Shown here: positions 1-64,000 of the stretch, piece by piece | How the letters are laid out: each line of letters begins with the position of its first letter | How positions within the stretch are numbered: the first letter of the stretch is position 1 | Assembly (NCBI GenBank): GCA_963921795.1 | Contig: OY997642.1 | Span: 58,574,927 to 58,638,926, forward strand | Direction: 5' to 3' | DNA length: 64,000 nt | DNA from: Nannobrachium achirus | Taxonomy: Eukaryota > Chordata > Actinopteri > Myctophiformes > Myctophidae | Position numbers and translations under genes: made by a program | The notes under the pieces: generated by a model | The model's database searches: none | Told to the model about the DNA's origin: nothing | The model's input: only the letters and a program-made list of their open reading frames with translations

Positions 1-530
1 GGAGCTGGGTGAGGAGCTCTAGACATTTGCAGAGGATATACATGGAGAGATGTCACATTTGAAACGATCTGACCTTATTTCTCTAACCATACCCTCATTG
101 AACCTATAGCGTTTGTGGGGAGAACATTTGTCAAGCATAACAATATCGCGGTGCAACGTGTTGTGATCGGCTATTATCGCCAAATAGATTGGGAAAAGGA
201 GTGGATTAAGTATAGAGCCCTGGAGGGTCTAGTACTGTAAGTATGGATTTAAGAGGTTCAAAGAGTTTAATTAAAAGGATCAAAAGAAAATCATTATCTA
301 TTAATTACACTGGAAACTACCGGATGGAAAATAATTTATAGTAAGTAAGTAAGTAAGTAAGAGTTGTAATTTTGGGCAAAGCTGAGATGATAAATGCTTC
401 ACCTCTGTGTACTCATATACTGTCTTCAAATAATACTGAAATATGGTGAAATAAATATTGTGATCAAATCACGTGACGGCATCAGGGTGGTGAGTTTCTC
501 ATGACTTCTTCTCTGGACTGGTCTTTCATA
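1..530. other. AT-rich non-coding DNA
   Basis: No gene or recognisable transposon end is visible. The only simple structure is a short (GTAA)n run near 340-361. Confidence 0.5.
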
Positions 531-635
531 AAGCGTCGCTGTCAGGTGGAAACCTTGCATGTCCAATACCATTATATTTCAGGAAGTGGGGGAAAAAAGT
601 ACCTTTATTCCAAATGGATCTAATGCATGTTATGC

Positions 636-945
636 CCTGTGCAACTTCAAAGCCAAACAGAAACGTCATTTGTATATCGTCGTTATCGGGTGGAAACCTA
701 GTATGTCAATAACCGTTCTTTTTGTATTTATCATTTTTAAAATGATCTAAACTAGTGAAAACAGCTGATCTACAAGCATACAACGCCTTGCGTTGTGAGG
801 CGTTGTGTGCTTGTAGATCAGCTGTTTTATGCCATTTTCACTGTCTTGTATGGTGAAGCAGGGCTTTACTTACGAAAGGAACGTATACAAATTTGAAACC
901 GTAGATACGAGGTGTCTGCCCGACAGTGACAATATGCTCCAGCGT
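636..945. mobile_element. Palindrome-bearing MITE, copy 1
   Basis: The left part (TATCGTCGTTATCGGGTGGAAACC type) and the right part (GGTGTCTGCCCGACAGTGACAATA type) form imperfect terminal inverted repeats around a central hairpin at 758-828. The same arrangement recurs at about 8930-9125 and 43563-43835, so this is a family. No transposase is visible. Outer limits are approximate. Confidence 0.55.
758..828. repeat. Hairpin module (ACAGCTGATCTACAAGC arms)
   Basis: A near-perfect inverted repeat with arms of about 29 bases separated by a short loop. It belongs to the dispersed palindrome family described in the findings. Confidence 0.85.
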
Positions 946-955
946 TCAGCGACAA

Positions 956-1035
956 AAACACAATTAAACCGTTAATCGCAATTATTTGTGTGGCAATTAA
1001 TCGTCAAGTAAAATGTCATAATGGTGACAGCCCTA
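956..1035 (-). mobile_element. End fragment of the MITE family that forms TRIM intron 5
   Basis: Read on the minus strand, these roughly 80 bases match the start of the element at 62456 with only about six or seven differences, from TAGGGCTGTCAC onward. The match stops at the CCCTA end, so this copy independently confirms where that MITE begins. Confidence 0.8.
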
Positions 1036-1312
1036 ACTGTACTCTGATCAAAAGTAGGACGTTCAGTTAACGGGGAACACACAAAGAGCCAGACAGCAAC
1101 GTGTTGTTTAGCACAAAACACTTTGAATCCAGGCTGGTGGCGTCATGCCCTACTGGCTGACCAATCGGGCAGCAAGAAGGGTTATTGCCAAAAAGGGAAA
1201 AAAAAGGAAAAGAAAGGAAAAAGAGAGAGAGAGAAAAAAAAGGAGGATTTTTTCCTCGTGGCTGGTTCACCTATACACAAGGTCAAACTATCGGTCAGTC
1301 TGTCTGTCTGCA

Positions 1313-1316
<4 letters not shown>

Positions 1317-1373
<57 letters not shown>

Positions 1374-1491
1374 TGGTTGTGTGTGTTCACGTACATACAG
1401 TATATATGCATGCATGCGATGCGAGTGTGCGTGTGTGTGTGTGTGTGCGTGTGTGTGTGAGTGTCTGTGTGTGTGCGTGTGTGTGTGTGTG
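1317..1491. repeat. (GT)n microsatellites
   Basis: A long GT run at about 1317-1371 is followed by an interrupted GT/GC-rich run to about 1491. It produces spurious Cys-Val or His-Thr open frames and is not coding. Confidence 0.95.
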
Positions 1492-1606
1492 GGCTGTAAG
1501 TGGTGAAGGTGCCCGCTGCATATCACTTCTTCCTGCCTCTGACGGGCTTATGGGTAAAAATGAACATACAAAACGTCTGAGCTCAGGTCTGCATGTTTGG
1601 CCTTAA

Positions 1607-1920
1607 AGGAGTAGTTCACCCCCAAAATGACTTATTTTTTATTGATTACTCATGCCATGGAGACTTGAGTTCAATAATATTTTGGTTGTATTTGTCGAAT
1701 TCCTAAGACAAAAAATCTATTATAGTAAATGTACCCCCATTGATTCCGGATAGGGACCCAAATGCATTCGGTTCCCCATCCGGAATCAATGGGGGTAGAT
1801 TTATTGTAATCACATTATTGTCTTAGGAATGCGACAAAAAACTAAAATATTACTGAACTCAAGTCTCCATGGCATGAGTAATCAATAGAACATTTTTCAT
1901 TTTGGGGGTGAACTACTCCT
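1607..1920. mobile_element. Foldback MITE with TTAA target duplication
   Basis: Arms of roughly 145 bases (AGGAGTAGTTCACCCCCAAA ends) are inverted copies of each other, and TTAA flanks both sides (1603-1606 and 1921-1924). A TTAA duplication fits piggyBac- or Kolobok-type transposition. A half copy lies at 58295-58440 and a diverged one near 37495-37620. Confidence 0.88.
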
Positions 1921-1935
1921 TTAATCCCCCCTCCT

Positions 1936-1937
1936 AC

Positions 1938-1969
<32 letters not shown>

Positions 1970-1998
1970 GAGCACACACACACACGCACACACACATA
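1936..1998. repeat. (CGCA)n / (CA)n microsatellite
   Basis: Tandem CGCA units grading into CA units, directly after the MITE at 1607-1920. Confidence 0.9.
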
Positions 1999-2313
1999 CT
2001 GACAAACCCCCACCGCAAGAGGGGCTGGGTCCTTTCCAATGTGCGTCAGAACCAGATGGAGAAGGAGGGACCCCCCCAAATTGATAATTATGTATTTGGC
2101 AGCAGAATCCCATCTAAAAATATGTTGACACCCATACAAGTTGTGTGTTAAAATCTGTCAAAGATATTCCAAATGTTTCACATTATTCAAGATTTTGTTT
2201 TATTTTAAATAGCAGTATATTTTGGAGTAGATTTATATTATTAATACCAAACCTACATTAATTGATAATTTGTGGACTGAAGTAATATTATACTGTAGAT
2301 AAATGTACCCAGC

Positions 2314-3317
2314 TGTCATGTATTGTCAGGTTCGTACCTTTATTGTGTAGTGATGTCCTAGTGTGTCCTGTTTTACCTAACTGTTACCTGTCTTGTTACA
2401 CATCACTGATTAGTAGGGGTGTAACGATATAGTAACTGCATCGAAATATCGTTTTTAATTAAAGAAATCGAGGTATATCGAAAATGAAAACAGCCAAAAT
2501 CGAATTGTATCGTTTGATTTTGTATCGTATCAAATCGGTAGTGCAAAGAATCGATTGTATCGATACTACCTACTTGGGCATTATATTTAGCATTTTTAAG
2601 AAGAAAAAATGAAAAAGAGGGGTTTAATTACTTTTCCTTTCCATATAGCTACACTGGTCTATTGATAAATGTGTGTAATCTCTGGATCTCTGGGTTCATG
2701 TCAAGGTGCAGGTTTGTCCATATGTGTTCAAATACAATGTCCATGTATTTGCCAGATAAATCACTGTGTTTACTTATTTATATCCATAATAATACATGTT
2801 TCCCTTAAAAACCTGCACTATCCACACTTTTCACACAGATTTAATGTCTTTGCTAAATTGTTACTATATTTCGATTTTAAAGCGTTGAATCGAATCGTAT
2901 CGTATCGCCATGAATGAACCAATATCGTCCATGTATCGTATCGTCAACCATGTATCGTGATATGTATCGAATCGCTATTAAAATGTATCGTTACACCCCT
3001 ACTGATTAGTCATGTTTACAACCTGTGTATTGTTAGTCTTTCAGCCAATCATGTCTAGTCAGTGTCTATTTAAACCTCCCTGTGTTCAGTGTTCCCTTGT
3101 TGGGTTATAGTCAGTGTTACTGTGTTCCTGCCTTTGTTTAGCCTGCTGTAAGCCTTGTGAGTGTGTCTTAATTTCCCCTAGTTTAGTATTTCCCAGTATA
3201 GTTAGTGTCCCAGTCTACTTCCCTGTGTTTGCTGTTTAATGTTAATAAATACTGGACTTGATCTTCCTGCCTGCCGTGATCTGCTTCTGGGTCCTCCACT
3301 TCTGCCTCACACCGACA
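2314..3317. mobile_element. Solo LTR (probable Ty3/Gypsy-like) with a nested hAT element
   Basis: The unit starts TGTCATG and ends CGACA, with CCAGC on both sides (2309-2313 and 3318-3322) as a 5-base target duplication. An AATAAA signal lies near the right part. Without the nested hAT element at 2414-3001 the LTR is about 410 bases. No internal coding region is present, so it is a recombination remnant. The family is inferred from the LTR's general form only. Confidence 0.65.
2414..3001. mobile_element. hAT-type MITE nested in the LTR
   Basis: The termini TAGGGGTGTAACGAT and its inverted copy are flanked by the exact 8-base duplication CTGATTAG (2406-2413 and 3002-3009). The interior is rich in ATCG-type words and has no transposase frame. 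Confidence 0.9.
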
Positions 3318-4720
3318 CCAGCAGCACATAAAGTAATTAAAACCATGTTTTAAAAATCATGTTGTGCTACAGTAGACTGTGCTATACTGTCCATTAGCAC
3401 CTCTTCCACCAAAGAGATCACTGTTCTCTGGCAGAAATCTTGTATATCCATTTACTTTTTAAAATCTTTATCCCATGATTTTTGTTACCCATTTTTTCAC
3501 CCAGTGCCAATTGTGGGCCTATAAATCCTGCTACTCTCCCTCTGCCAACCTGGGGAGAGCAACAGACTGAGCGTGTGCTTCCTTCTATGCATGAGGAGTA
3601 CAAGCCACTTCTTTTCACCTGACAGGGGGGAGTTTCCCCAGTAGGACATAGCGCGTGGAAGGAACATGTTATTCCAGCCAGTTCCTTTGCCCACCATCAG
3701 GCGCCCCGGCTTGCCAGGGGGAGGCAGTATATAGAGACCAGGATTACTACATTTTTGTGAGGGTATCTACTCTAGGGGACACGGGCAGAACATGCAAACT
3801 CCACACAGAAATGCCCTTTTGCCAACCCCACCTAGGATATGGGCGCTGATGACGCGGAGGAGAGAACACGCCCACAACATCCCCAGTGGGAATCAAACGT
3901 CTAGCTGTGAGGCACATATTTTAACTTTTTAAGATTTTTTTTTTTCTATACATAAATGAATGGCCTTCTTTGTTGTACAAGAGGGTTACACGATACACAA
4001 AAGTAGTGAAAATAGCCGATCTACAAGCTTGTATCCTTTATTCTGGAATAGACACAAGTTCTGTTTTAGTAGCCTACAACGGTGAGGTTTTTGGGGTGGT
4101 GACACCAGCTCACCATGCAGCCTCTCACCGTCCGTACGTTAGAAATTCATGAGCTTCATGTCTTTCTCACGTGAAAGAAAAAAATGAGCACTGTCAACTG
4201 GCTGCTGTTATACAGATGCATACTTTTCAAGCAGACTGGTTGGTTCTTAACTCATGTTGTTTCAACTTTAAGGACTGCATTTCTCCTTGTGTGACACTCA
4301 ACACAGGATTTAAGAATCCCAGGGCTTAATTAGTACCACAACCAATCATTATTATAATATTGGTGGACGGTGGTATAAGAGCAGCAACAGCATTAATTAA
4401 TTCTTTTTCTAGTTGTTTTTATATCGCACTGACCTTTGGACACTGTATTAGGTTGTGTTAGTCGTTTTGAGTATTTTTGCTTGTGTTTGACAGGGTGAGA
4501 TACAGGGTTATACTACTGTACTATATTGATAGTTGTGCCTAAGGACACTTTATGTATATATATTATTATTCGTTCCCTTTCTTGACGTACTTTGCTCTTA
4601 CTGTACTCTGTTCTTGTTTGGTTTTTTTAATCTTTTTTCTTACTTCTCTGTAACTTTGTAAATAACCTTATACTGCGTGCTGCCTCTGGGAAACTGATTT
4701 TCTCCCCTGGGATAATAAAG
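3318..4720. other. Non-coding interval with weak repeat traces
   Basis: No gene seen. Around 3755-3925 there is a stretch resembling a common fish LINE/SINE remnant (ACATGCAAACTCCACACAGA). A half copy of the hairpin module lies at about 4003-4035. A LINE-like 3' end (GGGATAATAAAGGTATC) precedes the microsatellite at 4722. Confidence 0.4.
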
Positions 4721-4721
4721 G

Positions 4722-4747
4722 TATCTATCTATCTATCTATCTATCTA
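4722..4747. repeat. (TATC)n microsatellite at a retroposon tail
   Basis: Six or so TATC units follow an AATAAAG-type end, typical of a non-LTR retroposon 3' tail. Confidence 0.8.
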
Positions 4748-4749
4748 AT

Positions 4750-5690
4750 ACAGTATATCTGAACTGACGCTGGAGTAGCAGGAACGCCGCCGCCGCCCCC
4801 GCAATGCTGTGACCCTTGGCTTTGGTACCCCAGTAGGCATAATTCGGCCCTTGGGGAAAACTAATAGGGGAACCCTGCTTTAAAGTATCAATGCTGTCAG
4901 AATGTACTGACTGAAAGTGCCATGAATCCAGATCCTGTCCTCATACACGTACACAGACTCCTATCACTGTCAGGGTGTTCTGAAGGTCAGACTGTCTGTC
5001 TGACAGCCAGCTGCTGCTGCTGCCAAGATGTTTACCCTGAGGGCTGAGGGCAACACCAGGCCAAGGCATCGTGCACTGAAAGCTTCATAAAACTGCTTCT
5101 TTTTCTTTTCTTGTAAAATTTAGAGAAGACAATAATTTTGACCCCTTTTATCCTCCACAATTTTAGTCATTATACCAAACGATTCCTCCCCACAACGTTT
5201 TACTGGGGTTAGGTAGGGTTAGAGAATTTCATATCAAACATATAATTTTCCAAAAGTCTGTCTGTCTGTCTGAGTGTCTGAAACTCAGTGGCTGCATGGA
5301 GCAATTGATCTGAAATCGCATCACCATTAGCATAACTGTGGATGGGGGGGGGGGGGTCAGGCCCTGTTACAGATGTTGTCCAAAAATCAGTACACAGTAT
5401 CTCATTAAATGAAACGGGTATTTCTTACATTGATGCTCCTACATTTTATCATGTAAGCACCAGTTAAAGTTACTTTCCATCCCTCATATACTGTGTGCAC
5501 AGTGCACACCCCATAACCCACACACTGCACATCATTTCAGAGCTCATATCTTTGAACGGGTAAGGGCTAGTAAATTATAAATAGGGAATGTGTGCTTTCG
5601 CCTTCTTGTCTTTAAAGAAGAATCTGTAATTATGCTTTAGGTTGATTAAAATATTCTGGACATCGTAACAATGCTGCGCACCCACATTTC
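4750..5690. other. Non-coding interval
   Basis: Nothing coding is seen. A ten-base G run lies near 5345 and a few short TCTG units near 5257-5275. Confidence 0.45.
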
Positions 5691-5704
5691 CTTTTTTTGT
5701 TCTT

Positions 5705-5830
5705 TTGGGGAGTGACATGCAGCAAAGGCCGTCGGGATTGGAACTCGAACCCGCGTCAAGCTCTTAGGCTACACAGGAGCCAAGGTGCCTGGACTGCTGC
5801 ACCAGCAGCCCATCAGGCCCCCCACGCACA
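5705..5830 (-). mobile_element. tRNA-derived SINE fragment
   Basis: On the minus strand an internal promoter B-box-like GGGTTCGAGTTCC is followed by GGCCTTTGCTGCATGTCACT, a sequence typical of a widespread teleost SINE. The head is tRNA-like but does not fold as a tRNA. Confidence 0.6.
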
Positions 5831-6067
5831 TTTCTGTGTTGTTACTATAGAGCACAATTATGTTAAGACTCGAACAAAGCCATCCAGGATGGCAGTGAAT
5901 CATGAACATGAGACCTTTTCTATGAAAACAAAGGGTATTTATTAAATGTAGTATATCAAATAATGTAATATTAAAATAATGTTTTCACATAGGATCAAAG
6001 GTTGTATGGTCATAAACCACCTCCGCTGTGATGCTCTATACATACTATAATAAGCATGCAGACACAC

Positions 6068-6069
<2 letters not shown>

Positions 6070-6135
<66 letters not shown>

Positions 6136-6160
6136 ACATACACACAAACACAAACACAGG
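6070..6160. repeat. (CA)n microsatellite
   Basis: About 30 CA units with minor interruptions near the right end. Confidence 0.95.
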
Positions 6161-6240
6161 GGCGGCAGTGGCTCAGAGGTAGAGTTGCCGTCTTAGATCT
6201 ATGTAAAGCGCCTTGGATAAATGCACTATGAATGGACCAT
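6159..6240 (+). mobile_element. Internally deleted SINE
   Basis: A tRNA-like head (GGCGGCAGTGGCTCAGAGG) runs directly into a 3' body (GTAAAGCGCCTTGGATAAAT) of the type found at fish SINE/LINE tails. The middle appears missing. Confidence 0.55.
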
Positions 6241-6407
6241 TTACCACACACACACACACACACACAAACACACGACAACTGATCGACCCGCTGTGTTGGT
6301 TCAAAAGATCAAAGCTTACTAACGCAACTTGTATTGATCTGACCTCTGACCTCATACACGTTATCACTGCTGAGTCACCGGAAAACTCTTCATTCACTGA
6401 ACAGCAT

Positions 6408-6733
6408 AAGGTGCCCTCCACACTACAGGCGGTTGCCGTCGGGGCTGCCGTTAGGATCAGCGGTGGCCGCACCGTGGTGAGACACAAAAGACACTCGTTC
6501 AGTGATTAAACGCTGCGCGGTATTTCACAAAGATGAACACAATCCATCTCTCACCGCCCGCGTACGCATGCACAAACGAGCGCGCTCGCGGGGGATTTCA
6601 CGGGGCCGCGCCCGCTCGCCTCGCCGCCCCAAAACTTCGCTGCACGGCTGAAAAAGCCGCCCGGCGCCCGCCTCCCATTGAAAATGAATTGCTAGGAGGC
6701 GGTGACCGCGCCTAGTGTGGAACCCCCTTATGT
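6408..6733. mobile_element. GC-rich MITE
   Basis: Inverted ends of the form AAGGTGCCCTCCACACTA and AAGGGGGTTCCACACTAGG bound a GC-rich interior. It interrupts a local duplication (ATAGAAACCTCTTCATTCAC units seen again at 6735-6825). There is no coding frame of note. Confidence 0.55.
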
Positions 6734-6833
6734 CATCATAAAACATAATAGAAACCTCTTAATTCACTGAAGAGTATGTCATCATCACACATAATAGAAA
6801 CCTCTTCATTCACTGAACAGAACATCAAGCAGG

Positions 6834-7040
6834 GACGTGCAGAGAATGTTTGAGAGGCAGGGGCTGAATTTCTAAAATGGCCCCAAGCTCACAACGCGCC
6901 GCGGTTAGAGGTTGGCGATTTTCAGTGCGTGATACCACACTGAACTAAGCATTATCAAGTGAATACCGGAGATGTGGCGTAACGCCATGGATTTCTACAC
7001 AGAGAGGGCAATTCTTTCAGCATAAGATGCTGAAAGTGTG
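6834..7040. mobile_element. Partial ACGTGC-end MITE
   Basis: It starts CAGGGACGTGCAGAGAATG, like the complete copies at 29425-29764 and 45470-45878, but the right half is missing. The central hairpin is decayed to one arm. Confidence 0.7.
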
Positions 7041-7149
7041 TTTGTTGGTTATAGGATGAGACATTCACAGGTTAGGTTTAGAGGTAAGGGAAAAAAAATA
7101 GCTGTTGAAAGCTTGAGTTGTGAGCTTGTAGATCTGGCATTTTCCGGCT

Positions 7150-7320
7150 ATTGTTCGGCTATTTCTCAGCAACTCTTAAAGAGTCTGTTTGGTTTCATTT
7201 TACGCTGTCTAGAGTCCATTTGGTTAGCAACTCTCCATCATTTAGCCGGGGACCACCTGTAACCCCCTCAAGGACCACTGGCGGTCCCCAGACCAACTGT
7301 TTGATGAAAACCACTGCTAT
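7150..7320. mobile_element. Partial hAT (Charlie-like) MITE
   Basis: Carries GGGGACCACC and GAAAACCACTG-type ends related to the copies at 8530-8890, 19735-19860 and 38360-38695. Confidence 0.5.
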
Positions 7321-7539
7321 ACAGGAGACTGAACTTCCAATGTCACAACTTTATCGTTCTGTCTAATGTCACGTTTAACGAGCTGACATTTTCGATTGCT
7401 ACATTAAACTGATTAACGTGGCATTTATGTATTTTTTTATGGTTGGTAAATTTTATGAACTTACATGTCTTATTCATTTTTTTCTTCTTTTACAGTGCAT
7501 CGGCCACAAGGGCAAGCGATGCACAGGGTCTTGTGCACG

Positions 7540-7673
<134 letters not shown>

Positions 7674-7699
7674 TGCGCGTGCCCGCTGTGCGCTGTGGG

Positions 7700-8520
7700 G
7701 TTGGGGTTGCTTGTTCCTGGGTTATTAAACGTTATTACAGTCATTTGTCTATGTCAACTGTACTGTATAAAATGTACTGTATAAAATGGCTCCCTCGCCA
7801 CTGAACTGCAGTTTTCAATAGAACAATATTATTGGATATTTATTTATACAGTAGTGTAAAGTACATTCGCTCAAGTAAAGAAGTGCAATTTCAAGGTATT
7901 TTTTATTTTTTTTACTAAACTTGAGTATTTCCTTTAAAAAAACACTTGAACCTCAGGGGGGTCCAGGGGAAAAATCTGCCTAAAATGCATGCCCAAATTG
8001 GAACAGTTGTGGACACAAAACTACAATGATTGTGGCTACTCTTGACCCACCAAATGTACCCTGAAAATTCACAAATGCATTGTAGAACATCACATTTCTC
8101 TTGGCAAATTGTAATGCTGTGATCACTTACTAGGGAAAAGAGGATTGAAAAAGACCTCCGCCTATGGAAAATTTGCATTCTGAATAGTGAAAAAGACTCA
8201 AGACCTCATTGGAGACATATATAGTGAGAGTAGTGCTGTAATATTAATAATGTAAAAGTATAGGGTGAAAAATGATAAAGACGTGTAGAAATAATGTGTA
8301 ATAATAATGTAATATGAGTAATGCATGGATGAAAAATACAATGGCAGCTGATTATATGTGCTGTAGGGCCCCTGTAGCAGAATCAACATTGAAATTGTAA
8401 TTTGATTTTGTCTCAATTGATTTATTGACCAATAACTGAACAAAAACAGTTGTGTTCAGTCTCAGAGGCCAGTTTTACTTTCAACTCGAATAGACTCATT
8501 TGACAGCTTTAGTTAGTTAC
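7700..8520. other. Non-coding AT-rich interval
   Basis: No gene, RNA or clear element end seen. Confidence 0.45.
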
Positions 8521-8529
8521 ATCGTAGAT

Positions 8530-8890
8530 TTAGATCAGTGGTTTTCAACCAGTGGTCCGGGGACCACCAGTGGTCCCTGGGGGGTTCCAGGTGGTCCGCA
8601 GCTAAATGATGGAGAGTCGATAACCACATGAGCCCTTATTGATCTTTAACTCTTGAGAGCTGTACGGGTTCATTTGGTTTCATTTTATGCTCCTGAGTTA
8701 AATTATTGTTAAACATTGTCATTACTTACACAATTAGAGAAGGTAGAATAATTTTATATTTTGATCAACGTTTGCCTGTTTTATCTCTCCTATGGTACCA
8801 CATCAATACCGCATGAAATGGAACTGTTGACAAAATCTTATCCAACGACAACAAAAATATTTTTTTAATCCGAGGCACCCCTACATTATA
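8530..8890. mobile_element. hAT (Charlie-like) MITE fragment
   Basis: Begins CAGTGGTTTTCAACCAGTGG, a typical hAT/Charlie end. The body is shared in order with 38360-38695 (inverted there). The right end is unclear. Confidence 0.6.
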
Positions 8891-8929
8891 ATTTTCACTC
8901 CCAGCACCTTATATTTATAGCATATCGTC

Positions 8930-9125
8930 GTTGTCGGATGGAAACCTTGTATGTCCAAAACCGTTCGTTTTGTATTTATCATCTATATAATGTACTAAAC
9001 TAGTGAAAACAGCAGATCTACAAGCACACAACGCCTCGCATCGCGAGGCGTTGCGTGCTTGTAGATCGGCTGTTTTCACTAGTTTTGTGCGATAGAGGTT
9101 TCTGCCTGACAGTGACGATATTTTT
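8930..9125. mobile_element. Palindrome-bearing MITE, copy 2
   Basis: Left end ATCGTCGTTGTCGGATGGAA and right end GTTTCTGCCTGACAGTGACG bracket a central hairpin at 8998-9085 whose arms extend as AACTAGTGAAAACAG. Confidence 0.65.
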
Positions 9126-9339
9126 GTGATTATGTTGCGAGGAAAACATTGAGATAACAGCCATTTTGGTTAGAACTGACTGAAAATAACTTTGTACTAA
9201 ATATTTTTTCAAGTGTCCAAATAAATTCCAAATATTATCAAATGATTTCGCGGCACCCCTGGACTGCCGTCGCGGCACCCCAGGGTGCCCCGTCACCCAC
9301 TTTGAAAACCCCTGCCATACACACACATAAAGAACGCTG

Positions 9340-9475
9340 CTCCTCATTGGCTAAGGGCCCTGCTTTTGTACTGTCGGTCATTTGTTTTAGGAGAATAAAG
9401 TCCTAATAAAGTTTTGGTATAACATACTGGTCTCACCTTTCAGCGAGCCCAAAGATGTCATGTGGGCGTTGTTGG
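9340..9475. repeat. Copy of an LTR-like interspersed repeat
   Basis: Contains CTCATTGGCTAAGGGCCCTG, an AATAAAG signal and TTTTGGTATAACATACTGG. These are shared with the series at 21785-23075. The class of element is uncertain. Confidence 0.55.
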
Positions 9476-9535
9476 GTGTTGAAGCTGAGCGTGTTGTCCT
9501 TGAGAAGAAAACCAACAAAAAAATGGACATTCAAA

Positions 9536-11074
9536 TTATTGTGGAGTCATGAGACGAAGAAACCCAAAGTCACACACCTCAGCGGTGCTATCGTAGCCTA
9601 ACCAAAACCCAGCATAGAGGGTCTGGGTGAACGTGGTGTGGACTCTGTGGAGGAGAGTCATGGTGTCAGAGACACTGTACCAGGACAGAGTCCCTGCGCT
9701 GTGATCCAGGTACACTCCCACCCTGGAGGACACGCGACCTTGGATTTTAACATCAACGCCTCTGTGTCTGAAAACGTAACATCCATTACAACACAGCGAA
9801 GACCAAGATTTGTCGTTGTATCCAAACCTGCTCATGTCGTTGCTCGTGCCGTTTCTGCTGATGTCCTTATATGAGACCGCTATGTCGACGTGGTGCCCGC
9901 TCCACTCCACCTCCCAGTAGCAGCGTCCCGTCAGGGACTGGCTGCTAAGAACCTGATGGAATGCGGAGAATCTCTCCGGGTGGCGAGGATACGAGTGCGG
10001 TTTGTTCATCCACGTTACCTTCCTGTTCCGCTGAGACAGGGACAGGTATTCGTGCGCCGTGTTTGGATCCAGCGTGATTGGACACGAATACTGCAAGAAC
10101 TCAGCTCTGGTCTTGGGCTCCGGCAGTGCCGACAGCAAAACGTCAATTGTGTTCACTTTCTCCGAGACGTTTTCCCCTTCCTCTTTGAGAATCCCCTCCA
10201 GTTTATCCCTCATCCTGGACACGATCACGGGCACATCTTCAAAGTATCTCAGAGGACGCGCGTTGCTGCCGAGCGGGTGACGTGTGGATTCGCCGGTCCT
10301 GGAGAGGCAGGCGGTGGAAGGCAGAAAGTGGACGTGATCCTCTATGTTGGAGAGTTTCTCCTGCCTCCTTCTCAGGTCGGTGACCTCCTGCTCCACGCAC
10401 CTCCTAAGTTCCTCGGCGCGACTCACTTTGCGCTTCTGCTGGTCTCTGATCAGCTCCCGCACCTCGGACCGCCTTCTCTCAATGGAGCCGATGAGCTCGG
10501 TGAAGATGGTGTCGCTGTGGTCCACCGCTCTGTCAGCGCAGTGGTTGATGGACCCGACCTCCTGGTGAAGTACCCTCACGTCTTTCTCCCTCTCCTGGAT
10601 TCTCTGCTGGATGCAGATGTTTTCCTGGAGCTCATTGGAGGCTTTGACCAGCTTGTGGTTCTTGAAGGCAGGAGACTGATAGTGGGGCTCCAGGTGAGTG
10701 CCACAGTAAGAGACCAGACACTGAAGACAGGTCTTCACGGATTTCTGTTTTCTCCCGGTGCAGAAATCACAGGCCACGTCTGGGGGTCCAGCATAGCAGT
10801 GATCAGGAGAAGGAACTTGTAGCTCTGTCGTCTTCAAGCTCTCCACCACCTCAGCCAACATGTTGTTTTTGGTCAGAACAGGTCTTGGGTTGAACGTCTG
10901 TCTGCACTGTGGACAGCTGAATCTCCCTCTTTGATCATCCTGATCCCAGTATCCCTCAATACACCTACTGCAGTAGTTGTGTCCACAGGGAATGCTCACT
11001 GGATCCTTCAGTAGATCCAGACAGATAGAACAACAGAAATGTTCCTGGTCCAGTTGAACCCCTTGCTGTGCCAT
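9536..11074 (-). CDS. Intronless finTRIM/TRIM16-like E3 ubiquitin ligase, copy 1
   Basis: Predicted 512-residue cytoplasmic RING-type ubiquitin ligase of the fish TRIM expansion, a family tied to antiviral and stress responses. From the chosen start (MAQQ, shared by the two neighbouring copies; an ATG four codons upstream also exists) the order is: C3HC4 RING about residues 14-57 with [14 protein letters not shown] and CPQC; a B-box-like zinc finger about 102-145 (CDFC, CLQC, CGTH); a long coiled coil about 150-270 with RRRSEVREL; and a complete PRY-SPRY/B30.2 from LDPNT to CDFGFLRL. All of this is in one open frame with no intron, whereas the related gene at 53-63 kb has five. That suggests a retrocopy origin followed by tandem duplication. 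I know of no reason to call it dead. The exact orthologue is not identifiable from sequence alone. Confidence 0.93.
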   Translation of the reverse strand: MAQQGVQLDQEHFCCSICLDLLKDPVSIPCGHNYCSRCIEGYWDQDDQRGRFSCPQCRQTFNPRPVLTKNNMLAEVVESLKTTELQVPSPDHCYAGPPDVACDFCTGRKQKSVKTCLQCLVSYCGTHLEPHYQSPAFKNHKLVKASNELQENICIQQRIQEREKDVRVLHQEVGSINHCADRAVDHSDTIFTELIGSIERRRSEVRELIRDQQKRKVSRAEELRRCVEQEVTDLRRRQEKLSNIEDHVHFLPSTACLSRTGESTRHPLGSNARPLRYFEDVPVIVSRMRDKLEGILKEEGENVSEKVNTIDVLLSALPEPKTRAEFLQYSCPITLDPNTAHEYLSLSQRNRKVTWMNKPHSYPRHPERFSAFHQVLSSQSLTGRCYWEVEWSGHHVDIAVSYKDISRNGTSNDMSRFGYNDKSWSSLCCNGCYVFRHRGVDVKIQGRVSSRVGVYLDHSAGTLSWYSVSDTMTLLHRVHTTFTQTLYAGFWLGYDSTAEVCDFGFLRLMTPQ

Positions 11075-11176
11075 CTTACAGATCACTTTGTCTGATAATA
11101 AACCTTTAATAATTGAAACTTAGAAAAGTTCATTGAAATGTTATAGGCAGGCATAACTTATACTTAGTTTTTTGAT

Positions 11177-11234
11177 GATTCACCTTAAAGGGCAATTTGG
11201 TTGTGATGACATTGCTTGATGGTGTCATTAAGTC
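11177..11234 (-). promoter_or_regulatory. Conserved upstream block, TRIM copy 1
   Basis: A stretch beginning GATTCACCTTAAAGGGCAAT, about 105-160 bases upstream of the start, is conserved ahead of all three intronless TRIM-type genes. This copy has ATGACATTGC where the other two have a CRE-like TGACGTCA. Promoter function is inferred from conservation and position. Confidence 0.5.
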
Positions 11235-11640
11235 GTATCCTTCCATGTATTACGTCTAAAACTCTGCATCAACCAATTATTTTGACTAAACATACGTCAT
11301 GTCCTAGTATGAGCGAATTGGGCAAGCAAATCAACGTCGCGTGATTCCCTTGTTTGGCCCGGAAATAATCACACCTAGTATGAAGTCAGTGGTGCTATTT
11401 ATGAGTTCATAAGCATCCCGCTAGCCAATCACATCATGTCCTGCAAAGCTTGGCTAATGGGACCCTGGGCGTACAACAACCTTTGAGCCAAGATATAGGC
11501 CATATCAGCCCGTGCTGCACTTCGGACTTGCTTTCAGCATCATCCCTGAAACGCGCTGGGATGGTTTCTGTGTCTATCTGTGGAAGCAGAGGGAGTGTCT
11601 TAGCATGCATGCTCTGACACATGTTTACTCAAATATGTAA

Positions 11641-11719
11641 CTACCGTTAGTGGGAATCGAACCCGGGCCTTAGTGATCGTAGCCATGCTACCCTACCGAC
11701 TGAGCTAGCCAGCTGCCGA
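11641..11719 (-). mobile_element. tRNA-derived SINE head
   Basis: The minus strand reads GGCTAGCTCAGTCGGTAG (A-box-like) and GGGTTCGATTCCC (B-box) at tRNA spacing. The acceptor and anticodon stems do not pair properly, so it is not a functional tRNA. Confidence 0.6.
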
Positions 11720-12390
11720 CCAAACAACCTTTTATTTGTGTTTTTATCTTTGACAATGTGGATACTAACGCAACGTGGACACTACCGCAGTACAGTCCCT
11801 TTGAGCCGCATTCGGACGCAAAAGCAGTCCCCTGGTCAAAATGTACTATTCTGTCCATAACGGCACATAACTCGGTGACTGCGCGAAGTCGGGTGATGCG
11901 CCGGTCGCACCGTTCGTCACGGCGACTTGCTCGCTACCACTCGCTCGGCGGTGACTCACAGGGCTCATCGGTGCCTGAGACGGCACGCCTCCGCCGTGGA
12001 TAGTGGCGTGAGCAGGAGCGTCGGGTGGCTGGTAAACCCTACGGTTTTGAATCCCACTAGGGGAACGTTTTTTTTTCTCTTAGACCACTGGGCATACCCG
12101 AAGCGTCCCCTACTTGAAGCAGTAGGCATACCTGTGGCGTCCCCTACTTGAAGCAGCAGGGTACTTGACTGGGCGTCAGGTATCTGACACCTTGGGGGTG
12201 AGAATGTGTTGGCCATATCTAGGCCACACTTCAGTTTGCTTTAGGGTAGAGACATTTTTTAACAAAATAAGAAGTGAACTAATTAAGTGTGTAAATGTTC
12301 TCAATATGCTGGCAAGTATACAAGCCCTTTTCAGACTGGAGACTTGCAAGCATACATAAATGACGGGCATCTAGTACGGATGCCCCCGAG
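11720..12390. other. Non-coding interval with a short tandem repeat
   Basis: No gene seen. Near 12100-12165 the phrase GGCGTCCCCTACTTGAAGCA occurs twice in tandem with variants. The GC-rich part at 11880-12060 has no family I recognise. Confidence 0.4.
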
Positions 12391-12394
12391 TGCC

Positions 12395-12632
12395 TTCCTA
12401 GGAAGGTCCTCGATGCATACACTGGGAGGAGACCCCGTGGCAGACCAAAGACCAGATGGAAGGATTATATCTCCAAACTGGCTTGGGAACGCCTCGGTAT
12501 ACTCCCTGAGGGAGTGGAGGAAGTTGCTCTGGATAAAGAAATCTGGAAGTCTCAGTTGGAACTGCTACCCCCGCGACCCGATTCCGGATAAGCGGTTGAA
12601 GATGGATGGATGGATGAAATATCCAGGAAGAC
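12395..12632 (+). mobile_element. 3' end of a non-LTR retrotransposon (LINE)
   Basis: Translation in one frame gives RRPRGRPKTRWKDYISKLAW, followed by a conserved Trp/Glu-rich end (LPPRPDSG, stop), the C-terminus of a common fish LINE ORF. It is followed by AAGCGGTTGAAGATGG and a short ATGG tail. A second copy of this end lies on the minus strand at 51888-52046. Confidence 0.75.
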
Positions 12633-12659
12633 ACGCCCAAGCAGTGTTTTGATATAAAG

Positions 12660-13440
12660 GAATTATACTACAAAAGTGAGCTATTGTGTTTCAGCAAGCA
12701 TGATGATTTCCTCTATGTTCTATAATAATTGATATCCTAAAATGTTCTATATGCATTCCTATATATAATTTAGATTCTATGAATTCCACAAATCCTTGTG
12801 TGTCTATGTCTGTCTGTGCTTCGCTTTTGTTTAAATATGCCCCTAAATGGAAACTCCAAACATGGAGTTCATAAACTTTCGTCAAGATAAAGCACTTCAT
12901 TTAAATTATATTGCATTCATTTTGGCGGCGTGAGTCTCTGTTGCTGTGATGCTCTGAGATTACTATCTGAGATCACTAGCCTAAGACAGAGATATAATGA
13001 ACCTTTGAACATTGAACCCTTCAAGGTTATATGTTACAGGATACTGACATAACATCATACAATCCCCAGAATCATAATCTAACACTGAAGAACTAAATGC
13101 CACAAGGATGAGGCTGAGAAGTGGAGAGAGTTTGATCACTGTCAAGTACCGTGACCTATGCTTTTGTATGAAGAGTGTAGAGTGAACTGCATGTATCAGG
13201 GCGGTAAGAATGCCCTGCTACAAACTTGTATATATTATATATTGTGTTAACCGTGATAAAATAATCAAAAAGTGTTGCTACTTGAACGATAGAAGGTTCA
13301 AGGAGGTCTCTATTGTTATGACCTGGGTACAGGAAGGAACATAAAGGTACAAATTATTTGTTTTCTTTCAGATCCTCCGACATTGTAGCAGCATTAGTAT
13401 TTTATTTTCATCAGCGTAGCAGTTTATTCGTTTTTATCGT
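12660..13440. other. Non-coding interval
   Basis: AT-rich, no gene or element end recognised. Confidence 0.45.
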
Positions 13441-13443
13441 AAC

Positions 13444-13575
13444 ATGATATTGGTCCGACCACCTAAACCTAACCTTAACCGTAAACTGGTGAAATTCCAA
13501 CCCGCCAACGCTGGTCAATGCTAACCCGCCGACACATGTTAACCTGGTCGGACCAACGGGAGGTCTAACCAAGAC
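13444..13575. mobile_element. Short MITE with a CCTAACC-type core
   Basis: Ends TTGGTCCGACCA and TGGTCGGACCAA are inverted copies. The interior has CCTAACCTTAACC and TGGTCAATGCTAACC-type words shared with 31535-31740, 54140-54316 and 58900-59030. Confidence 0.6.
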
Positions 13576-13719
13576 TCCGTCCCCGTTTTTAGAAGCGGAG
13601 AATGTTGTCATTGAGGGATCAAAAAAAAGAAAAACACCTAATCATAAAGAAATTATCGTGGAGTAGAGACGAACAAAAGTCCCGAAGAACTAAAGTCCCA
13701 AAGTCCGATCTGCTTGACG

Positions 13720-15219
13720 TCATCGCAACTCAACGGTGCTGTCATAACCCAACCAAAACCCGGCATAGACGGTCTGGGTGAACGTGGTCCGGACACTGTG
13801 GAGGAGGGTCATGGGGTCGGAGACGCTGTAGAAGGACAGAGTACCGGCGCTCTGATCCAGGTACACGGCCGCTCTGGAGGACACGCGGCCCGGGATTATA
13901 GTATTAACGTTTCTGTGGTTGAACACATAATATCCTTTACAACACCGCAAAGACCAGGACTTGTCGTTGTGTCCAAATCTGCTGTCGTTATTTACCGCCG
14001 TCCTGCTGATCTCTCTATATGAGAGCGCTATGTCGACGCTGAAGCCCCCCCACTCCACCTCCCAGTAGCAGCGTCCGGTCAGACCTTCCTTAGAAAGAAC
14101 CTGGTGAAACGTAATGAACCTCTCTGGGTGATGAGAATACGATTGTGGTTTGTTCATCCATGTTACCTTTTTGTTCTCTTTAGACAGAGACAGGTGCTGA
14201 TGTACTGTGTTTGGATCCAGCGTGATCGGACACGAATATTGTAAGAACTCAGCTCTGGTCTTGGGTTCAGCCGTTTCTGTCAGTAAAACGGCCACTCTGT
14301 TCACTGTCTCCGAGATGTTTGTCCCTTCCTCTTTGAGAATGACCTCTAGTTTGTCCCTCATCTTTGATACAAAGACGCTCACGTTCTCAAAGTATTTCGC
14401 ATCACTGCTGACTTTGTGCGCAGAATCGTTGATCTTCGAGAAGGACCTTAAACTGTGTAAAAACTTGGTCTGTTCCTCGGTGTACGAGAGCTTCTCCAAC
14501 TCGGCGAGTCTCTTCTTCAGGTCGGTGACCTCCTGCTCCATTTGCTTCCTCTGTTCTTCTGCACAACTCACTTCACGTTTCTGCTGGTCTCGGATAAGCT
14601 CCCTCACCCCAGATCGTCTTCGCTCGATGGAAGAGCTGAGCTCAGTAAAGACGGCCTCACTGTCCTTCACTGCTCTGTCGGCGCAGCGATTTATGGAATC
14701 GACCTCCTCGCGAAGCACCTTCACGTCTGTCTCTCTCTCCTGGATTGACTGCACGATGAAGATGTTTTCCTGGATCTCTTTGGATGCCGTGACCAGCTTG
14801 TGGTTCTTAAAAGCAGGAGACTGATAGTGAGGCCGGAGGTGAGCGTCGCAGTAAGAGACCAGGCACTGAAGACACGTCTTCACAGCTTTCTCTTTTCTCC
14901 CAGTGCAGAAATCACAGGCCACGTCTCCAGGTCCAGCATTGCAGTGATCCAAAGGACCAACTTGGAGCCCTGTCTTTTTCAGGCTCTCCACCACCTCATC
15001 CAGTACATTATTCGTCTTCAGAACAGGTCTTGAGCTGAATGTCTGGCAGCACTGCGGACAGCTAAAAATCATTTTTAGATCCTCCCTATTCCAGTGTTTC
15101 TCAATGCACTTACGGCAGTAGTTGTGACCACAAGGAACAGTCACTGGATCCTTCAGGAGATCTAGACAGATGGAACAAGAGAAATGCTCCTGGTCCAGTT
15201 CTATTGCTTGCTGCGCCAT
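13720..15219 (-). CDS. Intronless finTRIM/TRIM16-like E3 ubiquitin ligase, copy 2
   Basis: Predicted 499-residue paralogue of the gene at 9536-11074, same strand and architecture: RING ([18 protein letters not shown]), B-box-like finger (CDFC, CLQC, CDAH), coiled coil with ERRRSGVREL, then PRY-SPRY starting LDPNT. The start is set at the conserved MAQQ; an in-frame ATG eight codons upstream would add MPHSPLQN. Odd point: the frame stops right after GYDSTVELR, where copy 1 continues with about 13 more residues including CDFGFLRL. The last B30.2 strand is therefore lost or altered, although related bases (GACTTTGG) remain just downstream. This may weaken the B30.2 fold. Otherwise intact and, like copy 1, without introns. 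Confidence 0.9.
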   Translation of the reverse strand: MAQQAIELDQEHFSCSICLDLLKDPVTVPCGHNYCRKCIEKHWNREDLKMIFSCPQCCQTFSSRPVLKTNNVLDEVVESLKKTGLQVGPLDHCNAGPGDVACDFCTGRKEKAVKTCLQCLVSYCDAHLRPHYQSPAFKNHKLVTASKEIQENIFIVQSIQERETDVKVLREEVDSINRCADRAVKDSEAVFTELSSSIERRRSGVRELIRDQQKREVSCAEEQRKQMEQEVTDLKKRLAELEKLSYTEEQTKFLHSLRSFSKINDSAHKVSSDAKYFENVSVFVSKMRDKLEVILKEEGTNISETVNRVAVLLTETAEPKTRAEFLQYSCPITLDPNTVHQHLSLSKENKKVTWMNKPQSYSHHPERFITFHQVLSKEGLTGRCYWEVEWGGFSVDIALSYREISRTAVNNDSRFGHNDKSWSLRCCKGYYVFNHRNVNTIIPGRVSSRAAVYLDQSAGTLSFYSVSDPMTLLHSVRTTFTQTVYAGFWLGYDSTVELR

Positions 15220-15316
15220 ATTCTGCAGCGGACTGTGTGGCAAAATGTGTTACTGAACAACTCTCATCAAAACACAAATGTTCATTACATGCTCAATGAC
15301 ATTTTGTTTATTTGAA

Positions 15317-15390
15317 GATTCACTTTAAGGAACAATTTGCTTGTGATGATATCACATGTGACGTCATTGCATGATAATGTCATTAAAGTC
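15317..15390 (-). promoter_or_regulatory. Conserved upstream block with CRE-like site, TRIM copy 2
   Basis: GATTCACTTTAAGG followed by CAATTTGCTTGTGATGAT, then a palindromic TGACGTCA at 15359-15366. Position and order match the blocks upstream of the other two intronless TRIM-type genes. CREB/ATF binding is inference. Confidence 0.55.
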
Positions 15391-15562
15391 CAATACACCC
15401 TCTGAAGGAAGGTGTCGGAAAACGAAACCGTTCGGACAGGCTTTTGGAACCGTCTGATATGACGTAAATTTGCAGTTACTAGCGGTTGTACAGAACAACC
15501 GATCCAGCTGTCCGATATAGAGTTATAGCTGATCCTCACAGGCTCACACCGCCGATTTATGG

Positions 15563-15640
15563 GCGGCCACACAGTAGCTGAATGGTTAGTGAGCCTGCCC
15601 TGGAACTCCAGAGGTCCCAGGTACGATTCCAGCTCTCAGC
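15563..15640 (+). mobile_element. tRNA-derived SINE head
   Basis: Contains TAGCTGAATGGTTAG (A-box-like) and GGTACGATTCC (B-box-like). It is the plus-strand partner of an opposed tRNA-like head at 15750-15821. Confidence 0.55.
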
Positions 15641-15749
15641 AATGTGTTGAAGTGGTTGACAACATTTTATTTCACAAGATTTCTTGTTACTTAGGGGAGG
15701 CCATGGGGCTGGCTGTCTGTCGTCTTCTCCCCCTTACTGACATCGGCTT

Positions 15750-15821
15750 AAGCAGGGTTTGAACCACTCACCTTCTGCATGAAGGGCATATGCATTACCA
15801 CTACACCAACGTTGCGCCCCA
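15750..15821 (-). mobile_element. Opposed tRNA-like SINE head
   Basis: The minus strand has TGGTGTAGTGGTAATGC and GGTTCAAACCC, again A- and B-box-like. With 15563-15640 it makes two tRNA-like heads facing each other, less than 120 bases apart. Confidence 0.55.
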
Positions 15822-15849
15822 AGCACTCAGCTGGGTGAAGCTTAAAACT

Positions 15850-16860
15850 GAAATTCCCCCATGGGATAAGATAGGTATGTAAAATAAATGTAAAGCTTTG
15901 TCAGAGTACCCGTCTATCCGTGTCCCCTTTATGTCCATACGGTATATGGAGATCTCTGTATCTGTCAGTCCTTAGCTCTTTTATACCCCCATATCCATAT
16001 GGTTTGTTTGTGGTTATGTCGTCGTAGTTACGTGGCCGGGTTTGTTTATGTTGTTGTAGGGGCTGTGACATCAGAGCTCAGCAAGGATTTTGTCAATTTT
16101 GATGGACTCCATCGAGCACTGCTCTCTTCACTCTAGGTGTGTTTTTTTTTAATGTATGCGTTTATTGCGACCATAGATAACATTTAGTATGAAAACCTGC
16201 AGATCATGTCCATACAACATATGACATCACTAGACAAACATGATGCTACGCACACACATTTTACTATGGCAAACCGCTGAGGAAAAAGGCTACAGACACA
16301 CGCACAGCCACTTATAGGAGCGGTTTGCACCGCTCAAAAAATATGAATAATACAAAAGTGGAAAAAAAGAAAATGCTGAATGATGAACCAACTGTCCGCA
16401 GCCCTCCTCTGAGTCACACCATTTCATCATAAGCATTCGTGAGGACCAATTATATGAAGATAGGTTGAACATGGGCGAAGTCTTACTATAAATACTTAAA
16501 TACCGTGAACCAGTGTTCACTGTTTCTCAAAGTTGGGTTCAGGGACCACCAGGGGTCCAAATGGACCCTTATGGGACTGAAACTCTGAGGGCCCTATCTT
16601 GGGCCTAAACATTTTATTATTTTGAAAAACATTTTAAAATGTATGGCCTACTTGTGTTGTTATTTATATCAGGTCGCACTTGGCGCAAACACAAACAGTT
16701 ACGCAACCGAACACAGTACTTGCAGTACTTACAGTACTTGCGCACAAACAACAGACACCAATTCACCAATGACATTCTGGACAAACATTTGACGTGGGAC
16801 AAACAGACAAAACCAGATGTCGGCACCGCTCAAAAATAACACAATATGGGGGTCCACAGC
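15850..16860. other. Non-coding interval downstream of the TRIM-PRMT1 gene
   Basis: No TRIM coiled coil or B30.2 remains are found here, although this is where the rest of the third TRIM copy would be expected. A roughly 100-base repeat at 16240-16340 (ends in GAGCGGTTTGCACCGCTC) recurs at 19117-19217. Hmm-type hAT scraps (GGGACCACCAGGGGTCC) lie near 16535. Confidence 0.5.
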
Positions 16861-16915
16861 CTGATGCAAATCAAACTGGGTTTACTTGAAATCCAGAGGG
16901 TTCTGGATCACTGCA

Positions 16916-18454
<1,539 letters not shown>

Positions 18455-18549
18455 TCAGCTGATCGTTGGGTTGTTGTTGTTAACTAATTGTCATCAACTT
18501 ACATCGAATCAGCTACAGGCAGGCCTAAATTATGTTTTGTTAATTTCAC

Positions 18550-18620
18550 GATTCACTTTAAGGACAATTCACTTGTGGTAATGACTTTGTGACGTCATCG
18601 CGCAATGATGTCAATAAGTT
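18550..18620 (-). promoter_or_regulatory. Conserved upstream block with CRE-like site, TRIM-PRMT1 gene
   Basis: GATTCACTTTAAGGACAATT, then TGACGTCA at 18590-18597 and AATGATGTCAATAAGTT. It lies about 100-170 bases upstream of the start, as in the two full TRIM copies. This means the chimera kept the TRIM control region. Confidence 0.55.
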
Positions 18621-18639
18621 AAATTGTGTCCTGGGCTGC

Positions 18640-18745
18640 CACCTAGGCTGCTAATCCTGTGTCATTCACTCCCAATCGCTCTCTTCCCATTTCCTGTCAG
18701 ACTACTTACTGTTCACCATCAATAAAGGCATAAAAGCCCCCAAAA
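18640..18745 (+). mobile_element. SINE 3' part
   Basis: CTCTCTTCCCATTTCCTGTC followed by ATCAATAAAGGCATAAAAGC is the 3' half of a common teleost tRNA-derived SINE, ending in an A-rich stretch. Confidence 0.6.
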
Positions 18746-19071
18746 TATTGTAAAAAAAGGGTAAATTGCACTATAATAACGTCCATAATCTACGTGTACA
18801 TACAGTATATGTCCTTCCGTCAGTATCACGATACCGTACAAAATGTATATTAAAATTGCCTTGTGGATGGGTTGAAGGTTGTACGATGGGTGGGAATTAC
18901 AAACATCCGTATTTGATTGGCCTACAGATGTCACAAACATAACATGCTGATTTGATTGGCCAAGCTTCACCAGATCAGTAGTGCTGCGTACAGCGCACTG
19001 AACGTCTAGTATGAAAAAAGGTAGGCCTATATGAAAAATCACACCCCATGTGAAGTGAGTGGTGGTTGTGC

Positions 19072-19115
19072 TTGCATAACGTCTTCAGACTAGGATTTGA
19101 GTCTAGGATGTACAG
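19072..19115 (-). pseudogene. KLHDC3-like gene fragment
   Basis: The minus strand translates as LYILDSNPSLKTLCK. This matches DIIDLNPSLKTLCK of the gene at 36198-37301 and the same segment of KLHDC3. About 36 of 40 bases agree with 36292-36333. The match ends abruptly on both sides, so it is a 40-base relic of a second KLHDC3-family copy. Confidence 0.7.
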
Positions 19116-19116
19116 G

Positions 19117-19217
19117 CTATGCTACACACACACGTTTTACTATGGCAAAACGCTGAGGAAAAAGGCTACAGACACACACACAGCCACTCTATGGAGCGGT
19201 TTACCACCGCTCAAAAA
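19117..19217. repeat. Short repeat with inverted end, second copy
   Basis: TTTTACTATGGCAAAACGCT through GAGCGGTTTACCACCGCTC repeats the unit at 16240-16340 nearly base for base. A related GAAGCGGTGAAAACCGCTTC palindrome lies at 32750. Confidence 0.7.
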
Positions 19218-20089
19218 GGTGAGTTACAATACAATATGAAACAATAGTCCATGTGAAAACGGCAAATATACCTTGCACAAACCTATTTGTGCAACTTGAA
19301 GTAGGACAATGACCCCTTCTTTAGGATGTTCAGTCAGCAAATTATAAGAAACACCATGGTAGCAATTCTTCATTTAAGCCTTTGGGGTATTGGGACTGTA
19401 AGCAATGCTTTCACAAAGCTTGTCTCTGTACAGTGCTCTGTCTCTGTCACCAGTGCTGTGTAAAGGCCACCTCTATATGCTGGAAGCTCGAGGATAAAAC
19501 ACTCATCATGTGCTTCTATATCAATGTGTCTCGCCACTGGGGACTTCTCATCCTTGTTTCTGATGTTAACTTTTATGTACGATATCCTCGTAGAAACGCA
19601 AATAGATAAGAATGCTTGGGAGTGTAATTAAGTTCACTCAGTGCTCCACCCATAACAATGCTTCTACATAATCTGTAATTGTGTAGACCGTTGGTAAGCA
19701 ATGTAGGTGTTTAACAATAATTTAAGTCATGAGAGCGTAAAAAGAAACAGATTTTACGCTCTCAAGAAGAGTTAAATATCTATAAGGGTCCATTTGGTTA
19801 CCAACTCTCCATTATCCACCTGGAACCATTAAGGACCACTGGTGGAAAATTAAGGTGAACAGACAGAGATTGCTCTAGATGGGTCTTCAACAGTTGGTTT
19901 GGGCCTGCTTTCAAATGTGTGTGTTATGTGGTTAAAATAATTAACAAACCACCCCCGATATTTTGGCAGGTATATGTGACTGATTTGACAATTTCTGGAA
20001 CATAGTTCTTATATGATGCGATCATTCCCCTATGGTATTTTCAAGAGAAATAACTACGCTGTGACGCAGTGATGTCAGACTTCGGTGCT

Positions 20090-20097
20090 CTATATAA
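20090..20097 (+). promoter_or_regulatory. Possible TATA box of the PPM1A-like gene
   Basis: TATATAAAG lies about 130 bases upstream of the preferred ATG at 20225. Initiation about 30 bases downstream of it would exclude the earlier in-frame ATG at 20069. Confidence 0.4.
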
Positions 20098-20224
20098 AGA
20101 GACATCCCATATTCCACTATACAAACTCCACGGATCTGCACTTGTCTCCTGTGGAGACACCTTTAAGATCCTCTATTTCATAGTAGTCTTGTACATCTAC
20201 TGTCCCTGTTCGGGCCCCCCAGGC

Positions 20225-21385
20225 ATGATGATGCCCATATCGAGCAAATTCCGCTCTCCGTTTTTGGACCGGCCAAAGACGGAGAAGCTGAAGGCTCACG
20301 GCGAAGGCAACAACCTGCACTACGGCGTGTGCAGCATGCAGGGCTGGAGGTCCGAGATGGAGGACGCGCACGCGGCCGCCATCGGCCTGCCCCACGGCCT
20401 CGACCGCTGGTCTTTCTTCGCCGTCTACGACGGCCACGGCGGCTCCCTGGCGGCCACGTACTGCAGCGAGCACCTGCTGGAGCACATCGCCGGCGACCCG
20501 GACTTTCAGGACGCCCTGAGAGAGGAGGGGGAGACGACCTCCGTGGAGAGGGTGAAGGAGGGGATCCGCGCCGGCTTCCTGCGCTTCGACGAACACATGC
20601 GCGCCGCCTCGGAGAAGAAGCACAGCACGGTGGACCGCAGCGGCTCCACAGCCGTGGCCGTGCTGGTCTCCCCCGGCCACGTCTACTTCATCAACTGCGG
20701 CGACTCGCGGGGCCTCCTGGCGCGGGCCGGGAGCGTGCACTTCCACACGCAGGACCACAAGCCCAGCAACCCGCTGGAGAAGAAGAGGATCCAGAAGGCC
20801 CGCGGCTCGGCCACGTTCCAGCGGGTCAACGCGTCCCTGGCCGTGTCCCGGGCCCTGGGCGACTTCCACTTCAAGTGCGCGCCGGGGAAGGAGCCCGCCG
20901 AGCAGCTGGTCTCGCCGGAGCCCGAGGTGAATGCACTGGAGAGGTCTGTGGTGGACGACGAGTTTGTGGTGATGGCCGGCGACGGCGTCTGGGACGTCAT
21001 GGCCAACGAGGAGCTGTGCCAGTTCGTCAGGGCCAGGCTGGAGGTGACGAGCGACCTCGAGAGGGTGTGCGGCGAGATCGTCGACACCTGCCTGTACAAG
21101 GGGAGTCAGGACAACATGACTGTGGCGCTGATCCGCTTCTCGGGGGCGCCGATGGTTTGCCCCGTGGCCGTGAAGCGCGAGGCGGAGCTGGATAAACACC
21201 TGGAGAGAAGGGTAGCAGAGATCCTGAAGCGACAAGAGGACCAAGGGGACGAAGGGGATCTGGTCTACGTGATGCAGACGCTGGCGTCCGAGAGCGTCCC
21301 CAACCTCCCTCCTGGAGGAGGGCTGGCGAGCAAGCGAAGCGTTATTGAATCGGCGTACAACAAACTGAACCCCATACAGAAGTGA
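20225..21385 (+). CDS. Intronless PPM1A-like PP2C protein phosphatase
   Basis: Metal-dependent Ser/Thr phosphatase of the PPM1A/PPM1B/PPM1N group, 386 residues from the chosen ATG. These enzymes switch off stress-kinase, TGF-beta and innate signalling. Metal and phosphate ligands are all present: [16 protein letters not shown], the SGSTA strand, [26 protein letters not shown] and SQDNMTV. The C-terminal helical region found in PPM1A follows ([15 protein letters not shown] to YNKLNP). The known human genes have several coding exons; this one has none, so it is probably a retrogene. The N-terminus is [18 protein letters not shown] instead of the MGAFLDKPK of PPM1A, so the N-myristoylation glycine is missing. 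A longer in-frame start at 20069 would add a hydrophobic 52-residue leader with no family likeness. GC-rich, intact. Closest paralogue uncertain. Confidence 0.92.
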
Positions 21386-21785
21386 TAAGTCGGACTCAAC
21401 ATCCACAGATGACAATTGGTAACACAAAGAACAACATTCTCTGCCGCCTAAGGCTGGGAGGCCCTCTTAAATTGCACCCGTGCACGGTAACACAGAGGGG
21501 GCAAGGGAGCTGCAAATATAGCCTGAGCACAGGCTATTACAATAATAAACTAGAAAGATAAGTGATACAGTAAGCTAACTGTCATGTGAAGCTCGACCAA
21601 TTGATTCCCTATTGATTCCCACTCCCATTGATTCCCTATTGATTCCCTATTCTAGCCATTTCCAATGGCAGCGGAAAAGCTACCCTAGAGGTCTCTAAAC
21701 AGTTACCCTAGAAGTCTATAAGGTTTCCCTAGGACTAGGCCCTGTTAGGCAACCACACTAACTAGAAATACCGTTCCTACGAAAC
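21385..21785. other. 3' flank of the PPM1A-like gene
   Basis: An AATAATAAAC stretch near 21540 could act in 3' end formation. Short tandem words (TTGATTCCCTA; ACCCTAGA-GTCT) lie at 21600-21740. No gene. Confidence 0.4.
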
Positions 21786-23075
21786 AGTGTGGGATCGCTG
21801 CTCCCTCATTGGCTAAAGGCCCTGCCTTTGTACTGTCGCACAGTTTTTTGAGGTGAATAACCTTAGTATATAAGATTTGAGAGAACATAATATGCTTTCA
21901 GCGAGCCCACAAATCTTTACTACATGAAGATTTGGGAGAACATACTACAAACGATTTCATGTGGGTGTTGTTGTTATTTATATCAGGTTGCACTTGTTGG
22001 TGGTGATGTCACCAAGAACACTACTCCCACATTGGCTAAAGGCCCTGCTTTTGTACTGTCGTTCATTTTTGTTAGGAGATTAATCTTGACATATAAGGTT
22101 TTGGTATAACCAGTGTTGGGTGTAGCGGTGTTACAACTAACGTGTTATAACTAACGGCGCTACGTAACAGTGTTAGCCTTTGCTGTAACGGAGTAACCTA
22201 ACGACTCAACGAGTTACTTTTACAATTTAGCAGGATCGTTATAAGTTACATTTTCAAAAAATAACGGTGTTTTGGTGTTTTGGTGGCGAGCGGCAACAAG
22301 GGGGGACTACCTGTGCTCGTGTCTTGTTTACATATCATTTACAGTCGTGCATGGCAGGGCTTGAGAGACAGAGATGTTGCGTTTTAGTAAGGCTGTGGAA
22401 GTATTCACACTATTTGGGGATTTACTGGTGAAAGCAAGGAGGTTCAACGTCAATGCAAATCGCCATGGTGAAGTCCAGCAGTCCACTACACTCCGGTAGG
22501 CTGTTTTATGTTTACCAAACGTCCTCGCAACAGAATCTTGTTTTGGCCCGATTTGGAAGTTAATTGATAAAAGAGCTGTAGTGGATATTGTCTATTGTGT
22601 ATATCATTCTTGTTTTTAACAGCAGAGTTCATTAATATGGGCCATAGATAAGGCCACCCAATGACGTTAGGCAGTAATGCAATGTAACCAACTCGCGCAA
22701 GGATTTGAAAATGTGTTTTAATTGTCGGTAACGGAAAAGGTAGCTCGCTAAGTTACTTTTCTCATTGGGTAGTGGAGTAACATAACGGATTAGTTTTTCA
22801 AGAGTTACTTCAAAATGCAACGATACCCAACACTGGGTATAACATACTGGTCTCGCCTTTCAGCGAGCCCACAATCGCCTTTCAGTGAGCCCACGTGTTG
22901 TTGTTATTTATATCAGGTCGCACTTGTTGGTGATGATGTCACCAAGAATGCTGCTCCCTCATTGGCTAAAGGCCATGCTTTTGTACTGTCGGACATTTTT
23001 TTGAGGAGAATAAACTTGACCTATAAAGTTTTGGTATAACATACTGGTCTCGCATTTCAGCGAGCCCACGACTAG
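21785..23075. repeat. Series of LTR-like repeats of about 180 bases
   Basis: At least three copies in the same orientation contain TGTTGTTATTTATATCAGG, CTCATTGGCTAAAGGCC, an AATAA signal, TTTTGGTATAACATACTGG and CAGCGAGCCCAC. One copy is split by the hAT element at 22111-22835. The set may be LTRs or another retroposon end; the class is not settled. Confidence 0.6.
22111..22835. mobile_element. hAT-type MITE, 725 bp
   Basis: Ends CAGTGTTGGGTGTAGCGG and the inverse of CCCAACACTG, with the exact 8-base duplication GGTATAAC on both sides (22103-22110 and 22836-22843). The interior has GTTACTTTT/AACGG-type words and no transposase. Confidence 0.9.
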
Positions 23076-23079
23076 AAAG

Positions 23080-24230
23080 GTGCAATTCTGGAAAACGCGA
23101 GGATGATGGTACACAAAATAACTGACGCGAGTCGCGAGGAATCTCCTTGTGTTTACATGTAACCTTAAATTCAGCTATTGTCCCCAAGCATGTTATTATA
23201 ATAATTTCGCGAGCGCTTAATTTTTTATGCAACCATTCATTTATCAACCACTTTCAACGTGGCATATCCCCTATTTTTGGGGATGTCATTATAGGTGAAC
23301 ATTTTCAACGCATAGGTTGCTTAACACCTACAGGAGTTAATCAGATAATTAATCAGATATCAGATAATGGTCTATTGATATGCATGCAGGCTCGTCCCTT
23401 TATTAAATCAATCTGCTGTGAAACTAAACGTTGTGGAGGTGTGAACTTGGGGGTCGATGCACACCTGTGCTGTGCGCGTGAGAGGCGCGACACTGGTCAG
23501 AAAAGATACGGGACGCCATGTAGGGGCGTGACAGGACCAATGCAACACTCGGAGATCTGCGAGGCCCCTCGTTGCGAAGGTGGCAGAGCAAGGTCCTTTT
23601 TGCATGGTAACGCGACAGGAAACAGGAAAAGGATTGGCCAAGCGACGCGCTGAGAGCTTTTCTGCTATTTTAGAGTGTGGTAGCAATATACTGTCAATAT
23701 ATATATGTATTATTGTGTATTTGTCAATCTTATTATATGCTAGCTCACCATTTTCCACAACAATTTAACTTTAAAGACTTGACAGCAGATGTTCATCTTA
23801 ACTGCTCTGACGGATGCTTACTCCTACCTCGCCAGTCAGCATAATCTATATAGTCATCTATAGTCATAATATATGGAAGACTTCTGTAAACACCAAACTT
23901 TCCTAATGTATGACTCTGTCCACTAACCACGTCTCCAGTTTTTTGTGTTCTCTTGTTTATATAAAGAGGGCACAGGCTTGCAATCCGGAGCTGCATGTGC
24001 ATGTTGCAGCCTCCAAGAGCTCTTGTTTTTTTGTATAATAAATTCATTGTTTCATTCCACTCTACCCTTATTGGAATATCATTTTATACTGAAGTAAGGT
24101 TTATAATTTCCATCATTAGAGGCTATGGCAGGGCGTATGGTAAGTTATTTCTTGCCACCCGCTATGTGACTATGTCTTTCTGAAATTACGCCTCCGACAG
24201 GGGAGCGTTTCGCTGTTACTATGTGTCATC
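23080..24230. other. Non-coding interval
   Basis: An open frame at 23147-23653 has no recognisable domain and crosses low-complexity sequence; I do not call it. No other gene is seen. Confidence 0.45.
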
Positions 24231-24235
24231 TGTTC

Positions 24236-24310
24236 GATACCCAACTCTAACCCTTACCCTAACCCTAACCTCCGTGGGGTGAGTCGCTAACCCTTCCGAC
24301 GCTCCTTTGT
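24236..24310. repeat. Short CCCTAA-type core
   Basis: AACCCTTACCCTAACCCTAACC lies in a small block bounded by CCTCCGACAG-type words on both sides (24189 and 24345). This resembles the telomere-word MITEs elsewhere in the window. Confidence 0.45.
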
Positions 24311-24397
24311 CGAATGGACGGTCGGCCGAAAGAGCGATATTTCCCCCTCCGACAGTGGCATACACACAGATGACTTCTCCTCAGCAGCCGTCAGCAG

Positions 24398-25030
24398 ATA
24401 TCTGTTTAGTTTTAGTCTTTTGAATGATGTTCCATGTAGTTTTATAGTCACATTTTAGTCATTTGAAATGTTTTAGGCTTAGTCTAGTTGACTAAATATC
24501 ATCAGAGTTGATTTTGGCGACTAAATCAATGACGAAAAATGTTTGTCGACTGTGTTTTTTTCACTGACGAAAACTAAATTAAAAACTAAGCTGCGATGAC
24601 TTAAACTAAGACTAAATATATTGACAATTTTGTCAACAAAATAAAAACTAGACTAAAAGGTTAGGGAGGGACTAGTGGAGAAGAGAGTCATTTTATGTTT
24701 GGTTGCTCTCAGGTGTTGCGTGCTGAAAATAGCAGATCTACAAGCTCACAATGTGTCGCAGCACGACACATTGTGATCTGCTATTTTCAGCACGCAACCA
24801 AGTTTTAAATCAGTCATTACAATGCCATCAAGGCCTGCCAAAATATATTTTAGTTGACTAAATAAACTGTAGATTTAGTCGCCTATAAAATCTTATGATA
24901 TTTAGTCGACTAAATTTAGACAAAAACTAATACTTTTCAAGCGACTAAATTATGACTAAAACTAAATGACATTTTATTCAAAAGACTATGACTAAAACTA
25001 AATCAAAATTTGCAGTCAAAAACAACACTG
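24398..25030. mobile_element. hAT-type foldback MITE with nested hairpin element
   Basis: The right end is the inverse of CAGTGTTGTTTTTGACTGC. The two halves (TTTAGTTTTAGTC; GACTAAAACTAAA) are inverted. A nested piece at about 24660-24835 carries the hairpin at 24721-24792. The left end is truncated. Confidence 0.65.
24721..24792. repeat. Hairpin module
   Basis: TGCTGAAAATAGCAGAT at the left is mirrored by ATCTGCTATTTTCAGCA at the right. The middle is a GTGTCG/CGACAC stem. Confidence 0.88.
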
Positions 25031-25059
25031 AATATCATATGGTTTTAGTCAACTAAATC

Positions 25060-25722
25060 TGAGTAAGATGTATGCATGTTGGCAGGTCGCGATGGCATCG
25101 CCTGATTTATACTGCATGGCAAGAATAGCAGATCTACAAGCTCTCAAACACATTGTTTTTCCGATGCATGACTCAAGCACACAGCCAAGCATAAAATGAC
25201 TTGTCTTTTAGTTCTACTGGATCTCTACTTCACTGGTCACTCCCTAACATTTTAGTCTAGTTACGTGTGCCTGCAGAGCGTGCAAATACTGCGCTCGGCT
25301 GCATAATATGTAGGTTGGTAGGTATGTAGCTGTGTGTGTTTAAGCCCGAAGCCCAGGAACCAGCATTTCTTGCAATATATAGGCCTGAAGTTGTTAATGT
25401 ATGTTTTGTAATAATAATCAATCTACAAAGTAACTAGTGACTAAAGTTTTCAGCTAATTGTATTGGAGTAAAATTGTACATGAGTACACTTGAGTAAATG
25501 CACTTAGTTACTCTCCCCCACTGGGTTCAAGACAGAGTGCAGCTTGAAGTGGTCGGGACAGAAAGCATGTGGTCGTACGCTGCAGTCAACCAGAGTAAAC
25601 ACTGTTATTGTGTTTGTTGCTCACGAGTCCAATTGATTCGTTACGGTGGATTTCTTTTCTTCTTTTTTTTGCAGTGTAAAACGGGGTTGATGAGAGACAT
25701 GAGGTGATTAACGAGGGCACGC

Positions 25723-25725
<3 letters not shown>
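25060..25725. other. Non-coding interval with a half hairpin
   Basis: A half copy of the hairpin module (ATAGCAGATCTACAAGCTC) lies at 25124-25145. No gene. Confidence 0.45.
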
Positions 25726-25801
<76 letters not shown>

Positions 25802-25838
25802 GAGCCCTCCAGCAATGATGTGGATTATTGCGAATCTG

Positions 25839-25895
<57 letters not shown>

Positions 25896-25904
25896 GTGCG
25901 TGTG

Positions 25905-25948
<44 letters not shown>

Positions 25949-25955
25949 TGTGTGT
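25725..25955. repeat. (AC)n followed by (GT)n/(GTGC)n
   Basis: Two opposed dinucleotide arrays 45 bases apart (AC at 25729-25797; GT then GTGC at 25842-25950). They can pair with each other. Confidence 0.95.
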
Positions 25956-26089
25956 ACAGATGGAGAGGTGAATTAGTGCTATGAAGATGGATAAGACATT
26001 ATGTCCTTCTCACCCCTCCCCCTCCCTCTCCAACACCCTCTCTGTCTGTCTGTCTCTTCAGTTACGTACCCCCTTTTTTCCCCATTCAA

Positions 26090-26420
26090 TTCAATGGGGA
26101 AAATTAATTCACAAATTGTGGCCATATATGGGGATCTCTGTGTCAGTCCTTGTCCCTTTTATGCCCATATATGGAGATCCCTGATGTCATCAATATTAAG
26201 CCCAGAATCTTGGAATGCCCATATATGGAACATACTGGTTCAATCGGCATTTTCCCATTCGAGTCAATGGTGAAAAATTAGCTAGGTCTACCAGTATCAG
26301 CATGGGTGTCTCGTGTGGTCTATATGATGTCAAACATTGATGTCAGTCATCTCCATATTTGAGAAAGGTTTTTGCATTTTCCGATTCAAGTCAATGGAGA
26401 AAATGAATTCACAAATAAAT
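26090..26420. repeat. CCATATATGGAGATC-type degenerate repeats
   Basis: Several copies of (C)CATATATGG followed by GATCTCTGTG/CCCTGATGTCATCA. Similar phrases recur at 15940, 27225, 32860-33060 and 41980-42160. Confidence 0.55.
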
Positions 26421-26744
26421 TGGTTGTTGGTATTGATTTGTAAATTGTGTACCATTTTTGTATAGTGTCAAATGAATGAAGAGATGACATTTTAATCGTG
26501 TTTGTTTTCACTCTGCATGTTCCATAACAAAACCTTTGTTTGTTCTCACCTTATTAAAACATTTAACAACTGATCCATCATGTTCTGCCATGATGACACC
26601 AAACTAATATCTCTGTTTACACTTTAGTAAACAATAGGCTATATGCACCGTAGCCATATTGGAGAGAAGTTGGGTCGCTTCTCACTTCCTTCAAAGGTGT
26701 TACCAATGATACTAATCAAGGCTCTGTTCCATTTCATGTAGTAC

Positions 26745-26860
26745 AGTGGTTCTCAAACCTGTTGATTTCAAGGACCCCCAGAACTCTGAGTTACACACCA
26801 TTTTAAGAGGTCATTTAGAACCCCAAGGAACCACTTTGAAGCCCACTGGTGTAGCAGAGT
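26745..26860. mobile_element. Short hAT (Charlie-like) MITE
   Basis: CAGTGGTTCTCAAACCTG at the left and CCCACTGGTG at the right. The body is a typical AGGACCCCCAG phrase. Confidence 0.65.
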
Positions 26861-26974
26861 GTTTCCAGTGAGCCAACATACAACATACACCCTGACTCTG
26901 TTTGACCTGAATGGAACAGAGCCTTCATTAGTATCTATCTTTTCTTGGTGTCTCTCTACTGCCACAACAGGACC

Positions 26975-27150
26975 AGTCACGTGCACACATAGACATCAAA
27001 GGGGGCTTGAGCCCCTGTCCTTTTATCCGTCTGTAAAAAGTGCCCTCTCCAGACCATGAATGTTGTTTTTACTATGGTGACAGAAATGGAAAATGCCCCC
27101 CTTTTCATGCCACATACCTGAGGGCAGCATTAAAGATTGTTGTTGCGACC
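26975..27150. mobile_element. Partial ACGTGC-end MITE
   Basis: CACGTGCACACATAGACATC through CCTGAGGGCAGCATTAA matches the left half of the element at 45470-45878. Confidence 0.75.
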
Positions 27151-27533
27151 GTATGTCCCTTCTTGGCTGTAAAGTGCTTGGCTGTGACATCTCACTGATG
27201 TCACGATAAGTCAGCTATGTCCATATGGAGTTCTACATTAGACTGATGTCAGCACCAGATGTCTTTGCTGGCTCCATACATGGAGTTAAAGATCGTCCTG
27301 GTCCAAATATGGAGATGCGTATGACATCACGCCATCCTATCATCTCAGATTATTATGTATATATCCAGTCAATTTATGTTTTGTCAGAGAGACAACCATT
27401 GAACCTATACTTTGTCTTGTCTTATTTCTTTGTGGATTGTTCTGTGTCCATGGGAATAAGATTTGAGTCTATTTAAAAGACAGTATATCCAATAAGCTTA
27501 AGGACAGCAGAGAGAGAACCTTGATCCGTTGCG

Positions 27534-28421
27534 ATGGACTTCGTCCTCAGCGGTACGGCTGCGTGCGGCGCGTGCCTGTTCACCAACCCGCTGGAGGTGG
27601 TGAAGACACGCATGCAGCTGCAGGGCGAACTCAAAAGCCCGGGCACGTACCCCGTCCACTACAGGAACGTCTTCCACGCCTTCTACACCATCGGAAGGGT
27701 GGAGGGACTGAGCGGCTTGCAGAAGGGCCTGGTGCCCGGACTCGTGTACCAGTTCTTCATGAACGGAGCGAGGCTGGGCGCCTTTTCGATATTGGAATCC
27801 CGCGGGTACACCCACACCGACGGGAGGGTCAGCGCCGCCAAAAGCATCCTGGCGGGGGCGGCTGCCGGGGCCGTGGGTGCCGTGGTTGGCAGTCCCCTGT
27901 ATTTGGTGAAGACCCATCTTCAGAGCCAGGCGACCGAGTCCATCGCAGTCGGACACCAGTATAAACACCAGGGAATGGTCCACGCTCTGGTGGCCATCCA
28001 CAGGGAACACGGCGTCCTGGGACTGTGGAGGGGCGCCACCGCCGCCGTGCCCAGGGTCAGCGTGGGCTCGGCGGCTCAGCTCTCCACGTTCGCCGCCTCC
28101 AAGGAGCTCCTGATTGACCTGCAGGTGTTTCCAAGAGACAGCTGGCTCGTGGCGTTGGGCGCAAGCATGGTCAGCAGCGTGGTCGTGGTGCTGGCTATGA
28201 CGCCCTTTGATGTGTTGAGCACGCGACTCTATAACCAGCCTGTGGGCAGCGGTCAACTCTACAGAGGATTCTTTGACTGTTTCTCAAAAACACTGAAGAA
28301 GGAGGGCTTGACGGGACTCTATAAAGGCTTGGGAGCCTCCTATTTCCGCGTGGGTCCACACGTCATTCTGTCTTTGCTCTTCTGGGACGAACTGCGAAAG
28401 CTCTACAAGCAGTACAAATAG
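27534..28421 (+). CDS. Intronless SLC25A34/35-like mitochondrial carrier
   Basis: Inner mitochondrial membrane solute carrier, 295 residues, the normal length for the family. Three tandem repeats of two membrane helices are visible, each opened by the carrier signature: PLEVVKTR (about residue 19), the subgroup-typical PLYLVKTH (about 120) and PFDVLSTR (about 224). GLQKGL, GLWRGA and GLYKGL end each matrix helix. The N-terminus [20 protein letters not shown] is closest to SLC25A35, while DSWLVAL and [14 protein letters not shown] resemble SLC25A34, so I leave the member open. Transported substrate is not established. The mammalian genes have several exons; this frame is single-exon, GC-rich and intact, so a retrogene is likely. 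TATTTAAA about 65 bases upstream may act as a TATA box. The ATG used matches the family start exactly. Confidence 0.94.
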
Positions 28422-28514
28422 CACCAGAGGGACGAAGTTGAACATGAAATGGATTACACTTGACTCATCGGATGCCGTGGACGAGGTTGGGCAGTGACTC
28501 TTTGAGGTCCCGTG

Positions 28515-28590
28515 TGTCCGGGTAGCTCAGTCGGGAGAGCTCTCGCCTTTGGACCACAAGGTCATGGGTTCGATCCCGGGCACCACCACC
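28515..28590 (+). mobile_element. tRNA-Lys-like SINE head
   Basis: GGTAGCTCAGTCGGGAGAGC and GGTTCGATCCC sit at tRNA spacing. The acceptor arm and half of the T stem do not pair and the anticodon arm is broken, so it is a SINE head or tRNA relic rather than a tRNA gene. Confidence 0.6.
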
Positions 28591-29163
28591 TCAGTGTATG
28601 AGTAGCGCGGCTAGGGTGCGTCAAGTCGTGCGGCAAGTACTGGGAGCTGATGGTAGGTGTGGCGCTCCACCTCAGCAATACATCTCCTAGCGCATTATAC
28701 CGGGGACAGACTCCCGCGCGTTACCGGCTGATACCGACATTAAGCCACTCCTGACCAACTTTTGCCGTCGGCGAGTTTGAAGAATGTGATAGGGTTTTAT
28801 ATTAAACCTTAGCTTGCTGTCTGTGGCAGCCACGGCTGATGAGAAAAACTCAAATTCCCACAATGCAACGGGAGATAACTCAATCAGGAAATCTGGTTTT
28901 CCATACAGGCCAGTGTTGATGAGATTCACAAAAGTGGATTTATCTCGCAATCTAACTCCAGATCACGCTCATGTTTCAAACAAGCCCTTCTCTACCGACC
29001 ATTTACAAAAGCACTGATGGCCGCGATTGTAATTTCTCTGTCCTGGGTGAAAGAAAATACGATCAATACGGAAAAACAGAAAAACTCAGATTACATCTTT
29101 TACTTCTGTGTTGACTAAAACTGGAGGATTGATTTGGGGGTTTGACTTGCAAAGTACTCTGTG

Positions 29164-29240
29164 ATAATGTCTCTCCTCTCCTCTCCTCTCCTCTCTCCTC
29201 TCCTCTCCTCTCCTCTCCTCTCCTCTCCTCTCCTCTCCTC
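29164..29240. repeat. (CCTCT)n pentanucleotide array
   Basis: About 15 units with one phase slip. A second array of the same unit lies at 32088-32170. Confidence 0.95.
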
Positions 29241-29424
29241 CAGAACAACACATCGATATTAATTACGCCGGGTCGTTTATTCCTGCTAACGAGGAGGAAG
29301 ATGGTCCTGATTAACGACCGTCAGAAAGATTATCAGCTCCTGATTGGCGCTGAAGACTTTGTTATACTGCCGCCCTACCCTTTTATTAGCGATCACAGTG
29401 CATCCTCAACCCATTACACAGGAA

Positions 29425-29764
29425 CAGGGACGTGCAGAGAATGTTAGAGAGGCAGGGGCTGACATTTCTAAAAGGGCCTTTTGGTGAAAATATCCAAAAT
29501 AGCAGACCTCACAACGCTCACAACGCGTTGTGAGATTGGAGGTCTGCTATTTTCGATGCTTGATTGATTGACAGAGAGGGCAATTCTTTCAACATAAGAC
29601 GCTGCATTCAAGTTCAGGGGAGTTTGGATAAGGCAATTCTCTTGAATGCTGCCTTCAGGTATGGCATGGAAAGAGGGCGTTTTCATTTCTTTCACCATGG
29701 TAAAAACTGCATTCATGTTCTGGAGAGGGCACTTTTTACGGGTGGATGAAAGGGCACGTGCCTG
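29425..29764. mobile_element. ACGTGC-end hAT-type MITE, complete copy
   Basis: Starts CAGGGACGTGCAGAGAATG and ends GGGCACGTGCCTG. Flanks CACAGGAA (29417-29424) and CACAGTAA (29765-29772) are an 8-base duplication with one difference. A hairpin lies at 29497-29553. Confidence 0.85.
29497..29553. repeat. Hairpin module
   Basis: AAAATAGCAGACCTC is mirrored by GAGGTCTGCTATTTT around an ACAACGCG/CGCGTTGT core. Confidence 0.85.
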
Positions 29765-30177
29765 CACAGTAATATCTATTCATCTTACAAGACAGAAACT
29801 CTCTCTGTCCGTCTGTCTGTCTGTCCGTCCATCCATCCGTCCGTCAGTCCATCCAACTCAAATTGCATACAGGCGTTGGGCCATTGGCATATGCAAATCA
29901 AATCAAATCAAACTTTATTTATAAAGCACATTAACAACAACTGAAATTGTCCAAAGTGCACGTACAACAGAACACAAAACCATCACCAACAATAATGTAA
30001 ACAAAGACAAGGTTAAAAACAATAAAGACAAAATTACACGTCAGAAACAGCAAACAGATCAGACATGAGTTTAAGTGTGACTAAAAGCTATAAAGAATAA
30101 AAGTGTGCTTTAAGCCGGGATCTAAAAGTCTCAATGGAGTTTGCACTTCTAATAGAGAAGGGCAAGCTGTTCCAGAG

Positions 30178-30795
30178 CCACACCAAATGATGGGCCCTGG
30201 GTACAAGGATTCACTGTGGGCCCCCCATGAATGTTCTTCATAGGGGGAGGGGGTTTACCCCTTTTAGACTGGGAACGCATTATTTTGTGCTTTAACTATT
30301 GAACATTTGCAGATATACAAGCTTGTAGATCTGCCATTTTTGAAAAATCTATGTTTCTATGTCAGTGGTGCTCAAACTTTTTCATGAGAAGGACCTCCAA
30401 AATGAAATGAAAATTTGTTCCAGGGACCCCCCAGAAGCCAGGTTTTACAAATGTTTGCCTAAACTAGACCAGGTCAACCTGGTTGTGCCAGACCCCCTGT
30501 CTGTCATCATCATTTATGACATCATGCCTTTTGTAGGCATGTCATCATCATGTCATCATCATATATACCCTTTATATAGAAAACCCGGACAGACCGACAT
30601 TTGCTTATGTAGGCCTACCCATTTCATGGGTCTGGCAAAAATATGTATATTCCAAGACTTGCACACATTTTCAAAAATTGCAGATCTATAAGCTTGTATA
30701 TCTGTTATTTTTAATAGCTAATATAACATAATTCCAGGCCTATCCAGATCCACCTTGGGCCCTAGTAACCCAGTCCCATTTCCCCCCCCCCTTGT
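30178..30795. mobile_element. hAT-type MITE nest inside the LINE
   Basis: CACACCAAATGATGGGCCCT at the left and CTTGTGATGCCCCTG at the right match the complete small element at 48036-48224. It has been expanded by a second hAT piece (CAGTGGTGCTCAAAC at 30364) and by the 180-base segment at 30459-30638. Two small hairpins lie at 30303-30343 and 30670-30713. Confidence 0.65.
30459..30638. repeat. 180-bp near-identical inverted repeat, left copy
   Basis: By eye it matches the reverse complement of 33344-33523 with no indels, from AACTAGACCAGGTC to GGGTCTGGCAA. Confidence 0.88.
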
Positions 30796-31232
30796 GATGC
30801 CCCTGGGTGGCTGAGGCAAAGGCGCGGTCTCCCCTACTTCTCAGCCCCTTGGGCCTATTTGGAACTTCTAAGAGCTGCTGGTTGGCTGACCTCAGTGCTC
30901 TGGTTGGGACGTAGGGTTCCACAAGTTCTGACAGGTATAAGGGGGCCAGGCTGTGCAGGGATTTGTAAGTGAATAAAAGAATCTTAAAAATCAATTCTAA
31001 AATTGACAGGGAGCCAGTGCAGTGCAGTGCCGCTAAAATTAGGGTTATGTGCTTCTGCTTTTTTGTGCCAGTATAAGAAGGCAAGCAGCCACGTTCTGCA
31101 CTAGCTGCAGGCGCCGGAGTGAGGACTGATCAATGCCGGAGAGGAGAGAGTTGCAGTAGTCCAATCTAGAAGATATAAAAGCATGGATTGCCATCTCCAG
31201 CTGTTTTGGTGGGAGGTATGCAGGGAGTGAGG

Positions 31233-31500
31233 GACGTGCAGAGAATGTTAGAGAGGCTGATTTCTGAAAGGGAACTTTTGGTGAAAATATCGTCGCGCTG
31301 CGACGCGTTGTGAGCTTGGAGGTCGGCTATTTTCGGTGCTTGATACCACACTGAACTAAGCATTATCAAGTCAATACATGGAAAGAGGGCGTTTGCATTT
31401 CTTTCACCATAGTAAAAAGCTGCATTCATGGTCTGGAGAGTGCACTTTTTGAGCAGGGCCTGAAGCCCTCTTTGATGTCTATGTGTGCACGTGCCTGGTG
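31233..31500. mobile_element. Partial ACGTGC-end MITE
   Basis: GGGACGTGCAGAGAATGTTA through GCACGTGCCTGGTG. The internal hairpin has only its right arm, and the middle is shortened relative to 29425-29764. Confidence 0.7.
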
Positions 31501-31534
31501 AGGAAGTTGTGATGGCCCGAATGTGGTAAAATCT

Positions 31535-31740
31535 CGATGTTTCCATTAGTCCGACTAAGGGTCAGGGTTAGGTTTTAAGGTTAGGTTTAGGCATAGTTTT
31601 ACCAAGGTTACGGTAAGGGTTATAGGGTTAGGTTTAGAAATAGTACATTCACCAGGTTAACATTCACCAGCGTTGACAGGTTAGCATTCACCAGGTTAGC
31701 ATTCACCAGCGTCGGACGAATATGTAGTCGAACTATCATT
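31535..31740. mobile_element. MITE with GGGTTAGG-type core
   Basis: AGTCCGAC at the left and GTCGGACGAA at the right bound a core of GGTTAGGTTTAGGCATAG and repeated GGTTAGCATTCACCAG. The same core words are seen in four other elements of the window. Confidence 0.55.
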
Positions 31741-32087
31741 ATCGTCACTACCGTAATAACACTACGCTCCCCCGAATGTAGCTTTCTGCTCCCTCTGAGA
31801 ATGAATAAATTAAACCAGTAGTTCTCATAAACTCTTACAGGACCCACCCAACTTGATATCTCATGTAATGTAATACATGTTGCACCATTCTCCCTCATTA
31901 GCTGCCAATAACATTGTTTGCTGTCATTTGGAGATGACAGACTCCCGGAGGCCGCCGCAAACCCAGTAAACCCTATTACACATGAAGCTATCATGGGAGG
32001 TAATGGAATTAGCATTATAGCTGATTCAACATCTCTCTCTCTCTCCATCTCTGACTATCCGTTTAGTGGCCCTGGAATCCAGCAAGG

Positions 32088-32170
32088 CCTCCTCTCCTCT
32101 CCTCTCCTCTCCTCTCCTCTCCTCTCCTCTCCTCTCCTCTCCTCTCCTCTCCTCTCCTCTCCTCTCCTCT
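32088..32170. repeat. (CCTCT)n array
   Basis: About 16 near-perfect CCTCT units. Confidence 0.95.
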
Positions 32171-32319
32171 CACACACAGTTGCGTGTGTGTGCGTGCGTA
32201 CGTGTGTGCGTGCGTGCGTGTGTGGCTGTATGTAAAACAGCTATATGAGCGGACACCCCTCTCTCCTCCCGTACCCCAATCGATGCCGGTCGCCATGGTT
32301 ACAATACCTCTGAGAGTTG

Positions 32320-32404
<85 letters not shown>
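32320..32404. repeat. (GT)n microsatellite
   Basis: About 42 GT units. Confidence 0.97.
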
Positions 32405-32405
<1 letters not shown>

Positions 32406-32804
32406 ACTGTAGCCATTGTGTTGTTTATTTAGCTTTGTTCCACTGCCAGAGACAACAGAAATATACTCACAGTACCAAATAAAGGTACCATGCAGATCTG
32501 TCGAAAACTGCCGATCTACAAGCTCACAAACACGCCCGGTCGGTAATTTTTCAATTGGTCGACTTTGACCAAGTCCATGCACTGCAGCAGGACTGTCTGT
32601 GTGACTAGACACTGCTGCTTCTACTGCCTGACTGGTATTCTTTTTTTTTTTATGTATGTTTCCTGACCTCAATTACACACAAAAAAAACTGTGAACTCAA
32701 CATTCTGTGAACTGTGAACTCAACATTCACTGTAATCTGTCGTTTTTTGAAGCGGTGAAAACCGCTTCCTATGAGTGGCTTTGTGTGTCCCACGCCCATG
32801 GTCA

Positions 32805-33080
32805 TTTCAGTCCAGAATGAACAGGTTTTTTCAAAAACAGAATGTCCGTTTAATTACCATATATGGTGATCTCAGTCCAGAATGAACAGGGTTTTTCAAA
32901 AACACAATGTATGTCACCTCATGTCCATATATGGTCACTCCAGGCCAGAATGAACAGGTTTTTTCTGTCCCGTACGTCCAGAATATCAGTCCAGAATGAA
33001 TAGGCTTTTTCAAAAAGCAAAATGCGTGTCCCATGTCCATATATGGCCATTTCAGTTCAGAATGAACAGGTTTTATCTGT
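32805..33080. repeat. Minisatellite with period near 65-70 bases
   Basis: Four or five units of the type CCAGAATGAACAGG-TTTTTTC-AAAAACACAATG-TCCATATATGG. Translation gives repeated KPVHSGL-like peptides that are an artefact of the period. Confidence 0.75.
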
Positions 33081-33082
33081 CC

Positions 33083-33160
33083 CGTCCGTCCGTCCGTCCG
33101 TCCGTCCGTCCGTCCGTACGTACGTACGTACGTACGTCCGTCCATACGTACGTATGTGTG
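33083..33160. repeat. (CCGT)n/(ACGT)n microsatellite
   Basis: Tandem CCGT units change into TACG units and back. Confidence 0.92.
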
Positions 33161-33343
33161 TAGTGTCCGTCCCGGTCTGATGATTGGATACTTTGAGGAT
33201 TGGTCAAGCTTCACATGACAATTCGGCCCTCCAGATATAATTATTCATTCATTCAGAATATAAAGAATGTATAGATCACAGAGTTCATAACTCTAGAACA
33301 CATAGAATAAAAGTTCACCGCATCACTTCGAACCGAGGTTTGA

Positions 33344-33523
33344 TTGCCAGACCCATGAAATGGGTAGGCCTACATAAGCAAATGTCGGTCTGTCCGGGTT
33401 TTCTATATAAAGGGTATATATGATGATGACATGATGATGACATGCCTACAAAAGGCATGATGTCATAAATGATGATGACAGACAGGGGGTCTGGCACAAC
33501 CAGGTTGACCTGGTCTAGTTTTT
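33344..33523. repeat. 180-bp near-identical inverted repeat, right copy
   Basis: Reverse complement of 30459-30638. The 2.7 kb between the arms includes two microsatellites and a minisatellite. Confidence 0.88.
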
Positions 33524-33658
33524 TAATTACTAGGCTCAGAAAAGTGAGTTCATTGGCCTCTGGAGTACGTATCATCGTCCAGGGGAGGATGTGGTTGGTT
33601 GTATCATCTTTGCTGTATCACCGGAGCTTTTCAACATCACATCACTGCTCCATACATA

Positions 33659-34041
33659 CAGGGGCGTCAATTGGGTATGGCAAGGGGTATGCAGCTGCCA
33701 TATACCCTGGGTCCAGGGGGGAGAATACATAAATCCATGAATGTCTCATTGTCTATCTGCTGGTTATGTTGTTAAATTACATTAAAATAACTACAAATGC
33801 AAAATTTAACAAGGTATTATAATTATATTCTCCACACTTGTATTATCCCCATCTTGACAGAATGGTATATTCCCAGGTTCCGCAGGCCAGCTGCACAGGT
33901 GCAATTGGGCTTGCAAAGCTGGTGTCATACTGGGATGCCCCTCCCCCGGCAGCCATTTTGAGAGGGTCGGGGGATATATACTGGCTATAGTAGCAGGGCT
34001 TGAAGTTAACTTTTTGAGGCACAGTGTCATCTGGACAGTCT

Positions 34042-34073
<32 letters not shown>

Positions 34074-35120
34074 ACAAATAAATTGGCCCCCTCCTCTCCA
34101 CAGTCCATAGTCTGCATACAGCACAAAGCTGCGAGGAGCATCACAGAAAAAGTGAAACCAAAAGCCACAGCTATAGTAGCAGGGATTGACATTAACTTTT
34201 TGAGGCAGAGTGTCCTCTGGACAAGTACATTTCCCTTTCACTTGTCCAGGCACAAAAGTCACTTTGTTAATTTGCAATTTCACAGTATTTTGTATTTTAT
34301 TTCTTTGGACAAATAAATAAGACCCCCTTGGCCCCCTTCACTCCACAGTCCATAGTCTATACAGCACAAAGCTGCTAGGAGCTTCACAGAAAAAGTGAAA
34401 CCAAAAGCCACAAGTATTTAAAAATGTTCCTTATAGCTACTACGCTTGCATTGAGGCTCAACTTTATTTTTTATTTGATTTTTTTGCGCTGCAGAAAGGC
34501 TCATAGACATTAGGCTTAGCCTGTTGTCCGGGACAACTATAAATCCTTATGAACAAGTTAATTAAACATGTACTTGACCCTGGGTGAAAAATGGGTTACA
34601 AAATTGTGGGATAAAGATTTAAGAGTAATTAAATATACTTGTGGCTTTTGGTTTCACTTTTGCTGTGATGCTCCTAGCAGGACTGTGGAGTGGAGGGGGC
34701 CAAGGAGGTCCTATTTATTTGTCCCAAAAAAAAGGGGAAAAAAAGTGACTGAAATGGCAAATTGACCAGTTACTTTTGGTGCCTGGACAAGTGAATGGGA
34801 AATGTACTTGTCCAGATGACACTGTGCCTCAAAAAGTTAATGTCAAGCCCTGCTACTATAGCTAGTATATATCCCCCGACCCTCTCAAAATGGCTGCCGG
34901 GGGAGGGGCATCCCAGTATGACACCAGCTTTGCAAGCCCAATTCATTATTGCCATATCCAGCCCAAGAAACCACAGACATTTTGTGGGGAAAAAATTTGA
35001 ATGTACTTCTTAAAATAAATATATCATGCCTGTTGCTAAGGTATGGCAATATGACTGGTGTCTTGCACGCGCGCGAAGTCATGTTGCCATACCTTACCTT
35101 TTTCTGAACTGACGCCACTG
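33659..35120. mobile_element. Composite hAT-type element, 1.46 kb
   Basis: Ends CAGGGGCGTCAATT and the inverse of AACTGACGCCACTG, with the exact 8-base duplication CATACATA on both sides (33651-33658 and 35121-35128). Inside, an inverted pair of about 120-150 bases (33890-33980 against 34865-34950) encloses pieces with CAGGGCTTGA-GTTAACTTTTTG ends, a second hAT family also seen at 55985-56065. No transposase frame. Confidence 0.82.
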
Positions 35121-35128
35121 CATACATA

Positions 35129-36190
35129 ATAATGAGGGGAGGTGCGGGGTGTTTGGAGAAGGTGGAAGGGCCAGGGCTTTGGGAGGACGGAGCAGAAGTG
35201 ACGATTGACATGAGACATTCTCTGAACTACGCCATCTCTGGTGACTACTAGGGATATTATCTTTGCTACTCAAAAGGCCACAGAACACAGAGAGAAAAGG
35301 AAAACCTGTCATGGCTCCCTGGAGTGGAGTTTTCAGTTTTAACATTTTAATACACGTTTTAACCCTTTCCAAGCCACGGGGAGCCCCTTAATATTAAAAT
35401 CAGAATATACCGGACATCTGAGCAAGGAGTCTCAGCCGCGCCGTCTTTTACCGTACTGGGTCATTAAAAACGAAATAAATGATTTTTATCCGAAAATCGG
35501 CGATTGTCTAACCTTCCCTAGTCACCACGCGTCCATCGATAGCGCATGGCTCGTCTGACATGAAGCAGAAGTGACGTCAGGTCCATTCCTTCTTCAGGCT
35601 TCCTTGCAGCCGTCCGTTTACTGTTTAGAGGATAACTTTAGCATAGCTGGAGTGCTAAGGGCTAAGCTAGCCAAAATGGTCACATCGACTGTTCAGTCAT
35701 TCTTGGATTATATGCTTGGATTATTATGCGCACGGATCGCGCACGCGAAATGCACGGGGAGCAGATGCCTCGGCCAAAACTGCCACTCTATCCCAATGGA
35801 GATCCAGATAATCACGGTGAGCTAACGACCTGGGAAAAAAAAAAAGAAAAAACAACGGCACGGTCCAAGAAGGAGGGGTGGCGGGCTCATGTTTATAAAC
35901 ATAATATTATGTCTCAGATCACAATACAATAATAGAAATTCCACGGCTAATCTATCAACAGCCATTCTATTTCGGCTAGCAAAGTGTTAAGGACCAGGAT
36001 AAAGACCTTTATGATTGGTAAAAAACAGCATGTCATAATTCCTTTAAGCATCCGATCCTTCAGGTGAGAATATATTCTATACTCTATTTGGACTTTATAC
36101 CTGTAATATAGTATGTGTGGGACTGTCAGCCCAATATTGAGAAAAAGAAATCCTTAAAAAAAAGGTTCTCAAAATAATCTGACAGGCCAG
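35129..36190. other. Non-coding interval
   Basis: No gene recognised. The stretch at 35400-35940 is less repetitive than its surroundings, but its short open frames have no visible domain. Confidence 0.4.
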
Positions 36191-36197
36191 AAATTAA

Positions 36198-37301
36198 TTA
36201 TGCATCCCTGGAATTCCCACAACGGCCTAATTCCCACCTGATGTCGTGTGGGAGTCCCGACTGCTCCAGACCGTACTCCATAACTGCTAGTTTGCATAAC
36301 GTCTTGAGACTAGGATTCAAGTCTATGATGTCTAAGGAGTCTTTATAGACAGCAGAAACGCCAGAGTTGTTGATGTGAAAGTAATATCTGTATCGGACAA
36401 AGATGATACGTTCTCCCACCTTGCAACAGCACTTCATATGAAGGGAACTTGAACACTTCCCCTTGGGCTGAAGCTCCTCCCAGGAGAAAGTCTCTGGATT
36501 GAATTTCCACAGATCACTTCCATCATTCATGTATGAGCCCCAATATCCACCAAATATGTACAGTTCTCCATTGTAAGCAAAGGCTGAATGACCCCAGCGT
36601 CCTTTTGGAAGAAGCTGTGCTGAAGGCGTGCTCAACCAGCAGTTGGTCTGCATGTCAAACACTCTGAAGTCGTTGCAGCAGTTTTCCTCTCTATACGATA
36701 TATCAGCTCTAAAGCCACCAAATACGAACATCTTTGTCCCGATGATGGTGGCAGAGTGACCTCCTGTAGCAAGTCCCGGATTGCCCCTGGTGTCAATTAA
36801 AGACCAGGTCATTGTGTTGGTGTCCAACTCGTACAAGTCATTGATGAATCCAGTCAGCTGCTTGTATCCTCCATAGACATACATGACCTTCTCCAAGACA
36901 CAGGCTGAGTGATGCTCCCTCCCCTCTGGAACTGTCCCAGAAACCGCAGGCTTGAACCATGTGTGGGTGTCAACATCAAATCCATAAACCACATTGCAGT
37001 ACTCCCATGGCTTTCCATTGTTGTATTCACGATTACGTCCCCCCCAGAGGTAGGTTATATTTTCTATCAGCACAACTGTGTGGCCAGAACGATAGGAAGG
37101 AACCTCTGGGTTCAAATGTATCCAATCTCTCCGTCTTTTATATGTTAACGTCATCCAGCGTAAAGACACCGTGTTGATGATTTTCACCTCAATCTGATGA
37201 TCTTCTCGCCATCCAAATGAGTACACCTTTTCCCCGACTGCAACAACGACGCGTACAGCTATGGTCATTCCTCCTTCCTGATGCTCGACCCATCGCAACA
37301 T
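36198..37301 (-). CDS. Intronless KLHDC3-like kelch-repeat protein
   Basis: A 367-residue kelch beta-propeller related to KLHDC3, a substrate receptor of CUL2 ubiquitin ligases that reads glycine-type C-terminal degrons. The start MLRWVEHQEGG matches MLRWTVHLEGG of KLHDC3; an ATG 24 codons upstream (37373) lacks family likeness. Visible blades: VAVGEKVYSFG, SGHTVVLIE with LWGGRN, HHSACVLEKVMYVYGG, GGHSATIIGTKMFVFGG, GHSAFAYNGELYIFGG. The C-terminus SLKTLCKLAV and LPHDIRWEL is strongly conserved. The sixth blade lacks its FGG motif (IIFVRYRYYF instead), and overall divergence is high, yet the frame is open throughout. KLHDC3 genes have many exons, so this is an old retrogene probably kept by selection. 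Binding partners are not predictable from the sequence. Confidence 0.9.
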   Translation of the reverse strand: MLRWVEHQEGGMTIAVRVVVAVGEKVYSFGWREDHQIEVKIINTVSLRWMTLTYKRRRDWIHLNPEVPSYRSGHTVVLIENITYLWGGRNREYNNGKPWEYCNVVYGFDVDTHTWFKPAVSGTVPEGREHHSACVLEKVMYVYGGYKQLTGFINDLYELDTNTMTWSLIDTRGNPGLATGGHSATIIGTKMFVFGGFRADISYREENCCNDFRVFDMQTNCWLSTPSAQLLPKGRWGHSAFAYNGELYIFGGYWGSYMNDGSDLWKFNPETFSWEELQPKGKCSSSLHMKCCCKVGERIIFVRYRYYFHINNSGVSAVYKDSLDIIDLNPSLKTLCKLAVMEYGLEQSGLPHDIRWELGRCGNSRDA

Positions 37302-37489
37302 TTCAGACAAAAGCAACGACAAGAGAAATATGTCTTCTGAAAAATAACTGAGATATGTTGCATGATCTACCACTTACCGGTATATGGTATCTGAACAATC
37401 GTCACTGTGAAGCTTGGCCAATCCGTGAAGCCGATCGTTTAGGTCAGCCAACCAGGAAAACACATTCGTCTGTTGATTTTCCTAATTGA

Positions 37490-37620
37490 TCTGGCATCTT
37501 TCCGCCAGTCATCAAATTATTGGCTTAGGAATGCGAACACAATTTAAAAAATCTCCTTGAATTCAAGGGATGTAAAATAAGATGTATTTTGTGTGAACCG
37601 CTCTTTTAACGTTTTATTGC
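37490..37620. mobile_element. Diverged half of the TTAA foldback MITE
   Basis: TTATTGGCTTAGGAATGCGA through TGTGAACCGCTCTTTTAA resembles the right arm of 1607-1920. Confidence 0.5.
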
Positions 37621-37639
37621 AACCGTCAGGCCGCAAGTT

Positions 37640-38355
37640 ACAATGAAAACCTCCACTGGCAGTCCCTCCGTCTGTCCGTCACGTCACGTCACACTTTTGG
37701 CCCTACTCTTATCTCCGGTACCGTTGCCCTATCCATGCCAACATTTGCACACATACTCCTTGGCTGGAAAATCACAACTCCACCCTTGTTTTCTCACATG
37801 CCCCTCTTCTAGCGCCACCATGAGGTTGCCAACCTGAGGTCACTTACTGTCTTACTGGTTAGGTAGGACAGGTGATGTGTGAAGCCTTGACTGCGCGCGG
37901 TGCGTTGACAATAGCCAACTCTCTAAATATAAATAAATATAAACTAGAAAATGAAGTTCATACAGAAACTGTGTGAGCTCGCTGAAAACACACACAAAGT
38001 ATCAGTGGTGTGATATTGATTTTAGAAGTGTGGGTCCTCTAAATTCATGACGTCATGCGCGCACGCTGTTTTTATTGTTAATTATTGTGTGCATATGAGG
38101 CGCGCGTGCGTGCAGCAAAATGCCCATGGCATCTCACCCCTGCAAAGTATATTACAGTATCTACTGTTGAAAATGTACAGACAAGAGTAAGAGTACATAT
38201 GAGTAAGCACAGCAGTACATACCTATATATTGGCATTCTGATTTAACTTACAGAAAAGCTTACAGGATAGGCCATTTGCACTCAATGGACTTTTGGGGTT
38301 TGGGGTTTGCAAACAAGGTTAGAGGAAAAAGGTCCATTTAACTCAAATGGAACTT
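37640..38355. other. Non-coding interval
   Basis: No gene or element recognised. Confidence 0.4.
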
Positions 38356-38359
38356 TTCT

Positions 38360-38695
38360 GTGGAAATGGACCTGTAAGGGTCCATTTGGTTTAATTTTAC
38401 ACTCTCAAGAGTTAAATTAATGTTAAACATCTGCATTACTTATATACATCTACACAATTAGAGAATGTAAAAAGTAGTTGTAATTTGTATTAATGTTTCC
38501 TGCTATCTCTCTATGGCACCATATCAACACAGCATGGAATTGTGGACAAAATCTTCGCAATAAAAAATGTAAAACAAGAAAGGAAAATAATCTATGTTTT
38601 GGGTCTGAGAGGCTAAATCTCATCTAATGGTGGTCCGTGGCTCAAATGCTGAATAAATAATGGAGCTTGATATGAAAAAGGTTGAAAACCACTGG
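38360..38695. mobile_element. hAT (Charlie-like) MITE
   Basis: The body from GGTCCATTTGGTTTAATTTT to GGTTGAAAACCACTGG matches 8530-8890 in content. The right end is the inverse of CCAGTGGTTTTCAACC. Confidence 0.65.
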
Positions 38696-38863
38696 TGTAC
38701 TTGTTCCACCAACTCCCAACTGCTCCCTTGTGCCCTCGTCTGAGCTTATTATAGTAGAGTTCTGAATATTTCATTATTGTCTTTTATTTATTTTGACGTT
38801 ATGTGTGCAATGTAATCTTAGCTTTAATTAGTTTTAAAAGTGAGTTTGCTAGTTTAGTTAACT

Positions 38864-38876
38864 TTCTTCTTCTTCT

Positions 38877-38911
<35 letters not shown>

Positions 38912-38922
38912 TTGTTCTTCTA
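38864..38922. repeat. (CTT)n microsatellite
   Basis: About 18 CTT units with one CCT and one GTT variant. Confidence 0.95.
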
Positions 38923-39414
38923 GTCTGGGGTGAGAAGCAAAAAGGATACAAAATGTAATATAAAATATAGCATAAATGTATTGCTGCCACAGCTAAGAAA
39001 TTGGAAGATATAGATTTCATACCCACAGTATATATAAGACAGCCAAGGTTGAAAAGCGACCTTGCCATGAAGGGCATTCACAGATATGGGCTTATGGGTG
39101 CTTAGTACTTATGAAATATTGACTATTACGGTATGAACTAAAGGCTAAAACTTTAGAATAAGACTAAAGAAATGTCCCCTATGATTTTAGTTAGGTTTAT
39201 AGTTTTGTAAACACACAAAACATTTGGTTTTATTCTACTTTATTTTGATGGTTCTAGTCATATAACCTTTCATTGCACAAGTTGACAGCGCTTAACTGCT
39301 GACTGCTGCCCCCCTGTGGTTCATTTGAGCATCACACTGCTGGGTTACCTGTCACAGTAATTGCCCCTTGGGGGCGGTTGCTCAAATCCCCTTTCATTAT
39401 GCATGTCATTCATC

Positions 39415-39416
<2 letters not shown>

Positions 39417-39467
<51 letters not shown>

Positions 39468-40970
39468 AGAAGTTTGCAATAGAAAAAAGTACAGTTTCAT
39501 GACAGTACAAATCACTGGTACAAGGTCAACTAAAAGGAGATCCTAGAAAGCCGAGGCTTATTTCCACAGGAACCACACTTTAAGTATCTCATATAACATT
39601 GAAAGACAGACAGATAGAACATGGTACTTTATCTAGGATAATATCAGTTTCAAGAGCATAACATCAAATACAAAGGCAGAAAAAAAAAGAAAAAAGGGGG
39701 GGGGGGGGAAGGGCGTTGGAAGGGCGTTGGAAGGGCGTTCCACATGTTGATGGTATAGCAGGAGAACGAGTTAGAGCCTTGTTTAGTGTTAAATCTACAT
39801 TGATGATGATTAGTGGAGCTGCCTCTGGTGTTGTGATCGTGAACATCCTTGACCTTTAAGAAGTAGTTTGTCAGGTACATGGGTATCTTGGAGGTGTAGT
39901 GTATCTTGTACACCAGGCCCATTGCAAGATGCTGTACTCTGTCAGCTACTTTGAGCCACCCCACGCTTTCGTGGTGATGATCGGTAAGGTGGGTCTGAGG
40001 AGGAAGACCAAGCACAACCCTAATTAGTTTGTTCTGGGCTGTTTGGAGCTTTAACTTTAAGGCAGCTGGGGCGTCGCGATACCAGACAAGGACTCCGTAA
40101 TCAATGAGGGGCCCAATAAGAGCACCTCCTAGTGTCTTTCGAGATTTAATATTGATCAGCGGGGCAACCCTTTGCAAGAAACAAATTCGTTGGTTGACTT
40201 TATTGATTACCTTGGTAGTCATTTTTTCACTGGATAGGTTAGCCTCCAGGATGCAACCCAGGTAGCAGATGTGTTTTTCTTTCTATCACAGTGTCACCTA
40301 CTTTAATTGTGAAGTTCTCAACTAGGCTAAGTTTCTGACTAGATCCAAAGAGGATACATTCAGTTTTACCTAGGTGAATTGAGAGTCCTATGTCATTGAG
40401 CCAGGTGCAGATCATGTTGAGTTCACAGTTAAGGGCCTTTTCAACCTGCAATATGTCTCTGCCTGAGACTAGGAGAGCCGAGTCATCCGCGAACAGAAAC
40501 AGATTGCAGTCACAAGCAGATGACATGTCGTTTATGTATATTAAGAACAACAGTGGTCCTAGTATACTCCCTTGAGGTACTCCACAGTTTACTGGGAGGG
40601 GGGGGGGGGACAGGGTTCCGTTGACTTCCACCATCTGTTCCCTCCCCACCAAGTAAGAGTGCATCCATCTCACTGCTGTGCTGTCAAGACCAATAGCTTT
40701 GAGTTTTTCAATCAGAATAGAATGATCGACGGTGTCAAATGCCTTCTGGAGGTCCAGCATGACCATGCCGCAATATTTGCCATCGTGAATTTCACGTTTG
40801 ATGTAATCATTCAAATAGATGAGGCATGTATCTAATGGGACTCTCTGAAGCCAGACTGGAACTCGTAGATCAGTTTATTCTCTTCAAGATATTTAGCCAC
40901 CTGTTCATAGACAAATTTTTCCATTACCTTAGAGATGGAACTAAGGATTGAGATTGCCTACTTTGCCTTC
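39417..40970 (-). mobile_element. CR1/L2/Rex1-type LINE, 5'-truncated and decayed
   Basis: The minus strand encodes reverse transcriptase blocks in order: KVMEKFVYEQVAKYLEENKL, then GMVMLDLQKAFDTVDHSIL, GVPQGSILGPLLFLIYINDM, FLFADDSALL (the F/Y-ADD active site), and a C-terminal part with CFLQRVAPLINIKSRKTL and NMWNALP. At least two frame changes separate these blocks (near 40815 and 40240). The 3' end carries an (AATC)n tail, seen as (GATT)n at 39417-39467. The same 3' end sits at the acceptor of TRIM intron 2. The clade is judged from motifs only. Confidence 0.85.
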
Positions 40971-40971
40971 A

Positions 40972-41031
40972 ATTCAATTCAATTCAATTCAATTCAATTC
41001 AATTCAATTCAATTCAATTCAATTCAATTCA
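40972..41031. repeat. (AATTC)n microsatellite
   Basis: Twelve or so AATTC units at the 5' side of the LINE fragment. Confidence 0.95.
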
Positions 41032-41499
41032 AATTGGCATTATTGGCATGAGAAAGCTTACTGTACACTTCAGGTACATTGCCAAAACATGTCAAAACAT
41101 AATCAAAACATAATTTAAGAAGATAATTATGGTGAAAGTATGTGTCGGAGGGTACGGCATGAGTACAGCATTGCAACGTTATGCAAGGGTGTAAAGGTTT
41201 TTGAAATGAATTGCTGCAATGTTTCAAGATTTTGCAGTCACTTTCGGGACAAACTCTGCATTTTGAAAATAGTAGCCTATTTAAAAGGTCTCCGATTTCA
41301 AACAAGTTTAAAGGTATTAGCTCTGTTGATAATGTGCAGTAGGTCTATGTCAGAGGTCCGCTCGGTACAGATAGTGTATTAGTGTTTATATGTGCAGTAG
41401 GTCTATCTATAGCCCCTTTTTGACTGCAGCTTTAGCACCACACTACACTACACAACACTACACCGCACCAGACATTTGTACGAGTCCCTCTGATCCGAG

Positions 41500-41765
41500 T
41501 CCAAGTCAAGTAGCAAGTCATTTGGTCCAAGTCTCAAGCAAGTCTCAAGTTTTTCTGTTGTGGGCAAGTCAAGTCGAGTCGAGTCACAAGGTTATGTCAA
41601 GTCGAGTCGAGTCACAAGGTTATGTCAAGCCAAGTCGAGTCGAGTCACAAGGTTATGTCGAGTCATGTCGAGTCTCAAGTTGTTTGCCCTCAAGTCCGAG
41701 TCGAGTTGCAAGTCGTCAAATTTGCGACTCGACTCCGACTCGAGTCGAGTCTCTATGACTCGAGT
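41500..41765. repeat. AAGTCGAGTC-type minisatellite
   Basis: Units of about 28 bases, GTCGAGTCACAAGGTTATGT, repeat about four times inside a longer run of AAGTC/GAGTC words. Confidence 0.85.
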
Positions 41766-41959
41766 CCAATTGTCTGCACCGCACCACATAAAAATACATT
41801 TTCCATTACTCAAAAGTACCCCTATCGCTAACAAACAAATTGACCCTTTTAACTGTGATTATAATACAATATAAATGTATATTATATCCTAATTAATTAT
41901 AATAAAATGCACCATAATGGATTATAACGCTCTGACATCACGCTCTGTCATCACTGTGA

Positions 41960-42175
41960 TGTCATCCAAATCCCTTTTATTGCCATGTATGGAGATCCAT
42001 GTGATGCCAGCGGAACCAAATCCCTTTTATGCCAAGATATGGAGACCCCTGATGTCATCAATATTAAGCCCATATCTGTGAATGCCAATATATAATAACT
42101 GTGATGTCAGGGGAACCAAATCCCTTTTATTGCCTTATATGGAGATCCCTGTGGTGCCAGGGGAACCAAATCCCA
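41960..42175. repeat. Imperfect tandem repeat, CCAAATCCCTTTTAT units
   Basis: Four units of about 45-60 bases combining CCAAATCCCTTTTATTGCC with TATGGAGATCC and GATGTCAG. Confidence 0.7.
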
Positions 42176-42282
42176 TTGGCCAGATGGCCAAGACATGGCT
42201 TTTCGCCCTCAGGCCTCTTACTGGTATTATATCGTTGCTGTCAAGAAAAACGTCTTATCTCCATATATAGTCCATATCTTAA

Positions 42283-42672
42283 AGGTGATTTAAAAAGTAT
42301 TTATGTCATATTGTTTATGTCCCAAAAACGTTTTTCAAAAGGTTTGAGGCTAAATTACCACTCCTGAATAGAGAGCCTCTCTCATTTTTGAATGGCTCTC
42401 AGAGCATTTCAGCTGCAGTACCACCTTTGGCCTGAACTGCCCCCCCCCCATTTTTTTATGATGACGTCACAATCGGCAGATGACGTCACAATCGGCAGCA
42501 AATCTGGATAGCCTGTTTTGAGAACCCTTGGGATACTTTTAACCTTCGCCTTCTCAAAACCAGAGAAAGACACAACGGTCTGAAATGGTACTTTGTGCGG
42601 ATAGAAGGTGTTAGTGGGACCCCAAAAAAAGGTTTTAAAATAGGAAAAGTGAAATTTCATGGTGTATCACCT
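42283..42672. mobile_element. TTAA-flanked MITE, 390 bp
   Basis: Ends AGGTGATTT and the inverse of ATCACCT with TTAA on both sides (42279-42282 and 42673-42676). Inside is a direct duplication of GATGACGTCACAATCGGCAG. Confidence 0.75.
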
Positions 42673-43006
42673 TTAACTTTATTGTTTTTTCCCCCACTGT
42701 AAATCTATCTATCTAGTTTTTCAATCTATCAACACACACAGAGCTGTTGATACAGACCTGTGTTTGTTGCACTAATGTACGGGTATAATTCATTTGGTGC
42801 TATAGAATCCCTGTCAGGACTGACCTTGAATGCACACAGCACCTCCGGTGGTTTGTCTTAGTAGGACATCGGTCCCCACAGACCAACGCTGCTTTGTACC
42901 AGCACATAAAGTACATACCTGTAGATCAGGGGTGGGCGACGTTGATGATGGAGAGGACCACTATATTTTCACACTCGCTCCAGAGGGCCACAATGCCAAC
43001 ACAATC

Positions 43007-43079
43007 AAACATAGCCAATCTACAAGCTCAAAACGTGTCGCATTGCGACGCATTTTGAGCTTGTAGGTCTACAATGTTT
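43007..43079. repeat. Hairpin module
   Basis: AAACATAGCCAATCTACAAG is mirrored imperfectly by CTTGTAGGTCTACAATGTTT around a GTCGCATTGCGAC core. Confidence 0.8.
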
Positions 43080-43562
43080 GCTATGTTTTATTATTTTTGA
43101 ATTAGAATATTGAAAAGAAAATGTCGTATTTAATTTCAAATGCATTTATATGTTCTTAACTTTATGAACTTAAGTACGAATACATTGGACATAAAAAGGA
43201 CTAGTACTAGTATTTGTTACGGTTTGGTTTGTTACAAATGTCAAAAGAAGCCGCAGGGGTCATCATCAATATTTCTGTACATGGACAAATGTGTCTGTGG
43301 CAAGGCTTGTCCTTTGATTTTAAAATAATAGTTTTTGACATAACATGATAATGTTCTAATTGTGATAATAAGACCCAATTGCTGTGTCATGTTTTCATTT
43401 TCAGAATATGTGTGACACTGACTGATTTGCTGCCAGTCCACCAGTACAGTGTTTCTCAAGCGTTTTATTTAGGGGCGAGGGGTCCGTAGGAAGAACTGGG
43501 ACGTGCCTTCCGGTTACCACTCAAACGTTTAGGGATGGAGGGGGATACATACTGTAGCCTAT

Positions 43563-43835
43563 ATACATTATCGTCACTGTCGGGCAGAAACCTCGTATCT
43601 CCAAGTTTCAAGTTTGTACGTTTTTTCACCAAGTAAAGCCCTGCTTCATCAAACAAGGCCATCGCACGAAAGTAGTGAAAACAGCCGATCTACAAGCACA
43701 CAACGCCTCGCACCGCGAGGCGTTGTGTGCTTGTAGATCGGCTGTTTTCACAAGTTTAGTTCATTTTTAAAATGATAAACACAAACCGGACGGTCTTGGA
43801 CATACAAGGTTTCCACCCGACAACGACGATATATA
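43563..43835. mobile_element. Palindrome-bearing MITE, copy 3
   Basis: Left end TATCGTCACTGTCGGGCAGA and right end AGGTTTCCACCCGACAACGA. Central hairpin at 43675-43753 (arms GTGAAAACAGCCGATCTACA). Same family as 636-945 and 8930-9125. Confidence 0.7.
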
Positions 43836-44202
43836 CAGTATAGGATAGATTAATGTGGAGGTCTCTAACCTTGTTGGGTGGCCAATCAGAGGAGATGTTG
43901 TTGTTGTTGTTGTTGTGGGTGATTTAGAACACGAGCCAGAGAGCTCAGCGGGGGCTGCCCGACTGGGGAAGCCCCCCGGAGAGAGCTCATACTCACCAGC
44001 CTGGAACCAAGCGTGTCAGACTGCACTGCCGGGACCACTGTAGTCACTGCTCTCTCTCTCTCTCGCACACACGCACACACTAGGGCGTTCACGAATAGTG
44101 ATTTTTAGTATTTGATTTGTTCGACCTCAAAGTATTCGAAATAGTCGAATATTCGACAGGACTGGCCAAACTGTCAAATATTAAGAAAGCAAGAGGCGAA
44201 CG

Positions 44203-44250
44203 TTGTGAAAATAGCCGATCTACATGCATGTAGATCGGCTATTTTCACAA
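44203..44250. repeat. Perfect 48-bp palindrome of the hairpin family
   Basis: 24 + 24 bases with no loop and no mismatch: TTGTGAAAATAGCCGATC then TACATG, followed by its exact reverse complement. This is the shortest complete form of the module. Confidence 0.93.
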
Positions 44251-44294
44251 TATTTATCTGTGGAACCGAGTCACGTTAAATTTAATACCTACAC

Positions 44295-44832
44295 AGGCGT
44301 TGACACTAAGGCTTGCCCACCTGCCCTCGGCAGGTAAATAAAACTTGCGGGCAGGTGGAGTTTGCTTTCAGGTTGCCCGACCGGGCAAGTGCTCATTTGA
44401 GAGGGGAGGCAACCGAGATATGTAAACACAACAGGAGATACAGTATCTGTCTAAACACCTGAATGTGGCCAGCGTGCTCTGTTTTCTGGTCTGTGGAATG
44501 TAAAATAAGAGCACTGTTTACCTATAATGTGCTGTTTTTACTGTTGCTATACTTGAAAATATAAAATAAGTGTGAAACCATAGACATATTCAATCATAGC
44601 TATGTAGGTATTTGTTATTTGGATTTGGAGGTATAGAGGTATGAAATATTTTTTCGCAAAGCCCCAGAAAGTAAAGAAATAAGTGTTAAATTGAACGGTA
44701 ATTAAAATCGTAACATTTTATAATGGACGATTCACTTTTCGGTCAAGTGGGCATGACCTTTGGGCAAGTAGAACATGACCTATACTTGCCCAGTGGGCAA
44801 GTGCCTCTGAGACCTTTGTGTCAACCCCTGCC
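44295..44832. mobile_element. hAT-like MITE
   Basis: CAGGCGTTGACACTAAGG at the left and CCTTTGTGTCAACCCCTG at the right are inverted copies. CCTACA occurs on both sides but a full 8-base duplication is not clear. Internal GGGCAAGT-type words are repeated. Confidence 0.65.
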
Positions 44833-45469
44833 TACAATTCCAAGTGCTTGTCAGGGTGGGGGTCCCCAGTTCAAATATGTTTATTTAAAAAGGTTTGAGA
44901 ACCCCTGGTATAGAGCATTGCTAAGAGGATTTAACCCCAAGGAAGCACTATGGCTTGTTTCCAGTGGGGTCCTTTGTACTCATTTCATTGAAACATTAAA
45001 TTAAATGACAGACAAATACAGTATAACAACACTAGGCAAAACATCATATAACAGTCGGAAATCAGAAATATAATATAGGCCTACAGTAGATCAGATATGT
45101 TTCGGTGCACGACAGTGGCACGCAACTAAGCATATATCACATTTGACTCTAATTCCAACCTCTAAACCTGACCTATGAATATCGGATCCTAATCTTAACC
45201 CCAACCTGAATCTTTTTCTGATTGTAAACCTATCTACGATATTTTATACCACAAAACGACCCTTTTTCTTGCAAGGACCAGGAAAACGGTCATCACAACT
45301 TTATGCGTGAGGATGTTTGTGTACCCGTTGTAGCTTTTATCTCTCTGCGTTGTGTTGAAGTATAGACAGACCCAGAACTCTCTTTGGAGCCAATGCTTCT
45401 TTTAATTCTGACAAAACACAGAAAACACACGTCTCCAAGTGAGTGGTTTTAGCGCACAATGGCTCCTTT

Positions 45470-45878
45470 GGCACGTGCACACATAGACATCAAAGGGGGC
45501 TTGAACCCCTGCCTTTATCTGTCTGTAAAAAGTGCCCTCTCCAGACCATGAATGCAGTTTTTACTAAGGTGAAAGAAATGTAAATTCCCTCCTTTCCATG
45601 CCATACTTGAAGGCAGCATTTAAGAGAATCACCTCGTCCAAACTCTCTTGAACTTGAACGCAGCATCTTATGTTGAAAGAATTGCCCTCTCCGTGCAGTT
45701 ACGCCACATGTCCAGCACTTACTTGATTATACTTAGTTTAATGTGGTTTCGAGTACCTAAAATAGCCGACCTCCAAGCTCACATTGGGGCTTGGAGGTCT
45801 GCTATTTTCGATATTTCCACCAAAAGGCCCTTTTAGACATTTGAGCCCCTGCCTCTCTAACATTCTTTGCACGTCCCT
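45470..45878. mobile_element. ACGTGC-end hAT-type MITE, complete copy
   Basis: Starts GGCACGTGCACACATAGAC, ends TTGCACGTCCCT, with the exact 8-base duplication GCTCCTTT on both sides (45462-45469 and 45879-45886). Hairpin at 45759-45808. Confidence 0.88.
45759..45808. repeat. Hairpin module, short form
   Basis: AAAATAGCCGACCTCCAAGC is mirrored by GCTTGGAGGTCTGCTATTTT with a ten-base loop. Confidence 0.85.
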
Positions 45879-46149
45879 GCTCCTTTCTCTCTCATTCAAT
45901 GCGCAAATACAGAAGCAAGAGGTGGAGGTGTGGCAGGGCATTTATACAGTGGACAGTAGGAGAGGGCTTAAAGGAGCTGTGACCACTGATACACTATACA
46001 GTACATATTGGAGAATCTAATCTAATTTAATGGAGAATAGGTACGGTATAACCACTTATTTGTGTAATATTTTGTGTAATTATACACACTTATAATTAAT
46101 ACTGTTACATTTGGACTCACAAGCACACACGTATAGTAGCACACAAACA

Positions 46150-46285
<136 letters not shown>

Positions 46286-46299
46286 AATTTAGGACAGTA

Positions 46300-46330
<31 letters not shown>

Positions 46331-46953
46331 TTAATGAATGGCATTTAAAAAAAATTGTTGCCGAGCTTATCTCGCGGTGAACATAAATGTAAGTATTAGT
46401 TTACTGAGATCACAGAGCGTTCGAGTGGGTTTTAAAGCAGCCTAACGGCTGAAAGCTGCGCATTAATTATATCGTAGTGGTATTATTGATCGTGTTAAAG
46501 CCGCTGCTGCCGCTGCAAATCCATACCTTGCTGATATTGTGGTTGTATCCGTCATGTACGCTGCTGTGTGAAGTCATGCATCAATGATTCTGCACTTCTA
46601 TTGAGCATGTGTAGTAGGCTGTACGAGAACCATGCTGCAGTCCTATTGAGCACCGGACTCACTCAACAGTCTCCCTCTAGAGTCTCCTATATCGACCCAT
46701 GACCCGGTCATCAAGTTATTGGCTCGGGAAATAAGACAAAAACAACAACAACAACAACAACAACAGAATCTCAGTGAATTAAAGGCTTCATGGGGTGTGT
46801 AATCGATAGGAAAATAAGTCGTGTTGCCATGCAACCCTTGGGGGTCCTCAGAGTTACTACAGGGGGTCCTCCAAATCTTTGTGTGATATAAACTTTTTTC
46901 TCCTTTTTTATATTAACTACTTGAATCCTAGCGTCCATTTAAGCCAAAAATAG

Positions 46954-47010
46954 CAGATCTACAAGCTCACAACGCCTCGCAGCGCAAGGTGTTGTGAGCT
47001 TGTAGATCTA
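46954..47010. repeat. Hairpin module
   Basis: TAGATCTAC/GTAGATCTA type arms around AACGCCT/AGGTGTT. The flanks include hAT-like GGGTCC and GGGGTCCTTGG phrases. Confidence 0.75.
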
Positions 47011-47818
47011 CGTCCCGGTTTTCAACCCAAATCTATTTTCGGGAAAAGAGATTTGGTGTAGAGGGGATAAAGAATGTCAAGTTTATTAAGTATTGACGGT
47101 TCAAGTATATCTGAAAAGTATCTGAAAACACAAATTGACATGAATCCAAAATACACTGATGATTGTTGCTGTCAAACAATGCAACTATACGGAATCTACG
47201 GAAAAGGTTGCAGGGGTCCCTGCTTCATCTCTCTCTCAACTAAGGGGTCCTTGGCCTGAAAACGTTGACGACCCCTGCCATAGAGTCTCTAGGAATAATG
47301 TCTCAATGAACTGACTGAGTACAAAGGACCTCAATGTCAACAAGCCATAGTGATTTCTTTGGTAGACCTTGTATCTGAACTGTACTGTCCTGTGCTGTGT
47401 TTTACAGTATATGCAAACTTCTAATCAATCAATCAATCAAAGAGGAAACTAGAACTGCACTCTGTCGAGGTGCCAACTTGCGCCTTGGGCACAAGTAGGC
47501 CATGTATGGCCTACTTGTGCACCAGCAGAGTGCACCATGAGGTGCTCTCACCACTGGCATCACCATGAATGCTGGTCCCTCATTGGCTGTTAATGATGTA
47601 GCCAGAATTGCTCGTCCCTGATTGGGCTACGGGCTTAAACACACACAGCTACCTACCTACCTACCTACATACATACCTACATACGTACCGGTAGCTGAAC
47701 GCAGTACTTGCACGCTCTTCTGGCGCAAGTAACTAGAGGGTGGACTGCCCCGCCCCCAGCTATTCATTTCATTGTTAGTTTCTTGCTGGCGCTTGAAGCA
47801 CCCGGAAGAGCGCTCTAC

Positions 47819-47867
47819 TTCCTTCCGCATTTGGGCACCTAATTTTGGGTGCCCAAATGCGGAAGTC
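47819..47867. repeat. Unrelated 18-bp-arm hairpin
   Basis: CTTCCGCATTTGGGCACC and its exact inverse are separated by a seven-base loop. It is not part of the ATAGC palindrome family. Confidence 0.85.
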
Positions 47868-48035
47868 GTAAGCACCGAGAAGGCGCGACACTTATACGCA
47901 GTAGCATTAGCACTAGCACACGCACGCGCAGTACAGTAAATGTTAAACGCTATCCCAGATTTGACCACCATGCAGGCGACGGCTGCTTCACTGTTCTACT
48001 GTGGTTTCGGGGCTTGGTGGACACTCGGATGGTGG

Positions 48036-48224
48036 CAGGGGTGTCGCACCAAATTATGGGCCCTGGGTACAAGGATTCGTTTCAATTATTTTGTGCTTTA
48101 ACTACGGAGAAATAGCAGATACATTATACTTGTATATCTGCTATTTTTCAATAGCTAAAGTATATAAAATAATTAAGGGACCTAGTAACTTAGTCCCACT
48201 TTTCCCCCCCTTGTGACGCCCCTG
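48036..48224. mobile_element. Complete 189-bp hAT-type MITE with central hairpin
   Basis: Ends CAGGGGTGTCGCA and the inverse of TGTGACGCCCCTG with the exact 8-base duplication GATGGTGG on both sides (48028-48035 and 48225-48232). Hairpin at 48111-48151. This is the smallest complete element with a hairpin in the window and is a useful reference for the family. Confidence 0.93.
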
Positions 48225-48527
48225 GATGGTGGCGTTCCAGGCTGTATGAGATGGTGGCGGTGCAGCCTGTGTGTTGGTGCTGGGCCAGACCAGTGCAGGC
48301 GGTGGGTCCTCCTCACAGCATGGGTGGTGTGACTCATGTTGTGACCCGTGCTGCTTGGAGCCGTTAGCCTGTGTGTGTGCTATAGCGTAGACGCTTACAG
48401 TGGCAGTTGGATTAAGGCCTCTCTGGACCCCCCAAATGGCTTTGGACCGAACGCTGCCAACGCCCAACGTCTTCCCATCTGTCCCCTTTCACGTGTCTCC
48501 TTTTTCTCCTGAGTCTCCCTCTACAAC

Positions 48528-48572
48528 CTCTCTCTCTCCTCCTCCCTCTCTCTCTCTCTCGCTCTCTCTTTC
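48528..48572. repeat. (CT)n-rich stretch
   Basis: Low-complexity pyrimidine run. Confidence 0.85.
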
Positions 48573-49664
48573 CCATTTCTGTAGGAAATAAATACATACA
48601 GATATGGGTGGGTGACGTGACGTAACGTTTTCGCTGTCCTCGGTGTCAAACATGTATAAATAAAAAATATATTTGTCAAAAACCTTCTGAATATTGTGCA
48701 GGACATTAAGCTTTATGTGAACTTACTCAAGATTAAAACATTTCATTCCTCATTTCTTCAGAATTTTCAACCAAACATGGCAAAACTCATATGGTGTGAC
48801 TGTCCTGACCTTGTTTCTCAAAGTGGGAACTTGAATAAAACTAAGAAAAAGAATTGCTAAAAATCATTTGAAAATGAATTTAGGCTAAAAAAATGTCTAT
48901 TTGTGAGCCTATATCTTTTCAAAGTCAAAGCATAATGTTTTCAGTCATTTCTGATCAAAAACATTTTGTCCCCCAAACCAAAATCATTTGGTGTGACACT
49001 AGTTTGGACAAATTAAACAGGCAATTATTTGGACACCTATTGGCTAGAGAGGTCCTTCTTCTGTAAGGCTATTCAGCACTCCCAGCACAACTGCAAGACA
49101 GGTGTCTGAGGTGAGTTATGATTTTAACATTTTCATGAAATGCCATCTTGTTGAAACTTTGACAAACTCACCACTTTGGATGTCTGTTGGTGTGACACCT
49201 TTTCATTAAAAAAAGCTTAAGTTATTTGAAGTTTTGGTCATATTTCCATGTAGATCTAGGTTGCTTTGTTATAGCTAGCATGCTGTTAGCATGCTAATGT
49301 GTACATAGTAGCCTCAAGGTAAACCTAAATGCAGAAAACGTAATATGGTGTGACACTTAATCATAATGGTGTGACATGTCTGCTTGTCACGCCATATGAC
49401 TTGATTGTCACACCATATGATTTATACTGTATTTAACTACAGATATAACAATAAATAACAAAGTTCCATGTTTCTTTTGTACATTTAAACATTTGTTTTA
49501 AACATTTTTACATAAAATGTAATTTAGCTTCATTCAGTGATACTTCAAATTCATCAGACAGAGCAGAAACCCCTTCACAGAAACCTTAACATATTGTTTC
49601 AATCTAAACAATATTTTCTCTTTGTCTTAAACTATACATTCCATTTTCTTTTGTCAGCTGGAAA

Positions 49665-49859
49665 ATGACAAGTGCTGAGAGAACGAGAAAGTACAGGGAG
49701 AAACTAAACAATGACCCAGCAAGGAGAGAGGAGCCAAAGGGGCGAGACTGCATTTTCTACGAAGAGCAGGAGGTTGTCTGTGGCATAGCAGAACCGCAAC
49801 AAGGCAGCCGGTTTGCTACCCTCACCAAATACGACTGGCTGATGTACAATACAGTCTAA
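49665..49859 (+). CDS. Small ORF, possible remnant of a transposon protein
   Basis: 64 codons beginning MTSAERTRKYREKLNNDPAR, an arginine/lysine-rich start with the look of a DNA-binding N-terminus, and ending TKYDWLMYNTV. A TTTTCTTTTGTCAG stretch just upstream would serve as a splice acceptor. It lies in the middle of the GGTGTGACA-rich block. I suspect an internally deleted transposon protein in which N- and C-terminal parts have been joined, but I cannot name the family. Confidence 0.3.
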   Translation: MTSAERTRKYREKLNNDPARREEPKGRDCIFYEEQEVVCGIAEPQQGSRFATLTKYDWLMYNTV

Positions 49860-49950
49860 ATGTATAATCTAATCTGATCCAATACTTTTGTACTTTCACT
49901 CACTGGACTGGACAGTGGACAGTGTTAAGGTAGGACCCGAGACAAAACTA

Positions 49951-50018
49951 GCGAAAATAGCTGATCTACAAGCTCTCAACACGTTGTGCTGCGAGAGCTT
50001 GTAGATCAGCTATTTTCG
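49951..50018. repeat. Hairpin module
   Basis: GCGAAAATAGCTGATCTACA is mirrored by TGTAGATCAGCTATTTTCG-type sequence. The loop is ACACGTTGTGCTG. Confidence 0.85.
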
Positions 50019-51173
50019 GAGTTGCGCAACCCAGCACTCTTTAGCTAGTGGAGATGTGGTGTAATGTCATGATTCCTAATTACATTTGTTCAACACAAAA
50101 TGCTGTGTTCAAGTTCAGGAGACTTCGGAAAAAAGCAATTTACCTGAATGCTGAGTTCTGTTTCCACTAATTGGTGTTAATAAAATGTTGCCTTGGCTCC
50201 AAGTGTGGCTATGCGCCTTATTGTCTCTTTAGGATCCTTCTGCCGTGGGCCGGCAGAAGACTTAGGTGTGCGTAGCATTCCTGTGCACATCCTCATCATC
50301 CATCTACTACTACAATTCTTTCTTATCCCATGTTAAAGCCCTACAATAATATCCTGTTCAGAAATATTAAGGCCATGTTATCCTGGGTAATTGTTTAATC
50401 AATCAGTAAAGTTCAGTACTCACTAATAGGTAGGTTAAACACAGTTTGCTTTGACACATGAAGATATGATCATACGGTGTGACACTAAATCATTTGGTGT
50501 GACATTCCAAATAGTGAGAAATCATACCTTTATTAATGATTAAACCAAAAAAATGTTTATGGATTACATAGAGAATATTATCAGGAAGAGTCACAAATAT
50601 TTGTGTAATTTTAGAGAAAGTTTTGACAGAATACATTTAAAATATGTTGTAAGATCATGAACATGGGCCTCACACAGAGTGTCGATTATGAAAAAAATAT
50701 ACAGATATAATTAATTTTCAAAAAACTATAGTGGATCACTGGTTAGTTATGATAAAGGACTTTGATAAAGTGAGTAACTTAAGAAAGATGTACTCCATTT
50801 TCATTTTATGAACAATTATTTTCATGTCACACCATATGACGATTTTAGGCACAAGTACAACAAACTGCTGAATAAAGTCTGATTCCAATAAAATATCTAA
50901 AAACAAAATGTATTTCCATAAGGTTGAGAGTGAGTAGAACAAAAGTAAATAACTTTTATGCCTGCAATTTAAAGTTTTTTTAAAAACAAATTTTTTGGGG
51001 CGTCACGTCACTGACCCATATACAGTATATTACAGGCCCGGCGGCACGAGGGGGGCTGCTGGGGCCGAGCCCCATCACGAGGACCCCCCGGCCCCATCAG
51101 TGAAACCGGCAAATACTCGAAGACAAAGGTGAAACACTAATTTGCATAGTGGTCGCAACTTTCGCCGGGACTG

Positions 51174-51174
51174 A

Positions 51175-51232
<58 letters not shown>
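51174..51232. repeat. (AT)n microsatellite
   Basis: About 28 AT units. Confidence 0.96.
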
Positions 51233-51235
<3 letters not shown>

Positions 51236-51466
51236 CTTGGTATAAAACCTTAGCGACAAGTAGCAGCAGTATATTCAGATGAAATTGAATTAACTCCCAG
51301 CACATGGGGAGGGATGTCTTCTTTTGTTCACAGAGTTACAGGTTGGGGAGGTTATTTAACCTGGCGAGTCAAGGGCTATGGGTGTTTAATAATGAACTGT
51401 TATCTCTCTCTCTCTCTCATGCGCTTGAAGAACAATGTAAAGAATGTAAAGGAAATGGGGTTAAGA

Positions 51467-52072
51467 TAGGGTGACCATATATTCAGCTGCTCAAACCGGG
51501 ACGCGAACCACTGTTCCCTAAAACCGGGAACCTCAAAGCAATGCACACATTCTCCGCACACGAGCACGCCCATCTCTAATGTTCTTACACATGCACAAAC
51601 ACACCGTAGGCCTACATAGGGGTTATACATGCAGGCAATGACTGATTGACAAACAACCTCAGCATTGAATTCAGATATACACAATGCATTTGTTCATGTT
51701 TTCTGATGAAAAGGTGATCATCTTTCATGAAAAAAACATGACAAATGTCTATGCAACCACTGAAAACAACACTATGATTTTAATTCTGGCAAAAACCGGA
51801 AGAAATGTGTAGTGAATGTTGAAAACCAGGACATAATAGTGTTTTAGAGAGATTTGTCGGGACTCAGGACACGCAGCTTGAAACAGGGACATCCATCCAT
51901 CTTTCACCTGCTTATCCGTTATCGGGTCGTCTGGGTTAACAGTTCCAACTGGGATTTCCAGAGTTCCCTATCCTGAGCAACTTCCTCCACTCCTTCTGGG
52001 AATATACCGTGCATGGCGTTCCCATGCCAATGTGGAGATATCCCGGCCAAATCAAGACGTCTGGTCACCCTA
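51467..52072. mobile_element. hAT-type MITE, 606 bp, carrying a LINE 3' end
   Basis: Ends TAGGGTGACCATAT and the inverse of CTGGTCACCCTA with the exact 8-base duplication GGTTAAGA on both sides (51459-51466 and 52073-52080). A minus-strand LINE 3' end (ATCCATC tail, then the same protein C-terminus as at 12395-12632) is inserted at 51888-52046. Confidence 0.88.
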
Positions 52073-52079
52073 GGTTAAG

Positions 52080-52834
52080 AAGAACACGAAACTAGCATTT
52101 GTTTCCCCCATTATACGGAATAGTGTGAAGAGAGAAAGGTGGGAGGAAATACTTATAAACAACATTTGGTATCTACTGTATGTACTCTAGCTTTGTAGAT
52201 GTTGATCCAGCTCAAATTGTCTTGTAGATTTTGACGTAGATACAAAGGTTGGGTGTGGCTTTATCTTGATGTAGCTATAGCTCAATTTAAATGATTGAAT
52301 GAAAGTAGCATGTAGCTTTGTAACTGCCTGTGTGAACACAGCATGAGGGTCATCATAGACCACACCCACAACAGCCTGTTCACCCTACTGTCACCTCCAG
52401 GGAAGACATGCAGGATCCTGGGTACCAGCAGAAATAGCTTCCTCCAGGCCATGACTGCTAAATAAACAGTGATCACCTGCAGTACCTTTTGGTGTACCTA
52501 TTTATTACCTTCTGTACAATTACTGCTCTTGATTTGACATTTCTTTCTTTTTTTTCTTTTTTCTTTTTTTTTTTTTTACTTCTATTCATCATTTTTAGGA
52601 CTTTATGCTATATATTTGTGTGTTATGGCATAAAACTAACACTGGACAGGACTGGATGGATGGGTTTTGGGTCACTGAAAAAAAATAAAGAAATATCAAG
52701 AGAACTTCAGAAATCTGTCTCTATCAGATCATGTGTCACTCCTACACTGTGTCTCTCACCTCACTACTGTAGTCTGTAAAACAGAATGCAGTGATGTCAA
52801 CACATTCCTCCTGTTAGACAGGTATGTTTGCATG

Positions 52835-52893
<59 letters not shown>

Positions 52894-53061
52894 GGGGAGG
52901 GGAGAGAGAAAAAAAAGAGAGTGAGAGTGAATTTAATGGAGGTTTATTTATTAATTCATCATGAGAGTAAAACTACTGACTCCTGAGTGAATATTTCTAT
53001 CAATGAAATCACTGAAACAGACACTGCTCCTTTAAAGACACCACTCCCACACGCACGCACG

Positions 53062-53137
<76 letters not shown>

Positions 53138-53300
53138 CCAGGTAGAACCTCCCCCGCATTGTCATGTGATCTCTGAAGAATGAGGAAGGTAACTTTTTGA
53201 GGAAGCCACACTCAAAGACAAACAGTCAACTCAGTCGGTCTGTGTGTGTCACAATCAATTCAAAGGAGCTTTTAATCCACAATCACACACTCTGTGAGCT
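52080..53300. other. 5' flank of the six-exon TRIM gene
   Basis: Contains a T-rich stretch at 52545-52580, (GT)n at 52838-52885 and (CA)n at 53048-53134. No clear TATA box is seen near the ATG. No other gene. Confidence 0.5.
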
Positions 53301-53306
53301 GAAGAC

Positions 53307-56300
53307 ATGGCGGTGGCCCGCAGTGAGAAGCTGCCCCAGAGGCAGCAGGTGCTGCTGGACGAGGATAAGTTCCAGTGCTCCATCTGTCTGGACCTGATGA
53401 AGTTCCCGGTGTCGGTGCCCTGCGGACACAACTACTGCAGCCGCTGCATCGAGAGCTACTGGGACAAGAACGAGCAGACGCCGCGGGTCCGATGCCCGCA
53501 GTGCAGGCAGACCTTCGACCCCAGGCCCGAGCTCAAGAAGAACCTGATGCTGAACGAGGTGGTGGCCATACTCAAGAAGACCGCACTAGAAGGTAACTAA
53601 TCCGGTTGTTTAATTTCTGCCCTTTTGTTTGACATTTAGACACTTCCCTATACATAAATTAGTACTGTGTTCTATCCGTCTGTCTTTCAATGTTGTATGA
53701 GACAGACAGGCTACTAAAGTGGTTCCTGTGTAAACAAGGCAAGCCGAAAAGCTTACTTGTACCGGTGATTTGTGCTGTCACGAAACTGTACCTTTTCCTA
53801 TTGCAAACTTCGAATACATTCTTCAATCAATTAACCCAGTGGTCTAAACGGCAACAGTCCGCCATTCCGAAACACCGCTATTCCGAAGCAGGGTTAGGGT
53901 TAGGTTTAGGGTTAGGGTTAGGGTTAGGGGTAGGGTTAGGGGTAGGGTTAGGGTTAGTTAGGGTTAGGGTAAGGGTTAGGGTTAGGGGTAGGGTTAGGGT
54001 TAGAAGTCAACGTTCGGAATAGCGGTGTTTCGGAATGGCGGGGTGTAACCGGTGTAAACTGTAAAGCAGTGGTTCCCAAGGGACCGTGTAAACTGTAAAG
54101 CAGTGGTTCCCAAGGGACCGTACCTATGTTCCCCATCAATGTTCCCCAGGTTCTATCTGTTCCCCATTTACCACCCTAACCTAACCTTAACTCTAACCCT
54201 AACCTCAGTAAAACTATGCCCAAACCTAACCTTAACCCTAACCTCAGGAAAACTAACGCTGGTGAATGCTAACCTGGTGCATTTTAACCTGTGGGGAACA
54301 TAGAATCTGGGGAACAGAGTGGGCCCCGTTCCCAAACCTTTTAGCCTGTGACCCAAAAGAGAGTGTAACTCACAACACGTGAGCTTGTAGATCTGCTTAA
54401 AAGGGATATTCCACTTAAAAAGAAAAACGTTTGGTCATTGTATCGTGTACTACTCAGATTTTTGTGAGAGTTTTCAATTTGCTTGATTCAATATTTAGAT
54501 ATTTGATATTCATTCACATTTAGACACTCCACAAGAGGGCCCATTCTAGTCCACTTTAAATATGTCCAAACATGAAAGGTTCGTTCAAATTTTCGGGGGA
54601 TTTTTGAAAACTATATATTTTTAGAAACTTCAGAGTATAACAAATCAGAAAATCCATGATTCCATTTGCAAATCCGTAGGGGAATTTTTGGCTGGTGCTG
54701 AAAGTTTGTCTCATTCATTTCACTTATTATACTATAAAGGAAAAAATACCCCCCAAAACATCTGCTTTAAGTATCATGTGAGGGGTGAAACTAGGGGTTT
54801 TTAATGATTCTGAATCCAATGCAAGCATTTGTTTTGCATGAAAAACATCCCTTGGGCTAATGCAGTATTCAGTGAACGTGAACGAAATGATTCGCTCAGT
54901 GAAACAGGGTTCCCACGGTCATGAAATTCCTGGAAATATTTTGAAATTAGAAAAATATTTTTCCAGTACTGGAAAAGTTTTGGAATTGAAGGGTCCTGGA
55001 AGGTCCTGGAAAAAAATAACTATGCATTGTCTTTGGTTATACCTCTGAAATGACAAATTAAACATTGGCCAAATTGTCAAATATTAGAGGCAGAAATTGT
55101 GAAAATAGCAATTCTAAAAGTAGCATGTAGACTGGCTATTTTCACAATAAAACCGTGTTATACAAAATTCCTCAACTCTCGTCAAATATGATTATTTTGG
55201 GGGGTCACAGCCTGAAAAGGTTGAGAAGAGGTTTAGGGTTGGCCAATCAGGGTTGTATGCTTGGGGCACGTGGTTTATGTAGGCTTGAGGATAGAGGCTG
55301 GCAACGCCAGGCAATTTGGGCATTGCACATAGGAGTACGCGACTCGTTATTGAGCTGAATTATTGTTATATAGTCCTGGAAATCGGGTTAAATATTCTGG
55401 AAAAGTTTTGGAAATTAATTGGTAAAGATGTGTGGGAACCCTGGTGAAATGAACGGGATTGCCCATCACTAGTGGAGGGAACAAGGGGGTCGTCACAGTC
55501 CTTTTGATATTCATTGTATTTCAATGTCTTGACTCATATGCATGCATTTAACACATCTGGTGCCAACCCCGAGTTTCCCGAGTTTGGGCCGTTTTTGAAA
55601 AAAAATAAATAATTTTTTTCAATTTATTTTTTTCAAAAACATTTTTTGGACCTCCAGAAATGTATTAGGCATGATCGCGATCGCGAAATTGCATGTTTAA
55701 CCCCCATACCAACCCATTCTTTCAAACATGGCAGCCATGTTTGTTTACATCTGAAGAAAACATAATGGCCCATAAATCATGAATGCCTGAACGGATTTCC
55801 AAGCGGATTTTTTTGTTTGAAAGCTGTGAACAGCATCTACACACGTGGTGCATCATCTAGGCATGGGCGTGCACTTTTTACACAATTGCACAATTCTATG
55901 GTAACCATGGCAACACGAGACATTGAAGAGAAAAAATCATTGCAACATAAGTGTTAAGAAAGACTGTGACATTACTGTGGCCCGGACAAGTGACTTTTGT
56001 GCCCGAACAAGTGAATGGGAAATGTACTTGTCAAGTGCCTCAAAAATGTTAACGTCAAGCCCTGCAGTATTGATACTTTTTACTTAAGTCTCTAACATCT
56101 GAGTACTTTTTCCACCAACTCGTAGGTATCATCCCCGAGCGCTGCTACGCGGGTCCCAAGGACGTGGGCTGTGACGTCTGCGACGGGAGGAAACAGAAGG
56201 CCGTGCTGACCTGCCTCCAGTGCCTGGTCTCGTACTGCGAGCCCCACGTCCAGCCCCACCACCTGTCCCCCGCCTTCAAGAACCACAAGCTGGTCAAGGT

Positions 56301-59300
56301 CTCCACCCATCTCCAGGAGAACCTGGGCGTCACGGAGAGGATCCAACAGAGGGTGGAGGAGGGGAAGCTGCTTCACCTGGAGGTGAGGAGATGAGATGCA
56401 CTACACTAGCCTTATTTAGGCCTAGAATTATTGAATGCTTTAACCAGTGAAAAATAGCAGATATACAAGCTCACAGCGCGGCACCGAGTGCCGCGCTGCG
56501 AGCTTGTAGATCTGCTATTTTTGAAAAAGTCGTGAAAATGTGTGCAAATCTTTGAATATATGTATTTTCAAAGCGAACGTTTGTAACTCAAATTTTGCTT
56601 CTGGGTGGTCCCTGGAACTAGATATTTTGAGATGGGGGGTCCGTGGCCAAATAAATATCATTTTGGGGGTCCTTCACATGAAAAGGTTTGAGAACCACTG
56701 ACATAGTAGTTTCTCAAGAACAGACTAACTGAGCTCCAGTTAAGTGAAAAGGACCTTTTCTTTGACGATGGCTGGCCAGATTGTTGACATACAAACATCG
56801 GTTTTTCAAAAAATCTTAGAAGGATTCAAAAGACACTTATGTAATCGGGTCAAAAATCGAATTTTCACGATTTTTCAAAAATAGCAGATCTAGCGCTGTG
56901 AGCTTGTATATCTGCTATTTTTCAATAGTTAAAGCATAAAATATTGCGTCATAATGTGTTCAGGCCTAAATGGGTTAAGACCCTCGTAGCATGTATGACG
57001 CATTACGTCGCTACGAGAGAGTCTTAGTGAGTTATCAGACAGTCTTGCTGGTCTTGCTGGATGGTCGGCAAAACTGTGCTAGTGGCTCTACACACGCACA
57101 CACATGCAAAATATAGACACCGGAGTGGTTCTGCCAACAGTTAGCGACGATGCAGGAAGCCTTGCACAATGTATTAGTCTGTTGTTTTAAATAAAAAATA
57201 GTTCTTTACCAAGTGTGTGTTGGAGCGTCACTGCTTTTCCACTTTTAATGTCGGTTAAACATAGCCGCACATATCACGTGACATTGATCCCTTCCCCTCA
57301 TCGCTCATACAAGGACATGACATGTGTAGACAGAAGAATGCACAGTAATGCCTCCCAAGCCACCAACGAGGCGCTGTTGCAACCCACATTGTGGCGAACG
57401 AGGAAAAGCAGTGACACTTGGTAAAAACTATTTTTATTCAAAACAACAGACTAATACAGGGGTCTTCAATGTTTTCAGCCCAAGGACCCCTTAGCTAAGA
57501 GAGAGATGAAGCAGGGGCCCCCAAAACCTTTTCATGGATTCCATATACAGTAGTTTCATCGTTTGACAGCACAATCATCAGTGTATTTTGAATTCATGTC
57601 AATGTGCGTTTTCAGATATTTAACCTCTTGAACCGTCAATACTTAATAATCTTGACATTTCACTCTGTACTTGGTCTGTTCTTTTTCCCCTCTACACCAA
57701 TCCTCTTTGCAGAAAATAGCCGATCTAGCTTGTAAATCGGCTATTTTTGGCAAGAGTTCTCAGAATATGGACACTAGGGTTCACGTGGTTAATATAACAT
57801 TTTTTTCTATCAAAAAAGATTTGGAGGACCCCCTGTATTAACTCTGAAGACCCCCTAGAGGTCCCGGACCCCCTGTTGAAGACCCCTGGACTAATACATT
57901 GTGCAAGGCTTTCTGCATTGTCGCTAACAGTTGGCAGAAGCACTCTGGTGTCCTATATTTTGCGTATTTTGTGTGCATGTGTAGAGCCACTAGGACAGTT
58001 TTGCCGACCGTCCAGCCAGACTGTCTGATAACTCACTAAGACTCTCTTGTAGCTACGTAATACGTCAAACTGTACATGCTACAAGGGTCTTAATCTAAGG
58101 CTAGCACTACACCAGTGGTTCTGAACCTGTGGGTCGGGACCCCCAGGGCCCAGGGGCGTTGTGAGCATGTAGATCTGCTATTTTCACAATAGAACCGTGT
58201 TATACAAAATGTCCACAGTTAAAATATGATTATTTTGGGATTTGCGCCCTGAAAAGGTTGAGAACCACTGCACTACACCACTAAGATACCCCATTAAGTT
58301 CACCCCCAAAATAACTTTTTTTTCTATTGATTACTCATGCCATGGAGATTTGAGTTCAATAATTATTTTCTTTTTTGTATTTGTCTCTTTCCTAAGCCAA
58401 TAATTTGATTACAATAAATTTACCCCAATTGATTCCGGATCGTCACTTTTTAGTTGAACTTGAACCAGTGAACTGTACTGTCATGAAACTGTACCTTTTT
58501 CCTATGCAAACTTCTAATAAAATTCTTCAATCAATCAATCAATCAGACGGAGACCATCAACGACTCTGCGGACAAAGCGGCGAGGAACAGCGACACCGCC
58601 TTCGCCGAGCTCATCTCCACCATCGAGAGGAGACGGTCTCAGGTGAGCACACATAGACATAAAGGGGGCTTGAGCCCCTGCCCTTTTATCCTTCTGTAAA
58701 AAGTGCCCTTTCCAGACCATAAATGCATTTTTTGTTATGGTGAAAGAAATGCCCCCTCCTTTCCATGCCATACCTGAAGGCAGCATTCAAGAGAATTGCC
58801 TTGTCCAAACTCTCCTGAACTTGAATGCAGCATCTTAGGTTGAGTGTCATCATTTCGACATAACATTTGTTCGACGTCCCATTTTTTTCCCGACACGGGT
58901 GAATGTTAACCTGGTGAAATGCTAACCTGCCGACGCTGGTGAATGCTAACCTGGTGAATGTTAACCACTATGCCTAAAACTAGCACAAACCTCAGTAAAA
59001 CTATGCCTAAACTTAACCCTAAAGGTGTCTCCACACCAAACAGCCTACAGGAGACTACTTCTGACTGTACACAGACTGCAAAGAACTGCAAAAAACTAAG
59101 CACTTTTATTTTTTCAGACGACGCCGACTCTAGTTACTGTATGGCAGTGGTGCCAGGTCTGCTCGTTATAAGCAACGTTGATCCTGTTTTCCTATAATGT
59201 TGCTAGTTGTGGGTTGCTTTTGTTTGGGCTTGTTTCTGAATTGTAGTTGCTTATTTGGCCTTGCTTTCAACATTATTTTATAAAATAACTAATGTAATAG

Positions 59301-62300
59301 AGCTCAGAGGTGAAACTGGTCGCTGCTTTTGGGCTTATTTTCATAGACCTGGTCGCTTATTTCACTCACAGAATCTGGCAACCATACCCGGAGGCACTGT
59401 GTGTTCTCCGTGCAGAGGAGAAGGGGGAAAAAAGAACAACAACAACACGGGGAGCTGCTGCACTATTTACTAGCTTTGCTTTGGATCAGATTGGAATAGG
59501 AACTGAGAGTTGAGATTGAGAATATGGTATTTAGTAAAAAATATGCGACGGGCAAATGTCTCTGGCTTATTTTGGCTTGGTTTTGCAACAGTAGCAAACT
59601 ATTCTACAACTCCCTCAATCTTACCGACGGCCAGGGGCGACTGAACAAAACTGAGCAAGTCCAGTTTTCCAGTTTTCGGTCGATAACGTTCCCGACCCGC
59701 TGCCGAAAACCTGACGATAAGCTCCCGTTCGGCAACCGACGCTATCCGCCGCCTTCCGCCGCCGATTCGCGGCCGAATCGGTTTGGTTAAAAGTGCCCTT
59801 AACCCTTAGTCGAAATGATGGGACGTCGAAATAGCGAGGACTGAAATAATTGCCCTCTGTGTGTTGTTACGCCACATCTCCAGTATTGACTTGATAATGC
59901 TTAGTTCAGTGTTGTATCAACTAGGGATGTCCCGATACCACTTTTTTGCTGACCAAGTACGAGTAAAATTTGAGTACTTGCCGATACCGAAGTTAGGTTT
60001 CTGTACTTAACTCATTTTGTGCTCCTGAAATTAACGGAGTAAAATGTCCAGCGTGCCTCTCGCTTTCTCCATAAGCGGCCAGTCTCTTATTTTGAAGGCC
60101 AGAAGTCGATTGCGTAAACACTTCCGGTTTGACGTCATCACGTCATTCACCGGAATCGCTCGTCGTCAACATGCCGTTGTGTAATGGCGGATCGTTGCTT
60201 TTCAACATGTGTTTTATTAGCGAGAATCTACTGCCATCCTCCCCTTTGAAAGTGTTGTTTGGAGATAATGGACATTGAAGATGAGATTCCCCGTCTGCCT
60301 CAATGTTATGGGATTACTATTTTGTGCTCGTGGATCCGTGATGATGATGAATCGGCGAGGGCGATTGTGCCAGGACCTTCCGCGCAGGGGAACAGGGTAC
60401 AGCTACAGGGTAGAACCGCCGTTACAGTAATATAGTACTTTTCACGAGTATACTCGGGATCGGCACCATATGATACTCGAGTATTTTTCACGAGTATTCT
60501 CGGGATTGGCTACAAATGAGTTAAGTGCTTAAATAGTGTGTGGCGCTCCAAAATAAAATGCTTTAAATAATGATGTTGTCATGCCTAGAGTGAGAGAAGG
60601 TGAAAACACTGTTCATTAGTTGAACTAACATACAAAACTGTCTTAGGACTTTTGATATGTTGTTACCAACATATCTATGAAACAAAATGGTATCGGGCGC
60701 TGCCTTGAGCAATATCGGACGAGTACGAGTAGAGCAAAATAGGCCGGTATCGGGGCGAGTAGCGATTCTGGAATCGGTATCTATCGGGACATCCCTAGTC
60801 TCAACTATCAAGCACCGAAAATAGTCTGCTATTTTTTGTATGGTAACTATATTCTATAAGTGTCTTTTGAATCCTTCTAAGACTTTTTGAAAAACACATG
60901 TTTCTATGTCAGCAATCTGGCCAGCCATCGTCAAAGAAAAGGTCCTTTTCACTTAACTGGAGCTCAGTTAGTCTGTTCTTGAGAGACTTCTATGTCAGTG
61001 GTGCTCAAACCTTTTCATGTGAAGGACCCCCAAAATGATATGTATTTGGCCATGGACCCCCATCTCAAAATATTTAGTTCCAGGGACCACCCAGAAGCAA
61101 AATTTGAGTTACAAACGTACGCTTTAAAAATACATATATCCAAAGATTTGCACACATTTTCCCGACTTTATCAAAAATAGCAGATCTACAAGCTCGCAGC
61201 GCGGCACTCGGTGCCGCGCTGTGAGCTTGTAGATCTGCTATTTTTCACTGGTTAAAGCATTCAATAATTCTAGGCCTAAATGGGTTATAAGTAAAGAATG
61301 TGAGTACTTTTTCCCACTACCGCAGGTGAGGGAGCTGATCAGGGAGCAGCAGAGGCTGGAGGCGAATCGCGCAGAGCAGCAGAAGAAGCGGGTGGAGGCG
61401 GCGGCGGTCGAGCTGCGGCGGGGCCACGCCGAGCTGGAGCAGCTGCACCGCGCGGACGCGCTGCACGTCAAGCACAGCTACAACTCCCTCAACAGGATCC
61501 AGGTGACCGCGCACCTGCGGACCCGCGCCGACCGGCCCCTCAGGCACTTCGACGACGTGGCCGTCGCCGTGCAGAGGCTGCGGGGCAAGATGGAGGCCGC
61601 CCTCGAAGGTATAGGGATGTTTAACGATGAATCTGTAATCGATGAATTGCCGTTAAAGGACAACTTTGTTGTTTTACAACGAGGGTTCATATTTTAGATG
61701 GTCATTAGAGAGAAGAAAAGATGATTGTCAGAATGTTTTCATTTACTTTCTTTCTGTCGTTTTAGTGATTTTTAGAATTTTGATTTGCATGCATGCCCCC
61801 AGGTCGGGGGCAATCTTTCATGGGCAGATGTGACTTATGGGGGCTGGTGTAAATAGTAACAAAGAGTGTCGGCTTGTGCCGGCTTATTGTGTCTAAAAAT
61901 ACATATTTAGCCACTTGTACGCATGCCCCCACACACTGAAATCGAAATAATAAAATCGCTAAAACAACAGAAAGCAGTAAATGAAAACATTTTAACACTC
62001 TCTAATTACAATCTAAAATATGAACCCCTTTTTGTAAAAAAAAACTCCAGCGTCCAGTGTCCAGCTGAAGCTCGTTGACGCGTGTGAAGGGTATATACAT
62101 AGTGGCAATTGTGTTTCTGCACTCATTTTCGTTTTCGGGACAAGAACTTTCCATTCAGTCTTATCAATTAATCGGTTAATCAATCGATAAGGTTATCAAC
62201 CATCACTTAATGAATTAGTCGATAATTTTGCATCCCTTACTCGAAGGGGAAGCGGCGAAGATCCACGCGGCGGTGAGGAGGCCGGACGTCCTGCTGTCGA

Positions 62301-63292
62301 CGCTGGAGCCCAGGACGCGAGCGGAGTTCGTGAAGTACGGCATCAACCTCTGGCTGGATCCCAACACGCACCACCAGCACCTGGTCATGGCCCTGGGCAA
62401 CCTGAGCGTGGAGAACACCAACGTGGTGAACCCCCACCCGCACCACCCGGACAGGTAGGGCTGTCACGATTATGACATTTTACTTGACGATTAATTTTCA
62501 CTCAAATAATTGCGATTAACGATTTAATTGTGTTTTTTGTAGTTGACAATTACATTTCTGTTTGGCTTTTAGGCTTTGAAGTTGCACGTGGCAGATATGA
62601 CACATGACCTAAATATACAAAGAAATTACTGACATATTTGACAACTTTATACTTAAAAAAAGAACATTGATAGTGGAAATAGCCGATCTACAAGCTCACA
62701 ACGCGTCGCATCGCGACGCGTTGTGAGCTTGTTGATCTGCTATTTCCACTATTTTTTTAAAAATAATATATGAAAACTTTGCAACATGGAAACGATTATG
62801 ACGATTATGAAAAATAATCGCGATTATGTCAAATAATCGCGATTAGACGATGATGTAATAACTGTGACGGCCCTACGGAACAGGTTCTCTGAGTGCTGGC
62901 AGTGCCTGGCCACGGAGCCGCTGACCGGCCGCCACTACTGGGAGGTGCAGTGGGGCGGCGATTACGTGGACGTGGCGGTGGCGTACCCGGACATCGCCCG
63001 GAACGGCGACATGGAGCGCCGGTTCGGGTTGAACGCCAAGACGTGGTGTCTGCAGTGCTGGCACGAAGGCTGCTACTTCAGACACAAGGAGAGCGGCCAC
63101 GAGATCAACATGCCCGTGAGCCAGCGGGTGGGCGTGTACCTGGATCACAACGCCGGCGTCCTGTGCTGGTTCAGCATCACGGACACCATGACCCTCCTCA
63201 AGAGGGTGGAGACCACCTTCACGCGGCCCCTCCTCCCTGGGTTCTGGTGCTCCGATCACTCCAGCATGACCATGGTTCATGACGTCAAGTAG
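53307..63292 (+). CDS. Six-exon finTRIM/TRIM16-like E3 ubiquitin ligase
   Basis: Exons, all with GT-AG borders and consistent phase: 53307-53592 (RING: CSICLDLM, CGHNYC, CPQC), 56126-56382 (B-box-like: CDVC, CLQC, CEPH; coiled-coil start), 58547-58642 (96 bases, the conserved TRIM coiled-coil exon, ending ERRRSQ), 61326-61608 (coiled coil, VRELIREQQR), 62247-62454 (PRY, RTRAEFVKYG, LDPNT) and 62884-63292 (SPRY, HYWEVQWGG to GFWCSDHS). The joined frame is 512 codons plus stop, the same length as the intronless copy at 9536-11074, and aligns to it across every junction without added or lost residues. Function is inferred as a ubiquitin ligase with a B30.2 recognition domain. Introns 2 and 3 flank the classic 96-base exon and are probably ancestral. 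Introns 4 and 5 look newly made from MITEs. The SPRY end lacks the CDFGFL-type strand. Confidence 0.9.
53860..54040. mobile_element. MITE with telomere-like core, in TRIM intron 1
   Basis: Perfect 28-base inverted repeats (53860-53887 and 54013-54040, containing CGCCATTCCGAAACACCGC) enclose about 113 bases of (GGGTTA)n-type repeat. Confidence 0.85.
54140..54316. mobile_element. Second telomere-word MITE, in TRIM intron 1
   Basis: TGTTCCCCAGGTTCTAT at the left and its near inverse at the right enclose CCTAACCTTAACCCTAACC words and GGTGAATGCTAACCTGG. Confidence 0.7.
55096..55147. repeat. Decayed hairpin module
   Basis: ATTGTGAAAATAGC is mirrored by GCTATTTTCACAAT. The inner stem is broken. 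Confidence 0.75.
55985..56120. mobile_element. hAT ends at the 3' side of TRIM intron 1
   Basis: A CAGGGCTTGACGTTAAC-type end (inverted) abuts CATCTGAGTACTTTTTCCACC, the inverse of a common fish hAT terminus. The latter stops a few bases before the acceptor of exon 2. Confidence 0.6.
56416..56840 (+). repeat. 425-bp inverted repeat, arm A (TRIM intron 2)
   Basis: From TTTAGGCCTAGAATTATTGA to AAAAGACACTTAT this matches the reverse complement of 60856-61280 with few differences and equal length. It contains a hairpin (56450-56522) and a hAT end (GGTTTGAGAACCACTG). Confidence 0.88.
56450..56522. repeat. Hairpin module
   Basis: AAAAATAGCAGATATACAAG and its inverse around a GCGCGGCAC/GTGCCGCGC stem. 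Confidence 0.9.
56877..56922. repeat. Hairpin module, short form
   Basis: AAAAATAGCAGAT is mirrored by ATCTGCTATTTTT-type sequence with part of the left inner arm missing. Confidence 0.75.
57713..57747. repeat. Hairpin module, minimal form
   Basis: AAAATAGCCGATC then TAGCTTGTA then AATCGGCTATTTT. It is inside a hAT-like GGACCCC-rich element at about 57450-57895. Confidence 0.8.
58295..58440. mobile_element. Left half of the TTAA foldback MITE
   Basis: AAGTTCACCCCCAAAATAAC through CAATTGATTCCGGAT matches the left arm of 1607-1920 up to its palindrome centre. Confidence 0.75.
58464..58546 (+). mobile_element. LINE 3' end providing the acceptor region of TRIM intron 2
   Basis: GAACTGTACTGTCATGAAAC through TATGCAAACTTCTAATAAAA and an (AATC)n tail matches the inverse of the LINE 3' end at 39417-39535. 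The tail ends CAATCAATCAG, directly at exon 3. Confidence 0.8.
58643..58850. mobile_element. ACGTGC-end MITE starting at the donor of TRIM intron 3
   Basis: GTGAGCACACATAGACATAA matches GGCACGTGCACACATAGAC of 45470 after a small difference. The match continues to CAGCATCTTAGGTTG. Later pieces of the same element reappear at about 59845-59921 and 60806-60830, so it was split by later insertions. Confidence 0.7.
58900..59030. repeat. GGTGAATGCTAACC core repeat
   Basis: Four variants of GGTGAATG(C/T)TAACC and CAGTAAAACTATGCC, the core seen at 31535-31740 and 54140-54316. It is enclosed by CATCATTTCGAC at 58848 and GTCGAAATGATGGGACGTCG near 59808. Confidence 0.55.
59922..60797. mobile_element. 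hAT-type element, 876 bp, in TRIM intron 3
   Basis: Ends TAGGGATGTCCCGATACC and the inverse of CGGGACATCCCTA, with GTATCAAC / GTCTCAAC as an 8-base duplication with one difference. No transposase frame. Confidence 0.85.
60856..61280 (-). repeat. 425-bp inverted repeat, arm B (TRIM intron 3)
   Basis: Reverse complement of 56416-56840. It contains the hAT end CAGTGGTGCTCAAACC and a hairpin at 61173-61245. Exon 3 lies between the two arms. Confidence 0.88.
61173..61245. repeat. Hairpin module
   Basis: AAAAATAGCAGATCTACAAG and its inverse around GCGCGGCACTCGGTGCCGCGC. Confidence 0.92.
61610..62239. mobile_element. MITE that forms TRIM intron 4
   Basis: Ends TATAGGGATG and the inverse of CATCCCTTA. 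Exact 8-base duplication CTCGAAGG on both sides (61602-61609 and 62240-62247). A smaller foldback (about 61675-62040; AGGGTTCATATTTTAGAT and its inverse) is nested inside. The intron (61609-62246) is this element plus one copy of the duplication. Confidence 0.85.
62456..62875. mobile_element. hAT-type MITE that forms TRIM intron 5
   Basis: Ends TAGGGCTGTCACG and the inverse of GTGACGGCCCTA. Flanked by CGGACAGG (62448-62455) and CGGAACAGG (62876-62884), a duplication with one inserted A. A hairpin lies at 62671-62752. A second copy of the same family end is at 956-1035. The intron (62455-62883) is this element plus one copy of the duplication. Confidence 0.92.
62671..62752. repeat. Hairpin module inside TRIM intron 5
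   Basis: TAGTGGAAATAGCCGATC and CTACAAGCTCACAACGCGTC are mirrored, with two differences, on the other side of GCATCGC. Confidence 0.92.
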
Positions 63293-63310
63293 ATCTCGTG
63301 GGAAGTAATA

Positions 63311-63645
63311 GTCGGGGGCGTTAGGGAGATGACATGGTAATGTTGTGCTAATCAGTCTAAAAGCGCCAAATTTTGCACAGATGTAGCCCAGGGCATGCTC
63401 TAATGATTTAGCTAGGGCGCCCGAGTCGGCGACCTTCGGGGTCGCCACAGCTCCAGAAAACACCCACAAAACTCTGAAAAGTGATGACTCGTCACTTTTC
63501 ATCACTAAACCATCGTTTTCTGGGACCCCGAAGGTCGCAGACTCGGGCGCCCTAGCTAAATCATTAGAGCATGCCCTGAGCTACATCTGTGCAAAATTTT
63601 GCACTTTTAGACTGATTAGTGCGAAATATCCATAACACCCCCGAC
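63311..63645. mobile_element. Long foldback MITE with TA flanks, in the TRIM 3' UTR region
   Basis: Inverted arms of roughly 145 bases (GTCGGGGGCGTTA and its near inverse; AATGATTTAGCTAGGGCGCC and its inverse) with TA on both sides, as in Tc1/mariner insertions. It starts 18 bases after the TRIM stop codon. Confidence 0.85.
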
Positions 63646-63839
63646 TATAACCCAAGTATGAACTCAAGTACAGTACTTGGGTCGAATTTGGAGGTATATA
63701 TTTTTCGTTTTATTTTTATTTTGAGAATTTCCAATTTCTTTTCTATACCTTTTTACTTCTGCTGCACTACATCTCAGGTAAATGTACTTTTCACTACACT
63801 CAGGACTTTGAGTTGTAACAGGGACCATTATTTTATGCC

Positions 63840-64000
63840 AAGTGCCGCGCTGCGAGCTTGTGGATCTGCTATTTATTTTTTTAATCGTGAAATCTTTTGC
63901 AAATCTTTTGAGTATATCTTTTTAAAAGCAAACATTTGTAGCTCAAATATTTGGTTCTGGGGGGGGTCCCTGGAACAACATATTTTGAGATGGGGGTCTG
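63840..64000 (+). repeat. Partial copy of the 425-bp repeat, cut by the window edge
   Basis: AGTGCCGCGCTGCGAGCTTG through GTCCCTGGAACAACATATTT matches the middle of 56416-56840, starting at the right half of the hairpin. Confidence 0.8.

Follow-up and report, generated by a model that had tools for sequence, protein, structure and literature searches.

In the fish Nannobrachium achirus, introns 4 and 5 of a TRIM gene would be MITE insertions whose splice sites derive from the target-site duplications, and one such MITE family would act as an introner in four unrelated genes; we put the probability of this reading at roughly 0.86. The insertions, their duplications, the empty sites in paralogues and the intact reading frames are plain in the DNA itself, and the elements are likely spliced from the mRNA, by the spliceosome. 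A vertebrate thereby seems to be gaining introns from transposons.

The gene, here called trimW, lies on the forward strand of the window, a stretch of 64,000 nucleotides from a genome of 1.66 Gb. Its six coding exons (53307-63292) join into an intact protein of 512 aa, in which Pfam recognises RING, B-box, coiled coil, PRY (343-389) and SPRY (393-507). This is the finTRIM-type architecture, and it is by domain content rather than by phylogeny that we class trimW as a finTRIM-type gene. The exons are as follows.

53307..53592, + strand: exon 1, RING (joined frame, Pfam)
56126..56382, + strand: exon 2, B-box (joined frame, Pfam)
58547..58642, + strand: exon 3, 96 nt (joined frame)
61326..61608, + strand: exon 4, coiled coil (sequence, joined frame)
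62247..62454, + strand: exon 5, linker and PRY (joined frame, Pfam)
62884..63292, + strand: exon 6, SPRY and stop (joined frame, Pfam)

Intron 5 lies inside the PRY match, close to the PRY/SPRY border, and consists of these features.

62448..62455, + strand: left target-site duplication, CGGACAGG (sequence)
62455..62883, + strand: intron 5, phase 2 after codon 376 (sequence, joined frame, Pfam)
62456..62875, + strand: MITE of 420 bp with ends TAGGGCTGTCAC...GTGACGGCCCTA (copy alignments)
62876..62884, + strand: right target-site duplication, CGGAACAGG, with one extra A inserted (sequence)

A first-pass annotation, made from the sequence alone, had read this intron as a 420-base element between the two duplications, and the copies of the family bear this out. 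The intron holds a full MITE copy: most of the 39 other full-length matches listed span 62456-62875 to within a few bases, and 26 of 27 other copies that were fetched, the best-scoring ones, align over the full 1-420. In 23 of these 27 copies at least 7 of the 8 bases of the duplications agree (a shift of up to 6 allowed), the inverted ends of the intron-5 element are 24 nt long and 83% complementary, and intron 5 differs from the consensus of the 27 copies at 17 of 417 bases, plus 4 indels. The 8-bp duplication, the short terminal inverted repeats and the fixed ends are those of a MITE, the TAGGG end presumably fits the hAT end rule, and we classify the element as a hAT-type MITE. In a search with the forward start, the exact 22-base 5' start of the family was found at 3470 places in the genome, 89 of which (2.6%) are preceded by AGG. 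The end of a further copy, already pointed out in the first-pass annotation, is recognisable by eye in reversed orientation near the beginning of the window.

956..1035, - strand: another copy of the intron-5 family, end only (by eye)

Intron 4 is organised differently. It had been described as a single 630-base element within an exact flanking duplication; the duplication stands, but the intron comprises two elements, an outer hAT-like element and a MITE nested within it.

61602..61609, + strand: left target-site duplication, CTCGAAGG (sequence)
61609..62246, + strand: intron 4, phase 1 after codon 307 (sequence, joined frame)
61610..61652, + strand: outer hAT-like element, left part (duplication, inverted end)
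61653..62043, strand not assigned: nested multicopy MITE of ~390 bp (match limits)
62044..62239, + strand: outer element, right part (copy alignments)
62240..62247, + strand: right target-site duplication, CTCGAAGG, an exact repeat (sequence)

The nested MITE, whose borders were set where the matches most often begin and end (query positions 54 and 443/444), occurs in at least 39 other places among the matches listed. The outer element is 74-82% identical to 39 listed copies. On its right side 26 of the 39 listed alignments share one end point, which leaves 2 bases before the right duplication. None of the 39 listed copies aligns to its left end, which is placed solely by the flanking duplication together with the inverted pair AGGGATG/CATCCCT. 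The probability that two fixed places carry an exact 8-mer repeat by chance is ~1.5e-5.

The predicted splice of intron 4 falls after 61608 and before 62247, and that of intron 5 after 62454 and before 62884. In both introns the predicted donor is formed by the last G of the left duplication and the T that begins the element, and the right duplication contains the acceptor AG, as had been proposed; the GT-AG borders so placed keep the frame. Also as proposed, removal of both introns restores codons that align free of gaps to an intronless paralogue at 9.5-11 kb, and this extends to a second one at 13.7-15.2 kb and to an intron-bearing paralogue outside the window, trimX.

9536..11119, - strand: intronless TRIM paralogue, both sites uninterrupted (alignment)
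13720..15249, - strand: second intronless TRIM paralogue, both sites uninterrupted (alignment)

The closest intron-bearing paralogue of trimW, trimX (L029/L015) lies on the same contig ~1.2 Mb off, with its start codon near C5:59862985, and has an intact frame of 515 aa with three introns, one at the position of trimW intron 3, the only position common to both genes, and two elsewhere. At the intron 5 site the target CACCCGGACAGGTTCTC is single and unduplicated in trimX. At least 59 listed genomic matches, trimX among them, are stop-free, paralogous and span both intron sites. Intronless finTRIMs can be retrocopies, according to the part of PMC2657112 available, and the argument from paralogues alone is therefore weaker than first thought. 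The main weight of the case would be carried by the flush duplications and by trimX, which has introns elsewhere and none at these sites. The third intron of trimX itself begins with TAGG and has CCTCCAGGT on both flanks, which fits the rule of AGG-ending duplications. Judged by the ends of its family, the element in this intron would be without its right tip. All three T-starting elements recognised within the trimW and trimX frames have AGG-ending duplications (P = 1.7e-5 at the 2.6% baseline, if independent), and none of the five remaining introns of trimW and trimX showed a comparably clean duplication beside a T-starting element.

Several other TRIM paralogues were inspected. One (L014) was not used, since its similarity fails beyond aa 334. 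Another (L013, C15:44.08 Mb) has an intron after KKT-G, ~3 codons upstream of trimW intron 1, and two more (L011 and L012), compared by eye, both lack one and the same coiled-coil stretch of ~35 aa at about the place of trimW exon 3. The window also holds, at 16916-18454 on the - strand, one intact frame of ~510 aa in which the RING and B-box start of a TRIM is fused in frame to what we take to be a full-length PRMT1 methyltransferase; it looks like a chimeric retrogene.

The first-pass annotation had suggested a search for the MITE families at exon borders, and this was run for the intron-5 family as a scan of copies whose start is preceded by AGG. We read 58 of the 89 such copies. For 30 of them both flanks were fetched, and the right end was located in 24 of these; the other 28 were read from the left flank, 4 of them later from the right flank as well. 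Four of the 58 interrupt a coding frame, namely those in the TRIM gene, a CALHM gene, a BAG6-like gene and the locus L068, the last judged by frame only, so that the arrangement seen in trimW recurs in three further genes. One family is thus found in several unrelated genes, and uninterrupted paralogues of the TRIM, CALHM and BAG6-like genes exist within this genome. The calcium homeostasis modulator (CALHM) gene (L073) holds the family copy and, upstream, another element (CAGTGGTGGAAAG...TTTTCCACCACTG) with the duplication ACCAAGGT/TCCAAGGT. With both elements removed, the Pfam domain PF14798 (Ca_hom_mod) is unbroken (3.5e-57), and a paralogue that is 70% identical is open across both element sites. 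The predicted spliced product at the second site is 6 nt longer than the paralogue, and restoration there would be in frame, perhaps not exact. In the exon at L109/L114, which we take to be BAG6-like and for which Pfam gave no match, the duplication is TTCACAGG, the removal is exact and the junction is free of gaps against C2:35703305, the only other locus among the matches listed (59% identical). The unnamed gene at L068 has an exact duplication, TTCATAGG, and a frame that stays open across and is bordered by AG and GT; more than one frame is open there and Pfam gave no match, so its inclusion is a judgement from frame alone.

Some further copies were set aside. In two (L107 and L110) the right flank was, by eye, not coding, and in a CDCP1-like copy (L071) the element lies at or near an existing exon end and was not counted as a new intron. 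Nor was the copy in a MED22-like gene (L120/L127, C12:27.5 Mb), where the element likewise lies at an existing exon end; the Pfam match of this exon to Med22 is 22.6 bits, below the cut-off of 26. Here the MITE landed exactly on the exon donor, and its first T supplied the T of a new one; the original donor survives in the right duplication, with intron and then the next exon behind it. What follows the right duplication would set the two situations apart: intron sequence in the MED22-like gene, coding sequence in the four frame cases.

As a control, 25 non-AGG copies (of 27 chosen by similarity) were read, and none of the 25 was seen to interrupt a coding exon. These were the best-scoring copies rather than random ones, and inspection was mostly by eye, with Pfam run on frames at 4 of the 27 loci, where the one match (PTB) lay wholly on one side of the junction; one copy (L057 = L064) belongs to both the AGG and the similarity sets. 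The difference between 4 of 58 and 0 of 25 is not significant (P ~0.23). A test against the coding fraction of the genome was dropped as weak, the probability of at least 4 of 50 at 2-3% coding being 0.02-0.06.

We propose the following mechanism. The targets of the hAT-type MITEs would be AGG-ending sites within unbroken coding exons. The left duplication, ending in AG/G, together with the element's first T would then provide a donor (AG/GTAGGG or AG/GTATAG), and the right duplication, likewise ending in AG/G, an acceptor. Excision by the spliceosome would take out the element plus one of the two duplicates and leave the mRNA unchanged. In intron 4, a second MITE would later have landed within the intron and enlarged it. 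When 75 GTs in the coding sequence are scored with a donor matrix, their 90th percentile is -0.17. On this scale the predicted donors of intron 5 and of the CALHM, BAG6-like and L068 copies reach 3.35-4.82, whereas intron 4 has a weak predicted donor (AAG/GTATAG), with 0.48 against 8.59 for the consensus.

The trimW copy might instead be dead or dying, with the MITEs as ordinary disrupting insertions that fit the frame by luck. The gene is a multicopy immune gene with many paralogues, and the weak intron-4 donor would also agree with decay. trimW and trimX differ with dN 0.30 and dS 0.54, which suggests only moderate constraint and counts against the explanation that we prefer. Yet all six exons are intact next to an intron-5 element with 4% divergence and an outer intron-4 element only 74-82% identical to its 39 listed copies. 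The 1539 nt of coding sequence contain zero stops and zero frameshifts; at the divergence of the intron-5 element, the chance of no stop is 0.14 by simulation, and ~6.5 indels would be expected in the exons, given 42 indels per 402 substitutions in the intron-5 family. Luck would moreover have to account for the AGG at each duplication and for the same arrangement in CALHM and in the BAG6-like gene, the latter with its one other locus among the matches listed. We therefore regard a decaying copy as improbable.

Still less probable is that both introns are old and that the MITEs landed inside them or on an old donor. Such landing does occur, as in the MED22-like gene, and in multi-exon finTRIMs an intron lies close to the intron-4 site, as far as can be gauged from the lengths given in the available part of PMC2657112; by this rough measure, intron 4 lies ~4 codons from the expected canonical intron, in the same phase. 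Against this, coding sequence follows directly upon the right duplication in introns 4 and 5 with no remnant of an intron, and the duplication is itself exon sequence. The duplicated sequence of intron 5 is single in trimX, and B30.2 is reported as one exon in the same part of PMC2657112. We give least credence of all to the elements leaving the RNA through pairing of their inverted ends in place of the spliceosome. Such removal is known as SOS splicing, a term that none of the papers listed in our literature search contained, and the inverted ends of intron 5 could lend themselves to it, but GT-AG stands at exactly the places that restore the frame, and pairing of inverted ends should not need AGG in the target. 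The account that best fits these comparisons remains that hAT-like elements inserted into uninterrupted exons and drew splice sites from the duplications, as the first-pass annotation had inferred.

Introns 1-3 of trimW were also considered as possible transposon introns. Intron 3 (58643-61325) has CAGGTGA(G) at its start and its end, but an interspersed repeat begins at its left border; the CAGGTGAG there also resembles the donor consensus. Intron 1 contains a degenerate repeat only. Similar CAATCAATC tails, apparently those of a retroelement, end at the acceptor in trimW intron 2 (58546) and in trimX introns 1 and 2 (L029: 6493 and 7310). Exon 3 of trimW is exactly 96 nt long with phase 0 at both sides, and zebrafish ftr genes have a 96-bp exon (PMC2657112, in the part available), so that introns 2 and 3 may be ancestral. 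A broader picture, to which we give even odds, is that this fish harbours working introner families, hAT MITEs with the intron-5 family foremost, that have made many introns genome-wide, and that retro-derived TRIMs have been re-filled almost wholly by transposons, possibly including trimW introns 1-3.

Transposon-made introns are an established kind, to which the fish case would belong. For instance, a maize Ds element is said to have made an intron (reportedly Giroux, 1994); Ds belongs to the hAT superfamily, as the present elements would, but that case is single and from a plant. Intron gains have also reportedly been seen in vertebrate serpins (PMC2746811). As far as the available text of PMC9860276 goes, a survey of 3325 genomes identified 27,563 introner introns in 175 of them, and animals and land plants yielded only two groups, both animals, with no vertebrate gain pattern described. 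Like the elements studied here, those introners for the most part fit DNA transposition, many families have duplications and inverted ends, some take their splice sites wholly or partly from the duplication and mRNA length is usually unchanged; unlike them, the host is here a fish. Closer still are introns 3 and 5 of notothenioid slc26a2, described in the accessible part of PMC12357937, which are of transposon-like sequence in a teleost, with gt-ag within direct and inverted repeats, and of which the new intron 3 was enlarged by a nested second element, as in our intron 4. That report concerns one gene, with 4-nt repeats and ends tgt...aca, whereas we find 8-nt duplications, ends TAGGG...CCCTA and several genes reached by one family. 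In the AGGT model (PMC3443670, as far as available) a duplicated AGGT gives donor and acceptor, which are likewise derived from the duplication; in our cases the element end contributes the donor T, so that a target with AGG is enough. The 2012 table of that model, in the same portion, has Oryza, Drosophila, Oikopleura and Zea, and no vertebrate. Intron gains in GPCR genes of ray-finned fish occurred at proto-splice sites, with repetitive elements in some, and the part of PMC3151243 available does not derive them from any defined element flanked by duplications. Vertebrates are said to gain introns rarely, teleosts showing a higher turnover (PMC12357937, in part); PMC3257199 cites the earlier view that it is 'extremely rare' and argues against it, and 342 gains have been reported in human genes by a study that, from its available text, was not designed for transposon-made introns (PMC12124190). 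In the literature that we searched, mostly outside subscription journals, we found no element family that had supplied introns to several genes of a vertebrate, and a MITE family doing so within a single vertebrate would, against these papers, be new.

Most new vertebrate introns are of unexplained origin, and a MITE family found as introns at low divergence bears on this question. Because unduplicated sites are still present in paralogues of the same genome, the question becomes testable, as to which insertions are spliced, what target is needed and how the introns spread. The rule suggested by these cases is that a T-starting element which duplicates an AGG-ending target would be born with a matched donor and acceptor.
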